Assembly: GCA_002425225.1 (NCBI GenBank)
Contig: DILV01000007.1
Coordinates: 1 to 64,000 of the forward strand
Reading direction: 5' to 3'
Source of the DNA: Thiothrix sp. UBA5583
GTDB lineage: Bacteria; Pseudomonadota; Gammaproteobacteria; Thiotrichales; Thiotrichaceae
Length of the DNA: 64,000 bases
Shown one piece after another: positions 1 to 64,000 of the stretch. A model generated the notes under the pieces. That model did not search any database. It saw nothing but the letters and a program-made list of their open reading frames with translations, and was not told where the DNA came from. Within the stretch, counting starts at the first letter, position 1, and each line of letters starts with the position of its first letter. The translations under genes were made by a program, and so were the position numbers.

Positions 1-23
1 ATTTTTAATGCGATTGCCCTAAG

Positions 24-677
24 CTATTGTAATTGCTCATACACGTTTGCCGCATAAGTGTATGACAAACCGCTCAGTGTCAAGCCGTGCAAGATGGCTT
101 CCCGGCTGTTGAATGCCGCTTGGGGTGTTGGGAAAGTACCGGCGCGTACCAGTTCTTCGCACATCCACGCCACGTTTGCGTAGGCGGTGCGTATTCCAAA
201 CTGTGGATTGATCTGGAACATCCGGTAGATTTCGGAACTCATCCGTAACCAGATTAACTGGCGTTGGTCTTTGAAACGGTCAAGGGTGGCGGCGATTTGC
301 TGCGCGGTTGGGGTCATGACGGGAATAATCGCCCTGAAAATTTGATAGCTCAGGTCAATCAGGTTTTCGCTGCTGGCTTGCAGGGTGTATCCACCACGTT
401 CGCAGTAAAACAACTGCTGCTTGAATTCGCTGATTTCCACCGTCAACCAGTCTTCGGTGTATTCACCGAAAGCAGGCCAGCGGTTGATGCGGTAGGGTAA
501 TTGTTGCGCCAACGTCTGCAATTGCGTGGCGTAAGCAAGGTGGTCACGCAGCGGGAGCAAACTGGTCAGATCACGGAATGGAATGCTGGTGGTCGGAGTG
601 GGTAGCGGCATTGCGGTTGTTTCCAAAAACAGGATCATAAAGCGATTGAGTGCAGCTTTCCATGCGGGGTTGGGCAT
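24..677 (-). CDS. Hypothetical protein, 217 aa
   Basis: I do not recognise this family. The reading frame is open for 217 codons and ends with TAG at 24-26. The predicted protein is soluble: it lacks a signal peptide and membrane segments, and is rich in aromatic residues in its middle and C-terminal parts (for example the WLRMSSEIYRMF stretch near residue 142). The start at 677 is the outermost ATG; a second in-frame Met lies at residue 14 and a third at residue 23, so the true N-terminus could be shorter. It is divergent from the large membrane-protein gene that begins at 763, and the 85 bp between them must hold both promoters. No function is proposed. Confidence 0.6.
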   Translation of the reverse strand: MPNPAWKAALNRFMILFLETTAMPLPTPTTSIPFRDLTSLLPLRDHLAYATQLQTLAQQLPYRINRWPAFGEYTEDWLTVEISEFKQQLFYCERGGYTLQASSENLIDLSYQIFRAIIPVMTPTAQQIAATLDRFKDQRQLIWLRMSSEIYRMFQINPQFGIRTAYANVAWMCEELVRAGTFPTPQAAFNSREAILHGLTLSGLSYTYAANVYEQLQ

Positions 678-679
678 TG

Positions 680-707
680 TTCACTTGCGTGCTGCCTGCT
701 CTATACT
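680..707 (+). promoter_or_regulatory. Possible sigma70 promoter for the 1401-aa membrane protein
   Basis: A TTCACT hexamer at 680-685 and a TATACT hexamer at 702-707 are separated by 16 bp and lie 55 bp before the start codon at 763. The -10 is good and the -35 is moderate. A GATAAT at 725-730 is an alternative -10. Seen by eye only. Confidence 0.3.
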
Positions 708-762
708 CTATGCCCCCGACGGGTGATAATAGCCCTAACAATAATACTCATAGGACACCACC

Positions 763-3700
763 ATGTTGCGTATTTTTCCGCTGCTGTTGTTTTTCCTCTT
801 GTTGTCCCCGGCACATGCCAACCCGTTACCGCCTGATCAAGTCCCCGACCCACTCAAACCTTGGGTAGGCTGGGTGCTGGATGGGCACAAAGACCGCAAT
901 TGTCCCTACCTCTACAATGCCGAGCAACGCCAGTGTGCCTGGCCAGGTTCGCTGGAACTGCAACTGACCGACACAGGCGGTACTTTTACCCAACATTGGC
1001 AAGTGTACGGTGAAACCGCTGTGCGGCTACCCGGCAATGCGCAATACTGGCCGCAGCAGGTGCGCAATGGCGAGAATACCCAGCTTGCCGTCACGGAAAA
1101 GGAAGGCTACCCGGTCTTGCAATTGCAGGCAGGTAGCTACGACCTCAGCGGACAATTTTTCTGGGACAAACTGCCCGAGGCGCTATTCGTTGCCCCGGAT
1201 ACGGGTCTGGTCAAGCTAAGCGTGAATGGCAACCCGATTGCCACGCCGGAATTCAACGAGGCAGGCAGCCTGTGGTTGAGCAGCAACACGCAGGAAGCCA
1301 GTGAAGACAACCTTGAAGTGCAAGTCTTCCGCAAGGTGGAAGATACCCACCCATTGCAAGTGACCACCAGCATCCAGCTACGGGTTGCAGGCAAACAGCG
1401 GCAGGCGGAACTTGCCCCGGTATTGCTGGACGGTTTCATCCCGCTGCATCTGGATAGCCCCCTGCCAACCCGCATGGGGCAGGATGGCAAACTGCAAGTG
1501 CAATTGCGTCCCGGTGAATGGACACTCAAACTGACCGGGCGTGCCACCGCCAGCCTGAATGCTCTGGCTTTGCCTGCCAGTAGCGCACCCTGGCCTGCGG
1601 AAGAGGTGTGGGTATTTGCCGCTGACCCTGCTATGCGTCAGGTGCAGGTGGAAGGTGTGAACAGCATTGACCCCAGCCAGACGCGCTTGCCAGAGGAATG
1701 GGCAAGTCTGCCTGCTTACCTGATGACTACGGGTGGCAACATGACATTGGCAGAACAGCATCGCGGCATGGCTTCCAGCCCGGCACAGCTCAGTTTGCAG
1801 CGCCAGTTGTGGCTAGATTTCGATGGTGGTGGCTACACGCTACAAGACCGCCTAAACGGCACACTGGCGCAGGAATCACGTCTGGAAGTATTGCCCGACA
1901 TTCGTCTGGGGCGCGTCAGTCTGGATGACGAGCCGCAACTGATAACCCGCCAAACCAACGGGCAAGCGGATGGGGTGGAAGTACGTAGCCGTAACCTGAA
2001 CCTGGAAGCTGACAGCCGTTATGAAGCCGCTGGCGGGTTGCCGGTCAGCGGCTGGCAACAGGAATTACAACAAGTGACCACTACCCTGTACTTGCCTGCT
2101 GGTTGGCTGCTGTTTGCAGCCTTGGGAACGGATAACCTGCCGCATACTTGGTTGCAGCAGTGGAACCTGCTGGATCTGTTTCTGGTGCTGTTGATCGTGG
2201 TGGCAAGCGGCTATCTGTATGGCTGGCAATGGGGTGCTGTTGCTGGGGTTGCCTTGCCGCTGACTTGGCATTTGCCAGATGCACCGCAATACATCTGGCT
2301 GAATTTGCTGGCAGTGGTGGCGTTGTTGCGTGCCTTGCCTGCGGCTTATACAGGCTTGCGCCACTGGCTGGAACGTTACCGCTGGTTGAGTCTGCTGATT
2401 CTGGTGCTGATTGTATTGCCCTTTGCTATCGGTACGGTGCGTACTGCCTTGTATCCGCAACTGGAACAGGCCAGTAGCAATATGGGCGGATTTGGTATGG
2501 CGTTTCAGGCTGATAAGGCGGCTGTTGCACCTGTACCGGCTCCCATGCCTGCTGCTCCGGCGGCTGCCCCACCGCTGGAAATGGCAGCCGATGCAGTGAC
2601 AAACGTGATGGAAGAACAAGCTGCCCAGCAGGTTGAGCGCAAAATATCGGTTCCCAAGGTGCAAGCATCCGGCGAGTATCAGGATAGTGGTTATGGTTCC
2701 GTATCGTCTTACGCCAAATCCGGGTTGGGAGCCAAGCGTGAAGCCAATCTGCGCACTATCGACCCCAACAGCATGATCCAGACCGGGCCTGGTTTGCCAC
2801 AATGGCAAGGCGACACGGTGGTGCTGGAGTGGTCTGGTGTGATTACCCCGGAAGAGCGGGCTGATTTGTGGCTGATTCCACCACTGGCGTATTCCTTGCT
2901 GAAACTGCTAGGGGTGTTGATATTACTGGTGTTTGCCCTGCGACTGGCGCTGTTGTCTGGTCTGGGTGGCGGCTGGTGGCAACGTTTTCTGCCCACTGCG
3001 CGTAGTGGGCAAGCTGCCGCCCTGCTACTGGCATTGCCGTTGCTGACAGGCTCACCGATACCTGCTGATGCTGCCGAGCCACCCACGCCACCGACTGACA
3101 TGCTGCAAGCCTTGCAGGAGCGTCTGTTACGTGCGCCAGACTGCTTGCCGGAGTGCGCCCAAATTGACGTGATGGACATGCAGTTGCAAGCCAGCAGCCT
3201 GACCGTGCGCTTGCGAGTACATGCGGCTACCCAGGTTGCTGTGCCCTTGCCGGGTAGTCAAAGCACTTGGTTGCCGCAAACTGTACTGGTGGACGGTACT
3301 GCCAGCCAGACCCTGCGGCGTGATGATGAGCAGCAGTTGTGGGTGGCGCTGGATCAGGGGCAACATGACGTGCTGTTGCAGGGGGAATTGTCTGCCCGCA
3401 GCAACATGGCTTTACCTTTGCTCCTTAAGCCGCACCGTGTGACCTGGCAGGGCGAGGGCTGGCAGGTGGATGGCTTACGTGATAATGCCGTGCCCGAAGA
3501 CCAGTTGCAGCTTAACCGCACGGCAGCGGTGGCGGATGCCAGTTCGCAGGACATGCCGACCCTGCCTGCTTTCGTCAAAATCAGGCGGCAGCTTGATCTG
3601 GGGCTGGACTGGTATGTGACGACCACCATTACCCGCGTGTCTGACAGTGCTTCCCCCATTACCTTGACAGTGCCGCTGCTGGAGGGTGAGCAACCGCTGA

Positions 3701-4968
3701 GTGAGCAGTTTACCGTCAAAGATAAAACCATTCAGATCAACCTCAAGCCACAGCAGGATACGCTGGAATGGACTTCACGCCTGCCTCAGGCAGAGAAGCT
3801 ACAGCTCACCGCCAGCAACAACAGTGCATGGCTGGAGGAATGGCAGGTGGCTGCCAGCCCGGTATGGCATGTGGAGGCCACTGGTTTGCCAGTCAATGCT
3901 TATGAGGAAGATGCCAAACAGAGTTTGTTGCTATGGAAGCCGTGGGCAGGTGAAACCCTCACACTAGCGATCAACCGTCCGCAAGGCACAGAAGGTCAGA
4001 CTGTCACCATTCTCGGTAGCCAGCTTGCCGTAGAGGTTGGCAAACGCGCCCGTGACGTGAGCCTACGTCTTAACCTGCACAGCAGCCGGGGTTCGCAACA
4101 TACGCTGACCTTGCCGGAGGGTGTGGAGCCAAAAAGTCTGACGGTGGATGGAACCAAACAGGCTATCCAGCAACAGGGCAACAAGCTGGTGTTGCCATTA
4201 CTGCCCAAAAAACAGGAAGCCGTACTGGAATGGCAGGAAACGGGCGCAATGCCGCTTGGCTACCGTTTTCCGCTGCTGGATTTGGGCTTGCCCAGTGTCA
4301 ACAGCGAGTTTCGCCTGCAACTGCCGGAAGACCGTTGGGTTTTGTGGGTAAACGGGCCACTGATGGGGCCTGCGGTATTGTTCTGGGGCATGTTGCTGGT
4401 ATTGCTGGTGCTGTCGGTGGCGTTGGGGCGTTCCGGTCTTGCCCCGCTGCGAAGCTGGCAATGGTTCCTGTTGGGCATTGGCTTGAGCCAGAGTAGCCCT
4501 TACCTGATGGTACTGGTGGCAGGCTGGCTGGTGGCACTGGCATGGCGCGGCAAGGCATCGCCGGACGCACGGCCTTGGTGGCAATTCAATCTGTTGCAGG
4601 TCGGGTTGGTGATGTTGACGGTATTTGCCCTGTCTGCCCTGATTGGGGCGGTTGCCAAAGGTTTGCTGGGTTTGCCGGAAATGCAGATTGATGGCAATGG
4701 TTCGTGGGCACAAAACCTGTTGTGGTATCAGGATCGTTCCGGCAACTCACTGGAACAGCCGTTGGTGATCAGTGTGCCGCTGTTGTATTACCGTGTGCTG
4801 ATGCTGGCGTGGGCCTTGTGGCTGGCAATGGCCATACTGGGCTGGTTGCGCTGGGGCTGGCAGGCGTTTGTGCAGAATGGCTTGTGGCGGCAGAAACCGC
4901 CTAGGGTAACTCCGGCAGTTGCGGCTCAAACCAGTGTTTCCTCAGCCACAACAGGAAATGATGCTTGA
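763..4968 (+). CDS. Very large unknown multi-pass membrane protein (1401 aa)
   Basis: The protein opens with a clear signal peptide (MLRIFPLLLFFLLLSPAHA) followed by a long, presumably periplasmic, beta-rich domain (about residues 25-460). A first membrane block follows, with segments near 469-488, 509-531 and 540-563. Next come an Ala-Pro linker near 590-607, another membrane segment near 712-733, a second signal-like hydrophobic stretch near 748-770, a second long extracytoplasmic domain (about 775-1200), and a C-terminal block of about four membrane segments (1203-1367). The two halves share this layout of an exported domain followed by a membrane block, so it may be an internal duplication or fusion. 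AGGA at 752-755 is a good ribosome binding site for the ATG at 763. The stop TGA overlaps the TTG start of tadA. I do not recognise the family, and no catalytic motif is visible. The function is unknown; an envelope role is inferred from topology only. Confidence 0.8.
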   Translation: MLRIFPLLLFFLLLSPAHANPLPPDQVPDPLKPWVGWVLDGHKDRNCPYLYNAEQRQCAWPGSLELQLTDTGGTFTQHWQVYGETAVRLPGNAQYWPQQVRNGENTQLAVTEKEGYPVLQLQAGSYDLSGQFFWDKLPEALFVAPDTGLVKLSVNGNPIATPEFNEAGSLWLSSNTQEASEDNLEVQVFRKVEDTHPLQVTTSIQLRVAGKQRQAELAPVLLDGFIPLHLDSPLPTRMGQDGKLQVQLRPGEWTLKLTGRATASLNALALPASSAPWPAEEVWVFAADPAMRQVQVEGVNSIDPSQTRLPEEWASLPAYLMTTGGNMTLAEQHRGMASSPAQLSLQRQLWLDFDGGGYTLQDRLNGTLAQESRLEVLPDIRLGRVSLDDEPQLITRQTNGQADGVEVRSRNLNLEADSRYEAAGGLPVSGWQQELQQVTTTLYLPAGWLLFAALGTDNLPHTWLQQWNLLDLFLVLLIVVASGYLYGWQWGAVAGVALPLTWHLPDAPQYIWLNLLAVVALLRALPAAYTGLRHWLERYRWLSLLILVLIVLPFAIGTVRTALYPQLEQASSNMGGFGMAFQADKAAVAPVPAPMPAAPAAAPPLEMAADAVTNVMEEQAAQQVERKISVPKVQASGEYQDSGYGSVSSYAKSGLGAKREANLRTIDPNSMIQTGPGLPQWQGDTVVLEWSGVITPEERADLWLIPPLAYSLLKLLGVLILLVFALRLALLSGLGGGWWQRFLPTARSGQAAALLLALPLLTGSPIPADAAEPPTPPTDMLQALQERLLRAPDCLPECAQIDVMDMQLQASSLTVRLRVHAATQVAVPLPGSQSTWLPQTVLVDGTASQTLRRDDEQQLWVALDQGQHDVLLQGELSARSNMALPLLLKPHRVTWQGEGWQVDGLRDNAVPEDQLQLNRTAAVADASSQDMPTLPAFVKIRRQLDLGLDWYVTTTITRVSDSASPITLTVPLLEGEQPLSEQFTVKDKTIQINLKPQQDTLEWTSRLPQAEKLQLTASNNSAWLEEWQVAASPVWHVEATGLPVNAYEEDAKQSLLLWKPWAGETLTLAINRPQGTEGQTVTILGSQLAVEVGKRARDVSLRLNLHSSRGSQHTLTLPEGVEPKSLTVDGTKQAIQQQGNKLVLPLLPKKQEAVLEWQETGAMPLGYRFPLLDLGLPSVNSEFRLQLPEDRWVLWVNGPLMGPAVLFWGMLLVLLVLSVALGRSGLAPLRSWQWFLLGIGLSQSSPYLMVLVAGWLVALAWRGKASPDARPWWQFNLLQVGLVMLTVFALSALIGAVAKGLLGLPEMQIDGNGSWAQNLLWYQDRSGNSLEQPLVISVPLLYYRVLMLAWALWLAMAILGWLRWGWQAFVQNGLWRQKPPRVTPAVAAQTSVSSATTGNDA

Positions 4969-5447
4969 GTAATCGGGATGAAGACTGGATGCGCCATGCC
5001 TTGGGGTTGGCGCAAAAAGCGGCAGATCAGGGCGAAGTGCCAGTGGGGGCAGTACTGATCCGTGATGGTGAAATTCTGGGAGAGGGCTGGAACCAGCCGA
5101 TCAGCTTGCATGACCCTTCGGCCCACGCAGAAATGTTGGCATTACGCGCAGGTGGTATTGCCGCAGGCAACTACCGTTTGCCGGGTTCCGTGTTGTATGT
5201 GACGCTGGAACCCTGCCCGATGTGCGTGGGGGCGATGATCCATGCGCGGGTGGAACGGGTGGTGTTTGGTGCTTTTGACCCCAAAACCGGCGCGGCAGGT
5301 AGTGCTTTCAAGCTGTTGGGCGACGAACGGCACAACCACCGAATCAGTGTATCCGGTGGCGTGCTGGAGGAAGCGTGCGCGGAAGCCTTGCGGGCATTCT
5401 TCCGCGCACGGCGGCTGGCTCAATCAGCGACCAAGCAGACGGGCTAG
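4965..5447 (+). CDS. tadA: tRNA-specific adenosine deaminase TadA
   Basis: TadA deaminates adenosine 34 of tRNA-Arg(ACG) to inosine in the cytosol. The zinc deaminase signature is complete: HAE at residues 54-56 (zinc His and catalytic Glu) and PCPMC with zinc cysteines 84 and 87. The length of 160 aa is normal for the family. The start is a TTG at 4965 that overlaps the stop of the upstream gene (TTGA); this keeps the usual DEDWM start of the protein. The first ATG is at 4989 and would remove residues that are usually conserved. The position directly behind the large membrane protein suggests translational coupling. Its 3' end overlaps the convergent transglutaminase-like gene by 24 bp. Confidence 0.95.
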
Positions 5448-7073
5448 CAAGCGTTCCCACCAGGTCATCGGACGCGGCGCGGGTGCAGGTGTCGGAGCTG
5501 GCGTGGGTGTAGGACTAGGTGTTGGTGTCGGAGTGGGCGTTGGCACAGGTGTCGGAGTGGGTGTTGGAGTTGGCACAGGTATTGGCGTCGGGGTTGGAGC
5601 CGGAACCGGAGTAGTGCCCGCCCGTGAGAACTTGATCAGGTGTTCCACAATGGCTGCCAGTGGTGCACTTTGCGATTTGGAGGCAGATTGTGCCGCAGTC
5701 CGCCAGGCTTGTGGCAATGGGCTGCCTTGTGCCCAGCTTCCGCTTGCCTGTGCGTCGTAACTGGTTTGCGCCCGTGCGCTTTTGGCGGGTGTCCACAGGA
5801 AGTCGGGATGCAGGTTCTGATACCATTCCCCACCGATGATTTTCTTGTCCGCGTCCAGTTCCAGATCGTAATAGTAAGTGGCTTGCTGGATGGCATCATG
5901 ACTGGGGTTGTCTTCTTCCCGGTGTGAAGGTCTGGTTTCCACCACATAGGAAACCGTCATCTGGATGCCTACCACAAATTTGGTGTTTGGGCTGCGGAAA
6001 GCACGGAATTTGTCAGCGGTAAAACTTGCCATGCTGATCATGGCTTCATCCAGCTTGCTCTTGTACTTGCGTGTCTGTGGGTCGAAGTAGCGGTAGCTGT
6101 AACCGTAGGTCGGCTGGTTCCAGACTTCGTAGTCGTAGGTAACATCCAGCACCATGCTGCGTTTGCTGACGCCAATCTGGTTGACGACTGCCAGATGCCA
6201 GGTACCGGGGTTGGTGTCGAAACACTGGCTGGAGGTGGTGCGTCCGGTGGATGAATCGGTAGCAGGTTCCTTGTCATTGCAGCGCCCGCCGATGAAACGG
6301 GTAGCAGGCGCAACATTCGCCCACAGCAGGGATGCGAGTGCCTTGATGTCGGAAGGGTAAAAAGTAATGGGCACGTTGTTAGGGGTTTTCACCGTGATAG
6401 CCTTGGTTGGGCGACCCAGCATGTAGGCTCCCGGAGCCCAGCCGTGGCAGATACCCATCCAGCTTTCAACTTCGCCGTGCATGTCGTAATAGCTTTTGCC
6501 TTCTGCCCAGCCTGCCTTGGTTAGGGATTCATTGGCATCGCCAACCAGCGCATCGTATTTTTCTGCGGGGGACAGTTTGTTGATGCGGCTGGCACTGCCG
6601 CTGGTAAGGATGGCGGATGCCGGATTGCTGCGGATGTAATCGTGGTTGGCTTTCCAGTCAGCAGAAGCCGGGAAGGAAGGGTCAGCGTAACGTGCGCCGA
6701 GAATGCCCTTGTAAATGGCCCAGTAGTCATCTGACCAAGGGGACTCTGCTAGGGTAGCCTGCATCAAACCGGCGCTTTCAATGTCTGCCAGCTTGTTGTA
6801 TTTGAAGGTATCCACCAGATTTTCAGCACGGTCGTTGGAAGCAATTGCTGCGCGGGTTTCACCGCCTTCACCTTGCAGGATGTGCATCCGCTGGCTGTCA
6901 CGTGCTGCAATGAAGGCTTTGCTGTCAATGGCTTCCTGTGAAAACAGGGTTGCACCTGTGGTGGGGTTGCCTGCCGCATCGGTTTTCGGTGGGCGACGTT
7001 GCATGAAGGTAACGGTATCCTGGGAAAACGCCTGCAAGTCGTCATTGATCCGTTTTTCAACATCATTAGACAT
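5424..7073 (-). CDS. Transglutaminase-elicitor-like protein with Pro-Thr tail (549 aa)
   Basis: The central part (about residues 195-430) matches what I recall of the TGase_elicitor family, first known as the Phytophthora GP42 transglutaminase and also present in bacteria. Seen here are [11 protein letters not shown] with the presumed nucleophile Cys209, [10 protein letters not shown] with His293, an acidic residue at Asp310 or Asp314 ahead of VWNQP, and the late motif [14 protein letters not shown] (near 414-427). The N-terminal 190 residues are unassigned. Residues 488-534 are a Pro-Thr/Pro-Ala tract, followed by a short amphipathic end ([13 protein letters not shown]). There is no signal peptide, so the enzyme looks cytosolic or is exported by a non-classical route. 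GGAGT just before the ATG is the ribosome binding site. The predicted activity is protein cross-linking or amide hydrolysis; the substrate is unknown. The 3' end overlaps tadA by 24 bp. Confidence 0.75.
5472..5612 (-). repeat. Low-complexity hexanucleotide-like tract coding for Pro-Thr repeats
   Basis: About 140 bp of near-repeats of a GGTGTTGG/GGTGTCGG type (plus strand) encode the alternating Pro-Thr tail of the transglutaminase-like protein. Such a tract can change length by slippage. Read on the plus strand it gives a Gly-Val run that is not a gene. Confidence 0.85.
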
Positions 7074-7186
7074 GAAACACTCCTTGTTGGTCGGGTCAGG
7101 AAGCCCGCGACCAGATGGTTATGGTTTTTAAATGTACTTACCCCCGTGAGTATAGCTGTGATTTATTAGGCAGCGATGAAAACCGA

Positions 7187-7642
7187 TCAAATGTAGTGCC
7201 ACTGGTCGAAAAAAGCCGCTTGTCCGGCGTGGTTTCCCTGAATATCGTGCAAATTCCATACAATGGCATTCTGGATCAGGAAACGTTGCCCGTTGCTGGC
7301 AATCCGCACTCCGGCGTAATTGTCGATGTAGCCTTGCCGTGATACCGTCTGCAACAGGTGTTCGCGTTCTTCGCGTGCCAGCGGTTCGGCGGAATAGCGA
7401 GATGGCAGGTGGGTCAGGGTGTCCCAGTCCATCGCAAACAGTTGCAGGGCAGCCCGGTTGCCGTAGGTGAACACCGGGTCAGCAGCCGTGTTGTGTGACA
7501 ACAGCACGAACGGGGCGTCATCCAGCACCCGTGCGGTGCTTTCACCCTCCCACACCAGCCCGCCGAGGTCACGCCCGACGTAATGGCGGAAGCTGCGGTG
7601 CAACAGGTGCAGGTGAGCGGTGAGTTGGGCAATATCCATCAT
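7187..7642 (-). CDS. MEKHLA-domain (PAS-like) protein
   Basis: This 151-aa protein is almost entirely a MEKHLA domain, a PAS-related sensory fold known at the C-terminus of plant HD-ZIP III regulators and as a stand-alone protein in bacteria. Typical features seen are the FVLLSHNTAADPVFTYGN segment and the NRAALQLF and LPSRYSAEP stretches. I place the start at the ATG at 7642 because it overlaps the parE stop codon as ATGA, which implies translational coupling; an extension to 7675 would run inside parE. The ligand and partner are unknown. Genes of this kind are often called hypothetical. Confidence 0.8.
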   Translation of the reverse strand: MMDIAQLTAHLHLLHRSFRHYVGRDLGGLVWEGESTARVLDDAPFVLLSHNTAADPVFTYGNRAALQLFAMDWDTLTHLPSRYSAEPLAREEREHLLQTVSRQGYIDNYAGVRIASNGQRFLIQNAIVWNLHDIQGNHAGQAAFFDQWHYI

Positions 7643-9534
7643 ACGCTGGCCAGGTTCCCCTTGGTTTCCAGCCACTGCTTGCGGTCAGCGGCACGTTTTT
7701 TTGCCAGCAGCATGTCCATCACGGTATCGGCGGCTTCGCTGTCGTCGATGCTGAGTTTGACCAGACGGCGGGTGTCGGGGGAAATGGTGGTTTCGCGCAA
7801 TTGCAGCGGGTTCATTTCGCCCAGACCCTTGAAGCGGGTGACAGTGATCGTGCCACGCTTCTTTTCGGCAGCAATGATGTCGAGCCGTGCCTGTTTTTCG
7901 GCTTCATCCAGTGCGTAATAGACTTCCTTGCCGATGTCGATGCGGTACAGCGGCGGCATGGCGACGTAGACATGCCCGGCAGCTACCAAGGGGCGGAAGT
8001 GTTTCACGAACAGCGCACACAACAGGGTGGCGATGTGCGCCCCATCCGAATCCGCATCGGCAAGGATGCACACCTTGCCGTAGCGCAACTGGCTGAGGTC
8101 ACAATGCCCCGGTTCCACACCGATGGCGACGGAAATGTCGTGCACTTCCTGTGAACCCAGCACCTGTTCCGGGTCAACTTCCCAGGTGTTAAGGATTTTA
8201 CCGCGCAACGGCATGATGGCTTGGAACTCACGGTCACGCGCCTGTTTGGCAGAGCCGCCCGCCGAGTCACCTTCCACTAGGAACAGTTCGGTGCGGTTGG
8301 TGTCCTGCGAAGAACAATCTGCCAGTTTGCCGGGCAGGGCGGGGCCTGCGGTGACGCGCTTGCGGATGACTTTCTTGCTGGCCCGCATCCGCCGCCCGGC
8401 GTTGCTGATGGCGAACTGCGCCAACTGGTCGCCGATCACGGTGTTCTGGTTGAGGTAGAGGCTGAAAGCGTCCTTGATGACGCCACTAACGAAACTGGCG
8501 GCTTCGCGGGAAGACAGGCGTTCCTTGGTTTGCCCAGCGAATTGCGGCTCCTGCATCTTGAACGACAGGACGAAGGCGATATTGTCCCACACGTCATCCG
8601 GGGTCAGTTTCAGCCCGCGTGGCAGCAGGTTGCGGAATTCGCAGTATTCGCGCAAGGCATCGGTCACGCCGGTGCGCAAGCCGTTGACGTGTGTACCACC
8701 TTGTACGGTGGGGATCAGGTTGACATAACTTTCCTGCACCGCTTCACCACCTTCCGGCAGCCATAGCAACGCCCAGTCAAGCGCTTCACGCGGGGAAGAC
8801 AGCGAACCGGTGAACGGGGTCTCAGGCAGGGTGATGAATTCGTTGACGGCATCGCGCAGGTAGTCCCGCAGGCCATTTTCGTAATACCACTCGGTGACTT
8901 CCGCTTCAGTCGCTGAAGCATCGGTAAAGCGGATGCGCAAGCCGGGGCACAGCACCGCTTTTGCCCGCAGGTTGTGTTTGAGGTGGCGGACGCTGAATTT
9001 CACCGTGTCGAAGTATTTTGCATCCGGCCAGAAATGTACCGTCGTGCCGGTTTCGCGCTTGCCTGCCTTGCCGATCACTGCCAGTTCGCTGGCCTTGTTG
9101 CCGTCGGCAAAGCCCATGCGGTAAAGCTGGCTGTTGCGCTTGATGGTGACTTCCAGCTTACGCGACAGGGCGTTGACCACCGATACGCCCACACCGTGCA
9201 AGCCACCGGAGAACTGGTAGTTCTGGTCGGAAAATTTGCCGCCTGCGTGCAGGGTACAGAGGATGACTTCCACCCCCGGTTTGCCCTGCTCGGGGTGAAG
9301 GTCGACGGGCATCCCGCGCCCGTTGTCGCTGACAGCGATGGAACCGTCAGCGTGCAGGGTGACTTCAATCTGGTTGGCGTGTCCGGCGAGGGCTTCGTCC
9401 ACGCTGTTGTCGATCACTTCCTGCGCCAGATGGTTGGGGCGGGTGGTGTCGGTGTACATGCCGGGGCGTTTGCGTACCGGGTCAAGGCCGGTGAGGACTT
9501 CAATCGCCGAGGCGTCGTAGGTGTTGTTGCTCAT
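7639..9534 (-). CDS. parE: DNA topoisomerase IV subunit B (ParE)
   Basis: ParE is the ATPase subunit of topoisomerase IV, which separates daughter chromosomes. The GHKL ATPase motifs are present (QEVIDNSVDEALAG, VSDNGRGMPVD, GGLHGVGVSVVNAL), as are the TOPRIM motif FLVEGDSAGGSAKQAR near residue 415 and the DADSDGAHI metal site. The length of 631 aa equals that of E. coli ParE (630) and is far below GyrB (about 800), so this is ParE and not GyrB. No parC is in the window. The start is the ATG at 9534, without a strong Shine-Dalgarno site. The MEKHLA gene follows with a 4-bp overlap. Confidence 0.96.
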   Translation of the reverse strand: MSNNTYDASAIEVLTGLDPVRKRPGMYTDTTRPNHLAQEVIDNSVDEALAGHANQIEVTLHADGSIAVSDNGRGMPVDLHPEQGKPGVEVILCTLHAGGKFSDQNYQFSGGLHGVGVSVVNALSRKLEVTIKRNSQLYRMGFADGNKASELAVIGKAGKRETGTTVHFWPDAKYFDTVKFSVRHLKHNLRAKAVLCPGLRIRFTDASATEAEVTEWYYENGLRDYLRDAVNEFITLPETPFTGSLSSPREALDWALLWLPEGGEAVQESYVNLIPTVQGGTHVNGLRTGVTDALREYCEFRNLLPRGLKLTPDDVWDNIAFVLSFKMQEPQFAGQTKERLSSREAASFVSGVIKDAFSLYLNQNTVIGDQLAQFAISNAGRRMRASKKVIRKRVTAGPALPGKLADCSSQDTNRTELFLVEGDSAGGSAKQARDREFQAIMPLRGKILNTWEVDPEQVLGSQEVHDISVAIGVEPGHCDLSQLRYGKVCILADADSDGAHIATLLCALFVKHFRPLVAAGHVYVAMPPLYRIDIGKEVYYALDEAEKQARLDIIAAEKKRGTITVTRFKGLGEMNPLQLRETTISPDTRRLVKLSIDDSEAADTVMDMLLAKKRAADRKQWLETKGNLASV

Positions 9535-9574
9535 TGTTTGTTTTGGTTTGTCAAATCATGCAAGGTTGTGCAGC

Positions 9575-9778
9575 TTAACCCAGCGGGATGTAGTGCTGCA
9601 AAATGTTCTGCTGGAAACTGGTGGGCAATTCATCCCACTCCAGCAAATCGACCCGGAAGAGCAGGGAGCTTTCCTCCAGTGCTTCGCGGGCGGCATAGAC
9701 CTGGCTTGTTTGCGTGTTTGGCACAAAAGCGATCAGATCAAGGTCAGATGTGGGGCGGGAAGTGCTTTTTGTCCGTAT
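9575..9778 (-). pseudogene. Remnant of a nucleotidyltransferase (MNT-type) gene
   Basis: On the minus strand, 67 codons after the TAA of the next gene upstream are open in the same frame. They read TSRPTSDLDLIAFVP near the start and LLEWDELPTSFQQNILQHYI near the end. The SDLDL core is the metal-binding motif of pol-beta-type minimal nucleotidyltransferases (MNT, often paired with HEPN proteins), and the C-terminal part also fits that family. The expected N-terminal helix and GSR-A motif are missing, and there is no start codon, so this is a truncated gene and not an active one. It lies between parE and an orphan gene, in what looks like a deletion scar. Confidence 0.7.
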
Positions 9779-10534
9779 TTACTGGGTTTTAATGGGTTCG
9801 CCGAATTCACGGTTAACGTGGAAAAATGCGATGAAACGCTTTTCCGCTGAACTTAGGTTGCCAGGTAGCTTTTTGTAACGTTTTTCAAAGGCTTTGTATA
9901 CCTTGTCGTATTTGCGTTGGGTGAATACCATTGCAATCCCGGAATTGGCATTAAAATCAGGGTAACGCATAATCCGGGCGAACAAGATATGGTGGTGCGG
10001 TTTCAGAGTACGGCTTAAGCCCATATCGGTAACGGTAACTAATGGCTCGGTTTTGTTCAGTAGATTACGCAGTGTGACGGTGTATTCAAGGCGGTTAGCC
10101 GCAACAACACCGTATAGACTGGTTTTGGCAGCATTGTAAATAGTCAGTGTTGTATGTTTGCTGGTATTGCTTATATCGGTTTGTTCAAGTTGCTGTTGTA
10201 CCAACGTTTTGCCATCACGGGAGCGAAAGTCAAAGAGAATGAAATCCAGTCGGTAGTCAATCTCGATTTCCTGATGGTAGACAAAGTTTCCATCTTCATC
10301 GAATGAATCGAGCCTTTGTGCTGCCCCCGAGTATGCTTCATCTGTAATCAAGTTGGTTAGTTCTTCATTCAATAAAAGATTTTCTTCGCGGGTTTTCTGG
10401 TAAGCGATGATTCTTGGTGTTTCCATTGTGCCCATGTGGTTTTGCATATCTTGTAACAAGGCATCCCGCAACTCTGCTGGAATGTTGTCAACAATGGTTT
10501 TGATGTTTTCGATGGCATTGTCATGCTTACTCAT
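9779..10534 (-). CDS. Hypothetical protein, 251 aa
   Basis: I do not recognise this protein. It is soluble, charged, and has no signal peptide or membrane segment. The middle (residues about 85-110) contains EIDYRLDFILFDFRSRDGK, a pattern that resembles the acidic strand of a nuclease-like fold, but no complete catalytic motif can be claimed. The start at 10534 is preferred because GGAGG lies about 11 bases before it; the frame extends to 10567 without another signal. Its stop codon directly abuts, in the same frame, the nucleotidyltransferase remnant, which suggests a deletion or insertion joined the two. Base composition is slightly richer in A and T than in parE. Confidence 0.6.
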   Translation of the reverse strand: MSKHDNAIENIKTIVDNIPAELRDALLQDMQNHMGTMETPRIIAYQKTREENLLLNEELTNLITDEAYSGAAQRLDSFDEDGNFVYHQEIEIDYRLDFILFDFRSRDGKTLVQQQLEQTDISNTSKHTTLTIYNAAKTSLYGVVAANRLEYTVTLRNLLNKTEPLVTVTDMGLSRTLKPHHHILFARIMRYPDFNANSGIAMVFTQRKYDKVYKAFEKRYKKLPGNLSSAEKRFIAFFHVNREFGEPIKTQ

Positions 10535-10601
10535 GGCTATATTTAACCTCCACTTGCTTCTGTGCATCTTTGATGGCTTGAGGGGATTTTGTGATGACTG
10601 G

Positions 10602-10940
10602 TTATACCTTCCTGACGAACTCCGATTTCAGGCTCATCGCGCCAATGCCATCAATTTTGCAGTCGATGTCGTGGTCGCCTTCCACCAGCCGGATGTTTTT
10701 CACTTTCGTGCCGACCTTGACCACCAATGATGAGCCTTTCACTTTCAAATCCTTGATGACGGTAACAGTGTCGCCGTCTTGCAGGACATTGCCGTTGGCA
10801 TCCTTGATGACCCGTGTTTCTTCTGCGGCGGTAGCGGCAGTGGATGACCACTCGTGGGCGCATTCCGGGCAAACGTACATCGCACTGTCTGCGTAAGTGT
10901 ATTCAGAGCCGCATTGTGGGCAGGCTGGCAGGTCGCTCAT
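10602..10940 (-). CDS. yjdM: YjdM/PhnA-type zinc-ribbon protein
   Basis: The 112-aa protein has an N-terminal zinc ribbon ([21 protein letters not shown], four cysteines in two CxxC pairs, residues about 6-27) and a C-terminal KOW-like beta domain ([20 protein letters not shown]). This is the arrangement of E. coli YjdM, once named PhnA. Despite the old name, it is not the phosphonoacetate hydrolase; its physiological role is unclear. The start at 10940 is chosen over the upstream in-frame codon at 10970 because AGGAA precedes it and it matches the usual [10 protein letters not shown] beginning. Confidence 0.92.
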
Positions 10941-11002
10941 GGGTATTCCTGATCGGGTAAAAGGTTGCAAGGGTAACGATTGTGGCAGGCTAGCGCAAAC
11001 CG

Positions 11003-12193
11003 TCAGTGTGCCTCGGCTTTCAACATCAGTACACTTGCCGCTAAACCCAGCAGAAAGAAACCAGTGACCAGTGGCAATACCGTACCGTCATAACTTTGCC
11101 CGATCAGGATACCCAGCGGAATGGCGGTCAGTGTCGACAACGAGCCGATGACAGAGGCAGCAATACCGGCAATATGCCCCAGTGGTTCCATTGCCAATGC
11201 ATTCAGGTTGCCGAACATGATCCCCAGTGCCACGAAGGCCAGACTGAGGTATACCATCAGGCTGGTGAGGGATGGCTGCCCGCCAGCCTGATAGGTTATC
11301 ACCCAGAAGATTGCCGATAGCAGGGTAAAGGCAAGGATGGCGCGGTGCGACAACCAGCGCATTCCATAATGCATCACTAGTCGAGCATTCAGGAATGATG
11401 CCCCGCCAACAGAGAACGCCAGCACTGCAAAATACAGCGGAAACTGTTCCCCCAGCCTGTACTGGATTTGCAAAATCTGCTGTGATGAACTCAGGTAGCT
11501 GAGGAATACGCCAAACACCAGCCCGGCAGTCAGCATGTACATCATGCTGCTACGGGTTGTGAGGGTTTCCCGCAAGGCTTGCTGTAATGTCTGGCTATTA
11601 AGGGGGCGGCGTTTGTCCGCTGGCAGGGTTTCCGGCATCCGCAGCCAGAACCAGCCAGCCACAATGACCGCCAAGAGCAGAAAGCCGCTGAAAATGCTGC
11701 GCCAGCTTGCCAGCAACAGGATGGCTTGCCCCAACGACGGTGCAATCATTGGAACCAGCACGAAAATGCTCATGGTGAACGACAGTACTCTTGCCATGCC
11801 ACGCCCTGCGTAGCAATCACGCACCAGTGCCATGGTCAGGATTCTGGGGGCTGCTGTGCCCAGACCTTGCAGGAAGCGCCCCAGCAGCATCTGGGAAAAA
11901 TCCTGTGCTAGCATCGCCACCAGACTACCCAGCATGAAAATGATCAATCCCGCATACATCAGTGGTTTGCGCCCGTAAGCATCTGACAATGGCCCGACCA
12001 CGATTTGCCCGAATACCATGCCGACGAACAGGGTGGAAATGATCAATTGTGGTTCATTGGCATGTTGTACGTGCAGATCCTGTCCAATAATGGCAAGGGC
12101 AGGCAGCATCGCATCAATGGACAAAGCCGTCAGGGAACTGAGCATCGCAATCAGGGTGACGAATTCGCCAAAGCGGGGCATAGTAGGTTGCAT
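11003..12193 (-). CDS. Bcr/CflA-family MFS drug efflux transporter
   Basis: This 396-aa protein has about 12 hydrophobic segments and the hallmark features of the Bcr/CflA subfamily of the major facilitator superfamily. These include [16 protein letters not shown] near the first helix, [21 protein letters not shown] (motif A) between helices 2 and 3, and [21 protein letters not shown] (motif B region) in helix 4. It is expected to export drugs or metabolites by proton antiport across the inner membrane. The substrate cannot be read from the sequence. The start is at 12193, with a second Met four codons later. The gene is divergent from the DUF523 gene, with about 150 bp between them. Confidence 0.9.
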
Positions 12194-12346
12194 GAGCGTA
12201 TACAGGTGAATGCAAAGCGGAAAGTGTAGCAGTTTTCCCTTGTTTGCCTACGTATATTCACCCATACCATTACAAAAGTGAGACAATACCTATCATTGGT
12301 CAGCCTGAAAAGGTCTTTTCATGTACAACAAAGCGAAGTTACCTTG

Positions 12347-13312
12347 ATGGACGAGTACGAACGCATAAAAATTGGTATCAGCGCCTGCCTGATCGGGCAT
12401 GAAGTCCGTTACGATGGCGGGCACAAACGTGATGCCTATATAACCAACACGCTTGGTCAATACTTTGATTTTATGCCGCTATGCCCTGAAGTCGGTGTGG
12501 GGCTGGGTGTGCCGCGCCCCACCATGCATCTGGTGCGAATGGGTACAGACATCCATGCGGTGGACATCAAGGATGCCAGCATCGACCACACCGAACGGCT
12601 AGCCGGTTATATTGACAAAGTGACGGCACAACTGGCGCAGGTCTGTGGCTATATCCTCAAAAAGAATTCCCCCAGTTGCGGCATGGAACGGGTCAAGGTG
12701 TACAACCTCTCACGCTCCAACCTGCCACCTGAACGCGATGGTACGGGTATTTTTGCCCAAACCCTCAGGCAACGTTTCCCCTTGCTGCCGGTGGAGGAGG
12801 AAGGGCGTTTGTGCGACCCGGTATTGCGTGAAAATTTCATCGGGCGGGTATTTGTCTACCATCGCTGGCGCGGTCTGGAAGCTACCGGGCTGACACCAGC
12901 ATCACTGGTTGATTTCCATGCTGACCACAAATACATCCTGATGGCACATGATCAGGAACAAGCCCGTGAATTGGGGCAAATGGTGGCGCAAGTCGGCAAA
13001 GTAGAGAATTTCCAGCAACTGGCTGATGCCTATATCCAACTGCTCATGCAATCGCTGGCAAAACGGGTATCACGCGGGCAACATGCCAATGTCTTGCAAC
13101 ACTTGATGGGCTATCTGAAAGCCCATCTTGACGCAGGCGACCGGCAGGAGCTGCTGGCAACCATTCACCAGTATCGGCAGGGGTATGTGCCACTGATTGT
13201 GCCGATTACCTTGCTCAAGCACCATTTCCGGCGACATCCTCAGCCTTATGTCGAGCGTCAGTATTACCTGACACCGCATCCGGGGGAGTTGATGCTGCGC
13301 AACCAGTTGTAA
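12347..13312 (+). CDS. DUF523 + DUF1722 (YbgA-type) protein
   Basis: The N-terminal half (about residues 7-150) is a DUF523 domain, with the conserved pieces ISACLIGHEVRYDGGHKRD, CPEVGVGLGVPRPT and KKNSPSCG. The C-terminal half (about 200-315) is the DUF1722/YbgA domain (DHKYILMAHDQEQARELGQ and following). This two-domain fusion is common in proteobacteria. DUF523 proteins have been associated with 2-thiouracil metabolism, but the function of the fusion is not settled. The ATG at 12347 matches the usual start (KIGISACL shortly after); an upstream in-frame ATG at 12278 adds residues that do not look conserved. Confidence 0.9.
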   Translation: MDEYERIKIGISACLIGHEVRYDGGHKRDAYITNTLGQYFDFMPLCPEVGVGLGVPRPTMHLVRMGTDIHAVDIKDASIDHTERLAGYIDKVTAQLAQVCGYILKKNSPSCGMERVKVYNLSRSNLPPERDGTGIFAQTLRQRFPLLPVEEEGRLCDPVLRENFIGRVFVYHRWRGLEATGLTPASLVDFHADHKYILMAHDQEQARELGQMVAQVGKVENFQQLADAYIQLLMQSLAKRVSRGQHANVLQHLMGYLKAHLDAGDRQELLATIHQYRQGYVPLIVPITLLKHHFRRHPQPYVERQYYLTPHPGELMLRNQL

Positions 13313-13400
13313 TCGAAATATTTTATACTTCCTGAAACTTGCTTAGACTAATTGGCTTGGTGAGTGATGAGCTAATAGTACAACAGTCGAAGGAGGATGC

Positions 13401-14804
13401 TTGAAACCACGCAATAACAAAATTGGCGGCTGCCGTGTCGGTGCTGTTCCACCTGACGCCAAACGCCGCAAGGTTGGACGTTCTGCTGCCAAGCCCTTGC
13501 CTCCCAAAGTTGACTTGCGCCCTTACCTGACTTCAGTGGAAGAGCAGGTTGGTAATAGTTGTGTAGCCAATGCCTGTGCTGGTGCGTATGAATACCTTGC
13601 CAAGCGTACCCTGGGTGATGCTGCTGATGTCAGTCGCCTGTTCATCTATTACAACGCCCGTCTGGAAGATGACGATGTTGAACAGGATGAAGGCACTTCC
13701 ATGCAATCCGCGATTGAGGGTTTGAAAAAATACGGAGCTTGCCGTGAAGACCTGTGGCCGAATGATGAAGACAGCATCATTGCTGAACCCGCAGAAGAAG
13801 CCTATCAGCATGGCGCTTATTTCAAAATTGCGGAAGCAGAATACGTCGAAACCGATCTGGATTTGTACCGTCATACCCTAGCTGACGGTTATCCGATTGC
13901 TTTTTGCCTGAATACATTTACCTCATTCGATCATGCCACCGATAACCGTGGGCGTGTACCCATGCCCAGAACAAGCGAGCAGGAACGTGAAGAGCATGGC
14001 TGGCACGCCATGTTGTGCGTGGGTTATCTGGACAAGGACAAGATGTTCATCGTGCGCAATTCCTGGGGTAATGAATGGGGTGACAAGGGTTATTGCTACA
14101 TACCTTACAAGTACGTTATCCACAGTGACTGGAATGGGCATGATACCTGGATCATCAAGTCGGTCGAAGATCTGGATTTTGCTCAGGAAATCGAGTCGGA
14201 AGATGATAGCTCCTACTTTGCCGAAGACGGTTCCGTCCAGTTGTTTGATTTCTATGTTGCGACTGATGATGTGGAGGGTTTTGCCACTGCCCTGGAACAA
14301 CTGTGTGAGGAATATGCCACGGATGAGGAATTCTATTTCGATTATGAGGAAACCGAAGAAGAAGGAGTCACTTACGCTGAAATCAGCAACTTTGATATTG
14401 CCCTGGAAGACCCGGAAGGTTTTTTGGAGGAATTGGATGACCTTTGTAACGAGTGGGCGGAAGATGAAAACTATGATTTCAGCGTAGAGGGTTACGAAGA
14501 ATCCGGGGAGGAAGAAACGGAAGAAGAGGGGGGCGAAGAGGTTGAAGCTCTGACTCTGAGCGGTTTTTACATCTATACCGAACGCGGCGAAAAGGTTGTT
14601 GAGCGGATTGACAAACTGTGTGCCAAGCACACCACGGAAAGCGACTACTACAGCTTTGAATGGTCAGAAGATGCAGACGATGACGGGACTTATATCGAGT
14701 TTTCCACCTTTGAAATCATCCCCAATGATGAGGATGTTTTTCTGGAAGAGCTTGAAGCCTTGTGTGAAAAATTGGCAGACGAAAGTGGCTACAACTGGGA
14801 ATAG
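13401..14804 (+). CDS. C1A papain-like cysteine peptidase with acidic duplicated C-terminal domain
   Basis: Residues 35-255 form a papain-like peptidase. Seen are LPPKVDLRPYLTSVEEQVGN followed by the nucleophile Cys54, then GWHAMLCVGY with His202, and VRNSWGNEWGDKGYCYIP with Asn220. The presumed oxyanion Gln49 lies five residues before the Cys; in papain the distance is six. The C-terminal part (about 281-366 and 387-467) consists of two related, strongly acidic units, each with a FY-strand, a Leu-Cys-containing helix (LEQLCEEY, IDKLCAKH), a FDI or FEI strand, and a second LDDLC or LEALC helix, joined by a Glu-rich linker. There is no signal peptide, so it looks cytosolic. The start is a TTG at 13401 with AGGAGG at 13391-13396; no in-frame ATG exists before the active site. 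The stop codon abuts that of the convergent nuclease gene. Confidence 0.85.
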   Translation: MKPRNNKIGGCRVGAVPPDAKRRKVGRSAAKPLPPKVDLRPYLTSVEEQVGNSCVANACAGAYEYLAKRTLGDAADVSRLFIYYNARLEDDDVEQDEGTSMQSAIEGLKKYGACREDLWPNDEDSIIAEPAEEAYQHGAYFKIAEAEYVETDLDLYRHTLADGYPIAFCLNTFTSFDHATDNRGRVPMPRTSEQEREEHGWHAMLCVGYLDKDKMFIVRNSWGNEWGDKGYCYIPYKYVIHSDWNGHDTWIIKSVEDLDFAQEIESEDDSSYFAEDGSVQLFDFYVATDDVEGFATALEQLCEEYATDEEFYFDYEETEEEGVTYAEISNFDIALEDPEGFLEELDDLCNEWAEDENYDFSVEGYEESGEEETEEEGGEEVEALTLSGFYIYTERGEKVVERIDKLCAKHTTESDYYSFEWSEDADDDGTYIEFSTFEIIPNDEDVFLEELEALCEKLADESGYNWE

Positions 14805-16616
14805 CTATAGCGTCGCCGCAGGCTTGAACTCCAGCGACTTCAGCAGTTCCGTATTGTTCAGCAGTATCAGGGCATTTTCCGGGCTATCAATGAAAGGGTT
14901 GCGGATGCCCCGGCGGGTGTAAACCCAGTTGTTGTAGGCAATCTCCCAGGCACTAGGGCTGTCGAGCTTGGCCCAGTGAATCAGGGTGTCGATATGGCGG
15001 TTGTAAAGCTCGTCGATTTCATACACCAGCAGCATGTAAAGGATGGAGCGGGCAATGTCCCCTCGGTTACGGGACGGGATGACCCACTCATGGTCTGCAT
15101 CGAAGCCTGTCCCGGAAAAGTTTTCCGGGTGCAGCTCAATCTGGTAAGGGCGCACAATGTGGTCGTCGTCCAAATCAAAGCGGAAGTTGGAGCGTTTGGC
15201 ATTCAAGCCGCGTTCTGACGGGGCAAGGTTGAAAGGATTGACGGTTGCACCGTAGCGCACATGGCGGGGTGCGCCCTTGCGTGCCAGATAACGGTCAAGA
15301 AAATCACGCGGAATGATGTGCTCGATGCTGTGGCGCTGTTTCTGGTAAAGCTCGGAAACCGGCAACGTACCATAAAGTGCTGTCACCCAGCCGTATTCGG
15401 TATCAAAGAAAAACGACCAGAAATTTTTCCACTTGTCGCGGCTGTCCCACTGGCGGAAGTGCTGGTAGGACTGATACACACCACCTGCGTATTCGACAAA
15501 ATCCTGCCGGGTAATGATGTCAGCGAGGGACGTGACCAGATGCGCCGGTTTCTGCCGGATACCTTCCACATGCTCAGGCAAGGCATCACACGGGCGTAGT
15601 TCCACACAAACTTGCCCATGGTCGGATTGCAGGCGGTCGTCGATACCATCCCTGTCCAGATGCTGATTCCAGACTTCATAAGCGGCAACTTCTGCCTTGG
15701 CTTGTGGGTTTTTGCTGTTGAGTACATTGGAAACCAGCACGTAATCCAGCACACCGCCATCGCCACGCCGGATATGGGTAAACGGGCGCACCCGGTGGCG
15801 CATGTTGGGTGCCAGCCGGAAGGTATCGGTTAAACGGTATTCGTGCAGGTGTTGGGTAATGCCTTGCGGCCAGTTGTCTTCATCCAGCCCACCGATGCTG
15901 TGGACACGTTCCTGCATGGTGAGGGCATCCAGTGGGATCGAATCCTGGCTGTCGTTGAGGTCGCCCAGTACCACAATCGGGTGGTTGGCATCCTGTTCCA
16001 GTTGCTGGCTGATATGGTGGTAGACCAAGGTGGCTTCCATGCCGCGCTGGAACAGGGAAGCAATCGTGCCGCGTGACAAGCGGCGCAAGGTATCGCGTAC
16101 CCGATGGTTCCATTCCAGCTTGTCATCGTAATGCATGTCAAGACTGACCGGGCGTTTGGATTTGAGGTGCAGTACATAAACGCTCAACTTGCCCAGTTCC
16201 GGGGTATCAAGCTCCGCACACACCGGGCGGCGGCTGAAGCGGAAGCTGTCAGTAATGGGTAAATCCTGCCGAATATCGGCTGGAATTTCCAGCGAATGGG
16301 TACGTACAACCGGAAAACGAGATGCCAATGCAACCACAGAGCGGAAATAGACGGCTGGATCTTCCGGCTTACTGCCTGGTTCATCCACCGTGACGAAATG
16401 CGGGTAGCCTGCGGCAATACACAGTTCACGCAGTGCCGGTATGCTGAAAACTTCTTGAAAACCAACCACATCGGCATCCATTTCATACAGGCGCTGGCTG
16501 ATCCAGGCGGTTTTCTGTGCCCATTCGGTAGCGGTGTAAGTGTTGTGTGGGTCACGTGCGTACCAATAGCTGTCGCTGGCAACGAACTGGTACAGGTTGA
16601 AGGTGGCAAATTTCAT
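14805..16616 (-). CDS. Two-domain nuclease: EEP phosphodiesterase fold plus EndA-like HNH
   Basis: The N-terminal 345 residues are an endonuclease/exonuclease/phosphatase (EEP) domain: MKFATFNLYQ with Asn7, VGFQEVFS with Glu55, VVLGDLNDSQDS, and a terminal LQSDHGQVCVEL. The C-terminal 250 residues contain IEHIIPRDFLD followed, about 20 residues later, by NPFNLAPSERGLNAKRSNF. This is the histidine-metal pattern of EndA/endonuclease I type nucleases (compare EH-P, then a hydrophobic-NL-P and the N-RSN motif). No signal peptide is visible, so the product may be cytosolic. The combination of two nuclease folds in one chain is unusual; the domain assignment comes from motifs I can see, and the joint function is inference. 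The start at 16616 has GGGAA upstream. Confidence 0.75.
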   Translation of the reverse strand: MKFATFNLYQFVASDSYWYARDPHNTYTATEWAQKTAWISQRLYEMDADVVGFQEVFSIPALRELCIAAGYPHFVTVDEPGSKPEDPAVYFRSVVALASRFPVVRTHSLEIPADIRQDLPITDSFRFSRRPVCAELDTPELGKLSVYVLHLKSKRPVSLDMHYDDKLEWNHRVRDTLRRLSRGTIASLFQRGMEATLVYHHISQQLEQDANHPIVVLGDLNDSQDSIPLDALTMQERVHSIGGLDEDNWPQGITQHLHEYRLTDTFRLAPNMRHRVRPFTHIRRGDGGVLDYVLVSNVLNSKNPQAKAEVAAYEVWNQHLDRDGIDDRLQSDHGQVCVELRPCDALPEHVEGIRQKPAHLVTSLADIITRQDFVEYAGGVYQSYQHFRQWDSRDKWKNFWSFFFDTEYGWVTALYGTLPVSELYQKQRHSIEHIIPRDFLDRYLARKGAPRHVRYGATVNPFNLAPSERGLNAKRSNFRFDLDDDHIVRPYQIELHPENFSGTGFDADHEWVIPSRNRGDIARSILYMLLVYEIDELYNRHIDTLIHWAKLDSPSAWEIAYNNWVYTRRGIRNPFIDSPENALILLNNTELLKSLEFKPAATL

Positions 16617-16667
16617 GGCAGTTCCCGTTCATCTGTTATTTATTGGGCATCCATTACGATCTGGTTT

Positions 16668-16742
16668 AGTGTAGTCATCACAAAAAACAGCAATAAAACT
16701 ACACTTTTCGTCATTCTGTAGTCTAACGTTTAAGATAGACTA
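16668..16742. promoter_or_regulatory. Two inverted repeats in the prkA upstream region
   Basis: An inverted repeat AGTGTAGT (16668-16675) / ACTACACT (16698-16705) is followed by a second, TAGTCTA (16719-16725) / TAGACTA (16736-16742). Both sit in the 165-bp divergent region between the nuclease gene and prkA, so they may be operators for either gene. I see no sigma54 GG-N10-GC promoter here, although prkA-yeaH is sigma54-dependent in some bacteria. Confidence 0.4.
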
Positions 16743-16781
16743 ACAGGCAAGAGTTTCACGTTATTATCCAAGGGAAACGAC

Positions 16782-18707
16782 ATGAGCAATATCTTTCGCC
16801 ATTACCAGTCCCGCTACGAAACCTTACAACAAGAAGAATACTCGTTACAGGAATACCTCGACATCTGCAAGCAAGATCCGATGGCTTACGCTACCGCTTC
16901 TGAACGGATGTTGTTCGCCATCGGTGAAGCAGAACTGGTGGACACTTCCCGTGATCCACGTTTAAGCCGAATTTTCGCCAACAAAATCATCCGCCGTTAC
17001 CCCGCGTTCTCTGAGTTTTACGGGATGGAAGACTGCATTGAGCAGATTGTGTCCTTTTTCCGTCATGCCGCGCAGGGTCTGGAAGAAAGCAAGCAAGTGT
17101 TGTACCTGCTGGGGCCGGTCGGCGGCGGCAAGTCTTCACTGGCTGAGCGTCTGAAAGCCCTGATAGAAAAAGCGCCGATCTACTGCATCAAGGGTTCCCC
17201 CATCAATGAATCTCCGTTGGGTTTGTTCAATGTTGAGGAAGATGGTGCGATTCTGGAAGAAGATTACGGCATTCCGCGCCGTTACCTGAAAACCATCATG
17301 TCGCCGTGGGCGGTCAAACGTATGCATGAATACGGTGGTGATATTACCCGCTTCCGAGTGGTTAAGCGTTACCCGTCACGCCTCAACCAGATTGCGGTTT
17401 CCAAAACCGAACCGGGTGATGAAAACAATCAGGACATTTCTTCGCTGGTCGGCAAGGTCGACATTCGCAAGCTGGAAGATTATCCACAGAATGACACCGA
17501 CGCTTACAGTTATTCCGGTGGGTTGTGCCTGTCCAATCAGGGTTTGATGGAATTCGTGGAAATGTTCAAAGCGCCGATCAAGGTGCTGCACCCACTGCTG
17601 ACCGCAACCCAGGAAGGTAACTTCAATGGCACGGAAAGTATTGGTGCGATTCCGTTTTCCGGGATCATTCTGGCGCATTCCAATGAATCCGAATGGCAGA
17701 CCTTCAAAAACAACCGCAACAACGAAGCCTTCATTGACCGGGTTTCCATCGTCAAGGTGCCTTACTGCCTGCGTGTGACCGAAGAAGTGAAGATTTACGA
17801 AAAACTGTTGATCAACAGTTCCCTGTCACAAGCACCTTGTGCGCCGGATACGCTCAAGATGCTGGCGCAATTCAGCATATTGTCACGTCTGAAGGAACCG
17901 GAAAATTCCAGCCTGTTTTCCAAGATGCGTATTTACGACGGTGAAAACCTCAAGGACATCGACCCCAAGGCTAAGACTATCCAGGAATATCAGGATGCGG
18001 CTGGTGTGGATGAGGGCATGAGTGGGCTTTCCACCCGCTTCGCTTTCAAGATTTTGTCCAAGGTGTTCAACTACGATGCCACCGAAGTAGCGGCTGACCC
18101 TGTGCACCTGATGTATGTGTTGGAACGCCAGATCGAGAAAGAGCAATTCCAGGCAGAAATCCAGGCACGTTACATCCGTTTCATCAAGGAGTATCTAGCA
18201 CCGCGCTATGTCGACTTCATTGGCAAGGAAATCCAGACCGCTTACCTTGAATCCTATTCCGAATACGGTCAGAACCTGTTCGACCGTTACGTGACTTATG
18301 CCGACTTCTGGATTCAGGATCAGGAATTCCGTGATCCTGAAACCGGCGAATTTCTTGACCGTGCAGCACTCAATGCCGATCTGGAAAAAATCGAGAAACC
18401 GGCAGGTATCAGTAATCCAAAAGATTTCCGTAATGAAATCGTCAACTTTGTGCTGCGGGCGCGTGCCAACAACAATGGGCGCAACCCGGCCTGGACTAGC
18501 TATGAAAAGCTGCGGCGTGTGATCGAGATGAAAATGTTCTCCAGTACGGAAGACTTGCTGCCGGTCATTTCCTACGGTGCCAAATCGTCGGCGGATGAAC
18601 AGCGCAAGCACGACAATTTCGTCGAGCGCATGATGAAGCGCGGTTACACCGAGAAGCAGGTGCGTCTGTTGGCTGAATGGTATCTGCGGGTGCGCAAGTC
18701 GCAGTAA
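16782..18707 (+). CDS. prkA: PrkA/YeaG serine protein kinase
   Basis: The product is 641 aa, close to E. coli YeaG (644 aa). An AAA-type ATPase part carries the Walker A motif LLGPVGGGKSSLAERL near residues 108-123, and the PrkA C-terminal domain follows. The family includes soluble kinases and AAA+ ATPases linked to stationary-phase, nitrogen-starvation and sporulation responses. Which activity dominates is still debated. The ribosome binding site AGGGA precedes the ATG at 16782. It is the first gene of a three-gene operon with yeaH (12 bp later) and spoVR. This trio is conserved across many bacteria and is probably one stress-response unit. Confidence 0.95.
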   Translation: MSNIFRHYQSRYETLQQEEYSLQEYLDICKQDPMAYATASERMLFAIGEAELVDTSRDPRLSRIFANKIIRRYPAFSEFYGMEDCIEQIVSFFRHAAQGLEESKQVLYLLGPVGGGKSSLAERLKALIEKAPIYCIKGSPINESPLGLFNVEEDGAILEEDYGIPRRYLKTIMSPWAVKRMHEYGGDITRFRVVKRYPSRLNQIAVSKTEPGDENNQDISSLVGKVDIRKLEDYPQNDTDAYSYSGGLCLSNQGLMEFVEMFKAPIKVLHPLLTATQEGNFNGTESIGAIPFSGIILAHSNESEWQTFKNNRNNEAFIDRVSIVKVPYCLRVTEEVKIYEKLLINSSLSQAPCAPDTLKMLAQFSILSRLKEPENSSLFSKMRIYDGENLKDIDPKAKTIQEYQDAAGVDEGMSGLSTRFAFKILSKVFNYDATEVAADPVHLMYVLERQIEKEQFQAEIQARYIRFIKEYLAPRYVDFIGKEIQTAYLESYSEYGQNLFDRYVTYADFWIQDQEFRDPETGEFLDRAALNADLEKIEKPAGISNPKDFRNEIVNFVLRARANNNGRNPAWTSYEKLRRVIEMKMFSSTEDLLPVISYGAKSSADEQRKHDNFVERMMKRGYTEKQVRLLAEWYLRVRKSQ

Positions 18708-18719
18708 AAGGAGTGCCGT

Positions 18720-20009
18720 ATGGCCTACATCGTCGACCGTCGGCTGAACAGTAAAAACAAGAGTTTGGTGAATCGGGAACGTTTCCTCAAGCGTTACCAG
18801 AAGCAGATTCGCCGCGCCGTGTCGGATGCAGTCAGCCGCCGCAACATCACGGACATGGAACAGGGGGAAAGTATCACCATCCCCAAGCGCGACATTTCCG
18901 AACCCGTGTTCCGGCACGGGCAGGGTGGCAAGCGTGACATTGTACATCCAGGCAACAAGGAATTCGTGCAAGGCGACCGTATCCAGCGTCCGCCCGGTGG
19001 GGGCGGCGGTGGCAGTGGTTCCGGGCAGGCGTCGGCAGATGGCGACGGCATGGATGATTTTGTTTTCCAGATTTCGCAAAAGGAGTTTCTGGAGTACCTG
19101 TTTGAAGACTTGGCTTTACCCAACATGGTCAAACGCCAGTTGCTGAGTATGGATTCCTTCGATTATCACCGTGCCGGTGTCAGTGAAGTGGGCAATCCGG
19201 CTCAGATCAATATTGTGCGTTCCATGCGCAGTGCCCATGCTCGCCGTATTGCCCTGCGTGGCAAAGATCGCCGCCGTCGCAAAGAAGTGCTGGCAGAATT
19301 GGCGGCACTTGCGCAGTGTGACACCTGTGACGAAGTGGAAGAACAGCGTTTGCTGCTGCAAGCCGAGCTGGAACACCTGAATGTACGGGTTCATGCCATT
19401 CCCTGGCTGGATGATTTTGACCTCAAGTACAACCTCAAGGTGAAAGTACCCCGCCCATCCCCCAAAGCTGTGATGTTTTGTGTGATGGATGTGTCAGGCT
19501 CCATGACGCAAGACATCAAGGATGTTGCCAAGCGTTTCTTTTTCCTGCTGTATCTGTTTCTGAAAAAGAATTACGAGAAGATTGAGGTAGTGTTCATCCG
19601 TCACCATACCCAGGCGCAGGAGGTGGATGAGGAAACCTTCTTCTATGCCCGCGAGACTGGCGGTACAGTGGTTTCCAGTGCCCTCAATCTGACAGGTGAC
19701 ATCATCAAGGAACGCTATTCGCCGGATGCGTGGAATATCTACGTGGCGCAGGCATCCGATGGTGACAACTGGCATGAAGACAACCAGCGTTGCCATGATG
19801 CCCTGATCAGTAACATCCTGCCATTTGTGCAGTACTACACCTATATCGAAATTGGCGACCGTGACCCGCAGGGCTTGTGGTATTTGTACGAGCATCTGCA
19901 ACGCGATTTCATGGATCGTTTTGCCATCCAGCGGGTGCGCAACAATGCCGAGATTTATCCGGTATTTCGCGAGTTGTTCAAGAAACATACGGGTGAGGAG
20001 ATAACATGA
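18720..20009 (+). CDS. yeaH: YeaH/YhbH family protein (DUF444)
   Basis: At 429 aa the length equals that of E. coli YeaH (427). After a basic N-terminus there is a Gly-rich loop ([12 protein letters not shown] near residues 91-102). A von Willebrand A-like part follows, with the metal-site pattern [10 protein letters not shown] near residue 257 and [18 protein letters not shown] after it. It acts with PrkA in stress signalling in the cytosol; a vWA domain next to an AAA+ ATPase recalls MoxR-vWA pairs. It begins 12 bp after prkA with GGAG nearby and overlaps spoVR by 4 bp (ATGA). Confidence 0.94.
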
Positions 20010-21538
20010 CGGTCCAAACAGCTAACGGCAAACATTACATTTCGACCAGTTCTGAATGGACATTTGAGACCATCGAAGCCTATACCCGTGAAATTGGGCG
20101 TATCGCCAAAGACAAATTCCGGCTGGATACCTATCCCAACCAGATTGAAATCATCCGTTCCGACCAGATGATGGATGCGTATGCAGCCATTGGGATGCCT
20201 GTTTTCTACAATCACTGGTCTTACGGCAAGCATTTCGTCAATGTCGAGCAAAACTACAGCCGTGGGCGCATGGGGCTGGCGTATGAAATCGTCATCAATT
20301 CCAACCCCTGCATTGCCTATTTGATGGAAGAAAATACCCTGACCATGCAGGCGCTGGTGATTGCACACGCTTGCTACGGGCACAATTCGTTTTTCAAGGG
20401 CAACTACCTGTTCCGTACATGGACAGATGCGGAAGCCATCATCGACTACCTGATGTTTGCCAAGAAATACATCACGCAGTGCGAAGAGCGCTACGGAGTC
20501 GAACAGGTGGAGCTGTTGCTGGATTCTTGCCATGCCTTGATGAATTACGGGGTTGACCGTTACAAACGGCCTTCACCGATCTCTGCTGCCGAGGAGCAGC
20601 AACGCCAGCAAGAGCGCGAACGCTACATCCAGCAGCATCTGAATGATTTGTGGCGGACTCTGCCACACCGTGGGCGTGAACGTGACGAGGAAAAGGCGGT
20701 ACGCAATTTCCCTGAAGAGCCACAGGAAAACATCCTGTATTTCATCGAAAAAAATTCACCGTCACTGGATACTTGGCAGCGTGAAATTATCCGTATCGTG
20801 CGTAAGGTCGCGCAGTATTTTTACCCACAGCGCCAGACCCAGGTGATGAACGAGGGTTGGGCAACCTTCTGGCATTACACTATCCTCAATGAAATGTACG
20901 ACGAAGGGCTGGTGAATGAAGGTTTCATGATGGAGTTCCTCACTTCCCACACCAATGTGGTGATGCAGCCGGGATTCGACAGCCCCTATTACAATGGCAT
21001 CAATCCGTATGCGCTAGGTTTTGCCATGATGACTGACATCCGCCGTATTTGTGAAAAGCCGACGGAGGAAGACAAATATTGGTTCCCGGACATTGCCGGT
21101 TCAGATTGGGTAACAACTCTGGATCATGTGATGCGCAACTACCGGGATGAAAGTTTCATCCTGCAATTCATGTCGCCGAAAATCATGCGGGATTTCCACT
21201 TGTTTGCCCTGGAAGATGATGATCGTAAAAACACCATTGATGTAACGGCCATCCATAACGATGAAGGCTACCGGCGTTTGCGTGAAACCTTGTCACAGCA
21301 ATACAACCTGAGCCATCAGGAGCCGGACATTCAGGTGGCGCGGGTCAATTTGCGGGGCGACCGTTCCTTGTCCTTGCAGCATGTGTTGACCAACCGGCGT
21401 CCCCTGAACAATGATGTGAATGAAATGTTGCGGCATGTCCACCGTTTATGGGGTTACGACGTCCATCTGCATTCCGTGGAAGCCGATGGACGGGTCGTGC
21501 GTAGTTATCATCTGGTGGGTGAGATGGTGAATGCCTAA
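20006..21538 (+). CDS. ycgB: SpoVR family protein (YcgB)
   Basis: The product is 510 aa, the same length as E. coli YcgB. Conserved SpoVR features include [17 protein letters not shown] near residue 122, [17 protein letters not shown] near 283, and [10 protein letters not shown]. The name comes from the B. subtilis stage V protein involved in spore cortex formation, but in non-sporulating proteobacteria the biochemical role is unknown. The fixed link to prkA and yeaH suggests a shared stress pathway. The gene starts inside the last codons of yeaH (4-bp overlap), and its TAA overlaps the convergent DUF333 gene. Confidence 0.94.
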
Positions 21539-21837
21539 AAACCGAATTTTTTCAGGCCAACATTGACGGTGCGGGTGGGGCAGTTACCCCGGAACATGTC
21601 CCATTCCTCGCAACGCTTGCCATCGGACAGTATGCAGTAAGCAACTTCGCCTTGTGCCGTGCGTTCGATCTGCAATTTGCCGTTCTGCTGGATACAGTTC
21701 ATGGATGCAGGGTTGGCGGCACGTGCTGATGCCGGGTCGGTTGGAATGGATGCAGGCTTTGGTGCTGGTGCAACTGCCGTACATGCAGTCAGGACAAGCG
21801 CACATCCGAGCATGGTGATGGTCATTAATGGTTTCAT
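21535..21837 (-). CDS. DUF333 small lipoprotein
   Basis: A 100-aa product with a lipoprotein signal (MKPLMTITMLGCALVLTAC, lipobox LTAC, lipidated Cys19), then an Ala-Pro-rich linker. A DUF333 domain follows: NPASMNCIQQNGKLQI, CILSDGKRCEEWDMFRGNC. DUF333 proteins are often annotated as putative hemolysin or as C-type-like; the real role is unknown. The start at 21837 gives the lipoprotein signal directly; the frame continues seven codons upstream. It ends 4 bp inside the 3' end of spoVR. Confidence 0.88.
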   Translation of the reverse strand: MKPLMTITMLGCALVLTACTAVAPAPKPASIPTDPASARAANPASMNCIQQNGKLQIERTAQGEVAYCILSDGKRCEEWDMFRGNCPTRTVNVGLKKFGF

Positions 21838-21910
21838 GTGATTAATCCCCCAGTTCAAAAGAGCAGCTTATTCTACTGCAAGACAATGTGTATTTCCTGC
21901 TTGAAAATAG

Positions 21911-21928
21911 CACGGCTCATAAGCCGTG
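21911..21928. promoter_or_regulatory. Perfect 7-bp hairpin between divergent genes
   Basis: CACGGCT (21911-21917), loop CATA, AGCCGTG (21922-21928). It lies in the 180-bp gap between the divergent DUF333 and pseudokinase genes, so it is not a terminator of either. It could be an operator or a leader hairpin. Confidence 0.45.
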
Positions 21929-22019
21929 ACCGCTTGAATATAAATTGTTTTTAATAACTAATTCTTCGACTTTCACTAAAATATATGCATAATGGACAGC
22001 CGCAGGGTATTTGTCATGA

Positions 22020-23660
22020 ATGTGTGTAGTGGTGTTATCAATGGATGAAATACATGTTTCTATTGATTCGACCGTAGAGAATCGAGTCGTAGCTGGTCAA
22101 TATGTGCTGGAATCACTGATTGCCGAGACAGCGCTGGCAACATTTTTCCGTGCACGGGATCGGATGACACTGGAAGTTGATGGTACAGAAAGCCGGGTGA
22201 TCCTTGCTGCGGTAGTGCCTACCTTGGTTGCTTATCTTGGTTTTGAGAACACCTTGCAACGGGTGCTGGAAGAGTTTGATAAACCGACGTCACCGTTGAG
22301 TGTTGCAGGTGCTTATCAGGATGCAGATACCTGCTGGCTCATTTATAACGAAAGTGCCGGTCACACCATTTCTGAAATCATTCGGCAACACGAACACGAT
22401 GGCAAGACTTTCTCTACCACAGAAGCGCAAGCCATCCTGTTCAATATTTTCCGTGCAGCCAAGCATTTTATTTCACGTGATGGTTACGGGTTTCTGGAGC
22501 CAGGGGCGATTTTGTGTACAGGTAATGCTTGCAAGCTGCTGAATGCCCCGCTGGCTGTCGTTTTGCGCGTCCTGACTGGTGTGTCGACACAACAACGAGT
22601 ATCCCTACAGCTTGAGTCTGCTTATATTAGTCCTGAAGTGGCGAACGGCTTGTTGCCTGTTGTCCCGGATGACACTTTTTCCCTGGCTGCTATTGCTTAC
22701 CATTTATTGGGAGGGCGCAGACCATTTGCGGATGCCAGTAGCCTTCAGGCAGAAGTTCAACGGTTAGCTCCTGTTCCTTTGGCGGTACTTGGAGGGGCTG
22801 GCTGGAAGGTTGTTCAGCAAAGTCTGGCATTCCAGCGGGTCAAGCGGCAAATGCTGCCTTACGACTTGTTGCAGGGCATTGCTGGCGGTGTGTTTGATGA
22901 GGATGAGTCACCTGTTGAGCAGTTACCCAAAAAAGCAGGAAAAAGTGGCGTTTTGCCCCGAGCCATGGTCATGACTGGTGTTGGTTTGCTGTTAAGCTAT
23001 GGTTTTTACCATGTTTATCAGGAGACAAATATTGAGACAGTAGCACGGATAGAGACCCAGCAAGAGGTGTCAATCGTTGAAAAGCCGGTGGGTGTGGCGG
23101 CATTGACGCTGCCTGTGATGCCGAAGGAAGCCAGTGGGCAGGCTGTCAGCAATGTGGGTGCTGAGAAATCCTTGACAGTTTCTGTCCAGCAAGCAGCAGA
23201 TACACCAGCAGATCAACCTCGACCAATGGATAACGGGGAAGCCGTAGAGCGTGCTTTGTTAAGTAGCACGGATTCCAGCAAAAAGAACGAAGAGAATACG
23301 GCGAGCGAACCCAGTAACCAGCCAACAAGAATTGTTCAGAGTCGGTCAGAGCCAGCGGACAAAAAAGAACAAAAACGCGAAGTGGCAGCTCGACAACCAC
23401 CCCAGCCGCTACCATCGCCTGTTACTTGGCAGCCAGTTCAGCCAACTCCAGTAGTCGCGTATCAGCCACCCGTTCCACCAGCAGCAAATGTAGTTGCACA
23501 AACACAAGTGCCTGCGGCTGTTACCTATGTTTCCACCCGTAAAGTCGTTCCCGTAAATCCGACTACCTTTGTTGTCGTAGGGGGAGTCGCCGAGAAGACG
23601 CCAAGCCCGCGAAAGGTTGCCCAAGTCGGGGCAAACACTTTCGTTGTCACGGTTGACTGA
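22020..23660 (+). CDS. Membrane-anchored Ser/Thr pseudokinase-like protein
   Basis: Residues about 20-290 have the layout of a bacterial Hanks-type kinase: a VLESLIAET beta-rich start, SRDGYGFLEPGAIL where the HRD-KPxN loop should be, and then SAYISPEVANG (APE region) and DTFSLAAIAYHLLGGRRPF (alpha-F region). The catalytic Lys, a proper HRD Asp with its Lys/Asn, and DFG (here KLLNAPL) are not recognisable, so I call it a pseudokinase. One membrane segment lies near 315-333. The rest (335-546) is a low-complexity, Pro/Gln/Ala-rich exported region. It ends in two copies of a short motif (RKVVPVNPTTFVVV and RKVAQVGANTFVVT). A start at 22020 or at the ATG 22041 is possible; neither has a strong Shine-Dalgarno site. 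No partner gene is evident. Confidence 0.7.
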   Translation: MCVVVLSMDEIHVSIDSTVENRVVAGQYVLESLIAETALATFFRARDRMTLEVDGTESRVILAAVVPTLVAYLGFENTLQRVLEEFDKPTSPLSVAGAYQDADTCWLIYNESAGHTISEIIRQHEHDGKTFSTTEAQAILFNIFRAAKHFISRDGYGFLEPGAILCTGNACKLLNAPLAVVLRVLTGVSTQQRVSLQLESAYISPEVANGLLPVVPDDTFSLAAIAYHLLGGRRPFADASSLQAEVQRLAPVPLAVLGGAGWKVVQQSLAFQRVKRQMLPYDLLQGIAGGVFDEDESPVEQLPKKAGKSGVLPRAMVMTGVGLLLSYGFYHVYQETNIETVARIETQQEVSIVEKPVGVAALTLPVMPKEASGQAVSNVGAEKSLTVSVQQAADTPADQPRPMDNGEAVERALLSSTDSSKKNEENTASEPSNQPTRIVQSRSEPADKKEQKREVAARQPPQPLPSPVTWQPVQPTPVVAYQPPVPPAANVVAQTQVPAAVTYVSTRKVVPVNPTTFVVVGGVAEKTPSPRKVAQVGANTFVVTVD

Positions 23661-23672
23661 TGCTCGCCAAGC

Positions 23673-23984
23673 CTATTTGGCGCAGCGAATACAGAAGGTT
23701 GCGTAAGGCAGGGCATTCAGCCGTTCCGGGCTGATTTCTTCGCCGCAATTGGTGCAAGCACCATAGTCACCGGCTTCAATACGCTTGAGGGCAGAGCGTA
23801 CCTGTTGCAGTTCTATACGAGTTTCTTCCTGAAGGTTGCGCAGTACGTCCTCGTTTTCACGTTCTGTTACCTGTTCGGCTGAATCAGCGCTATGTTCGCT
23901 GGTCAGGTCGCGGGTAATACCCGCCAAACGGGAAATCAGAGTTTTCTCCAGTTCCATCAGGTAGTTGTGCTTTTCTTCATGCAT
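23673..23984 (-). CDS. DksA/TraR-type C4 zinc-finger protein
   Basis: The product is 103 aa. A coiled-coil-prone N-terminus (ELEKTLISRLAGITRDL ... EETRIELQQVRSALKRIE) is followed by the DksA/TraR zinc finger, YGACTNCGEEISPERLNALP and then FCIRCAK, with four cysteines. It is shorter than DksA (about 150 aa) and belongs with the small DksA-like proteins that may act in the secondary channel of RNA polymerase. Start 23984 is preferred over 24029 because a purine-rich GAGAA stretch precedes it. It is convergent with the pseudokinase gene, with a 12-bp gap. Confidence 0.88.
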   Translation of the reverse strand: MHEEKHNYLMELEKTLISRLAGITRDLTSEHSADSAEQVTERENEDVLRNLQEETRIELQQVRSALKRIEAGDYGACTNCGEEISPERLNALPYATFCIRCAK

Positions 23985-24079
23985 TACACTGTTCTCATTG
24001 CGGTAGATCAAGTGTTGATAATAGCGCATTGCTTATTATCCGCCATGACGAAAGGCAAGAATGGATGGTCTATGCTGAC

Positions 24080-24105
24080 TGAACCCGTTATCATAAGCGG
24101 GTTCA
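24080..24105. terminator. Stem-loop between dksA-like and DUF1877 genes
   Basis: TGAACCCG (24080-24087) pairs with CGGGTTCA (24098-24105) across a 10-base loop; inner TTAT/ATAA can extend the stem with one bulge. It has no T-run. It lies downstream of the DUF1877 gene (minus strand) and upstream of the dksA-like gene. Confidence 0.4.
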
Positions 24106-24114
24106 ATCTGACGA

Positions 24115-24148
24115 AATCCCTGATTCTGCGAGGAGCAGGTCAGGGATT
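24115..24148 (-). terminator. Long stem-loop downstream of the DUF1877 gene
   Basis: AATCCCTGA (24115-24123) pairs with TCAGGGATT (24140-24148), and inside it CTGC pairs with GCAG around a GAGGA loop. On the minus strand it begins 6 bp after the DUF1877 stop and is followed by TTTCG, so it is a likely, if weakly T-tailed, terminator. Confidence 0.55.
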
Positions 24149-24153
24149 CTCGT

Positions 24154-24732
24154 TCAGTCCCGGCGCGACAGATAGAGTACCATGCCCAGTTGATTATCCA
24201 CGGCATTTTTCAGGAATGCCTGCAAGGAACTGAATCGCTCCAGGCAAGTTGCCAGCGCGTTTTCATTGTCCCATATTTGTGGGTATATATCGAAATCCAG
24301 CATTTTGCTGGCATCAAAACTGGTGGTCAGATCTCGCCGGGTTTTGCGCAAGACAGACCGGGCAATGCCTTCAACCTCTTTGGCTGTAAAGACTCTGGCG
24401 GGACCATAGCCTACATCCACATCACCGACGAATTCTCCTCCATCAATCAGGAAGGCATCTGGCAAGCTGCCGCACCATACTTCCTGACACATCAAATAAT
24501 GGAGACCATGCCAGTATTCACCCAGACTTTCTTTGAAAGTTACTGGTTCGGGTTCAAAACTGTTGCGATGAAGCAAGCCTGAACCCATATTTTCTTCTGG
24601 CGAATATTCGTTTCGTGTTGTTAACAGATTGGAATATTGAGGAAAAACAATATCCCAAACCAGTCTGGGATATTGCAGTAAAATACCCGTATTGGCATCG
24701 CCAATAGTAGAAATGTCCAAACACACGCCCAT
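24154..24732 (-). CDS. DUF1877 (YfbM-like) protein
   Basis: A 192-aa soluble protein with the DUF1877 pattern: an N-terminal MGVCLDI start, a central block around LGEYWHGLHYLMCQ, and the signature VDVGYGPARVFTAKEVEGIA near residue 105. YfbM of E. coli belongs to this family. The function is unknown; such genes often occur near contact-dependent or toxin-immunity regions, but no toxin gene is seen here. It is A+T-richer than its neighbours, and the region upstream is an A+T-rich island, so horizontal acquisition is possible. Confidence 0.8.
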   Translation of the reverse strand: MGVCLDISTIGDANTGILLQYPRLVWDIVFPQYSNLLTTRNEYSPEENMGSGLLHRNSFEPEPVTFKESLGEYWHGLHYLMCQEVWCGSLPDAFLIDGGEFVGDVDVGYGPARVFTAKEVEGIARSVLRKTRRDLTTSFDASKMLDFDIYPQIWDNENALATCLERFSSLQAFLKNAVDNQLGMVLYLSRRD

Positions 24733-24811
24733 GTGAAGACCTTTTCAAAAAACCAAGTTGACAGAGACTACTCATCGAAACGTGTAGATTAAAAACACGC
24801 CTGACGACATT

Positions 24812-24823
24812 ATCTCATGAGAT
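24812..24823. promoter_or_regulatory. 12-bp palindrome upstream of the DUF1877 gene
   Basis: ATCTCATGAGAT is a perfect palindrome 80 bp before the DUF1877 start (minus strand), next to a run of nine A residues in an A+T-rich stretch (about 24781-24880). A possible operator; no regulator gene is identified. Confidence 0.35.
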
Positions 24824-24875
24824 TAAAAAAAAACCATAATTAATATAATTAAATTTTTTTATATTATGTCTTTGT

Positions 24876-25343
24876 TTAATTATTTCTTAGCGCTATCCGG
24901 CGACTAAGCTCATTGGTGAATTGCCAAAAATCCTTTTCATTAGGATTTTCTTTCCATAGATAAATAAAATTTTCATTGCTCTGCAAGTGCCTGTAGATGA
25001 CCAGATTAGCCGTATACATCGTGAAGCGATACAAAAGCACCAAGGTTGTGCCAGCAAAAATGGCTGACAAACCATACAGGGGAACAGAGGCATATTGTAT
25101 CGCCCAAGTCAGCAGCAAAGCGGTGATGCTGCCAATGAACAAACTGTTTAGCAACCACTTCATGGAAAAGGTAGAGGCGTGAGTCGGGTTTGGCTGGATA
25201 ACATCCAGCGGTATAGTGGTTTCATCTCGGCGGAACAGCGATTGTTCACGGATGGTAAGCGTGTCATTGTCACGCAGCACCAGCTCGCGTTTGCCGAACA
25301 GCCAATGCTTTTGGCGCAGACGGATGTCATAAATTTCATTCAT
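24876..25343 (-). CDS. Hypothetical membrane protein with two transmembrane segments
   Basis: The 155-aa product starts with a charged segment rich in beta-strand patterns (GKRELVLRDNDTLTIREQSL, about residues 18-37). Two hydrophobic segments follow (about 61-85 and 88-108), and then a cytosolic tail ending in WQFTNELSRRIALRNN. I do not recognise the family. The layout resembles a small PH-like domain protein fixed in the membrane, but this is only an impression. The ATG at 25343 is used; an in-frame TTG lies two codons upstream at 25349. A+T content is high. It is divergent from tex. Confidence 0.6.
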   Translation of the reverse strand: MNEIYDIRLRQKHWLFGKRELVLRDNDTLTIREQSLFRRDETTIPLDVIQPNPTHASTFSMKWLLNSLFIGSITALLLTWAIQYASVPLYGLSAIFAGTTLVLLYRFTMYTANLVIYRHLQSNENFIYLWKENPNEKDFWQFTNELSRRIALRNN

Positions 25344-25517
25344 GGGCAAAGTTTCTGGGATGTTTGGATGGGGCAGTCTCTACATAAAAGTATGCTAATT
25401 GCCGGAAGCCCCCGCCAGCCTGTGCCGACGATCCGTCCATTTTTGCGGACTGGATGATTTGCCCTGTTTGATGGCTTTGTTATCATGCGCTCCATTCATC
25501 ACAACAATGAGTTTTGT

Positions 25518-27869
25518 ATGCAAAGTATCCTTTCCCGCATCGCTACCGAATTGGCAGTCAGGGAGACCCAGGTCGTTGCTGCCGTTGAGCTGCTTGACGA
25601 AGGTTCCACTGTCCCGTTTATTGCTCGCTACCGCAAGGAAAAAACCGGGGGGCTGGATGATACCCAGCTACGTTATTTGGAAACCCGCCTTGGCAGCCTG
25701 CGTGAACTGGAAAAACGGCGTGAAACCGTCCTCAATTCCATCCGCGAGCAGGGAAAACTGACCGCTGAACTGGAACAGCAGGTCTTGCAGGCATCGACCC
25801 GTACCGAACTCGAAGACATTTACCTGCCTTACAAGCCCAAGCGCCGTACCAAAGCGATGATTGCCCGCGAAGCTGGAATTCAGCCGCTGGCTGAGGCACT
25901 GCTTGCCAACCCTGGTCTTGATCCTGAAAGCGAAGCAGTCAAATACCTAAACTCGTCGATGGAATTTGCTGATACCAAGGCAGTACTGGATGGTGCTCGC
26001 CAGATCCTGATGGAAGATTTTGCTGAAAATGCCGAACTCAGCGGGCAATTGCGCGAATACCTGTGGGAACAGGGCAGTTTTGAAGCCAGCGTCATCTCAG
26101 GTAAAGAACAGGAAGGGCAGAAATTCTCCGACTATTTTGCCTATGCGGAAGCTATCGGCAAAATCCCGTCCCATCGTGCGCTGGCGTTGTTCCGGGGGCG
26201 CAATGAAGGCATTCTTGATCTCAAGCTGGATGTACCTGTCGCTGAGAGTTCAAGCCACCCTTGCGAAGTCAGGATTGCAGCGGCTTTCAATATCCGTGAT
26301 CAGGGTCGGGCAGCAGACCGCTGGCTGCTGGATACGGTACGTTGGGCGTGGAAGGTCAAGCTGCATAGCCGTTTGAGTGTTGACCTGAACCTGCGTTTGC
26401 GTGAACAGGCTGAAGCGGAGGCCATCCGTGTGTTTGCCGCCAACCTCAAGGATTTGCTACTGGCAGCTCCGGCGGGTTCCCGGGCAACGTTAGGGCTGGA
26501 TCCCGGTTTGCGTACCGGCGTGAAGGTTGCCGTGGTCGATGCTACCGGCAAGTTGCTGGATACGGCCACTATTTACCCGCATGTTCCCAAGAAACAATGG
26601 GATCAATCCCTCGCTGTGCTGGCTGAATTGTGTGCTAAACATGATGTGGAACTGGTCAGTATTGGCAATGGTACGGCCTCCCGTGAAACCGACCAGTTGG
26701 CAGCAGACCTGATCAAACGTCACCCGGAACTGAAACTGTCGAAAATCGTGGTATCCGAAGCCGGTGCATCGGTGTATTCGGCTTCCGAGCTGGCAGCCAA
26801 AGAATTCCCGTTACTGGATGTATCCCTGCGCGGGGCTGTCTCCATCGCCCGCCGCTTGCAAGACCCCTTGGCAGAACTGGTCAAGATTGAGCCTAAATCC
26901 ATCGGGGTAGGCCAATACCAGCACGATGTAAACCAGCCGGAATTGGCGCGTTCCCTCGATGCGGTGGTGGAAGACTGCGTAAATGCCGTGGGTGTGGATG
27001 TGAATATTGCTTCTGCGGCCTTGCTGGCACGGGTTGCAGGTCTGAATCAGGGCATTGCCGAAAACATTGTGGCCTTCCGCAATGACAACGGTGCATTCCG
27101 TAACCGTAACCAGTTGAAAAAAGTATCGCGCCTTGGGGCAAAAACCTTTGAACAGGCGGCGGGCTTCCTGCGGATTCGAGACGGTGAACACCCGCTGGAT
27201 GCTTCAGCAGTTCACCCGGAAACCTATACTCTGGTGGAACAGATTGCAGCGGTTAACCGTAAACCGTTGGCTGAGATGGTAGGTAATGGTGAGTTTGTCA
27301 GGCAGTTGAAGCCGACGGATTATGTTACCGAACAGTTTGGTTTACCGACCATCCGCGACATCCTTGCTGAACTGGAAAAGCCGGGGCGTGATCCGCGCCC
27401 TGAATTTGTCACGGCAATTTTCCGTGAAGGTGTAAACGAACTTGCTGACCTGCAACCGGGCATGATCCTCGAAGGTGTTGTCACCAATGTGGCGAACTTT
27501 GGTGCTTTCGTCGACATCGGTGTGCATCAGGATGGCTTGGTGCATATCTCGCAACTGACCAGCAAGTTCATCAAGGATCCACGCGAAGTGGTACGTACCG
27601 GCGATGTGGTCAAGGTACGGGTGGAAGAGGTGGATGTGCAACGCAAACGTATTTCCCTGACCATGCGCCTGGATAATCCGGCTGAGCAAAAGGCGTCACC
27701 AAAGCCGGTAGCCCGTGAGCGTGATGAACGCAAACAGGCCGGTCATGCCGGGCAGCAGCAAGCAGGCCGGGTGCAGGGCAACAAAAAACCGGCCAGGGAA
27801 GTAGCGGCGGCTGCCAACTCAGCCATGGGTGATGCCTTGGCGGCAGCTTTTGCCAGATCACGCAAATAA
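25518..27869 (+). CDS. tex: Tex family RNA-binding transcription accessory protein
   Basis: At 783 aa it has the standard Tex architecture. There is an N-terminal helical part ([34 protein letters not shown]), a YqgF/RNase H-like domain ([18 protein letters not shown] near residue 327), and helix-hairpin-helix repeats ([18 protein letters not shown]). A C-terminal S1 domain follows ([34 protein letters not shown]), and a basic, Ala-rich tail closes the protein. Tex binds nucleic acid and is related to eukaryotic Spt6; it affects transcription and stress survival. The ATG at 25518 matches the normal start ([11 protein letters not shown]). Confidence 0.96.
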
Positions 27870-27871
27870 TG

Positions 27872-27893
27872 TTTTGGGCAGAATTGCCCAAAA
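27872..27893 (+). terminator. Symmetric hairpin after tex
   Basis: TTTTGGGCA (27872-27880) and TGCCCAAAA (27885-27893) form a perfect 9-bp stem with a GAAT loop, starting 3 bp after the tex stop codon. The U-tract is poor beyond the stem, so it may act as an attenuating or mRNA-stabilising hairpin. Confidence 0.55.
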
Positions 27894-27901
27894 TAGTCAG
27901 C

Positions 27902-27907
27902 TATAAT
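27902..27907 (+). promoter_or_regulatory. Candidate -10 element for leuS
   Basis: A consensus TATAAT at 27902-27907 lies just after the tex hairpin and 106 bp before the leuS ATG. No good -35 is visible at 17 bp spacing, so the assignment rests on the -10 alone. Confidence 0.4.
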
Positions 27908-27947
27908 CCGCCATTTGCAAGCAAAGCTACTGGCTAATTGCCGGTAA

Positions 27948-30616
<2,669 letters not shown>

Positions 30617-30617
<1 letters not shown>

Positions 30618-31111
30618 TGAAACAACTGTTTATTGTTATTGCTTGGTTGTTTGCCCTTGCCGGGTGCAGTGGTGAGCCGTTCCATTTGCGTGGCAAGGCA
30701 GCGCTGCCTGATGCTGTTCAGCAAGGTATTTACCTGCAAGGGGTCGATATTTACAGTGGTTTCGGTCTGGCGTTGCGTGACGTGCTGGAAGATGCCGGAG
30801 CCAAAGTCACCCAGCAACCCCAGTTTGCCGCGACTGTCCTGACGGTTACACGTCTGGATGAAAAACGTACTGTTTCTGGTTATTCCTCTACTCGTCAGGT
30901 GCGGGAGTTTATCCATACGGTAGAGGTCGGTTTTCGGGTCAAAACCCCTGCTTTGCCAGAAGCGGTAGAACATGGCGTGCGGGCTGAGCGCTCGCAGGTT
31001 TATGACGGCGAGTACGTGCTGGGTACAGCGGACGAGGAAGTTGCCATCCGGGAAGAACTGCGTCAGGAAGCGGCGCGGTTGATCCTGTTACGCCTGCAAG
31101 CAGTCAAATAA
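30617..31111 (+). CDS. lptE: LPS-assembly lipoprotein LptE
   Basis: LptE plugs the LptD barrel in the outer membrane and helps place lipopolysaccharide at the surface. The product is 164 aa with a lipoprotein signal (MKQLFIVIAWLFALAGC, lipidated Cys17) and the family pattern FHLRGKAALPDAVQQGIYLQ. The later RQVREFIHTVEVGFRV and ADEEVAIREELRQEAARLIL stretches also fit. The context leuS-lptE is the classical gene order and supports the call. The start codon shares one base with the leuS stop. The gene usually found next, holA, is not here; the convergent rep gene follows after 7 bp. Confidence 0.93.
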
Positions 31112-31118
31112 TCGCCGG

Positions 31119-33116
31119 TTAATCGCCTAGTAAATCCTTGAGGTTGGCGATGTAAGCCTGTGCAGTCGCTTGCCGTTCCTCATCTGATACCACTTTCTTG
31201 TTTTCCCATTCCAGATGTTCCGGCGGTAGTTCATCAAGGAAACGGCTGGGTTCAACCGTGGATGACTCCCCGTAGCGTGAACGTACCTTGGCGTAGCTGA
31301 TGGTGAGATGTTTCTGCGCACGAGTAATGCCGACGTAAGCTAGCCGCCGTTCTTCTTGGATGCCGTGATCATCGAGGCTGTTGGCGTGGGGTAGCAGCTC
31401 CTCTTCCATGCCGACCAAAAACACGTTGGGGAATTCCAGCCCTTTGGCGGCGTGCAGGGTCATCAGGGTGACGGCATCCTGTTCCTGCTCTTCGCTGTTG
31501 CGCTCCAGCATGTCAACCAGGCTCATGTGGGCGATAATGTCGCTCAGGGTTTCCTTGCCAGCGCCGTCGTCGTGCAGTTTGCGTACCCATTCGACGATTT
31601 CCCACACATTCTTCATCCGCGCTTCGGCCTGTTTGGGGGTATTGCAGGTATTTTTCAGCCAGTCTTCGTAAGCAATGTCGGTGATGACCTGGCGGACGAT
31701 TTTGGTCGGGTCAGCGCCTTCGGTAGAACGCACCATTTCATGCAGCCAGAAGCTGAAGGTTTCTACCCGCTGCTGGGCTTTGGCGGAAACACGCTGGGCG
31801 AAACCGAGTTCCTGCGCAGCGGCGAACAGGCTGCTGTGGCGCTCAAAGGCGTATTCGCCGAGCTTTTCCAGCGTGGAGGTGCCAATTTCGCGTTTGGGGG
31901 TGTTGATGATGCGCAGGAAGGCGGCGTCATCGTCAGGATTGGCGATCAGGCGCAGGTAGGCGAGGATGTCCTTGACTTCAGAGCGCTCGAAAAACGAGGT
32001 TCCGCCGGTCAGTTTGTAGGGGATGTTGTTTTCGCGCAGGGCTTTTTCAAACAAGCGGCTCTGGTGATTGCTGCGGTAGAGGATGGCGAAATCCTTGCAG
32101 GCGGCGCGGTCGCGGAAACGTTTTTTGAGGATTTCACCGACGACTTTCTCGGCTTCATTGTCCGGGGTGCGGCAAGGCATGACGCGGATCGGGTCGCCTT
32201 CGCCGAGCGTGCTCCACAGGTTCTTGCTGAACAGGTGTGGGTTGTTGCCAATCAGCTTGTTGGCACTGTTGAGGATGCGGCTGGTGGAACGGTAGTTCTG
32301 TTCCAGCATCACCACCTTGAGCATCGGATAATCACGCTGGAGCTGGATGATGTTTTCCGGGCGTGCACCGCGCCAGGCGTAGATCGACTGGTCGTCGTCG
32401 CCTACTGCGGTGAGTGCGCCGCGCATTCCTGACAACAGGCGGATCAGTTTGTACTGGCAGGCGTTGGTATCCTGATATTCGTCCACCAGCAGGTAGCGCA
32501 GCTTGTTTTGCCAGTGTTGCAGGGCGTCGGGGTGTTGCTCGAACAATTGTACCGGCAGCACGATCAGGTCGTCGAAATCGACCGCATTATAGGCTTTGAT
32601 CTGCCGTTGATATTTTTCGTACAAAATGGCGGCGAGTTTTTCGTCCGGCGTATTGGCTTGCAGGGCGGCTTGCTCGACGGAAATGAAGTCGTTTTTCCAG
32701 CGCGAAATGATCCAGCGCAGGTTGTCAGCTTCCTCCACGTCCTCCTTGTGTGCCAACTCTTTCAGGATTGCGCCGCTGTCTTGCGCGTCGAGGATGCTGA
32801 AATTGCTCTTGTAGCCCAGCCGTTTGGCTTCGCGCTTGATGATGTTCAAGCCTAGCGTGTGGAAGGTGGAAACTGTCAGACCTTTGGCCTCTTCCTTGCT
32901 CAACAGTTTGCTGGCACGTTCACGCATTTCGCGGGCGGCCTTGTTGGTGAAGGTGATCGCAGCAATCTGGTCAGCGGAATGCACGCCCTTGCGGATCATC
33001 CAGGCAATTTTCTGGGTGATAACGCGGGTTTTGCCGCTGCCAGCGCCTGCTAGTACCAATAGGGGCGTGCCGAGGTGGGTGACCGCCTCTTGTTGTTGGG
33101 GGTTGAGTCCTTGCAT
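31119..33116 (-). CDS. rep: ATP-dependent DNA helicase Rep
   Basis: A 665-aa superfamily 1A helicase that aligns by eye along its whole length with E. coli Rep (673 aa). Motifs seen are LAGAGSGKTRVITQKIAW (Walker A), TVSTFHTLGLNIIKREAKRL, LLVDEYQDTNACQYKL (motif II), VGDDDQSIYAWRGARPENI (motif III), LEQNYRSTSRIL (motif IV) and TLHAAKGLEFPNVFLVGM (motif V). The VGITRAQKHL motif VI is also present. Rep moves 3'-5' on ssDNA and clears proteins ahead of replication forks. The ATG at 33116 lies one base after the TAA of the upstream TOPRIM gene, so translation is probably coupled to it. The frame can be read up to 33185, but that part lies inside the TOPRIM gene and is not Rep-like. Confidence 0.95.
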   Translation of the reverse strand: MQGLNPQQQEAVTHLGTPLLVLAGAGSGKTRVITQKIAWMIRKGVHSADQIAAITFTNKAAREMRERASKLLSKEEAKGLTVSTFHTLGLNIIKREAKRLGYKSNFSILDAQDSGAILKELAHKEDVEEADNLRWIISRWKNDFISVEQAALQANTPDEKLAAILYEKYQRQIKAYNAVDFDDLIVLPVQLFEQHPDALQHWQNKLRYLLVDEYQDTNACQYKLIRLLSGMRGALTAVGDDDQSIYAWRGARPENIIQLQRDYPMLKVVMLEQNYRSTSRILNSANKLIGNNPHLFSKNLWSTLGEGDPIRVMPCRTPDNEAEKVVGEILKKRFRDRAACKDFAILYRSNHQSRLFEKALRENNIPYKLTGGTSFFERSEVKDILAYLRLIANPDDDAAFLRIINTPKREIGTSTLEKLGEYAFERHSSLFAAAQELGFAQRVSAKAQQRVETFSFWLHEMVRSTEGADPTKIVRQVITDIAYEDWLKNTCNTPKQAEARMKNVWEIVEWVRKLHDDGAGKETLSDIIAHMSLVDMLERNSEEQEQDAVTLMTLHAAKGLEFPNVFLVGMEEELLPHANSLDDHGIQEERRLAYVGITRAQKHLTISYAKVRSRYGESSTVEPSRFLDELPPEHLEWENKKVVSDEERQATAQAYIANLKDLLGD

Positions 33117-33117
33117 G

Positions 33118-33798
33118 TTATTGGAAGACTTGTTGGAGCCAGTGGGTGAAGGCGGAAAGTGCAGCAGATTCATTGGCGAAAACACCGGCTTGGTAGGCTT
33201 TGCCTGCGGATGTACCGGGTTTCTTTTGCCATGCCAGCAGGGTGGAAAGGCGGGCTTTGGAAAGGTGTGTGTCTTTGAAGGTACGCAGTTCGCCTAATCC
33301 ACTAATGGCTTCGTCGGCTTTAGCCAGTAGTGATTGTTGCGTGGTATTGTTTAAATTGCCGAGCAATAAATCTTCCAGCATTCCATCATCACGGTGGGTT
33401 GGCATTATCCATAAGCCGACAGGCGTATATTCATCTGGGTGAGTGAAAATCTCCCCCTTTACTATCTTCTCTGGAAGTTGAGGGATGTCATAGCCATAGT
33501 CACGTAACACGCTAGTGATCTGCTCCCTGCGTTTGGCAAAACCATAACCTTGTTCTTGAGCGTCTGCATCAGCTATTACCGCAATCCGGGTGATTCTTCC
33601 TTCTTCTTGTATACGTTTTAGGGCAATAGGTAATGCACGTGTTCTGAGTACATCAATGCCGTCACTTTCTGTTTGACAGAAATCTTTTGGTGTTTCTGGT
33701 TCAATATTGACAGATAGTTTAAGTTGGCAAATGACTTTCTGGAAAAAATCCCGGTCATCTTGGCCCTCAACCAACAAAATTCGTTGTTCAGCCGACAT
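33118..33798 (-). CDS. DUF3226 TOPRIM-like protein (putative defence nuclease subunit)
   Basis: The 226-aa protein has the TOPRIM-type pattern of DUF3226: ILLVEGQDDRDFFQKVI near residue 8 (metal-binding Glu) and AVIADADAQEQGYGF near residue 75 (DxD). It also has the conserved late segments VGLWIMPTHRDDGMLEDLLL and HLSKARLSTLLAWQ. DUF3226 and DUF4435 TOPRIM proteins are found beside OLD-type ATPases; in the PARIS defence system AriB (DUF4435) is the toxic subunit. The ATG at 33798 shares a base with the TAA of the ATPase gene, so the pair is coupled. Composition is more A+T-rich than rep. The role in defence is inferred from family and context. Confidence 0.8.
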   Translation of the reverse strand: MSAEQRILLVEGQDDRDFFQKVICQLKLSVNIEPETPKDFCQTESDGIDVLRTRALPIALKRIQEEGRITRIAVIADADAQEQGYGFAKRREQITSVLRDYGYDIPQLPEKIVKGEIFTHPDEYTPVGLWIMPTHRDDGMLEDLLLGNLNNTTQQSLLAKADEAISGLGELRTFKDTHLSKARLSTLLAWQKKPGTSAGKAYQAGVFANESAALSAFTHWLQQVFQ

Positions 33799-34745
33799 TA
33801 GCGAATCTCCGTCCGCGTGTTGACGATCCACTCCAGTTCTTCTTCGTTATATACATGTGAAATGATTCTTCCCCGATTTGTTTTTCCGGCATTTTTGCCT
33901 AATGTGATGAGCTTGCCTTCTACCTCTTTGTTTGCAACAGCAACTTTAGCAAATGCTTCTAATGTATCTCGGCTATGTGTTGTTGCAAATATCTGAATAT
34001 CAAGCTCTTTTGCTAGCTTGAAAAGCTTTTCCCATACTTCTTCCTGAATCGAGTAGTGTAAGCCATTCTCGAATTCGTCGATCATCAAGTAGCCGCCACG
34101 GGCTTGAAAGGCATGAAGAAAAAGTTGTAGCAAGCGGCTCATACCTTCCCCCATGCTTTTTATAGGGCGTGCTTTACGTTCTTTTGCAAGAGAAACCATT
34201 GTAATTCGGTTTGTTGTGTAGAAAACATTCTCAACTTTGGAGTCAACTAATTGTAATGCTTCAGATGCAAGATTGTCTTGTTTGTGAATTCTAATATCAT
34301 CCCATATCTCTGCCATATCTTTGTCTGGTTTTATGCATGTGTCGATGCTAGAGAAAGGGTAATTGTGGCTATTAATTCTGTTCTGAAACGCTTGCGGGAA
34401 GTTATCGGGAAGTTGCAATGAGTCATCAAAAACATGATGCCGTTTCTCACTGAAATGGAATCCTAATGTTTGTGTTTTGTTTCCTACGAAAATTCCTTCA
34501 GGTGATATGGAACCATTAAAATAAATGCTTTCTAATTTTAGTTGGTTACTGTAAGACTCATTCCGTTTGTTTAGAATATCCAGTAAAGCAGCTTCTCTGC
34601 CATGTTGGGCAAATGCTATTACAGCTTCCAGCAACGTGCTCTTCCCACTATTATTCTTCCCTACAATCAGATTCACCCTTCCCAGCGAGGGGATAGTTAA
34701 ATCTTCAAAGCAGCGGAAATTCTTGATGTGCAGGCTGTCGAGCAT
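33798..34745 (-). CDS. OLD/AriA-like AAA ATPase (putative defence sensor)
   Basis: A 315-aa ABC/SMC-type AAA ATPase. Its order of motifs is MLDSLHIKNFRCFEDLTI at the N-terminus, LIVGKNNSGKSTLLEAVIAF (Walker A), MGEGMSRLLQLFLHAF (signature), GGYLMIDEFENGLHYSIQ (Walker B and D-loop), and IFATTHSRDTLEAF (H-loop). This is the pattern of OLD-family and AAA_15/AAA_21 proteins. No fused TOPRIM domain is present; it is encoded by the next gene. The start at 34745 begins the canonical N-terminus. The gene is clearly A+T-richer than flanking genes, which suggests recent transfer. It is divergent from the thioredoxin-like gene. Confidence 0.85.
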   Translation of the reverse strand: MLDSLHIKNFRCFEDLTIPSLGRVNLIVGKNNSGKSTLLEAVIAFAQHGREAALLDILNKRNESYSNQLKLESIYFNGSISPEGIFVGNKTQTLGFHFSEKRHHVFDDSLQLPDNFPQAFQNRINSHNYPFSSIDTCIKPDKDMAEIWDDIRIHKQDNLASEALQLVDSKVENVFYTTNRITMVSLAKERKARPIKSMGEGMSRLLQLFLHAFQARGGYLMIDEFENGLHYSIQEEVWEKLFKLAKELDIQIFATTHSRDTLEAFAKVAVANKEVEGKLITLGKNAGKTNRGRIISHVYNEEELEWIVNTRTEIR

Positions 34746-34827
34746 GTTTCTTGTCCTTCGTCCATAAGTCCCCAAACTATAGCAGTTTCGTGCAAGGGCG
34801 GTAACGGGTGCGTGTATAATGCCCACC

Positions 34828-35172
34828 ATGACAGAAATCGCAAGACTTGACGACCTCAATTTCCATCATGTGCTGGCGGAAACGCTTGGCGCAACACTGG
34901 TGTTTTTCACCGCACCCAACTGCGGCGCGTGCCGCAACCTCAAGCGGGCATTGGAGCGTTTTCTTCAGGAATATCCCCCATTGCCGGTATTTGAAGTTGA
35001 TGCAGTCCATAACGGTGGTATGGTCAACGCACTGGAGATTTTTCACTTGCCAGCCCTGTTTCTGTATGTGGATGGGCATTACCACCGCGAATTGAAATGT
35101 GAGCCGTTACCTGCTCGCATCCACAGTACCATCCAGTCTGCGCTGCTTCTGCCAGCCGAAGAGGAACCATGA
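34828..35172 (+). CDS. Thioredoxin-like protein
   Basis: The 114-aa product has a thioredoxin-fold pattern: TLVFFTAPNCGACRNLKRAL with a CGAC active site (Cys32, Cys35), a central VFEVDAV strand, and LPALFLYVDGH where the cis-Pro loop belongs. There is no signal peptide, so it is cytosolic. A consensus TATAAT sits at 34815-34820, only 7 bp before the ATG at 34828, so the mRNA may be nearly leaderless. It overlaps ampD by 4 bp (ATGA), which implies coupled expression. The exact redox partner is unknown. Confidence 0.85.
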   Translation: MTEIARLDDLNFHHVLAETLGATLVFFTAPNCGACRNLKRALERFLQEYPPLPVFEVDAVHNGGMVNALEIFHLPALFLYVDGHYHRELKCEPLPARIHSTIQSALLLPAEEEP

Positions 35173-35750
35173 AAATTGATGTTGCCACCGGTCTGCTGGA
35201 TGTTGCCCGCCAGTGCCCATCACCCAACCATGATGAGCGCCCAGAGGGCTGTATGCCTGACTTGATTGTGCTGCACAACATCAGTTTGCCACCTTACGAA
35301 TTTGGTGGGGAGTGGATAGATCGCCTCTTTACCAATCAGCTTGATCCTACCGTTCATCCGTTTTTTGCCGAAATCTGCCACCTGCGGGTTGCTAGTCATT
35401 TGCTTATTCGTCGTGATGGGGAAATTGTCCAGTATGTGCCATTTCATCGGCGTGCCTTTCATGCTGGCGTTTCAACTTATCGGGGCAGGGAACGTTGCAA
35501 TGACTTTTCCATCGGTATCGAGATCGAGGGAACGGATTTTGAAGTATTTACAGAAGAGCAATATTTTCAAATGGATAAGTTGATTTTGGCATTGGTCAGA
35601 GCTTATCCGGCTCTGAGCCTTGAACACATCACTGGGCATGAGCATATTGCACCGGGGCGTAAAACGGATCCAGGGCCATTCTTTGACTGGGAGCGTTTGG
35701 GTGCGGCCTTGGGTGTATGTCTGCCCGCCAATGCTTGCTCTCCAGAATAA
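35169..35750 (+). CDS. ampD: 1,6-anhydro-N-acetylmuramyl-L-alanine amidase AmpD
   Basis: AmpD is the cytosolic zinc amidase of muropeptide recycling that removes the stem peptide from anhydro-muropeptides. The 193-aa protein has the amidase_2 motifs LIVLHNISLPP (zinc His), DFSIGIEIEG, and GHEHIAPGRKTDPGPFFDW (second zinc His and Asp). Loss of AmpD derepresses ampC beta-lactamases in species that have AmpR; none is seen here. It starts inside the thioredoxin-like gene by a 4-bp overlap. Confidence 0.95.
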   Translation: MKIDVATGLLDVARQCPSPNHDERPEGCMPDLIVLHNISLPPYEFGGEWIDRLFTNQLDPTVHPFFAEICHLRVASHLLIRRDGEIVQYVPFHRRAFHAGVSTYRGRERCNDFSIGIEIEGTDFEVFTEEQYFQMDKLILALVRAYPALSLEHITGHEHIAPGRKTDPGPFFDWERLGAALGVCLPANACSPE

Positions 35751-35931
35751 TTGTTGTATAGAAACCACAAATATCAGAGTAAAGATTCTCTCCTGCAAAC
35801 TTTTTATCCTGTCCTATACTTTACGGTGTTGCTAAAAAAAGACAGTTGTCTGGGGAAGGGTGTCACCCAAATCAGCCTGTCAAGCGTTCAAAGCTATGTC
35901 GCACGGTGAACAAAGACGAGGGAATGTTTCT

Positions 35932-36612
35932 ATGAACAAACGCGATCCACACTCCAGATCATTCATGCAAACCCGCCGGAGTTTGCTGCTACTCCCGCTG
36001 GCCTTCGTGGCAACACGCTTGGCTGCTGAAAGTTCGGTCACTACTGCTTCCACACCTGTTTTGCCGCCTGGAGCCTGCCCCCTGAACAGTGGTGGCCCTT
36101 CCTTGCTGGGAACTCGCTGGCGTTTGGCAAGCGTTTATGGCAATCAGGTTCCTCCAGAGCTGGAAATTACCATGGAGGTAGGGGAAGACTCCCTGAAAGG
36201 TTTTGCCGGTTGTAACCAGTACACGGCCAATTTCAAGCGGGTAGGGCATACCGGTTTTAAAATGGTCAAAATTGACAAGGGACGGGAAGGATGCCCGATC
36301 ATTTCTACCGGGGAAGGGATGCCGACCATCAATGTTGGTGATTGGGAAGGCAGCTACCTGCGCACGCTGGGGCGGGCAGGCAGTGTTCAGCAAGAAGGCC
36401 CGATCCTGCAATTTTACAACCTGAGTGGTGAAAAATCGGTAATCTTTGCCAAGAAATACGGCGATGCTGGTATCAGCGATAGTGGTTCAGGCAGTGCAGT
36501 TCCTGCTGCGGACAAACCAGAAGCTGGTGTCGTTGCAGCGCCTGCGGCGGTGGAGGGAGATTCCGGCTCTTTGCTCGGTACGCTGAGCAAGTTTCTTTCT
36601 GGCAAAGAATAG
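35932..36612 (+). CDS. META-domain protein with probable signal peptide
   Basis: A 226-aa exported protein. The N-terminus holds a QTRRSLLLLPLAF stretch, which may be a twin-arginine or Sec signal. A META (HslJ-like) domain follows, seen as LLGTRWRLASVYGNQVPPEL, LKGFAGCNQYTANFKR and CPIISTGEG. META domains occur in envelope or heat-shock-related proteins, and their precise role is unclear. The C-terminus is Ala/Gly-rich. GAGGG lies about 10 bp before the ATG at 35932; a second Met at residue 12 (MQTRRS) is an alternative. The possible frame upstream to 35860 is not supported. Confidence 0.75.
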   Translation: MNKRDPHSRSFMQTRRSLLLLPLAFVATRLAAESSVTTASTPVLPPGACPLNSGGPSLLGTRWRLASVYGNQVPPELEITMEVGEDSLKGFAGCNQYTANFKRVGHTGFKMVKIDKGREGCPIISTGEGMPTINVGDWEGSYLRTLGRAGSVQQEGPILQFYNLSGEKSVIFAKKYGDAGISDSGSGSAVPAADKPEAGVVAAPAAVEGDSGSLLGTLSKFLSGKE

Positions 36613-36645
36613 CGGTGCAGCACCATAGGTTGGGCCAAAAAAGGG

Positions 36646-36654
36646 TGCTATAAT
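36646..36654 (+). promoter_or_regulatory. Extended -10 promoter for glyA
   Basis: TG-C-TATAAT (TG at 36646-36647, hexamer 36649-36654) is an extended -10 element 41 bp before the glyA ATG. A poor -35 is normal for this promoter class. Confidence 0.6.
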
Positions 36655-36695
36655 GCAACGCTTTTTTAGTTTCCAACGTGCAGGAGAAAAGCGGC

Positions 36696-37973
36696 ATGTT
36701 TTCCAGCCAGATGAAAATCGCAGGGTATGATGATGAGCTGTGGGGCGCAATCCAGTCCGAAGTGCGCCGTCAGGAAGAGCATATTGAACTGATTGCCTCC
36801 GAAAACTACGCCAGCCCGCGCGTGATGGAAGCACAAGGTTCAGTGCTGACCAACAAGTATGCGGAAGGCTACCCTGCCAAGCGTTACTACGGTGGCTGCG
36901 AATACGTCGACAAGGCTGAGCAGCTTGCCATTGACCGTGTAAAACAACTGTTTGGTGCGGATTATGCCAATGTGCAACCGCATTCCGGTTCCCAAGCGAA
37001 CGCAGCTGTATACATGGCGCTGCTGAATCCGGGCGATACCGTACTGGGTATGAGTCTGGCACATGGCGGTCATTTGACCCACGGTGCGAAAGTCAATTTC
37101 TCCGGCAAGATTTACAATGCGGTGCAATACGGCATTACAGATGATGGCTACATCGACTACGCTGAAGTTGAGCGTCTGGCGGTTGAACACCAGCCGAAAA
37201 TGATTGTTGCCGGTTTCTCTGCCTATTCCCGTGTGATTGATTGGAACAAGTTCCGTGAAATTGCCGACAAGGTAGGGGCATACCTGATGGTTGATATGGC
37301 ACACGTAGCCGGTCTGGTTGCCGCTGGTGTCTACCCAAGCCCGGTACAGATTGCTGATGTGACCACTTCCACTACCCACAAAACCCTGCGCGGCCCGCGT
37401 GGTGGCATCATCCTCGCCAAGTCCAACCCGGATCTGGAAAAGAAATTCAACTCGCTGGTATTCCCCGGTATCCAGGGCGGCCCGCTAATGCATGTGATTG
37501 CAGCCAAGGCAGTGGCTTTCAAGGAAGCGTTGGAACCTGAATTCAAGGCTTACCAGCAACAGGTTGCCAACAATGCCAAGGTGATGGCAGAAACCCTGAT
37601 TGCCCGTGGCTATAAGATTGTTTCGGGCGGAACCGACAACCACCTGATGCTGGTTGACCTGATTGCCAAAGGCATTACAGGCAAAGCAGCGGATGCAGCC
37701 TTGGGTGCTGCCAATATCACTGTCAACAAGAACTCTGTACCGAATGACCCGCAATCACCGTTTGTGACCAGCGGTATCCGCGTGGGTACGCCAGCCATTA
37801 CCACCCGTGGATTCAAGGAAGCAGAGTGTGCGCAACTGGCCAACTGGATGGCGGATGTGCTGGACAATATCGAAGATGCTTCTACTATCGAGCGCGTCAA
37901 GGGGCAGGTTCTAGACATTTGTGCACGCTTCCCGGTATATGCTAGTACGTCGTTTGGCGACCACCCGGCCTAA
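36696..37973 (+). CDS. glyA: Serine hydroxymethyltransferase
   Basis: GlyA converts serine and tetrahydrofolate to glycine and methylene-THF, using pyridoxal phosphate, in the cytosol. Seen in the 425-aa sequence are [19 protein letters not shown] near residue 30, the PLP lysine in [17 protein letters not shown] near residue 225, and the C-terminal [15 protein letters not shown]. The length is close to E. coli (417). The ATG at 36696 is preferred over an in-frame upstream codon because the protein then begins [16 protein letters not shown], as in relatives. GGAG at 36681-36684 is the ribosome binding site. It starts a row of one-direction genes that runs to thiL. Confidence 0.97.
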
Positions 37974-37976
37974 GCG

Positions 37977-38489
37977 ATGCGATGCCCTTTTTGCGGAGCA
38001 GATGACACGCGGGTAGTCGATTCCCGTCTGGCTAATGACGGTGATCAAGTGCGCCGTCGTCGGCGTTGCGTGGCTTGTGATGAACGTTTCACCACTTACG
38101 AAGTGGCAGAATTGACTATGCCGCGCGTCATCAAGTCTAACGATGCGCGTGAGCCGTTCAACGACGACAAGTTGCGGGGCGGTATCATGCGTGCGCTGGA
38201 AAAACGCCCGGTGACGATTGAAGAAATCGAAGCCGCGCTTAGCCATATCCGCAAAAAAATCCTTATCAGCGGTGAACGTGAAGTGCCTTCGTCCATGATT
38301 GGTGAACTGGTCATGGACGAGTTGCGTGGGCTGGATGAAGTTGCCTACGTGCGTTTTGCTTCAGTCTATCGCCGCTTCGATGATATTGACGAATTCCGCA
38401 ACATGATTGAGCGGCTGGAAAGTGATCCATCCCCAGAGCAAAGAAGCCGCCAGATTGATTTACTGCCGCGTCGCTCTCCCAAAGCATGA
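37977..38489 (+). CDS. nrdR: Transcriptional regulator NrdR
   Basis: NrdR represses ribonucleotide reductase genes in response to ATP/dATP. The 170-aa protein has the N-terminal zinc ribbon ([17 protein letters not shown] then [12 protein letters not shown]) and the ATP-cone domain (about residues 48-140). Its position just before ribD, separated from glyA by 3 bp, is the usual gammaproteobacterial order. Confidence 0.97.
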
Positions 38490-39592
38490 GCTTTTCTGCT
38501 GACGACCACCGTTTCATGGCACGAGCGCTGCAACTGGCGCGGTTTGGCTTGTATACCACCCACCCCAATCCCCGTGTTGGCTGCGTGATTGTGCGTGACG
38601 GGCAGATTGTCGGTGAAGGCTGGCATAAACGGGCAGGAGAGCCACACGCCGAAATCCATGCACTGCGTATGGCGGTTGAAGCGGCACGTGGAGCGGATGT
38701 GTATGTCACTTTGGAACCCTGCTCCCATTTCGGGCGGACACCTCCCTGTGCCAATGCACTGATGCAAGCAGGTGTAGGGCGTGTTGTCGCCGCGATGGTT
38801 GATCCCAATCCGCTGGTTGCTGGCAATGGGCTACGCTTACTGGAGCAGGCTGGCATCGCTACCGCTTCCGGCTTGCTGGAAAGTGAAGCCCGCGCCCTGA
38901 ACCCTGGTTTCATTACCCGCATGGAACGCAACCGTCCGTTTGTGCGGGTGAAAATGGCGATGAGTCTGGATGGACGTACCGCGATGGCTTCCGGCGAAAG
39001 TGTCTGGATTACCGGTGAGGCAGCGCGGCGTGATGTGCAATTCCTGCGAGCGCAAGCGGGTGCTGTCCTCACGGGTATTGGCACGGTGCTGACGGATGAT
39101 CCTTCACTCAATGTGCGGCTAACTCCGACAGAGCTGGGCATTGCGGATGATGTGCGCCAGCCGCTCAGAGTAGTGCTGGATACGGCGTTGCGCTTTCCGC
39201 TGGGTGCAAAATTATTGTCCCTGCCTGGTCATGCCCTCATTTACACCTGTAGTGCCGACAGGCAAAAGATCGCCCAACTGCAACAAGCAGGTGTGAACAT
39301 TCGCCAGTTCAGTGGTGCAAAGCTGTATTTGCCAGAGGTCATGGCTGCATTGGTGGCTGATGGTATTACCGAAGTTCATGTTGAAGCCGGGGCAACCCTG
39401 TCAGGTGCTTTGCTGGAACAAGGGTTTGCTGACGAACTGGTAATTTATATGGCTCCCCATTTGATGGGTTCCGGTGCTCGTCCCTTGTTCGACTTGCCAC
39501 ATATTGCCCGGATGCAGGAGCGGATGGCTTTGACCATTCGGGATATTCGCGCAGTGGGGGGGGATTGGCGTATTATTGCCAGCCTGACCTGA
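38486..39592 (+). CDS. ribD: Bifunctional riboflavin deaminase/reductase RibD
   Basis: RibD carries out the second and third steps of riboflavin synthesis. The N-terminal deaminase has the zinc motif HAEIHAL near residue 52 and [12 protein letters not shown] near residue 77. The C-terminal reductase (from about 150) has [20 protein letters not shown] and [20 protein letters not shown]. At 368 aa it has the normal size. It overlaps nrdR by 4 bp (ATGA). Confidence 0.96.
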
Positions 39593-39606
39593 ACGAGATC
39601 ACCCCA

Positions 39607-40269
39607 ATGTTTACCGGAATCATCGAAGCCATCGGTATGGTGCGCGACATGCAGCCCAAGGGCGGCGACCTGCGCCTGACCATCCATACTAGCAAACTGG
39701 ATATGCGTGATGTGGCACTGGGTGACAGTATTGCTGTCAACGGTGTGTGTTTGACCGCGATTGCTTTCGACAGCAGCAGTTTCAGTGCTGACGTGTCACG
39801 CGAAACCTTGTCGCTGACCAGTCTTGGCAATCTCAACCGTGGTTCCAGTGTCAATCTGGAAAAAGCCCTGACTCTGCAAACACGTCTGGGCGGGCATCTG
39901 GTCAGTGGGCATGTCGATGGGCTGGGCGAAGTCATCAGCCGCCACGATGATGCCCGTTCGGTGCGATTCAGCATCCGCGCCCCGAACAATCTTGCCAAAT
40001 ACATTGCTGCCAAAGGTTCCATCACGGTCGATGGTACCAGTCTGACCGTCAACAAGGTGGATGGCAGCACTTTTGAACTCAATATTGTTCCGCATACCTT
40101 GCAGGAAACCATCATTGCCGATTACCGCAGCGGTGCAATGGTCAATCTGGAGGTGGATGTGATTGCCCGCTACCTTGAACGCCTGCTGCTGGGCGAGCAA
40201 GCGGCGCAAACGACTACCAGTAGCGGACTTACCGAAGCATTCCTTGCCGAACACGGCTTTATAAAGTGA
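39607..40269 (+). CDS. ribE: Riboflavin synthase alpha chain
   Basis: The enzyme joins two lumazine molecules into riboflavin. The 220-aa protein has two lumazine-binding repeats: MFTGIIEAIGMVRDMQ with DSIAVNGVCLTAIAF, and then HLVSGHVDGLGEVISRHD with GSITVDGTSLTVNKVD. The start at 39607 is the usual MFTGII. Symbols differ: ribC in E. coli, ribE in many other genomes. Confidence 0.96.
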   Translation: MFTGIIEAIGMVRDMQPKGGDLRLTIHTSKLDMRDVALGDSIAVNGVCLTAIAFDSSSFSADVSRETLSLTSLGNLNRGSSVNLEKALTLQTRLGGHLVSGHVDGLGEVISRHDDARSVRFSIRAPNNLAKYIAAKGSITVDGTSLTVNKVDGSTFELNIVPHTLQETIIADYRSGAMVNLEVDVIARYLERLLLGEQAAQTTTSSGLTEAFLAEHGFIK

Positions 40270-40274
40270 GCACC

Positions 40275-41381
40275 ATGGCATTCAATACCACAGAAGAAAT
40301 TCTTGAAGATCTTGCTCAGGGCAAGATGGTCATCATCGTGGATGACGAAGACCGCGAAAACGAAGGCGACCTGTTGATGGTTGCCTCCCTGACCCGCCCG
40401 GAAGACATCAATTTCATGGTCAAGGAAGGGCGTGGGCTGGTGTGCCTGACCCTGACCCGTGAACGCTGCAAGCAGTTGAATCTGCCGCTGATGATTTCTG
40501 CCACGGATGAAGAGCACCGTACCAATTTCACCATCTCGATCGAAGCGGCGGAAGGTGTCACCACCGGCATTTCGGCTTATGACCGGGCGCATACCATTCG
40601 TACTGCTGTTGCTCCCAATGCACAACCCTCTGACATTGAGCAGCCGGGTCACATTTTCCCGCTAATGGCTCAGCCGGGAGGGGTACTGACCCGCGCAGGC
40701 CATACCGAAGCCGGGTGCGATTATGCACGACTGGCCGGTTTCGAGCCTGCGGCAACTATCGTGGAAATCCTCAACGAAGATGGCACGATGGCTCGCCGCC
40801 CCGATCTGGAAATTTTTGCCCAGAAACACGGCCTTAAGATCGGTACGATCGAGGATCTGATCCGCTACCGGGTACAGAACGAAAAGAACATCGAGCGCAT
40901 TTTCGAGAAAGATGTGCAAACCGAGAGCGGCCAATTCCATCTGGTAGCTTATCAGGAGCAGGCCAAGCACGATGTTCATCTGGCGCTGGTTAAAGGCGAG
41001 CTTACCCCGGATGATACCGTGATGGTGCGTGTGCATCTGGAAAACGAATTGTGCGATTTGCTGGCTCTGCGTGAACCGGGTTGCGGCTGGCCGCTACGCA
41101 GTGTCATGCAGCGCATTAATGAGGCGGGCAAAGGGGTAATTGTGATTTTGCGGGAGCCTTCCCAGTCACAAAACCTGCTTAAACAGTTGAAAGGGTTTGA
41201 ATCCCGCCCCGTTGTGCGGGAAAATGCCCCCTCTTCCCCGGCGGAACTCAAAACTTACGGCATTGGTGCACAAATCCTTGCTGATTTGGGCGTGCGCCGG
41301 ATGCAAGTCATGAGTGCCCCACGGCGTCTTCACGGGATTGCAGGCTTCGGTCTGGAAATTGTCGGTTACATACAGGATTAA
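40275..41381 (+). CDS. ribBX: RibB (DHBP synthase) fused to a degenerate GTP cyclohydrolase II-like domain (RibBX type)
   Basis: The first 200 residues are 3,4-dihydroxy-2-butanone 4-phosphate synthase: [20 protein letters not shown], the [13 protein letters not shown] loop, and [15 protein letters not shown]. The second part (from about 205) is related to GTP cyclohydrolase II but lacks its zinc-binding CxnCxC cysteines and the catalytic segment. The only cysteines ([12 protein letters not shown]) do not form that motif. It is therefore like the proteobacterial RibBX fusions, where the second domain is not a cyclohydrolase, and it may be misnamed ribBA in databases. The ATG at 40275 has GTGAG before it; a GTG at 40266 overlapping the ribE stop is the alternative start. 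Confidence 0.88.
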
Positions 41382-41393
41382 GGTTGTTGTTCA

Positions 41394-41873
41394 ATGGGTT
41401 TTAATGTCATCGAAGGTGATTTTTCATCACAAGAAGCCAAGTACGGCATTGTTGTTGGGCGTTTCAACAGCTTCATCGTCGAAAGTCTGCTGTCCGGCGC
41501 TGTGGATGCGCTCAAGCGTCACGGCGGTGTGAAGGAGGAAGACATTGACGTAGTGCGCGTGCCGGGGGCATACGAGCTGCCACTGGCGGCACAAGCGATG
41601 GCAGCCAATGGTGACTACGATGCCATTATTGCACTTGGGGCAGTGATTCGTGGTAGCACCCCGCATTTCGATTATGTAGCGGGGGAAGCCTCCAAAGGTC
41701 TGGCTCATGTAGGTCTGGCTCACGAACTGCCGGTCATTTTCGGCGTGCTGACTACCGACACCATCGAACAGGCGGTTGAGCGTGCTGGAACCAAAGCAGG
41801 CAACAAGGGTGCGGAAGCAGCTTTGTCGGCGATTGAAATGGTCTCCCTGTTGCGCAAAATCAGGAAGGCATAA
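41394..41873 (+). CDS. ribH: Lumazine synthase (RibH)
   Basis: RibH condenses the butanone phosphate with the pyrimidine to 6,7-dimethyl-8-ribityllumazine. The 159-aa protein shows [35 protein letters not shown], the phosphate loop [16 protein letters not shown], and [20 protein letters not shown]. It has the normal family length. The TAA shares a base with the nusB ATG. Confidence 0.96.
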
Positions 41874-42352
41874 TGGCCGGACACAAACCCCTTAGCGAAT
41901 CCCAGCAATTGATTGCGCGTCGCCGTGTTGCACGGCGGCTGGCGATGCAGGGCGCTTACCAATGGCTGATTACCGGCAACGGGTTTCAGGAAATTTACCT
42001 GTATTTTCAAGAAGACCGTGAACTGGCAGAAGATTTTCGCAAGTCGGATGCGGCTTTCTTCCACAAGTTGCTGCGTTGTGCGATTGAAGGTGGCGAAGAG
42101 CTGGAAAAGTACATTTCCCCCCATCTTGACCGCAAACTCTCACAGGTTGACCCGATTGAGCACGCCGTGTTGCGGGTGGCAACGTGTGAACTGCTCAATC
42201 ATGTCGAAACCCCTTACAAGGTGGTGGTGAATGAGTATGTCAATCTGGCGAAAAAGTATGGTGCAGAACAGGCACATAAATTCGTCAACGGCGTACTCGA
42301 CAAGGTAGCAACCGACATCCGTCCACTGGAAGTTGCAGCCGAGCGCAAATAA
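41873..42352 (+). CDS. nusB: Transcription antitermination factor NusB
   Basis: NusB binds boxA RNA with NusE (ribosomal protein S10) and supports rRNA antitermination. The 159-aa protein begins with a basic, Arg-rich helix (ARRRVARRLAMQGAYQWLI) and ends with NEYVNLAKKYGAEQAHKFVN followed by GVLDK, the usual C-terminal motif. The ATG overlaps the ribH stop as TAATG. The ribH-nusB-thiL order is typical. Confidence 0.96.
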   Translation: MAGHKPLSESQQLIARRRVARRLAMQGAYQWLITGNGFQEIYLYFQEDRELAEDFRKSDAAFFHKLLRCAIEGGEELEKYISPHLDRKLSQVDPIEHAVLRVATCELLNHVETPYKVVVNEYVNLAKKYGAEQAHKFVNGVLDKVATDIRPLEVAAERK

Positions 42353-42453
42353 TGGCTGCATAAACCTTCCATCGGCTCTGCACGCTTTCTGCACATACGG
42401 GCGTTATGCTTGTCAGTCATATAGCAACAATGACAAGTGGAGTGTGGCGCAAC

Positions 42454-42624
42454 ATGAACCCCGTCATGGAACAATTGAAACACGATAACAAATTTCCCCT
42501 GCTGTTGAGGCAGGGAATACGGGTGCGTCCTGTGGTTGCACCTGTCCCGCAAACCCACCGGGTAGAACGGATGCAGTGTTGGCATAGCCGCATGGAAAAG
42601 CTGTTTGCCCGCCAGGCGTACTAG
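42454..42624 (+). CDS. Possible small protein (56 aa) between nusB and thiL
   Basis: The gap between nusB and thiL is about 280 bp. It contains an open frame whose ATG at 42454 follows a GGAG at 42439-42442 and a stem of TTGTCA/TGACAA type (42410-42436). The product (MNPVMEQLKHDNKFPLLLRQ...) is basic and has no recognised domain. Without relatives to compare, it may be a chance frame. It ends 9 bp before thiL. Confidence 0.3.
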   Translation: MNPVMEQLKHDNKFPLLLRQGIRVRPVVAPVPQTHRVERMQCWHSRMEKLFARQAY

Positions 42625-42633
42625 CCATACCTG

Positions 42634-43584
42634 ATGTCCGAATTTGATCTGATCCGTGATTATTTCCAATGGTCAAACCCGCCTTCTTCGGTAGGGCTTG
42701 GGGTTGGGGATGATGCAGCCATTCTGCGTGTGCCTGCCGGGTGCGACTTGGCTGTATCGGTGGATACTTTCAATGCAGGCATCCACTTCCCGCCAGAAAC
42801 ACCACCCCACGCGGTAGGTTACAAAGCACTGGCGGTCAATCTCAGTGATTTGGCAGCAATGGGAGCCGAACCTGCGTGGTTTACCTTGGCGGTTTCCCTA
42901 CCGGAAGCCAATCGCGAGTGGATTGCCGAATTTGTCAGAGGAATACAGGAACTGGCGCAGCAACACGGTATTTTTCTGGTAGGTGGGGATACGACCCGTG
43001 GTGCGCTCAGTATTACGATACAGGTTATGGGTTTCGTCCGTGGGCAGGCATTATTGCGTAGCGGTGCAAGACATGGTGACTTGGTATGTGTATCCGGTAC
43101 GCTGGGGGATGCGGCTGCCGGACTGGCGATTGTGCAGCAGCGACTGGTCATGCTAACAGAGGCAGCCACGCATTGCATCGGTCGGTTGAATTACCCAACA
43201 TCCCGTAATGCTTTAGTGGAGATTCTGCGTGGTCACGCCCATGCCTGCATGGATGTTTCAGACGGTTTGCTGGCAGATTTGGGGCATATTCTCAAGGCAT
43301 CGGGCGTTGGGGCAAAACTTTATCACCAGGCAGTACCTTTGTCGGCGGCTCTGTTGCAACTCCCACTGGAACAACGCCTGTTGTTTGCCCTGACGGGTGG
43401 AGATGACTATGAGTTGTTGTTTACCCTGACACCTGAATCTTTCGGGCAGGTAAAAGAGGCAGCGGCGCAGCGAGGCATTTTGCTGACAGCTATTGGCGAA
43501 ATAGATGAAAATTTGACCGACTTGCGGCTTGATTATGAGCTGCTCAACCAAAAACGTGGCTACGATCATTTTTCTGCGAATTGA
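42634..43584 (+). CDS. thiL: Thiamine-monophosphate kinase
   Basis: ThiL phosphorylates thiamine monophosphate to thiamine diphosphate. The 316-aa protein has the AIR-synthase-like pattern: SEFDLIRDYF at the start, VGDDAAILRVPAGCDLAVS (Mg/nucleotide site), HFPPETPPHAVGYKALAVNL, FLVGGDTTRGALSITI, and CMDVSDGLLADLGHIL. It follows nusB. The usual next gene, pgpA, is missing here. Confidence 0.95.
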   Translation: MSEFDLIRDYFQWSNPPSSVGLGVGDDAAILRVPAGCDLAVSVDTFNAGIHFPPETPPHAVGYKALAVNLSDLAAMGAEPAWFTLAVSLPEANREWIAEFVRGIQELAQQHGIFLVGGDTTRGALSITIQVMGFVRGQALLRSGARHGDLVCVSGTLGDAAAGLAIVQQRLVMLTEAATHCIGRLNYPTSRNALVEILRGHAHACMDVSDGLLADLGHILKASGVGAKLYHQAVPLSAALLQLPLEQRLLFALTGGDDYELLFTLTPESFGQVKEAAAQRGILLTAIGEIDENLTDLRLDYELLNQKRGYDHFSAN

Positions 43585-43655
43585 ATTCTTGTTTGGGAAC
43601 CTTTTGAAATATAAGATTGTCTATTAGAACAACAATCCACTTGGGGCTTTATATT

Positions 43656-44231
43656 ATGCAAAACAAAATCAAACTGGGGGTAGCTACCCTTACTCTGGCA
43701 ACATTCATTTCTGGCTGTGCACCGATGGCAAATACGGCTGACCCACAAGCAGGTACTGTGCCTGCCGGTGGCAGTTATGGCACAACCACCAGCTATGATG
43801 CAAATACCAGCGGTTCCTATTACGATGCCGGTGTAGCAACTGATGGCAACAATAATGCCGGAGGTGCTTATTCTTCTAGTTATGACAGCTATTATGCGGG
43901 GGGCAGTTCCTCAACTGGTGGCTCAAATACAGGCGGTTCTTCCAGCTATTATGATTACAGCTCGTCTGGTTCTTCCAGCTACGGTGGTGGTAGTGGTGGT
44001 TCCAAAGGGTCTGCCAGTGGTTCCCATGCTGTCCAGGTTGTAGCCAGCCCGAACCGCAGTACTGCCGAAGCCATGGCTAGTCAGATGAGATCCATGGGCT
44101 ATACGGCGGTGATTGATCAAGTTGGTGGTTATTACAAGGTTCGTGTGCCTTACACCAGTGCCAGCGAAGCCAAGGCTAGCCTGAACAGTATCCGTTCTTC
44201 CGTGCCTGACGCTTTCTATACTACCCGTTAA
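43656..44231 (+). CDS. SPOR-domain lipoprotein
   Basis: The 191-aa protein has a lipoprotein signal ending in FISGC (lipidated Cys21). A low-complexity Ser/Gly/Tyr region follows (about residues 40-115), and then a C-terminal SPOR domain (SHAVQVVASPNRSTAEAMAS, GGYYKVRVPYTSASEAKASL). SPOR domains bind denuded peptidoglycan and act in cell division or wall remodelling. The ATG at 43656 is preferred because it gives the lipoprotein signal; the longer frame to 43617 does not. The gene stands alone and has its own terminator hairpin. Confidence 0.88.
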   Translation: MQNKIKLGVATLTLATFISGCAPMANTADPQAGTVPAGGSYGTTTSYDANTSGSYYDAGVATDGNNNAGGAYSSSYDSYYAGGSSSTGGSNTGGSSSYYDYSSSGSSSYGGGSGGSKGSASGSHAVQVVASPNRSTAEAMASQMRSMGYTAVIDQVGGYYKVRVPYTSASEAKASLNSIRSSVPDAFYTTR

Positions 44232-44240
44232 TTGCGATCA

Positions 44241-44272
44241 TTCAGGGCATGGAGTTGCTACCATGCCCTGAA
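44241..44272 (+). terminator. Perfect 12-bp stem after the SPOR gene
   Basis: TTCAGGGCATGG (44241-44252) and CCATGCCCTGAA (44261-44272) pair perfectly across an 8-base loop, 9 bp after the stop codon. The bases after it (TCCTGCCTGTTT) are only moderately U-rich. Confidence 0.65.
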
Positions 44273-44392
44273 TCCTGCCTGTTTCCTGTCACGCTGGTAA
44301 TGTAATCTGCTCCGTTCTTCCGATAGATGCGTGTCTCTCAGACCATTTCATTATAAAAATCACATATTGACTCAATAAGTGAAACTGGCGTC

Positions 44393-46176
<1,784 letters not shown>

Positions 46177-46180
46177 GCGT

Positions 46181-46636
46181 TCAATGTGTCCCTGAATGCC
46201 CGAAGCCGCCAGTGCCCCGATGTGATTGGTCAAAATCATTCACTGCCTGCAAGGCTACCTGAACTACCGGTACAAATACCAGTTGTGCAATGCGTTCACC
46301 TGGCTGGATGATGAAACTGTCTTGTCCCCGATTCCAGCAGGAAATCAGCAGTTGCCCCTGATAATCGGAGTCGATCAGCCCGACCAGATTGCCCAGCACG
46401 ATGCCGTGTTTGTGACCCAAACCGGAGCGTGGCAGGATGACGGCAGCCAGACCAGGGTCGCCAATGTGGATGGCAAGGCCGGTCGGGATCAGGCTGGTTT
46501 CACCTGGATTCAGGGTGAGGGTAGTTTCCAGGCAAGCGCGTAAATCCATTCCGGCGGAACCACTGGTCGCATAAGCAGGCAGCGGAAATTCCGTACCGAT
46601 GCGCGGGTCGAGGATTTTGTATTCAATGGTCGTCAT
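46181..46636 (-). CDS. dut: dUTP diphosphatase
   Basis: Dut hydrolyses dUTP to dUMP and keeps uracil out of DNA. All five motifs are seen in 151 aa: [47 protein letters not shown] and [12 protein letters not shown]. The length equals that of E. coli Dut. It overlaps coaBC by 4 bp (ATGA). Confidence 0.97.
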
Positions 46637-47847
46637 GATGTAGCTAACTTCCGTGCGTGATATTGCGTGGCGATGATTTTCAGGAGTTCATGGGCAAGCA
46701 CATGTTTGTCCATCTCCGGCAGGGAAGTATGCCCGTCCCTCCACACGACTTCCAGCGCATTGGTGGATTGGTCGAATGCCTTGCCATTGGCGACGGAGTT
46801 GGCAGCAATCATGTCCAGACCCTTGCGTTCCAGCTTGTCACGGGCGTAATTCATCAGGTCATGGGTTTCTGCGGCAAAACCGACGGTAAACAGGTGTGGA
46901 TACTCGCGTTTGATGGTTGCCAGAATGTCGGTGGTGCGTTTCATGCCCAATGACAGGGTTTCGGCATTTTTCTTGATCTTGTGCCCTGCCACTTCCACAG
47001 GGGTGTAATCAGCGACCGCCGCAGTGGCGATGAATAAGTCAGCCTGCTTGGCCTGTTCGCAAGTGGCTTGGAGCATGTCAGCAGCCGATTCGGTGATAAT
47101 GCGTTGCACACCGGGTGGGCATTCCAGTGCTACGTGACCAGATACCAGCATCACTTCCGCACCCATTTGTGCGGCTGCTTGTGCCACCGCGTAACCCATT
47201 TTGCCGGAACTGCGATTGGTTAGGAAACGTACAGGGTCGATGGCTTCACGGGTTGGCCCTGCTGTTAGCAGCACACGCTGACCTTTGAGCAACTGACTGG
47301 TAGCACAACATTCTTCCAGTGCATCCACTAGCTGATACGGTTCCAGCATCCGCCCAGGCCCTGTATCACCACAGGCTTGCTCGCCTGCTGCTGGGCCGAA
47401 AACACGTACACCGCGTTCGCCCAGGGTGCGGGTATTGTGTTGGGTGGCAGGATTTTTCCACATCTGCTGATTCATGGCTGGAGCTACCAGCAACGGCGCT
47501 TTCGATGCCAGACACACCGTCGTCAGCAAATCATCCGCCAGCCCCCAGGTCAGTTTTGCCAGCACATTTGCCGTCGCTGGGGCAATCAGGATGAAATCCG
47601 CCCACCGCGCCAGCTCGATATGCCCCATGCCCAGTTCTGCCGCAGGGTCGAGCAACTCGGTATGTACCGCATTCCCCGACAACGCTTGCAGGGTCAGGGG
47701 TGTGATGAAATGTTGCGCGGAAGCCGTCATGCATATGCGCACATTGGCTCCCTGCTTGCGCAGCAGACGTACCAGTTCGGCGGATTTGTAGGCTGCAATG
47801 CCGCCACTTATCCCTAAAAGAATGTTTTTGTCAGTGAGGAATGACAT
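46633..47847 (-). CDS. coaBC: CoaBC: phosphopantothenoylcysteine decarboxylase/synthetase
   Basis: The 404-aa protein carries two steps of coenzyme A synthesis. The N-terminal CoaC flavoprotein (to about 185) has [38 protein letters not shown] and [17 protein letters not shown]. The C-terminal CoaB half has [33 protein letters not shown] and [20 protein letters not shown]. The gene is divergent from radC (42 bp apart) and heads the dut-DUF3144-argB operon. The coaBC-dut link is conserved in gammaproteobacteria. Confidence 0.96.
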
Positions 47848-47889
47848 AAAATGTGTGACCTAACCCAATCAATAACAAAGTGAAATACT

Positions 47890-48561
47890 ATGGCAATTAC
47901 CGACTGGCCTGTCGATGAACGTCCACGCGAGAAACTGTTGACTCGGGGTGCTCAAGCCTTGTCTGACGCCGAGTTGCTGGCAATTTTCCTGCGTGTTGGC
48001 ATCAGGGGCAAAACAGCCGTTGATCTGGCACGCGAGTTGTTGCACGGGTTTGGTAGTTTACGCCAATTGTTTGATGCGGATGCACAAAAATTTTGTGCAG
48101 TGCAAGGTATGGGTGAAGCCAAGTATGTGCAATTGCAGGCGGTGCTGGAAATGTCACGCCGTTATCTGGCGGAAAAAATGCGCAGGGGCGATCCACTCAA
48201 TGACCCGGATGCCGTGCGCTTTTACCTGACCTCGAAATTACGTGATTACCGTTCCGAGGTATTTGCCTGCCTGTTTCTGGATAACCGTCACCGGGTAATT
48301 CAGTACGAAGAAATGTTTCACGGCACGATTGACGGCGCGTCAGTGCACCCGCGTGAGGTGGTGCGGCGTGCCTTGCAACACAATGCGGCTGCGGTGATTT
48401 TTGCCCATAACCATCCTTCCGGGGTGGCGGAACCCAGTCAGGCCGATGAACGCATCACCCAGAAATTGAAAGATGCGCTCCATCTGATTGATGTCCGGGT
48501 TCTCGACCACTTTGTCATTGGTGACTCGGTGGTGTCGTTTGCTGAACGCGGGATGTTATAA
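47890..48561 (+). CDS. radC: RadC/JAB-type putative metalloprotein
   Basis: The 223-aa protein has an N-terminal helix-hairpin-helix part ([20 protein letters not shown]) and a C-terminal JAB/MPN+ metal-binding motif ([18 protein letters not shown]). E. coli RadC was first assigned to DNA repair, but this is disputed and the molecular role is uncertain. It overlaps the convergent flavin oxidase gene by 6 bp. Confidence 0.94.
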
Positions 48562-49995
48562 ACGCACGCTTTGCGGATGACGGATAACGTTGTCCGGGTC
48601 AAATTTGCGCTTCATTTCCTGCAAACGCGGGTAGTTTGTGCCGTAGTAAGCTGTTTCCCAACCCTTGATTTCCACATCTGGGTAGTTGCGGTAGTGCGCC
48701 GTGATACCGCCTGCCGTCAGTTGCCCCTGAATGTCCCGTACAATCTGTTCTGCATCCTTGGTCTGGCTGGCCTTGTCGTAGTAGGTCTGCAACTCGCCCA
48801 TGAAAGCGAATTTGCGGTGTGGGTAGGCGGCAGTGCTTTCCAACGCTGGGTTATTGATTGCCCCACCCATGGTGTTGATTTGCAGGATGGTGGTCATTTT
48901 GGCGCTAGCAATTTTCTTGCAGATGCTGGGCAGCATGGTTTTCAGGTCAGTGAAACTATTGTAATAACCGGCAGAAACGTTCTTGAAGTAAATGGGGTCG
49001 GTCGTACCTCGGTAACGCTGGATACCGGTCAGGAAGGTATCCTTGCGTGGTGTCATGACTTCGGTAGCTCCTGTTTTGAGTTTGGTATCAATCGCCTTGA
49101 GGGTCGTGCCGGGAGTGGATGCGGTATCTGTCAGTAGCACGGTCAGGTGTTTGCCATTCAGCACCCACGAGGAATAAGCCGTGTTGGGCAAGGTCTTCAT
49201 CAGTTCAAACCAGCGTTCCGCCAGTTTGGTGGCAGTTTCCGGGGTCAGGTTGCGGTATTTGTAACGGTAGCTGTTGAAATGGGTCGGTGCAGGGTGGGTC
49301 TTGAATTCCAGTTCGGTAATAATGCCGAAATTGCCATTACCGCCACCTTTGCAAGCCCACAACAAGTCTGGGTTGTTTTGGGAATCATGAATCTGGCCTT
49401 TGCCATCCACCATGCGTACCCGCAGCAGACTGTCACAAGTCAGGCCGAGTTGACGAGCAAAAAAGCCATAGCCACCACCCAAGGTCAAGCCAGCGACCCC
49501 CACTCCCGCACACGAACCTGCCGGAATCAGCCGCCCGAACTGGTTCAAGTAACTATAGACACCGCCCAATTTGCTACCTGGCTGGATCAACAGGGTTTTG
49601 CTACTTGAGTTGTATTTGGGGACATTCATACCTGACAAGTCAATCATCAGACCGCCATCGTTGGTGGAAAAGCCTTCAAAACTGTGCCCGCCGCTTTTGA
49701 CAGCCACTGGCAATTTGGCGGTACGGGCAAAGTGGACGGCTTCCTGAACACCTTTTTCATTGGCGCAAACCGCGATGTATTTGGGCATGGCGGTAATGCG
49801 CTTGTTGAAAATTTGCCGATGCTTGAGGTAATCGCTGTCACTGCGTTGCAGGAAGCGCACGTTGTTGCTGGCAACGGGGCTGACACCATCGGCTTGGGCT
49901 GTCAGCGGGAAATAGAATGCGGGGATGCTGGCAGCCGCAACCAGTGTATCCAACAGGAACTGGCGGCGTTCAGGATTAATGGGTTCGTTGGTCAT
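48556..49995 (-). CDS. Tat-exported FAD-linked (berberine bridge-like) oxidoreductase
   Basis: The 479-aa protein begins with a twin-arginine signal ([19 protein letters not shown], Arg-Arg at 10-11). The FAD-binding PCMH domain has [16 protein letters not shown] with His104 and [18 protein letters not shown] with Cys162, the pair that attaches FAD by two covalent bonds in berberine-bridge-type enzymes. A BBE C-terminal motif follows ([20 protein letters not shown]). The enzyme would act in the periplasm on an unknown alcohol, sugar or aromatic substrate. GGGAG precedes the ATG. It is monocistronic. The related bacterial enzymes are mainly oligosaccharide or secondary-metabolite oxidases. Confidence 0.9.
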
Positions 49996-50027
49996 GGTGG
50001 TACTCCCTGTTTGTTTGTCTGATTATA

Positions 50028-50056
50028 GAAGGAATCAGGTTAACCCTGACCCCTTC
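50028..50056 (-). terminator. Stem-loop between mscL and the flavin oxidase gene
   Basis: GAAGG (50028-50032) and TCAGG (50035-50039) pair with CCTGA (50045-50049) and CCTTC (50052-50056), giving a 10-bp stem with a small internal loop, 19 bp downstream of the mscL stop. A TATAAT on the minus strand (50027-50022) directly follows and may serve the oxidase gene. Confidence 0.45.
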
Positions 50057-50074
50057 CAGGGAGCTTTGTGATAA

Positions 50075-50488
50075 TTATTTTTGTTTCAGCAAGTCGCGGA
50101 TTTCACCCAGCAAAACTTCCTGATTGGAAGGTACTGCGGGCGCTTCAGGAGCCGCTTCTTCCTTACGCTTGAGCTTGTTCATGGCCTTGATGGCGATGAA
50201 AATGGCGAAAGCAACAATGACGAAATCAAAAACGGTCTGGATGAAAGCACCGTAGGCTAGTACCAGATCAGGTATAGGTGGTGTAGCGGCAGGATTGCCT
50301 GCTTTCAGGACAATCCCCAGTTTGCTGAAATCAACCCCGCCGACCAGCAGCCCCAACACTGGCATGACAATACCATCGACAAAGGCAGAGACAATTTTGC
50401 CGAAAGCTGCCCCGATGATGACACCGACTGCCAGATCAACCACATTGCCTTTCATGGCAAATTCTTTGAACTCACTGATCAAGCTCAT
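50075..50488 (-). CDS. mscL: Large-conductance mechanosensitive channel MscL
   Basis: MscL forms a homopentameric pore in the inner membrane and opens under turgor to release solutes. The 137-aa protein has the N-terminal amphipathic helix and first membrane helix ([20 protein letters not shown]), the second membrane helix ([20 protein letters not shown]), and the C-terminal cytosolic bundle ([13 protein letters not shown]). GGAGG lies 5-6 bp before the ATG. It is monocistronic. Confidence 0.97.
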
Positions 50489-50672
50489 AATACCTCCAGT
50501 TTTTAATGGGAAATCCTTTGCGTTCCATGGAACACAGATAATTTTAGTCTATGTTTTTCATTTTGACTGGAAAGTAACAGAGGCGAATAAGACCAGCCTG
50601 ACAAGCTCTATTGTTTTGGGGATAAACGTGGTCGTAGTTCTTTTGTCAGGCAAAAATCTGTGAATATCTGGT

Positions 50673-51980
50673 TTACAGTGAACCGCTACGCTTGATGTCA
50701 AGATAGTGGTTGACCAGATTAACAGATAGTTCAGGTGGGGGAACATCCAGACAATGGATTCCGGCAGCCCGTACCCGTTCCAGAGTCGCCTCCCGCCTTT
50801 GCAGGTAATGCTGGACAGCCGCCGTGCGCAAGGCATCTTCGCGGTTGTTGACCGGGGCGATTGCTGCCTGGTCGAGTGCCTGTTCGCGCATACTTGCCAG
50901 CAACACCAGATGGCGTTTGCGTAGCAGGTGTAGGGCAGGTAACAGGTCATCCAGATCTTCGTCACGCAAATTGGTGAGCAACACCACCAGGGCGCGTTTT
51001 TTCTGCCTGACCAGCAGTTCGGTGGCTGCCTGCGCATAATCCGGTGCTTGCGGGGTCGGTTGCAGGTCGTACAGTGCATTCAGCATGTGTTGGACATTGT
51101 GTTGCCCTTTGTGGGCAGGCAGCCAGCGGCTGGCTCCGGCAAAACTGCCCAAACCTACGGCATCACCCTGTCGCAAGGCGACATAGGTCAGCAGCAAAAT
51201 AGCATTCAGAGTATGGTCGAAATGTGAAAGGGCATCGTCTTTCGCCATCATGCGGTGTCCACAATCCAGCATGAAGATGATTTCCTGGTCGCGTTCGTCC
51301 TGGTATTCGCGGGAAATGACCTTGTTGACCCTGGAAGTAGCTTTCCAGTCGATCTGGCGCAGGCTGTCACCTTCACGGTATTCACGCAACTGATGAAAAT
51401 CCTGGCCTTCACCCCGGCGGCGCTTTTTCATGATTCCCAAATGACTGAGATGGTTGTCAGTTGCCAGCAGGGCGTATTGGGCGACGGCGGCAAAGTTGGG
51501 GTAAACCTTCACTTCGGAAACAACGGGCAGTTTCAGGTCATGCCACCACAGTTGCAGCGGAGAGAGTATCCGCACCTGCACACACGGAAACACCAGTTTG
51601 CCACGTTCGTTGGCAGTAACTTCGTAGAGGGGTTCGGCAAATGCCCCAACCGTCAGTTGCAGGCTCATGGGAAAGCCAGTCGTGCTGACTTCCAGCGGAA
51701 AATGATCAAACACTTGCAGGCTGAGTGGGCGTTTGCCTGCATTGTGCAAACGCAGGCGAACGCTACGTTTGACCCCGAGTGGCAGGGAATGGGGAACGAA
51801 GCGCTCGGCTTGCGGGGGCGCTTCTGTCACTGCCAGCAACAAGTCAACCAGTAATGCCAGCAGGCTGATGCCAACCGTGGCGTACCACATCGGCAACAGG
51901 TTTGGCACGATGCTGACCAGCAGGGCAACCGCAGCATTGCCCCCCACCAGCAGAAAGGTATGGCGGGCTGGCAGGATCAT
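50673..51980 (-). CDS. DUF58 protein (MoxR-associated, vWA-like)
   Basis: The 435-aa product has two N-terminal membrane segments (about residues 10-50), a beta-rich domain, and the DUF58 signature RQIDWKATSRVNKVISREYQ near residue 208. A vWA-like end follows (IIFMLDCGHRMMAKDDALSH). DUF58 proteins are usual partners of MoxR ATPases. It is the last gene of the six-gene operon and overlaps the MoxR gene by 4 bp. Confidence 0.9.
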   Translation of the reverse strand: MILPARHTFLLVGGNAAVALLVSIVPNLLPMWYATVGISLLALLVDLLLAVTEAPPQAERFVPHSLPLGVKRSVRLRLHNAGKRPLSLQVFDHFPLEVSTTGFPMSLQLTVGAFAEPLYEVTANERGKLVFPCVQVRILSPLQLWWHDLKLPVVSEVKVYPNFAAVAQYALLATDNHLSHLGIMKKRRRGEGQDFHQLREYREGDSLRQIDWKATSRVNKVISREYQDERDQEIIFMLDCGHRMMAKDDALSHFDHTLNAILLLTYVALRQGDAVGLGSFAGASRWLPAHKGQHNVQHMLNALYDLQPTPQAPDYAQAATELLVRQKKRALVVLLTNLRDEDLDDLLPALHLLRKRHLVLLASMREQALDQAAIAPVNNREDALRTAAVQHYLQRREATLERVRAAGIHCLDVPPPELSVNLVNHYLDIKRSGSL

Positions 51981-52951
51981 TTGCGGGGTGCTTCGGTTTT
52001 TTCCAGAACAGCTTTCAGCAGGTGGTCGCTGTTGTAGCCTTCCAGCTCCATTTCCGGGGCAAGTGACACGCGGTGGCGCAAGACCGGCAGGCAGATCTGC
52101 TTAATGTCATCCGGGTGGACGAAATCACGCCCTTCCAGCATGGCATTGGCGCGGGCGGCACGTACCAGTGCAATGCTGCCACGCGGACCAGCCCCGAAGC
52201 GCAAGCCTTGCCACTGGCGGGTCGCACGGGTAATACGCACGGCGTAATCCAGTACCGCAGTATCCACCGCAATATTCGCAGCAACGGTTTGCATGGCGAG
52301 CACCTGTTCGGGTGTCACCACGGCTTGCAGGCTGGCAAGGTTGAATCGGTCGCCAATTTGCTGGTCGGTGACGACTGTCACCATCTCGGCTTCCTCTTCC
52401 AGAGTCGGGTATTCGATAAAGATTTTCAGCAGGAAACGGTCAAGCTGGGCTTCCGGCAATGGATACGTGCCTTCCTGTTCCAACGGATTCTGGGTTGCCA
52501 GGGTCATGAAAGGCAGCGGCACGGGATAGGCTTTGCCTTCGATGGTCACTTGCTGTTCCTGCATGACTTCCAACAGGGCGGACTGGGTTTTGGCGGGGGC
52601 ACGGTTGATTTCATCTGCCAGCAACAGGTGGGTGAAAACCGGCCCCTTGCGCACGTTGAAACGCTGATTCTGCATGTCAAACAGCACGTGCCCGCTGATG
52701 TCGGCTGGCATCAGGTCGGGCGTGAACTGAATGCGGGCAAACTGCCCGGCAATGGTATGTGCCAGCACCCGTACCAGCAGGGTTTTGCCAAGGCCGGGTA
52801 CACCTTCGATCAGCACATGTCCGCCAGCCAGCAGGGCGATGAGGGTTTCGCGCACGACCTGTTTCTGGCCAATCAGTGCCTTGCCGATTTCGTGGCGGAT
52901 ACGTCCAGCCAGTTCGCTGGCCTGTTCAAGCGTCAGGCTATTTGTTGTCAT
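51977..52951 (-). CDS. MoxR family AAA+ ATPase
   Basis: The 324-aa ATPase has GVPGLGKTLLVRVLAHT (Walker A), LLLADEINRAPAKTQSALLE (Walker B), VMQEQQVTIEGKAYPVP, and the sensor LATQNPLEQEGTYPLPEAQL, followed by DRFLLKI. MoxR proteins act as chaperones for the maturation of protein complexes, often with vWA-domain partners. The start at 52951 overlaps the DUF4350 gene by 14 bp; the longer frame to 53059 lies inside that gene. Confidence 0.94.
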   Translation of the reverse strand: MTTNSLTLEQASELAGRIRHEIGKALIGQKQVVRETLIALLAGGHVLIEGVPGLGKTLLVRVLAHTIAGQFARIQFTPDLMPADISGHVLFDMQNQRFNVRKGPVFTHLLLADEINRAPAKTQSALLEVMQEQQVTIEGKAYPVPLPFMTLATQNPLEQEGTYPLPEAQLDRFLLKIFIEYPTLEEEAEMVTVVTDQQIGDRFNLASLQAVVTPEQVLAMQTVAANIAVDTAVLDYAVRITRATRQWQGLRFGAGPRGSIALVRAARANAMLEGRDFVHPDDIKQICLPVLRHRVSLAPEMELEGYNSDHLLKAVLEKTEAPRK

Positions 52952-53963
52952 GGGGTTTCCTTGTGCTTGGGTAAAGTTGTTCGACGGTTTGGGCAAAATC
53001 CTGGTAACGCGCATCAGTGTGCTTGCTGTACCGCTTCCACATGAACAGGCCGCTGGCATGGATGTGTTCCAGAATCCGGCGGCGTTCCGGTTGGGGCTTG
53101 GGAATCAATGGGCCAAAACGCGGGCTATGCGCGAGGATGGTCAGTGGAATCAGCATTGCCAGTGATAATACCAGTGCCCAAGCGTGTTCCCAGATGAGTT
53201 GCGATAAGGGCGGCATGTCATCAGTATGGATCAGCCAGATATTGGCAGGCTCCGTGTGCAGGCTGTGCAGCATGTGCCAGAAAAAGGTGGCATGTTCGTA
53301 CTGGTGGATGCTGCCGTTTTCAATGAAATCCAGATTGGCTACCACGGTGACAAGCCCGTTGCCCCAGGGTTGTTCCAGCAGCCAGGTATGTTCCTTGTAG
53401 CTCAGCGTGTTGGCATCGGTATTTTCGCTGTGCAGGCTATAAAAGAATCCAGGGTCAAGCTCCAGTGCTTCTTCCATGCCGGAAAGTTCCGCTGCCAGCG
53501 GCAAATCCTCGTCTTCGGGCATAACGTGTTCGCCAATACGGATACCCAGCGCTGTCTGCAAGGGATCGCGTTCAATGGCAGAATCGCTTTCTTCTTCCTC
53601 GTCATCATCCATGTACTGCGTTATGGCGTTACTGGTGCGGGCGCGGGTGATGAGATGACCGCCACGTTTGATCCAGGCAAGGATTTCTTCCACCTTTTGT
53701 GCAGACAGGGTATAGCGGGGGGTATTAATCACCAGCACGGTATTGGTATCTGGCAGGGTACTGAGGGTGTCAGGGGTTTCTGCCGGTATGCCCATGCGTT
53801 TGAGTAGCAGGCGCGATGCGAACAGCGGGTTGGTTTTAGCCTCTCCCCGGAAGCCGGTGTATTCATCCACTTCGCGCAGCTCAAAATTCTGTACAAACCA
53901 GCCAATACTGACGATGACAACCACGATTGCCAGCAGGATGGGAACAAGTTGTGACTTGTTCAT
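52938..53963 (-). CDS. DUF4350 membrane protein
   Basis: The 341-aa protein has an N-terminal membrane anchor (LVPILLAIVVVIVSIGWFV) and a DUF4350 domain (NPLFASRLLLKRMGIPAE, VLVINTPRYTLSAQKVEEIL, AWIKRGGHLI). A second membrane segment (WALVLSLAMLIPLTILA) lies near residue 265, and a basic cytosolic tail follows. It is commonly found between DUF4129-type and MoxR genes. The gene overlaps the one before it by 4 bp and the one after it by 14 bp. Confidence 0.88.
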   Translation of the reverse strand: MNKSQLVPILLAIVVVIVSIGWFVQNFELREVDEYTGFRGEAKTNPLFASRLLLKRMGIPAETPDTLSTLPDTNTVLVINTPRYTLSAQKVEEILAWIKRGGHLITRARTSNAITQYMDDDEEEESDSAIERDPLQTALGIRIGEHVMPEDEDLPLAAELSGMEEALELDPGFFYSLHSENTDANTLSYKEHTWLLEQPWGNGLVTVVANLDFIENGSIHQYEHATFFWHMLHSLHTEPANIWLIHTDDMPPLSQLIWEHAWALVLSLAMLIPLTILAHSPRFGPLIPKPQPERRRILEHIHASGLFMWKRYSKHTDARYQDFAQTVEQLYPSTRKPHDNK

Positions 53964-55504
53964 GCCGGGTTGCCTCCTGTTACTGATTCAGCGGGCGGGA
54001 CATGGATGAAACCTGCCCAGCCATCGAACAGGGGTTCAACCAGTGCAGTTGCCGGGGAGCGGTGTGCATAGGCAATTTCCTGCCAGGCACGGGTGACAGC
54101 CCGCAACCATGTTGCCCGATGCGGGGTAATATGCATTGCTGCCAGTTGTAAGATGTCACCTTCCGTATGGCTGTCCTGCACTGGAAGCCGGTCATGCCGG
54201 GTCAGACGCATCAATGCTCCCCGGTACAACAGGCTCAGGGCTTCGCGTTGCTGGCCTGCTTCCCATAAACGGCGGCTGGCGGCTGCAATATCATCCGGTA
54301 GGGATTCCGGGCGGATGTCCATGCCAAACAGGATGTCGGGGGCTGGTTTCTGCTCGGGCTTGCGCTGCAAAGGCTTGAGCAGGGCAAGCAATTGCCTGCG
54401 ATAAACAAAAGCCAATACCACCATCACGATGACGGCAACCCACAACATGATTTTCAGCAGGTTGGCAAACAACACCTGCAAGGCTTCCGGGATGCTGTAA
54501 GACTTGTTTTTCTCCAGCTCGTCTTCCTTGTTGATGCGTTCCCAGCGGGTTACAGTACGCATTTGGGCGAATTCTTCTCGCTGCATGATGGCGTCGATTT
54601 GTGTCTGCGCTTCTTCCGGGGGTAGGCGTGTTTCTGCCAGGGATTCACTGGTGTCTTCTGCCAATGCGGGGGGCGTAGACAGGCTGCTTGCCGTGATGAT
54701 CAACAGGATTGCCAGTACCATTGCCAGCGGCGTTTGTGCCAGTGTGCGCAAACGGTCGCCCAGATTGCGGAACGCCAGTTCGATGTCCCACGCTTCCAGT
54801 TGGGTGCGGCGATTCAGGTACAGGCTGAAACTGGCGGCAACATACAGGGGTTCAATCAGCCAGACGCTGAGCGTATACAGGCAAACGTAAATGAGGGTTC
54901 CCCACAGGCGTTCTTCCGTTTCAGCCATGTCATCAAAGGCGCTGCTGATGTAATCCCATGAGCCATCGGTGGGGTCAAGTAGTAGGATGAGTGCATACAG
55001 GCTGAATAGCACCACCAGTTCCAGCAGGATACAGCCCAGTGTGATCCATACGGCATGGGAATGTGCCTGCACGTGCAACAGGTGTTGGCGGTCACTGCGG
55101 GCTTTGCCGCGCAATTGTTCCAGTTGCCAGATAGAAAGGTTGAAACCGCGCGAAAACGACAAGCGCCGCCAGATCAAGCCCCCCAGCAGGCCGGTGGTAT
55201 GGAACAGGCGCGGTATGGCGCTGAAAATGTCGGCGGTGGATAGGCGCTGGTCGAACATCTGATGGCTGAGGATGTGCAGCAGTACCCGGTCAAACAAGGG
55301 TTTCAGCCACCAGACCAGCCAAGGGATATACATGCGGTAATCGGCAGGTATCAGCAGCCACAGGATCAACACCAGACTGAACAGCAACAAAGTCCATGCC
55401 GGAAAAATCCAGCGGGCATTGTGCTGCACTAGCGCAAACCCCAGATCGGCAGCTTCCCACGGGGTACGCAAACGGATATGGGCGGTAATGCTGTCCAGTT
55501 TCAT
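53960..55504 (-). CDS. DUF4129 multi-pass membrane protein
   Basis: The 514-aa product has about four to six membrane segments in its first half, including WTLLLFSLVLILWLLIPADY and LGCILLELVVLFSLYALILL. Another segment (IMLWVAVIVMVVLAFVYRRQ) follows near residue 370, and then a C-terminal DUF4129 domain, seen as ALSLLYRGALMRLTRHDRLP. DUF4129 is often compared with transglutaminase-associated domains. The start at 55504 overlaps the SpoIIM-like gene (ATGA). Its role inside the MoxR operon is not known. Confidence 0.85.
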   Translation of the reverse strand: MKLDSITAHIRLRTPWEAADLGFALVQHNARWIFPAWTLLLFSLVLILWLLIPADYRMYIPWLVWWLKPLFDRVLLHILSHQMFDQRLSTADIFSAIPRLFHTTGLLGGLIWRRLSFSRGFNLSIWQLEQLRGKARSDRQHLLHVQAHSHAVWITLGCILLELVVLFSLYALILLLDPTDGSWDYISSAFDDMAETEERLWGTLIYVCLYTLSVWLIEPLYVAASFSLYLNRRTQLEAWDIELAFRNLGDRLRTLAQTPLAMVLAILLIITASSLSTPPALAEDTSESLAETRLPPEEAQTQIDAIMQREEFAQMRTVTRWERINKEDELEKNKSYSIPEALQVLFANLLKIMLWVAVIVMVVLAFVYRRQLLALLKPLQRKPEQKPAPDILFGMDIRPESLPDDIAAASRRLWEAGQQREALSLLYRGALMRLTRHDRLPVQDSHTEGDILQLAAMHITPHRATWLRAVTRAWQEIAYAHRSPATALVEPLFDGWAGFIHVPPAESVTGGNPA

Positions 55505-56484
55505 TTGCGCCCCGCCAGCGTGAAATAGGCAAGCACGACCAGCCACAGGCTGATACCCACCGCGTATTTGATCATGACTGGAATCCAGGTCTGCGAAGAC
55601 CAGAAGGCTTCAACGAATGCCGCCATGATGAACAGGGTAGCCGCCCCGTAAACGATCTTGATGGCATCCTGGCTATTGTCCAGCAAGGCCAGCAGACGGG
55701 CTTTGCGCCCAGGCATCACCAGTGCCTGCGCCAGTTTGAAACCAGCAGCCCCGGACAATACAATGGCGGTCAGCTCAAACGCACTGTGTCCGGCGACGAA
55801 TCCCCAGAAGGTTTCGATATAACCAATTTGGGTCAGATGCCCAGCCACTGCACCAATCACCAGCCCGTTGTACAGCAGGAAAAACAGGCTGCCTATGCCG
55901 TATAGCAAGCCACCGGCGAAGACCTGAAAACCGATGCCGGTATTGTTGCGGATGTAAAAGCCAAACATGAACACATCACTGTCCGCTTCCCGCTCGCGCC
56001 CCAGGCGTGACTCACGGTTTACAGGATCATACATGGCTTCCATGCCCGCTACTTGCTCACCATCAATCACTGAATACACCAGCTCCGGTTCAAGCTGAAT
56101 GGCTATCAGGACAGCAAAGAAACTGCCAAAAAACAGCAGGCAGGACAATAACAAGGGTTTGATTTCCCGCCGGACTAGCCGAGGTAGGTCACGCAGGTAG
56201 AATTCGGCAATCCGGTGCAGGAAATGCAGGCGCGAGGTATACAGGTGGTTATGCCCGCGAATGACCAACTGGTTGAGCTGTTCAATCAGCAAAGGGCTGT
56301 ACATGCGTGATTGTGCCAGTGCCAGATGGTGGCAAAGCTGGCGGTAAGCCGCCGGAAAATCAAGTTGCGGCTCCTGCAAGCCCTGCCGTTCACGTTCTTT
56401 TTTGGCGGTTTGCTGATAATCCAGCCATGCCTCGAATACGTTCCATAGCGGCTGGTAACGCTCGATGAACTGCTCCTGTTTCAT
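55501..56484 (-). CDS. SpoIIM/stage II sporulation M-like membrane protein
   Basis: The 327-aa protein has a helical cytosolic start (KQEQFIERYQPLWNVFEAWL) and then a SpoIIM-type membrane domain: LLLSCLLFFGSFFAVLIAIQ, NNTGIGFQVFAGGLLYGIGS, GHSAFELTAIVLSGAAGFKL, and a final membrane segment near residue 300. In B. subtilis SpoIIM helps DPAP complexes in engulfment; in Gram-negatives the protein is of unknown role and is regularly encoded with RDD and MoxR genes, as here. 4-bp overlaps on both sides. Confidence 0.88.
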   Translation of the reverse strand: MKQEQFIERYQPLWNVFEAWLDYQQTAKKERERQGLQEPQLDFPAAYRQLCHHLALAQSRMYSPLLIEQLNQLVIRGHNHLYTSRLHFLHRIAEFYLRDLPRLVRREIKPLLLSCLLFFGSFFAVLIAIQLEPELVYSVIDGEQVAGMEAMYDPVNRESRLGREREADSDVFMFGFYIRNNTGIGFQVFAGGLLYGIGSLFFLLYNGLVIGAVAGHLTQIGYIETFWGFVAGHSAFELTAIVLSGAAGFKLAQALVMPGRKARLLALLDNSQDAIKIVYGAATLFIMAAFVEAFWSSQTWIPVMIKYAVGISLWLVVLAYFTLAGRK

Positions 56485-57167
56485 GCGGTGCGGCCTCCTC
56501 CCAGCCAGTTGGCAATGCCGTGCAACCAGCGGGCGGGTTGTGCCTGCGCCTCAATCAGCGGGCCGGTCATACAGGCGAGTTCCTCCTGACGGGAAGAGGT
56601 CAGGGTTTGGCTGCGCTGGGCAAACAACAGGATGGCCTGTTGTTCCGGCAAGGTCAGCGACATGGGGGGGCGCACTGGCTCGGCTTCCACATGGGTATGG
56701 CGGCGTTTGTGGTTGTTCTTGTGCAGGACAACCGTGTTGGCGGCAAGGTCGCCCAACCGTTGGAAACGCCGGTTTAGCATCATGCTGGCAAGCCCGAAAC
56801 CGTACAAAAAGGGCAGGAAATCCACCACCCGCAACAGGTTGCGCACGATGGAGGCGGATGGCGTGACAGGGCTGGCATCGGTTTGCGCTACATACAAATC
56901 CAGCATTTTCTTGCCGGGTGTTTGCCCTTGCTGGCGCAATTCAAAATAAACCGGGTAAAACCACTCCAGCAGGAAAATCAGGATCATTGCCACACCCACG
57001 CCCATTTTGCCCATGAAAGACAAGGTAATGATCAGGGCAAGACTGATCAGCGAACGCAAGGCAAGATCAACCAGCCATGCCAGTAAACGTGGCAAGGGGC
57101 CTGCTGGGGAGAGTTGCAAGGCAATGCCTTCAGGGGTGTTAACAGTGTAGGTGGTATCCAGTCGCAT
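56481..57167 (-). CDS. RDD family membrane protein, first gene of the MoxR operon
   Basis: The 228-aa protein holds an RDD domain (PLPRLLAWLVDLALRSLISL, LRQQGQTPGKKMLDLYVAQ) with three or four membrane segments. A cytosolic C-terminal extension follows (LTLPEQQAILLFAQRSQTLT) that is longer than in minimal RDD proteins. The ATG at 57167 is the natural start (MRLDTTYTVNTPEG); the frame can extend to 57341 but without a binding site. It is divergent from the M17 peptidase and probably carries the operon promoter in the 99-bp gap. Confidence 0.88.
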   Translation of the reverse strand: MRLDTTYTVNTPEGIALQLSPAGPLPRLLAWLVDLALRSLISLALIITLSFMGKMGVGVAMILIFLLEWFYPVYFELRQQGQTPGKKMLDLYVAQTDASPVTPSASIVRNLLRVVDFLPFLYGFGLASMMLNRRFQRLGDLAANTVVLHKNNHKRRHTHVEAEPVRPPMSLTLPEQQAILLFAQRSQTLTSSRQEELACMTGPLIEAQAQPARWLHGIANWLGGGRTA

Positions 57168-57266
57168 CCGCGCGGGGTATCCTTTTGCATGTATAATCTG
57201 CGCATTATTTCCATGCAGAATGCAATTCAGACCGCCGGATGTCAACCGGGAAGCGACAGGGTGAAA

Positions 57267-58640
57267 ATGTTTACACAAATACAGGCGATTACATCGACCG
57301 CGATTTTTCCCATTGCCAGCACAGACTGGCAGCAAGTACACGCCAACTTTGCAGAGGCGGAACGCAACTGGCTACGCCACAACCGTTTTCAGGGCAAGCC
57401 TGGGCAAAACTGCCTGCTGCCGGATGCTCGCGGCAATATTGGCAAGGTACTGACCGTCTACGATGCCAGCGAAGGAACCCGCTGGGCACTGGCAAGCCTA
57501 CCTGACTTGTTGCCTGAGGGAAATTACCATCTGGAATGTGACTGGAATCCACAGGAACGTGCCGATGCTGCGGTGGGCTGGGGGTTGGGGTGCTACAAAT
57601 TCAATGCATTTCGCCAGACAGAGACCCGACCATCGCCTGTATTGTATACAGGGATAGATACCGGGCGGAGTGAGGCCTTCATCAGCGCCATTACGCTGGT
57701 ACGCGATTTGGTCAACCAGCCCGCCAACCACATGATGCCGCAACAACTGGCCGCTGCTACGGAACGTCTGGCTGATGAATATGCTGCCACTTTCCAACAG
57801 TTGGTGGGCGATGATCTGTTGCAACACAATTATCCAGCTATCCATGCCGTGGGGCGTACCAGTCACCATGCGCCGCGATTGCTGGAGCTGGAATGGGGTA
57901 ATCCTGACCATCCGACCCTGACGCTGGTCGGTAAGGGGGTCTGTTTTGATACTGGCGGGCTGGACATCAAACCTTCCCAGTTTATGCGCCTGATGAAAAA
58001 GGATATGGGGGGCGCTGCGCATGTGCTGGGGTTGGCAAAGCTGATCATGCACCTGCAATTGCCAGTGCGGCTGCGGGTGCTGATTCCGGCGGTGGATAAC
58101 GCGATTGGAGGCGATGCTTTTCGCCCCGGTGACATCCTCGCTACCCGTGCAGGCAAGCAGGTGGAAGTGGACAATACCGATGCTGAGGGCCGCCTGATCC
58201 TGTGCGATGCCTTGTGTGTGGCTGCCGAACAGCAACCCGGTCTGATTGTGGATTTTGCCACCCTGACAGGAGCGGCACGGGTGGCACTGGGTACGGAAGT
58301 TCCAGTTTTTTTCTCAAATAACAAATTTCTGAAAGAAAAACTTCAAGTTGCTTCTGAAGAAATTCAGGAGTTGATTTGGAATCTGCCCTTGCACAAACCT
58401 TATTTCGAGCAACTGAAAAGCCAGTGTGCCGACTTTACCAACAGCGGTGGCAGTTACGGGGGGGCAATCACGGCGGCGTTGTTCCTGAATGAATTTGTCC
58501 CGGAAAACATTCCCTGGGCGCATTTCGATGTGATGGCATGGAATACCCGTTCACGTCCGGGGCGTCCTGTTGGAGGGGAGGCGATGGGTTTGTTTGCCGT
58601 TTATGCGTATTTTGAGACCGTTTATCTGAACCATACCTAA
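57267..58640 (+). CDS. M17 leucyl aminopeptidase family protein
   Basis: The 457-aa enzyme has the dizinc/manganese site of M17 peptidases: VGKGVCFDTGGLDIKPSQFM near residue 223 and NTDAEGRLILCDALC near residue 304, plus KKDMGGAAHVLGLAKLI. The N-terminal 130 residues diverge from PepA. Such proteins are often called PepB-like or M17. The ATG at 57267 follows an AGGG/GTGAAA stretch; upstream starts in the same frame have no support. A TATAAT at 57192-57197 is a possible promoter. Confidence 0.92.
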   Translation: MFTQIQAITSTAIFPIASTDWQQVHANFAEAERNWLRHNRFQGKPGQNCLLPDARGNIGKVLTVYDASEGTRWALASLPDLLPEGNYHLECDWNPQERADAAVGWGLGCYKFNAFRQTETRPSPVLYTGIDTGRSEAFISAITLVRDLVNQPANHMMPQQLAAATERLADEYAATFQQLVGDDLLQHNYPAIHAVGRTSHHAPRLLELEWGNPDHPTLTLVGKGVCFDTGGLDIKPSQFMRLMKKDMGGAAHVLGLAKLIMHLQLPVRLRVLIPAVDNAIGGDAFRPGDILATRAGKQVEVDNTDAEGRLILCDALCVAAEQQPGLIVDFATLTGAARVALGTEVPVFFSNNKFLKEKLQVASEEIQELIWNLPLHKPYFEQLKSQCADFTNSGGSYGGAITAALFLNEFVPENIPWAHFDVMAWNTRSRPGRPVGGEAMGLFAVYAYFETVYLNHT

Positions 58641-58731
58641 ACAACGCACGACATACCCATTAAGGTAGCATTCAGTTTCATGATTGTGCTCTATAATCAA
58701 TACTATTAATGGTTCCAACGAGGGTGTGTGT

Positions 58732-59214
58732 ATGGAGTCCTCTTCTTCGCGGTTTACGGCAGTCAAGCAATTGGTTTGGCTGGTTTTGTTTATCTATGCG
58801 CTGATGATCATCTTTTTCCTGCTGTTTCCGCCTAAGGCGGAGGCAGCCACAGGGCAGGATGAACAGGCGCAATTGCTGGACGGCTTGCTGGGGCGTTTGG
58901 AATACACGGAATCCGGGGTATTCGTGCCGGTAGCTGATGCCGCTCTGACAACGGAACTGATGCAGTTGCAGGCGCAATACCATCTGGATACCGGGCAAGG
59001 TTCAGCCTGGATATTGGACAAGCAGACTGGCTTTGCGGTGTGGGGAACTGCCCATTTCCCGCTCAAACCCGCAGCATTGGGCGAAGCTGACAAGCATAAC
59101 CTGCAATTCTTGCTGAAGGCTGACCGCCGCTATGCAGTGCAAAATTTCCATTTGTCGGTACAGGATGGTTCCCTGCTTGCATTCCAGATGGTAGTTGCCT
59201 TGCCAGTAAACTGA
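58732..59214 (+). CDS. Hypothetical membrane-anchored protein, 160 aa
   Basis: The protein has one N-terminal membrane segment (about residues 12-33, LVWLVLFIYALMIIFFLLFP) and a soluble, probably periplasmic domain of about 120 residues (GRLEYTESGVFVPVADAALT and onward). I do not recognise the family. GAGG precedes the ATG at 58732; the longer frame to 58684 has no such site. It sits between the M17 peptidase and the methyltransferase, same strand, with no overlap. Confidence 0.6.
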   Translation: MESSSSRFTAVKQLVWLVLFIYALMIIFFLLFPPKAEAATGQDEQAQLLDGLLGRLEYTESGVFVPVADAALTTELMQLQAQYHLDTGQGSAWILDKQTGFAVWGTAHFPLKPAALGEADKHNLQFLLKADRRYAVQNFHLSVQDGSLLAFQMVVALPVN

Positions 59215-59275
59215 ATTCAGGGCTATGCCTTGCAGCCAAAATCCATGAAAATAAGCGGCTGCAACCACAGGATAC

Positions 59276-60838
59276 ATGGCAATGGTCGATTTCTACGACG
59301 AACTTACCTACGAAACCAACCCTTTCCCTGAAACACATCCCGGCAATCTGGCGGCACTGGGGCGTCTGTTTGGCATCCCGACTGCTCCGGCACAGCGTTG
59401 CCGGGTACTGGAACTGGGTTCAGCCACAGGTGGCAACATTATCCCGATGGCGCATTACTTGCCGGATAGTGAGTTTTTCGGGGTCGAACTATCAGCGCCT
59501 CAGGTAGGCATCGGTCAGGCAATTATCCAAGCTGTCGGGCTGGGGAATATCCGTCTGGAGGTTGGCGACATTCTGGAGCTTGATCCTGCACAGATTGGGC
59601 AGTTTGATTATATCATCGCTCACGGGGTGTATTCCTGGGTTCCAGCCATGGTCAGGGAAAAAATCCTGCAACTGACCCGCGAATGCCTTACACCTAACGG
59701 TATTGCCTATATCAGCTACAACGTACTGCCCGGCTGGCGGATGCGTGGCAGCCTGCGTGACCTGTTACTGTATGCCACCCGTGATGCAGAGGGCGCGGTT
59801 GCCAAACATGCGGCTGCCATTGTGGCACTGGAGCGCCTGCAACAATCCCTGCAAGGTACAGAAGCTGATAGCAGCCGTTATGTGCAAAAGGAAATCGGCT
59901 ATCTGCTCAAGGCGCACCCCAGTTACCTGTTGCACGAATACCTTGCCGGGGAAAACAATGCCTTTCTGTTCAGCAATTTTCTGGCAGACATTCAGCGGCA
60001 GGGTTTGCAGTATGTGTGTGAAACCGACCTGAATACCCTGTTCGACACAACCTTGCCAGCCCCGGCACAAGCCGCTCTGGCAGATATTGATGACCCCTTG
60101 CAGCATGAGCAATGGATGGATTTTGTACGGATGCGTACTTTCCGCAAAAGCCTGTTGTGCCGTGCCGACTTGCCGCTGGAACGGGAAATCGACATCGACG
60201 TATTCAAGACGTTTTTCTTCAGTGCCAACCTGCGCCCCAAGGGCAAAGTGCAACTTGCCAACAACAAGCCCGCCACTTTCCTGTACCCGGACAATACGGA
60301 ACTGAATGTTGCCCACCCCCTTACCAAGGCAGCGTTACTGCATTTGCGCGATGTTCACCCGTATACGCCTGATTTTGCCGAATTGCTGAAAATTGCCAGT
60401 GCACAGGTTAGTGCAGCGGGTGGCAAGCGTTATGCGGAGGAAAGCGGGGAACTGGTCAGCGAACTATTCAGCCTGTACAGCTACCGGGCGGTGCTGGGGC
60501 ATTTGCAGCCTTGCCATGTGCAGCCTGTTTTGCCGGAACGTCCGCAGGTAGCCACTCTGGTACGTTTGCAGGCAAGGGAAGGTTGGAGCAGTGTTGCCAC
60601 TGTGCATCATTTGGCTCTGAGTGTGGATGGCTTTGCGCGGCGTTTGCTGGAACTGCTGGATGGTTCACGCACGGCTGGCGAAGTGACGGCTTGTCTGCTG
60701 GCGGAAGTACAGGCCGGTACATTGCAGGTTCCCGGTGGCAAGCAGGCACAAGCGAAAGGCAAGGGTCTGGAAAAAGAGCTGGCAGACAATGTGCAACACC
60801 TGCTTCAGGTTTTTGTACGGCATGGTTTGCTGGTTTAA
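59276..60838 (+). CDS. Class I SAM methyltransferase with methyltransferase-regulatory domain
   Basis: The 520-aa product has a SAM-binding domain with motif I RVLELGSATGGNIIPMA near residue 41. It continues with GVELSAPQVGIGQAIIQAVG and FDYIIAHGVYSWVPAMVREK, which fits the Methyltransf_12/25 group. A regulatory domain (PF10119 type) of roughly residues 215-300 follows, seen around YLLHEYLAGENNAFLFSNFL, and then a C-terminal extension (LSVDGFARRLLELLDGSRTA). The substrate is unknown. The ATG at 59276 has no overlap with neighbours. Confidence 0.85.
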   Translation: MAMVDFYDELTYETNPFPETHPGNLAALGRLFGIPTAPAQRCRVLELGSATGGNIIPMAHYLPDSEFFGVELSAPQVGIGQAIIQAVGLGNIRLEVGDILELDPAQIGQFDYIIAHGVYSWVPAMVREKILQLTRECLTPNGIAYISYNVLPGWRMRGSLRDLLLYATRDAEGAVAKHAAAIVALERLQQSLQGTEADSSRYVQKEIGYLLKAHPSYLLHEYLAGENNAFLFSNFLADIQRQGLQYVCETDLNTLFDTTLPAPAQAALADIDDPLQHEQWMDFVRMRTFRKSLLCRADLPLEREIDIDVFKTFFFSANLRPKGKVQLANNKPATFLYPDNTELNVAHPLTKAALLHLRDVHPYTPDFAELLKIASAQVSAAGGKRYAEESGELVSELFSLYSYRAVLGHLQPCHVQPVLPERPQVATLVRLQAREGWSSVATVHHLALSVDGFARRLLELLDGSRTAGEVTACLLAEVQAGTLQVPGGKQAQAKGKGLEKELADNVQHLLQVFVRHGLLV

Positions 60839-60936
60839 ACCCGTGTTTGGTTAGGGAAAAGTTCTATTTATTTGATAAGAAAGATAATTTCTGTATGATG
60901 CAATGGTCTGGCTTGACTTGGGAAATACAGGAGAAC

Positions 60937-61359
60937 ATGAAAATGCACAAGTGGGTAGCGATCAGTTTGACGGTCGGTTTGTTGAGTGCTTGTTCCGGCG
61001 GGCACAATCTGGACAACCCAATCAAGACCTGCAAGGCCATTACGACAGTGCTGGCAGGTGACAAGAGCGTGGTATGGCACGCGGAAAAGCAGACCGAACA
61101 GCAAGGCTCGCAACTTCAGGTGACATTGGATTTTTCACTGGTAGGTGAGCCGCAGGGTGAGGTGTCACAAGCTGTCTGCATTTATGCCCAGAGCAGCCAG
61201 GACATGGACTACCGCAATGCGATGGGTGAATATGCCAATACCCCCACCTCAATGCTGATCAATGGAATGCCCATTCCTGCCAACGATCTGGTACAGGCAG
61301 TCAATCGTGCCACGGCTGATACAGTCCATCAAGTCATCCAGAAAAGCGTGTCGTATTGA
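60937..61359 (+). CDS. Small hypothetical lipoprotein, 140 aa
   Basis: The product starts with a lipoprotein signal (MKMHKWVAISLTVGLLSAC, lipidated Cys19) and continues with a domain of about 115 residues that includes VICIY-like strands and a helical end. I do not recognise it. AGGAG at 60929-60933 lies 3 bp before the ATG, so the start is well supported; the frame upstream to 60511 is antisense/shadow to the methyltransferase gene. Its 3' end overlaps the histidine kinase gene by 26 bp (convergent). Confidence 0.75.
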   Translation: MKMHKWVAISLTVGLLSACSGGHNLDNPIKTCKAITTVLAGDKSVVWHAEKQTEQQGSQLQVTLDFSLVGEPQGEVSQAVCIYAQSSQDMDYRNAMGEYANTPTSMLINGMPIPANDLVQAVNRATADTVHQVIQKSVSY

Positions 61360-62722
61360 GTGGAAAACGCAGACTGGCTTGTAGACCGGGGTGATTGTCG
61401 TCCAGCAGGATGGTCGCCCCGTGTAGGTCAGCAACCGCTTTCACCAGACTTAAACCTAGCCCATTGCCCGGTGTGCTGCGGGCGTTGTCCAGCCGGGTAA
61501 AGCGTTTGAAGACCTGTTCGCGCTTGTCAGCAGGAATCCCCTGCCCGTTGTCAGCAACCGTGACGACAACATGTTCCCCCTGACGGGTAACGCTCAGGCT
61601 GATAGTGCCGGGGGCGGGAGTGTATTTCACCGCATTGTCCAGCAGGTTGGTAATGGCTTGCGCCAGCAGTTGCCGGTTGCCATGCACATACAGGCCCGGC
61701 TCGGCCTGATGGGTCAGGGCAAGACCAGCCTCCTCGGCAACGGCAGTATACAGGTCGGCAAGCTCGTCGGTCAGGGTGGCAACATCCACTTCCGCCCAGT
61801 CTTCACGTTGCACCCCAGATTCCATTTGCGCAATGCTCAGCAAGGCATTGAATGTCTTGATCAATTCATCCAGATCCTGCATGGTGTCCTGGATCAGGGC
61901 GGGGTAATCGGCCTTGTCCTGTGCTTCGTACTGGCTGGCTTCCAGCCGGTTGCGCAAGCGGTTAAGCGGGTTACGCAAGTCGTGGGCCAGATTGTCAGTG
62001 ACTTCACGCATTCCCTGCATCAGTTGTTCAATGCGTTCCAGCATGGAATTTAGCACCCGGCTGAGGCGGTCGAATTCGTCGTTGCGGCTGGTGACTGGCA
62101 TCCGTCGTGCCAGATTGCCGCTGATGATGTCATTGGCGGTTTTACCGACTGCATTAATGCGTCGCAGCACGTTGTAACCCATGAAGCTGCCGCCTAGCAG
62201 TGCCAGTGCCACAATGGTGGCAATCGCGGCAATCACGGTCTGGAGCAGGCGATCCAGCAGGGTATGCTGTTCTTTCAGGTCAGTAACAACCAGCAACTGG
62301 TAGCCGCCGGAAAGTTGCGTCCACAACAGACGCACCGGTTGGGTTTGCTGGCTGGAGCCGGTAATCTTACCCAGTGGTACGGTGGCAAATGCCTGGGTAT
62401 GGTCACCACTGAGGGTCTCGAAATCGAGTTCTCGGGTCAAATCCTGTTGTTGGCGGTGTACCAGATTGGAAATCAAGAAACCCGAACCACCTTCACTGTT
62501 GCGGATCTGGATGATTTGTACCAGACCTTCTACTGCTGACGTGCGGTAACGGCTCAGCAGGACATCGGTTTCCAGTTGCAAACGGGTGTCGGTTTGCTGC
62601 TGCATTTGCGCTTTCGCCATCCAGTAAATGAAACCGAGTGCACCCGCCGCTACCATGCTGAACAGCAGGGCGTACACCAGTGACAAGCGGAAAACCGAGG
62701 TTTCAAACAGTTTGCGGATCAT
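61334..62722 (-). CDS. Sensor histidine kinase of a two-component system
   Basis: The 462-aa membrane protein has two membrane segments (about residues 11-33 and near 160-185, AIATIVALALLGGSFMGYNV). These are followed by a HAMP linker, a HisKA domain with LAHDLRNPLNRLRNRLEASQ, and an HATPase domain with LLDNAVKYTPAPG, VADNGQGIPADKREQVFKRF, and GNGLGLSLVKAVAD. The periplasmic loop of about 120 residues has no recognised ligand motif. It overlaps the response regulator gene by 20 bp and is co-transcribed with it. Confidence 0.93.
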   Translation of the reverse strand: MIRKLFETSVFRLSLVYALLFSMVAAGALGFIYWMAKAQMQQQTDTRLQLETDVLLSRYRTSAVEGLVQIIQIRNSEGGSGFLISNLVHRQQQDLTRELDFETLSGDHTQAFATVPLGKITGSSQQTQPVRLLWTQLSGGYQLLVVTDLKEQHTLLDRLLQTVIAAIATIVALALLGGSFMGYNVLRRINAVGKTANDIISGNLARRMPVTSRNDEFDRLSRVLNSMLERIEQLMQGMREVTDNLAHDLRNPLNRLRNRLEASQYEAQDKADYPALIQDTMQDLDELIKTFNALLSIAQMESGVQREDWAEVDVATLTDELADLYTAVAEEAGLALTHQAEPGLYVHGNRQLLAQAITNLLDNAVKYTPAPGTISLSVTRQGEHVVVTVADNGQGIPADKREQVFKRFTRLDNARSTPGNGLGLSLVKAVADLHGATILLDDNHPGLQASLRFPLNTTRFSG

Positions 62723-63386
62723 GCAGCAAGTACCCCGCGCCCCGGATGGTGTGTAGCAACGGTGTGTCGAAATCCTTGTCGATCTTGCTGCGCAAGCGGC
62801 TGATGTGTACGTCGATGACATTGGTTTGCGGGTCGAAATGGTAGTCCCACACTTTTTCCAGCAGCATGGTACGGGTCACGACCTGCCCAGCATGGCGCAT
62901 CAGGTATTCCAGCAGGTTGAATTCGCGGGGTTGCAGGGGAATGGGGACACCGTTGCGAGTCACACGCCGCTTGAGCAGATCCATTTCCAGGTCACGTACC
63001 TTGAGGAAGGTCTGTTCCTGCGTTGGCTGGGTGCGGCGCAACAATGCCTGCAAGCGTGCCAGTAGTTCACTGAAAGCATAAGGTTTGACCAGATAGTCAT
63101 CCCCTCCGGCACGCAAGCCTTCCACGCGGTTATCGACTTCGCCGAGGGCACTGAGGATCAGCACCGGGGTCTGCATCCCTTGCGCCCTGAGGGTCTGGAT
63201 CAGGGAAAGCCCATCCCGTCTGGGAAGCATCCGGTCGACGATCAGGGCATCGTAGTGACCTTGCAGAGCCAGATGCAGGCCATCCTCGCCGTCGGCAGCG
63301 TGGTCAACAACATAGCCACTTTCCATCAGCCCTTTCTGGATGAAACTGGCAGTTTGGCGGTCATCTTCAACGATCAGTATGTTCAT
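62703..63386 (-). CDS. OmpR/PhoB-family response regulator
   Basis: The 227-aa protein has a receiver domain with Asp51 (ALIVDRMLPRRDGL), VLILSALGEV, and LVKPYAF (switch Lys). The winged-helix DNA-binding domain has VTRNGVPIPLQPREFNLLEY, VWDYHFDPQTNVIDVHISRL and RGAGYLLHDP. It is of the OmpR class and likely regulates an envelope or stress function. A GGTTTA-N6-TAAACC palindrome directly abuts the ATG (63387-63404), and no Shine-Dalgarno site is visible. This may be an operator or point to a leaderless mRNA. Confidence 0.94.
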   Translation of the reverse strand: MNILIVEDDRQTASFIQKGLMESGYVVDHAADGEDGLHLALQGHYDALIVDRMLPRRDGLSLIQTLRAQGMQTPVLILSALGEVDNRVEGLRAGGDDYLVKPYAFSELLARLQALLRRTQPTQEQTFLKVRDLEMDLLKRRVTRNGVPIPLQPREFNLLEYLMRHAGQVVTRTMLLEKVWDYHFDPQTNVIDVHISRLRSKIDKDFDTPLLHTIRGAGYLLHDPQTV

Positions 63387-63404
63387 GGTTTACAAGCATA
63401 AACC
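63387..63404. promoter_or_regulatory. Palindrome immediately upstream of the response regulator ATG
   Basis: GGTTTA (63387-63392), six bases, TAAACC (63399-63404). It lies exactly where a ribosome binding site would be for the regulator gene on the minus strand, and about 80 bp before the divergent NMT1-like gene. A possible autoregulation site. Confidence 0.4.
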
Positions 63405-63485
63405 AACAAGCGGATTTGGGAAGTGACGGATTGTTAATGTTGCCTGTTTTCCGCAAGTCATGGGCTTTTGTGTAAAATGACAGAC

Positions 63486-64000
63486 ATGAAAACACAACAG
63501 GATGTAATGCAAATAATGTTGTTGCATAAAGGTTTGTTGCGGGTAGTGACATGGATGATGTTGGCCTGCTTACTGCCTGCTAGCGGGTTGGCTTCCCAGC
63601 CAGTACTGGAGAATGTGACCCTGCAACTGAAATGGTGCCACCAGTTCCAGTTTGCCGGTTATTACGCTGCCCAGGAAAAAGGCTTCTTTCATGAGGAAGG
63701 TCTGAATGTCAGCCTGCTTCCCGGTGGGCCAGCGATTGCGCCCCTAACCGAGGTGATGGAAGGGCGGGCGCAATACGCTATTGACGCAGGCGAACTGGTG
63801 TATTACCGCTTGCAGGGTAAACCGGTGGTGGCGCTGGCAAGCATTTTCCAGCATTCCCCGGCAGTGTTGATGACGCTGAGCAATTCCGGTTTGCGCACCC
63901 CGCACGACCTTGCATACAAGCGGGTCGGTATTCTGGTGGGCGGCAAACCCATCGTGGAAATGGCTGCCATTTTTGTCAACGAGGGCGTCAAGTTGGATGC
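63486..64000 (+). CDS. NMT1/THI5-like periplasmic binding domain protein (partial, 3' end outside window)
   Basis: The visible 171 residues begin with a signal peptide (KGLLRVVTWMMLACLLPASG) and then an NMT1/THI5-like domain: VTLQLKWCHQFQFAGYYAAQ, EKGFFHEEGLNVSLLPGGPA, and AQYAIDAGELVYYRLQGKPV. Such domains bind pyrimidine or nitrogen compounds and in many genomes are fused to PAS, GGDEF or kinase domains. Nothing can be said about the rest. It is divergent from the response regulator gene, so it may belong to that regulon. The start at 63486 gives the signal peptide directly. Confidence 0.8.
   Translation, partial: MKTQQDVMQIMLLHKGLLRVVTWMMLACLLPASGLASQPVLENVTLQLKWCHQFQFAGYYAAQEKGFFHEEGLNVSLLPGGPAIAPLTEVMEGRAQYAIDAGELVYYRLQGKPVVALASIFQHSPAVLMTLSNSGLRTPHDLAYKRVGILVGGKPIVEMAAIFVNEGVKLD

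Follow-up and report, generated by a model that had tools for sequence, protein, structure and literature searches.

A probable PARIS-like immune cassette resident before rep in Thiothrix that may exchange its sensor centre between strains

Within a 64,000-nucleotide stretch of the Thiothrix sp. UBA5583 genome (contig DILV01000007.1, positions 1 to 64,000; hereafter the window), an ATPase gene and a TOPRIM gene stand directly before the helicase gene rep. We read these two genes as a PARIS-like immune cassette that is resident before rep in Thiothrix and exchanges its sensor centre between strains, and give this reading a probability of about 0.6. The arrangement recurs across the genus, the centre of the ATPase is hypervariable between conserved ends, and sister genomes differ by replacement of blocks with sharp edges.

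The gene pair and its place before rep

The three genes lie head to tail on the minus strand in the order ATPase, DUF3226 TOPRIM and rep, with the following features.

34746-34818, minus strand: stretch between a divergent thioredoxin-like gene and the ATPase gene, with an extended -10-like TGCTATAGT at 34776-34784
33798-34745, minus strand: ABC-type (OLD/AriA-like) ATPase gene, PDC-M38A, 315 aa, with AAA_15 and PDC-M38A matches
34701-34745, minus strand: start of the ATPase gene (codons 1-15), a conserved stretch compared by nucleotide identity
34176-34610, minus strand: hypervariable centre of the ATPase, residues 46-190, the proposed sensor, 11 types in 12 genomes
33118-33798, minus strand: DUF3226 TOPRIM gene, PDC-M38B, 226 aa, the proposed nuclease effector
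33121-33291, minus strand: 3' tail of the TOPRIM gene, codons 170-226, replaced on its own in some genomes
31119-33116, minus strand: rep helicase gene, 665 aa, a probable bystander downstream of the cassette

The original prediction, made from the window's letters, had the coordinates, strand and junctions of the three genes right: the TOPRIM start lies inside the ATPase stop codon (TAATG), and rep begins one base past the TOPRIM stop (TAAC, then ATG). Its description of an A+T-richer pair set ahead of a core gene in an operon-like row also holds, the G+C content being about 0.39-0.44 across most of the pair and 0.51 at the TOPRIM 3' end, versus 0.54-0.59 in rep. An extended -10-like element, TGCTATA(G/A)T, was read by eye in all 12 Thiothrix genomes carrying the pair and in G008; TGCTATAGT is absent from the list of a consensus promoter scan, which additionally demands a -35 hexamer.

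The ATPase matches AAA_15 (108.7 bits) and AAA_21 (77.5 bits) in Pfam, and the scan gave no TOPRIM match within its 315 residues, in agreement with the predicted PARIS-like split into separate genes. DUF3226 is the sole Pfam match of the TOPRIM protein at E<=0.1 (167.1 bits). The helicase is the housekeeping Rep, as had been proposed (NCBIfam equivalog TIGR01074, 987 bits, cut-off 951). The best PADLOC models for the window's own two proteins are PDC-M38A and PDC-M38B, which were matched by 13/13 ATPases and 72/72 TOPRIM proteins in sets gathered by similarity. Among 71 ATPase sequences, G29, N31, G34, K35, G199, G201, D223, E224 and H257 are invariant; these are residues of the ABC motifs. 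The TOPRIM metal site, whose loss had been named as a point against the prediction, is retained in its acidic residues across 72 sequences, E11 and D77 being invariant and D79 and E142 present in at least 90%. No match for the TOPRIM protein was obtained from PHROGs and phage records. In a quick tree of the 72 TOPRIM proteins, from which G005 was left out, the 11 Thiothrix rows and Leucothrix form one group, which suggests a shared allele pool.

Among 16 Thiothrix genomes, one per species and including that of the window, rep is present in all and a TOPRIM-like gene in 12. Because this gene lies directly upstream of rep in all 12 carriers, with the TOPRIM stop and the rep start overlapping or a few bases apart, the arrangement is more than chance; the one-off insertion that the original prediction had named as its possible undoing is not what the genus presents. 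The four genomes without the pair (G003, G007, G008 and G009) all keep rep, and in G009 an unrelated 339-aa ORF occupies the spot of the pair. In G003 the surroundings at rep are different. Two additional DUF3226 genes, more distantly related and not at rep, were detected by an HMM search in G013 and G004. Remnants were found at two rep loci: in G008 a TOPRIM end just before rep (22/24 nt the same as in G012), and in G058, from another genus of the family, a 66-aa ORF which fuses the ATPase start to the TOPRIM end and whose stop overlaps the rep ATG. The pair was therefore once at rep in these two genomes and has since been deleted. Thirty rep loci of the family's other genera were read, and G058 was the one with traces of the pair, so we do not claim that the pair is ancestral at rep in the family; in Leucothrix (G043) the pair lies away from rep, which is on another contig.

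Constant ends, variable centre and block exchange

Among the 12 carriers, identity of the encoded proteins changes sharply along the locus. It is 0.93-1.00 over ATPase residues 1-30, drops to a median of 0.15 over residues 46-190 (gaps counted; 0.21 without), where 11 types with length changes are seen, and recovers to 0.63-1.00 over residues 191-257; the corresponding ranges are 0.26-0.99 for TOPRIM residues 1-112 and 0.88-1.00 for Rep. Conservation at the start of the ATPase gene extends to the DNA, with a nucleotide identity of 0.953 over codons 1-15. Counted from codon 2, which is the fair comparison with controls, the value is 0.925, at the top of the controls and not far beyond them (best 0.921, median 0.864, 84 equally protein-conserved windows from three core genes).

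Comparison of sister genomes revealed how this variation is arranged. Between G005 and G006 the upstream region is 97.4% and rep 98.2% identical, while a block reaching from about -843 up to the rep start (position 0) is 55.2% identical; the two share the same ATPase centre and differ in the ATPase end and TOPRIM. Between G012 and G013 the ATPase middle is replaced (about -1715 to -1043, 43.5% identical), the next stretch is 96.8% identical, the TOPRIM tail is replaced separately (70.4%) and rep is 96.3% identical; their upstream region reaches 88-100% in 60-base windows, its overall value of 0.812 being due to an end gap. In G001 and G015 the whole cassette is replaced (52.3% identical, rep 96.2%), and in the less closely related G014 and G013 the block runs from about -1484 to -179 (rep 91.1%). 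For the first three of these comparisons, fitting a single low-identity block gains 447-615 log units, versus just 6-19 in the rep control. Assembly into one to four contigs in several of the compared genomes argues against an assembly artefact.

Modules have moved between species, since the distant genomes G005 and G015 are 85.3% identical across the ATPase end and TOPRIM but 79.2% in rep and 66.9% upstream. Tree tests, with groups picked after the identities had been seen, agree: the rep tree groups G005 with G006 and rejects G005 with G015 (p-AU 2.6e-5), and the tree of the ATPase end and TOPRIM groups G005 with G015 and rejects G005 with G006 (p-AU 2.4e-5). Decoupling of the cassette from rep is not complete, since TOPRIM identities still correlate weakly with those of rep (Mantel rho 0.38 and 0.49, P = 0.036 and 0.037). 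Agreement between rep and glyA is itself poor (rho 0.21, P = 0.068), and core genes therefore recombine too or are noisy.

Cassette switching from silent donor copies was considered as well, and none was found in the window's own genome, where the next ATPase match has an E-value of 0.008, or across the 16 genomes, where each of the 12 carriers has a single copy of the 36-base ATPase 5' end and the other four have none.

A second address was detected outside Thiothrix. In five loci (L054, L056, L063, L065 and L060), of which one is titled Methylococcaceae and the other four Methylobacter, the pair has hisG on one side and hisD on the other, and the called hisD start is 4-20 nt past the TOPRIM stop. 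A profile names both his genes in L056; elsewhere they are identified by similarity. The ATPases of these loci are 0.95 identical over residues 1-30, down to 0.24 in the centre and 0.84-0.91 over residues 271-390, and hisG is 0.88-1.00 identical. The Methylobacter-type site repeats the pattern of constant ends and variable centre; edges of block swaps are seen only at the Thiothrix site.

Proposed mode of action and alternative explanations

By analogy with PARIS, the pair may serve in defence. The ABC ATPase (AriA-like) would keep the TOPRIM protein (AriB-like) inactive until a phage product is recognised by the variable centre, the putative sensor; the TOPRIM nuclease would then be set free and stop the cell, perhaps by cutting tRNA. 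A fixed site and conserved gene ends would let DNA from related strains recombine in and replace the centre, the ATPase end with TOPRIM, or the whole cassette. Such replacement would alter what is sensed, with rep staying in place. The scheme is carried over from PARIS by organisation and family and not by membership, as the TOPRIM protein is not of the DUF4435 type and its fold match to AriB is weak.

A more specific version is receptor exchange at the level of strains, in which a core-anchored immune operon has its centre, effector and tail separately swappable by homologous recombination at the constant ends, and likewise at hisG-hisD; we advance this version tentatively, judging it somewhat less than an even chance. 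If it is true, a single address holds a wide range of phage-trigger specificities within a population, as is the case for MHC or plant R-gene loci. The results point to the part of the ATPase that may set phage specificity in PARIS-like systems, and the sister Thiothrix genomes form a natural test set, some differing in the ATPase centre and the TOPRIM tail and others solely in TOPRIM and the end of the ATPase.

The same variation might come from nothing more than the turnover of accessory alleles at a hotspot in the chromosome, with a centre that varies under loose constraint and has no role in specificity. The unrelated ORF at the pair's spot in G009, the low identity and variable length of the centre, and the disagreement of core genes among themselves all fit this explanation. 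We nevertheless consider it unlikely, because the replacements begin and end abruptly within genes, conserved parts flank the replaced centre in G012/G013, and the constant-variable-constant pattern recurs at the hisG-hisD site.

Less probable again is a selfish pair of the toxin-antitoxin kind, in which the ATPase would hold a toxic TOPRIM nuclease and the genes would persist by addiction and by their seat in a core operon, any defence being absent or a side effect. Tight coupling of the two genes, relatives on small plasmids and solved entries labelling AriA an antitoxin are in its favour; against it, the pair has been lost from several Thiothrix genomes, and deletion of either PARIS gene was non-toxic (PMC9122126).

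Loci outside Thiothrix bear on the role of rep. A scan of genome contigs gave 140 loci, of which the best 80 comprise five from Thiothrix and 75 from elsewhere. ATPase matches were found in 78 of the 80; in the other two (L078 and L103) the TOPRIM gene is at a contig end. In all 67 non-Thiothrix loci where both genes could be delimited, the TOPRIM start lies -52 to +23 nt from the ATPase stop. The original prediction asked if rep is always next: it adjoins the pair in the five Thiothrix loci of this set, as in the 12 carriers, and among the best 80 of 140 no rep-like gene was found in the fetched flanks of any of the 75 others (tblastn 1e-4; at least 2.1 kb downstream in 60 of 74 checked, some flanks being short).

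Downstream of TOPRIM, a same-strand ORF starts within 200 bp in 33 of 74 non-Thiothrix loci. Nineteen of these ORFs, picked by eye and mostly for a core-gene look, were scanned, and 11 pass an NCBIfam cut-off: thiC, recA, a PRK10985 hydrolase, trpD, thyA, dapD (two loci), glyS, phytoene desaturase, coaE and hisD. The scan left out the remaining 14, four further hisD loci among them. The hisG gene upstream of the pair, scanned alongside, also passes its cut-off. Enrichment of core genes is not claimed, because the selection was made by eye, because five DUF3226 loci from an even class sample had no recognisable core gene close behind on the same strand, and because random insertion would often give an outcome such as 33/74. 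Core embedding is also not special to DUF3226, since one of 15 DUF4435 loci that were read is flanked by ORFs that we identified by eye as pdxJ and acpS.

For the pair, rep is one neighbour among many, and the helicase is probably a bystander or passenger downstream of the cassette. The proposal that the pair recruits rep finds no backing in four of 16 Thiothrix genomes with rep and no pair, or in the unrelated core genes that follow the pair elsewhere. That Rep serves the Thiothrix pair as GajB serves GajA is thus very improbable despite the constant adjacency and tight junctions within the genus, and we reject it, given a housekeeping equivalog that all 16 genomes possess, that the four pair-less ones retain, that sits on another contig in Leucothrix and that was not found in the fetched flanks of the 75 loci outside the genus. 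A core gene can keep an immune-like cassette as its neighbour across a whole genus, and adjacency to a helicase is therefore weak evidence of partnership.

Comparison with known systems

Gabija resembles the locus in its OLD-type ATPase and TOPRIM and, in Thiothrix, in an adjoining gene of the UvrD/Rep family. However, GajA joins ATPase and TOPRIM in one protein where Thiothrix has two genes, and the Thiothrix helicase is a housekeeping Rep that is unlinked outside the genus. The constant UvrD-like helicase of Gabija has no rep-like counterpart in the fetched flanks of any of the 75 non-Thiothrix loci among the best 80 of 140, and the predicted Gabija/PARIS hybrid with a helicase partner is not supported. 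As to AbiL, the ATPase scores 183.7 bits with the AbiLi model, whereas none of the eight families listed for the TOPRIM protein is AbiLii.

In PARIS, too, an AAA_15 ATPase gene and a TOPRIM gene stand separately and in that order. According to PMC12409363 and PMC11455837, sensing in PARIS is done by the ATPase hexamer, and phage triggers such as Ocr free the TOPRIM protein, which is a tRNase. The rule given in PMC9122126 requires a score above 32 / 27 bits for an AAA_15 or AAA_21 ATPase and above 27 bits for its DUF4435 (PF14491) partner; the Thiothrix ATPase lies well above the first pair of values (108.7 and 77.5 bits), and DUF3226, in place of the DUF4435 of AriB, is alone in the TOPRIM protein at E<=0.1. 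The AriB model reaches only 18.4 bits on that protein, and the ATPase has 315 aa compared with 464 aa in the solved AriA. AlphaFold models of the ATPase and TOPRIM proteins are confident (mean pLDDT 90.5 and 92.6). Foldseek gave no match for the TOPRIM model at E<=0.001, with AriB at rank 7 (E = 0.097; E = 0.66 against the TOPRIM sequence profile). For the ATPase model, PtuA, OLD, Rad50/SMC and GajA are among the 50 matches listed and AriA is not; AriA matched an ATPase profile of 13 sequences (E = 2e-7) and was not listed at 1e-6 with a profile of 71.

The closest likeness is to PDC-M38, a PADLOC candidate whose A and B models are matched by the adjacent proteins, under a rule that we infer from the model names. 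A literature search with a few terms found no text mentioning DUF3226 or PDC-M38. The gene pair itself is ordinary, belonging to a known candidate family and not to a Gabija hybrid. What sets the Thiothrix pair apart from the bare PDC-M38 models is the fixed site before rep and the block exchange described here, and we incline to the view that the locus deserves interest as a modular, core-anchored and exchanging immune locus.

The site before rep in other genomes

Two ORFs were detected at this site:
L047 (locus of G058, a genome from a genus other than Thiothrix), 2013-2213: 66-aa ORF, ATPase start fused to TOPRIM end, immediately upstream of rep
L031 (locus of the Thiothrix genome G009), 8158-9177: A+T-richer 339-aa ORF, occupying the site before rep that holds the pair in other Thiothrix genomes

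The 66-aa ORF is a deletion remnant of the ATPase-TOPRIM pair. The 339-aa ORF obtained no matches in the Pfam scan, and the thioredoxin-like gene was matched only in part at this site.

DUF3226 genes away from rep

Two Thiothrix genomes carry a second, distant DUF3226 gene away from rep:
G013:C2:4099208-4099867
G004:C8:509570-510064

DUF3226-like matches were also found in eight plasmid records (six from Acinetobacter, most of the eight <41 kb), which probably represent a mobile form of the family.

Pairs at other sites

In five Methylobacter-type loci (L054, L056, L060, L063 and L065), the ATPase-DUF3226 pair lies between hisG and hisD, and the ATPase centre is variable, as at the Thiothrix rep site. 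A PARIS-type (DUF4435) pair in L236 (genome G053) is flanked by two ORFs that, on visual inspection, look like pdxJ and acpS.
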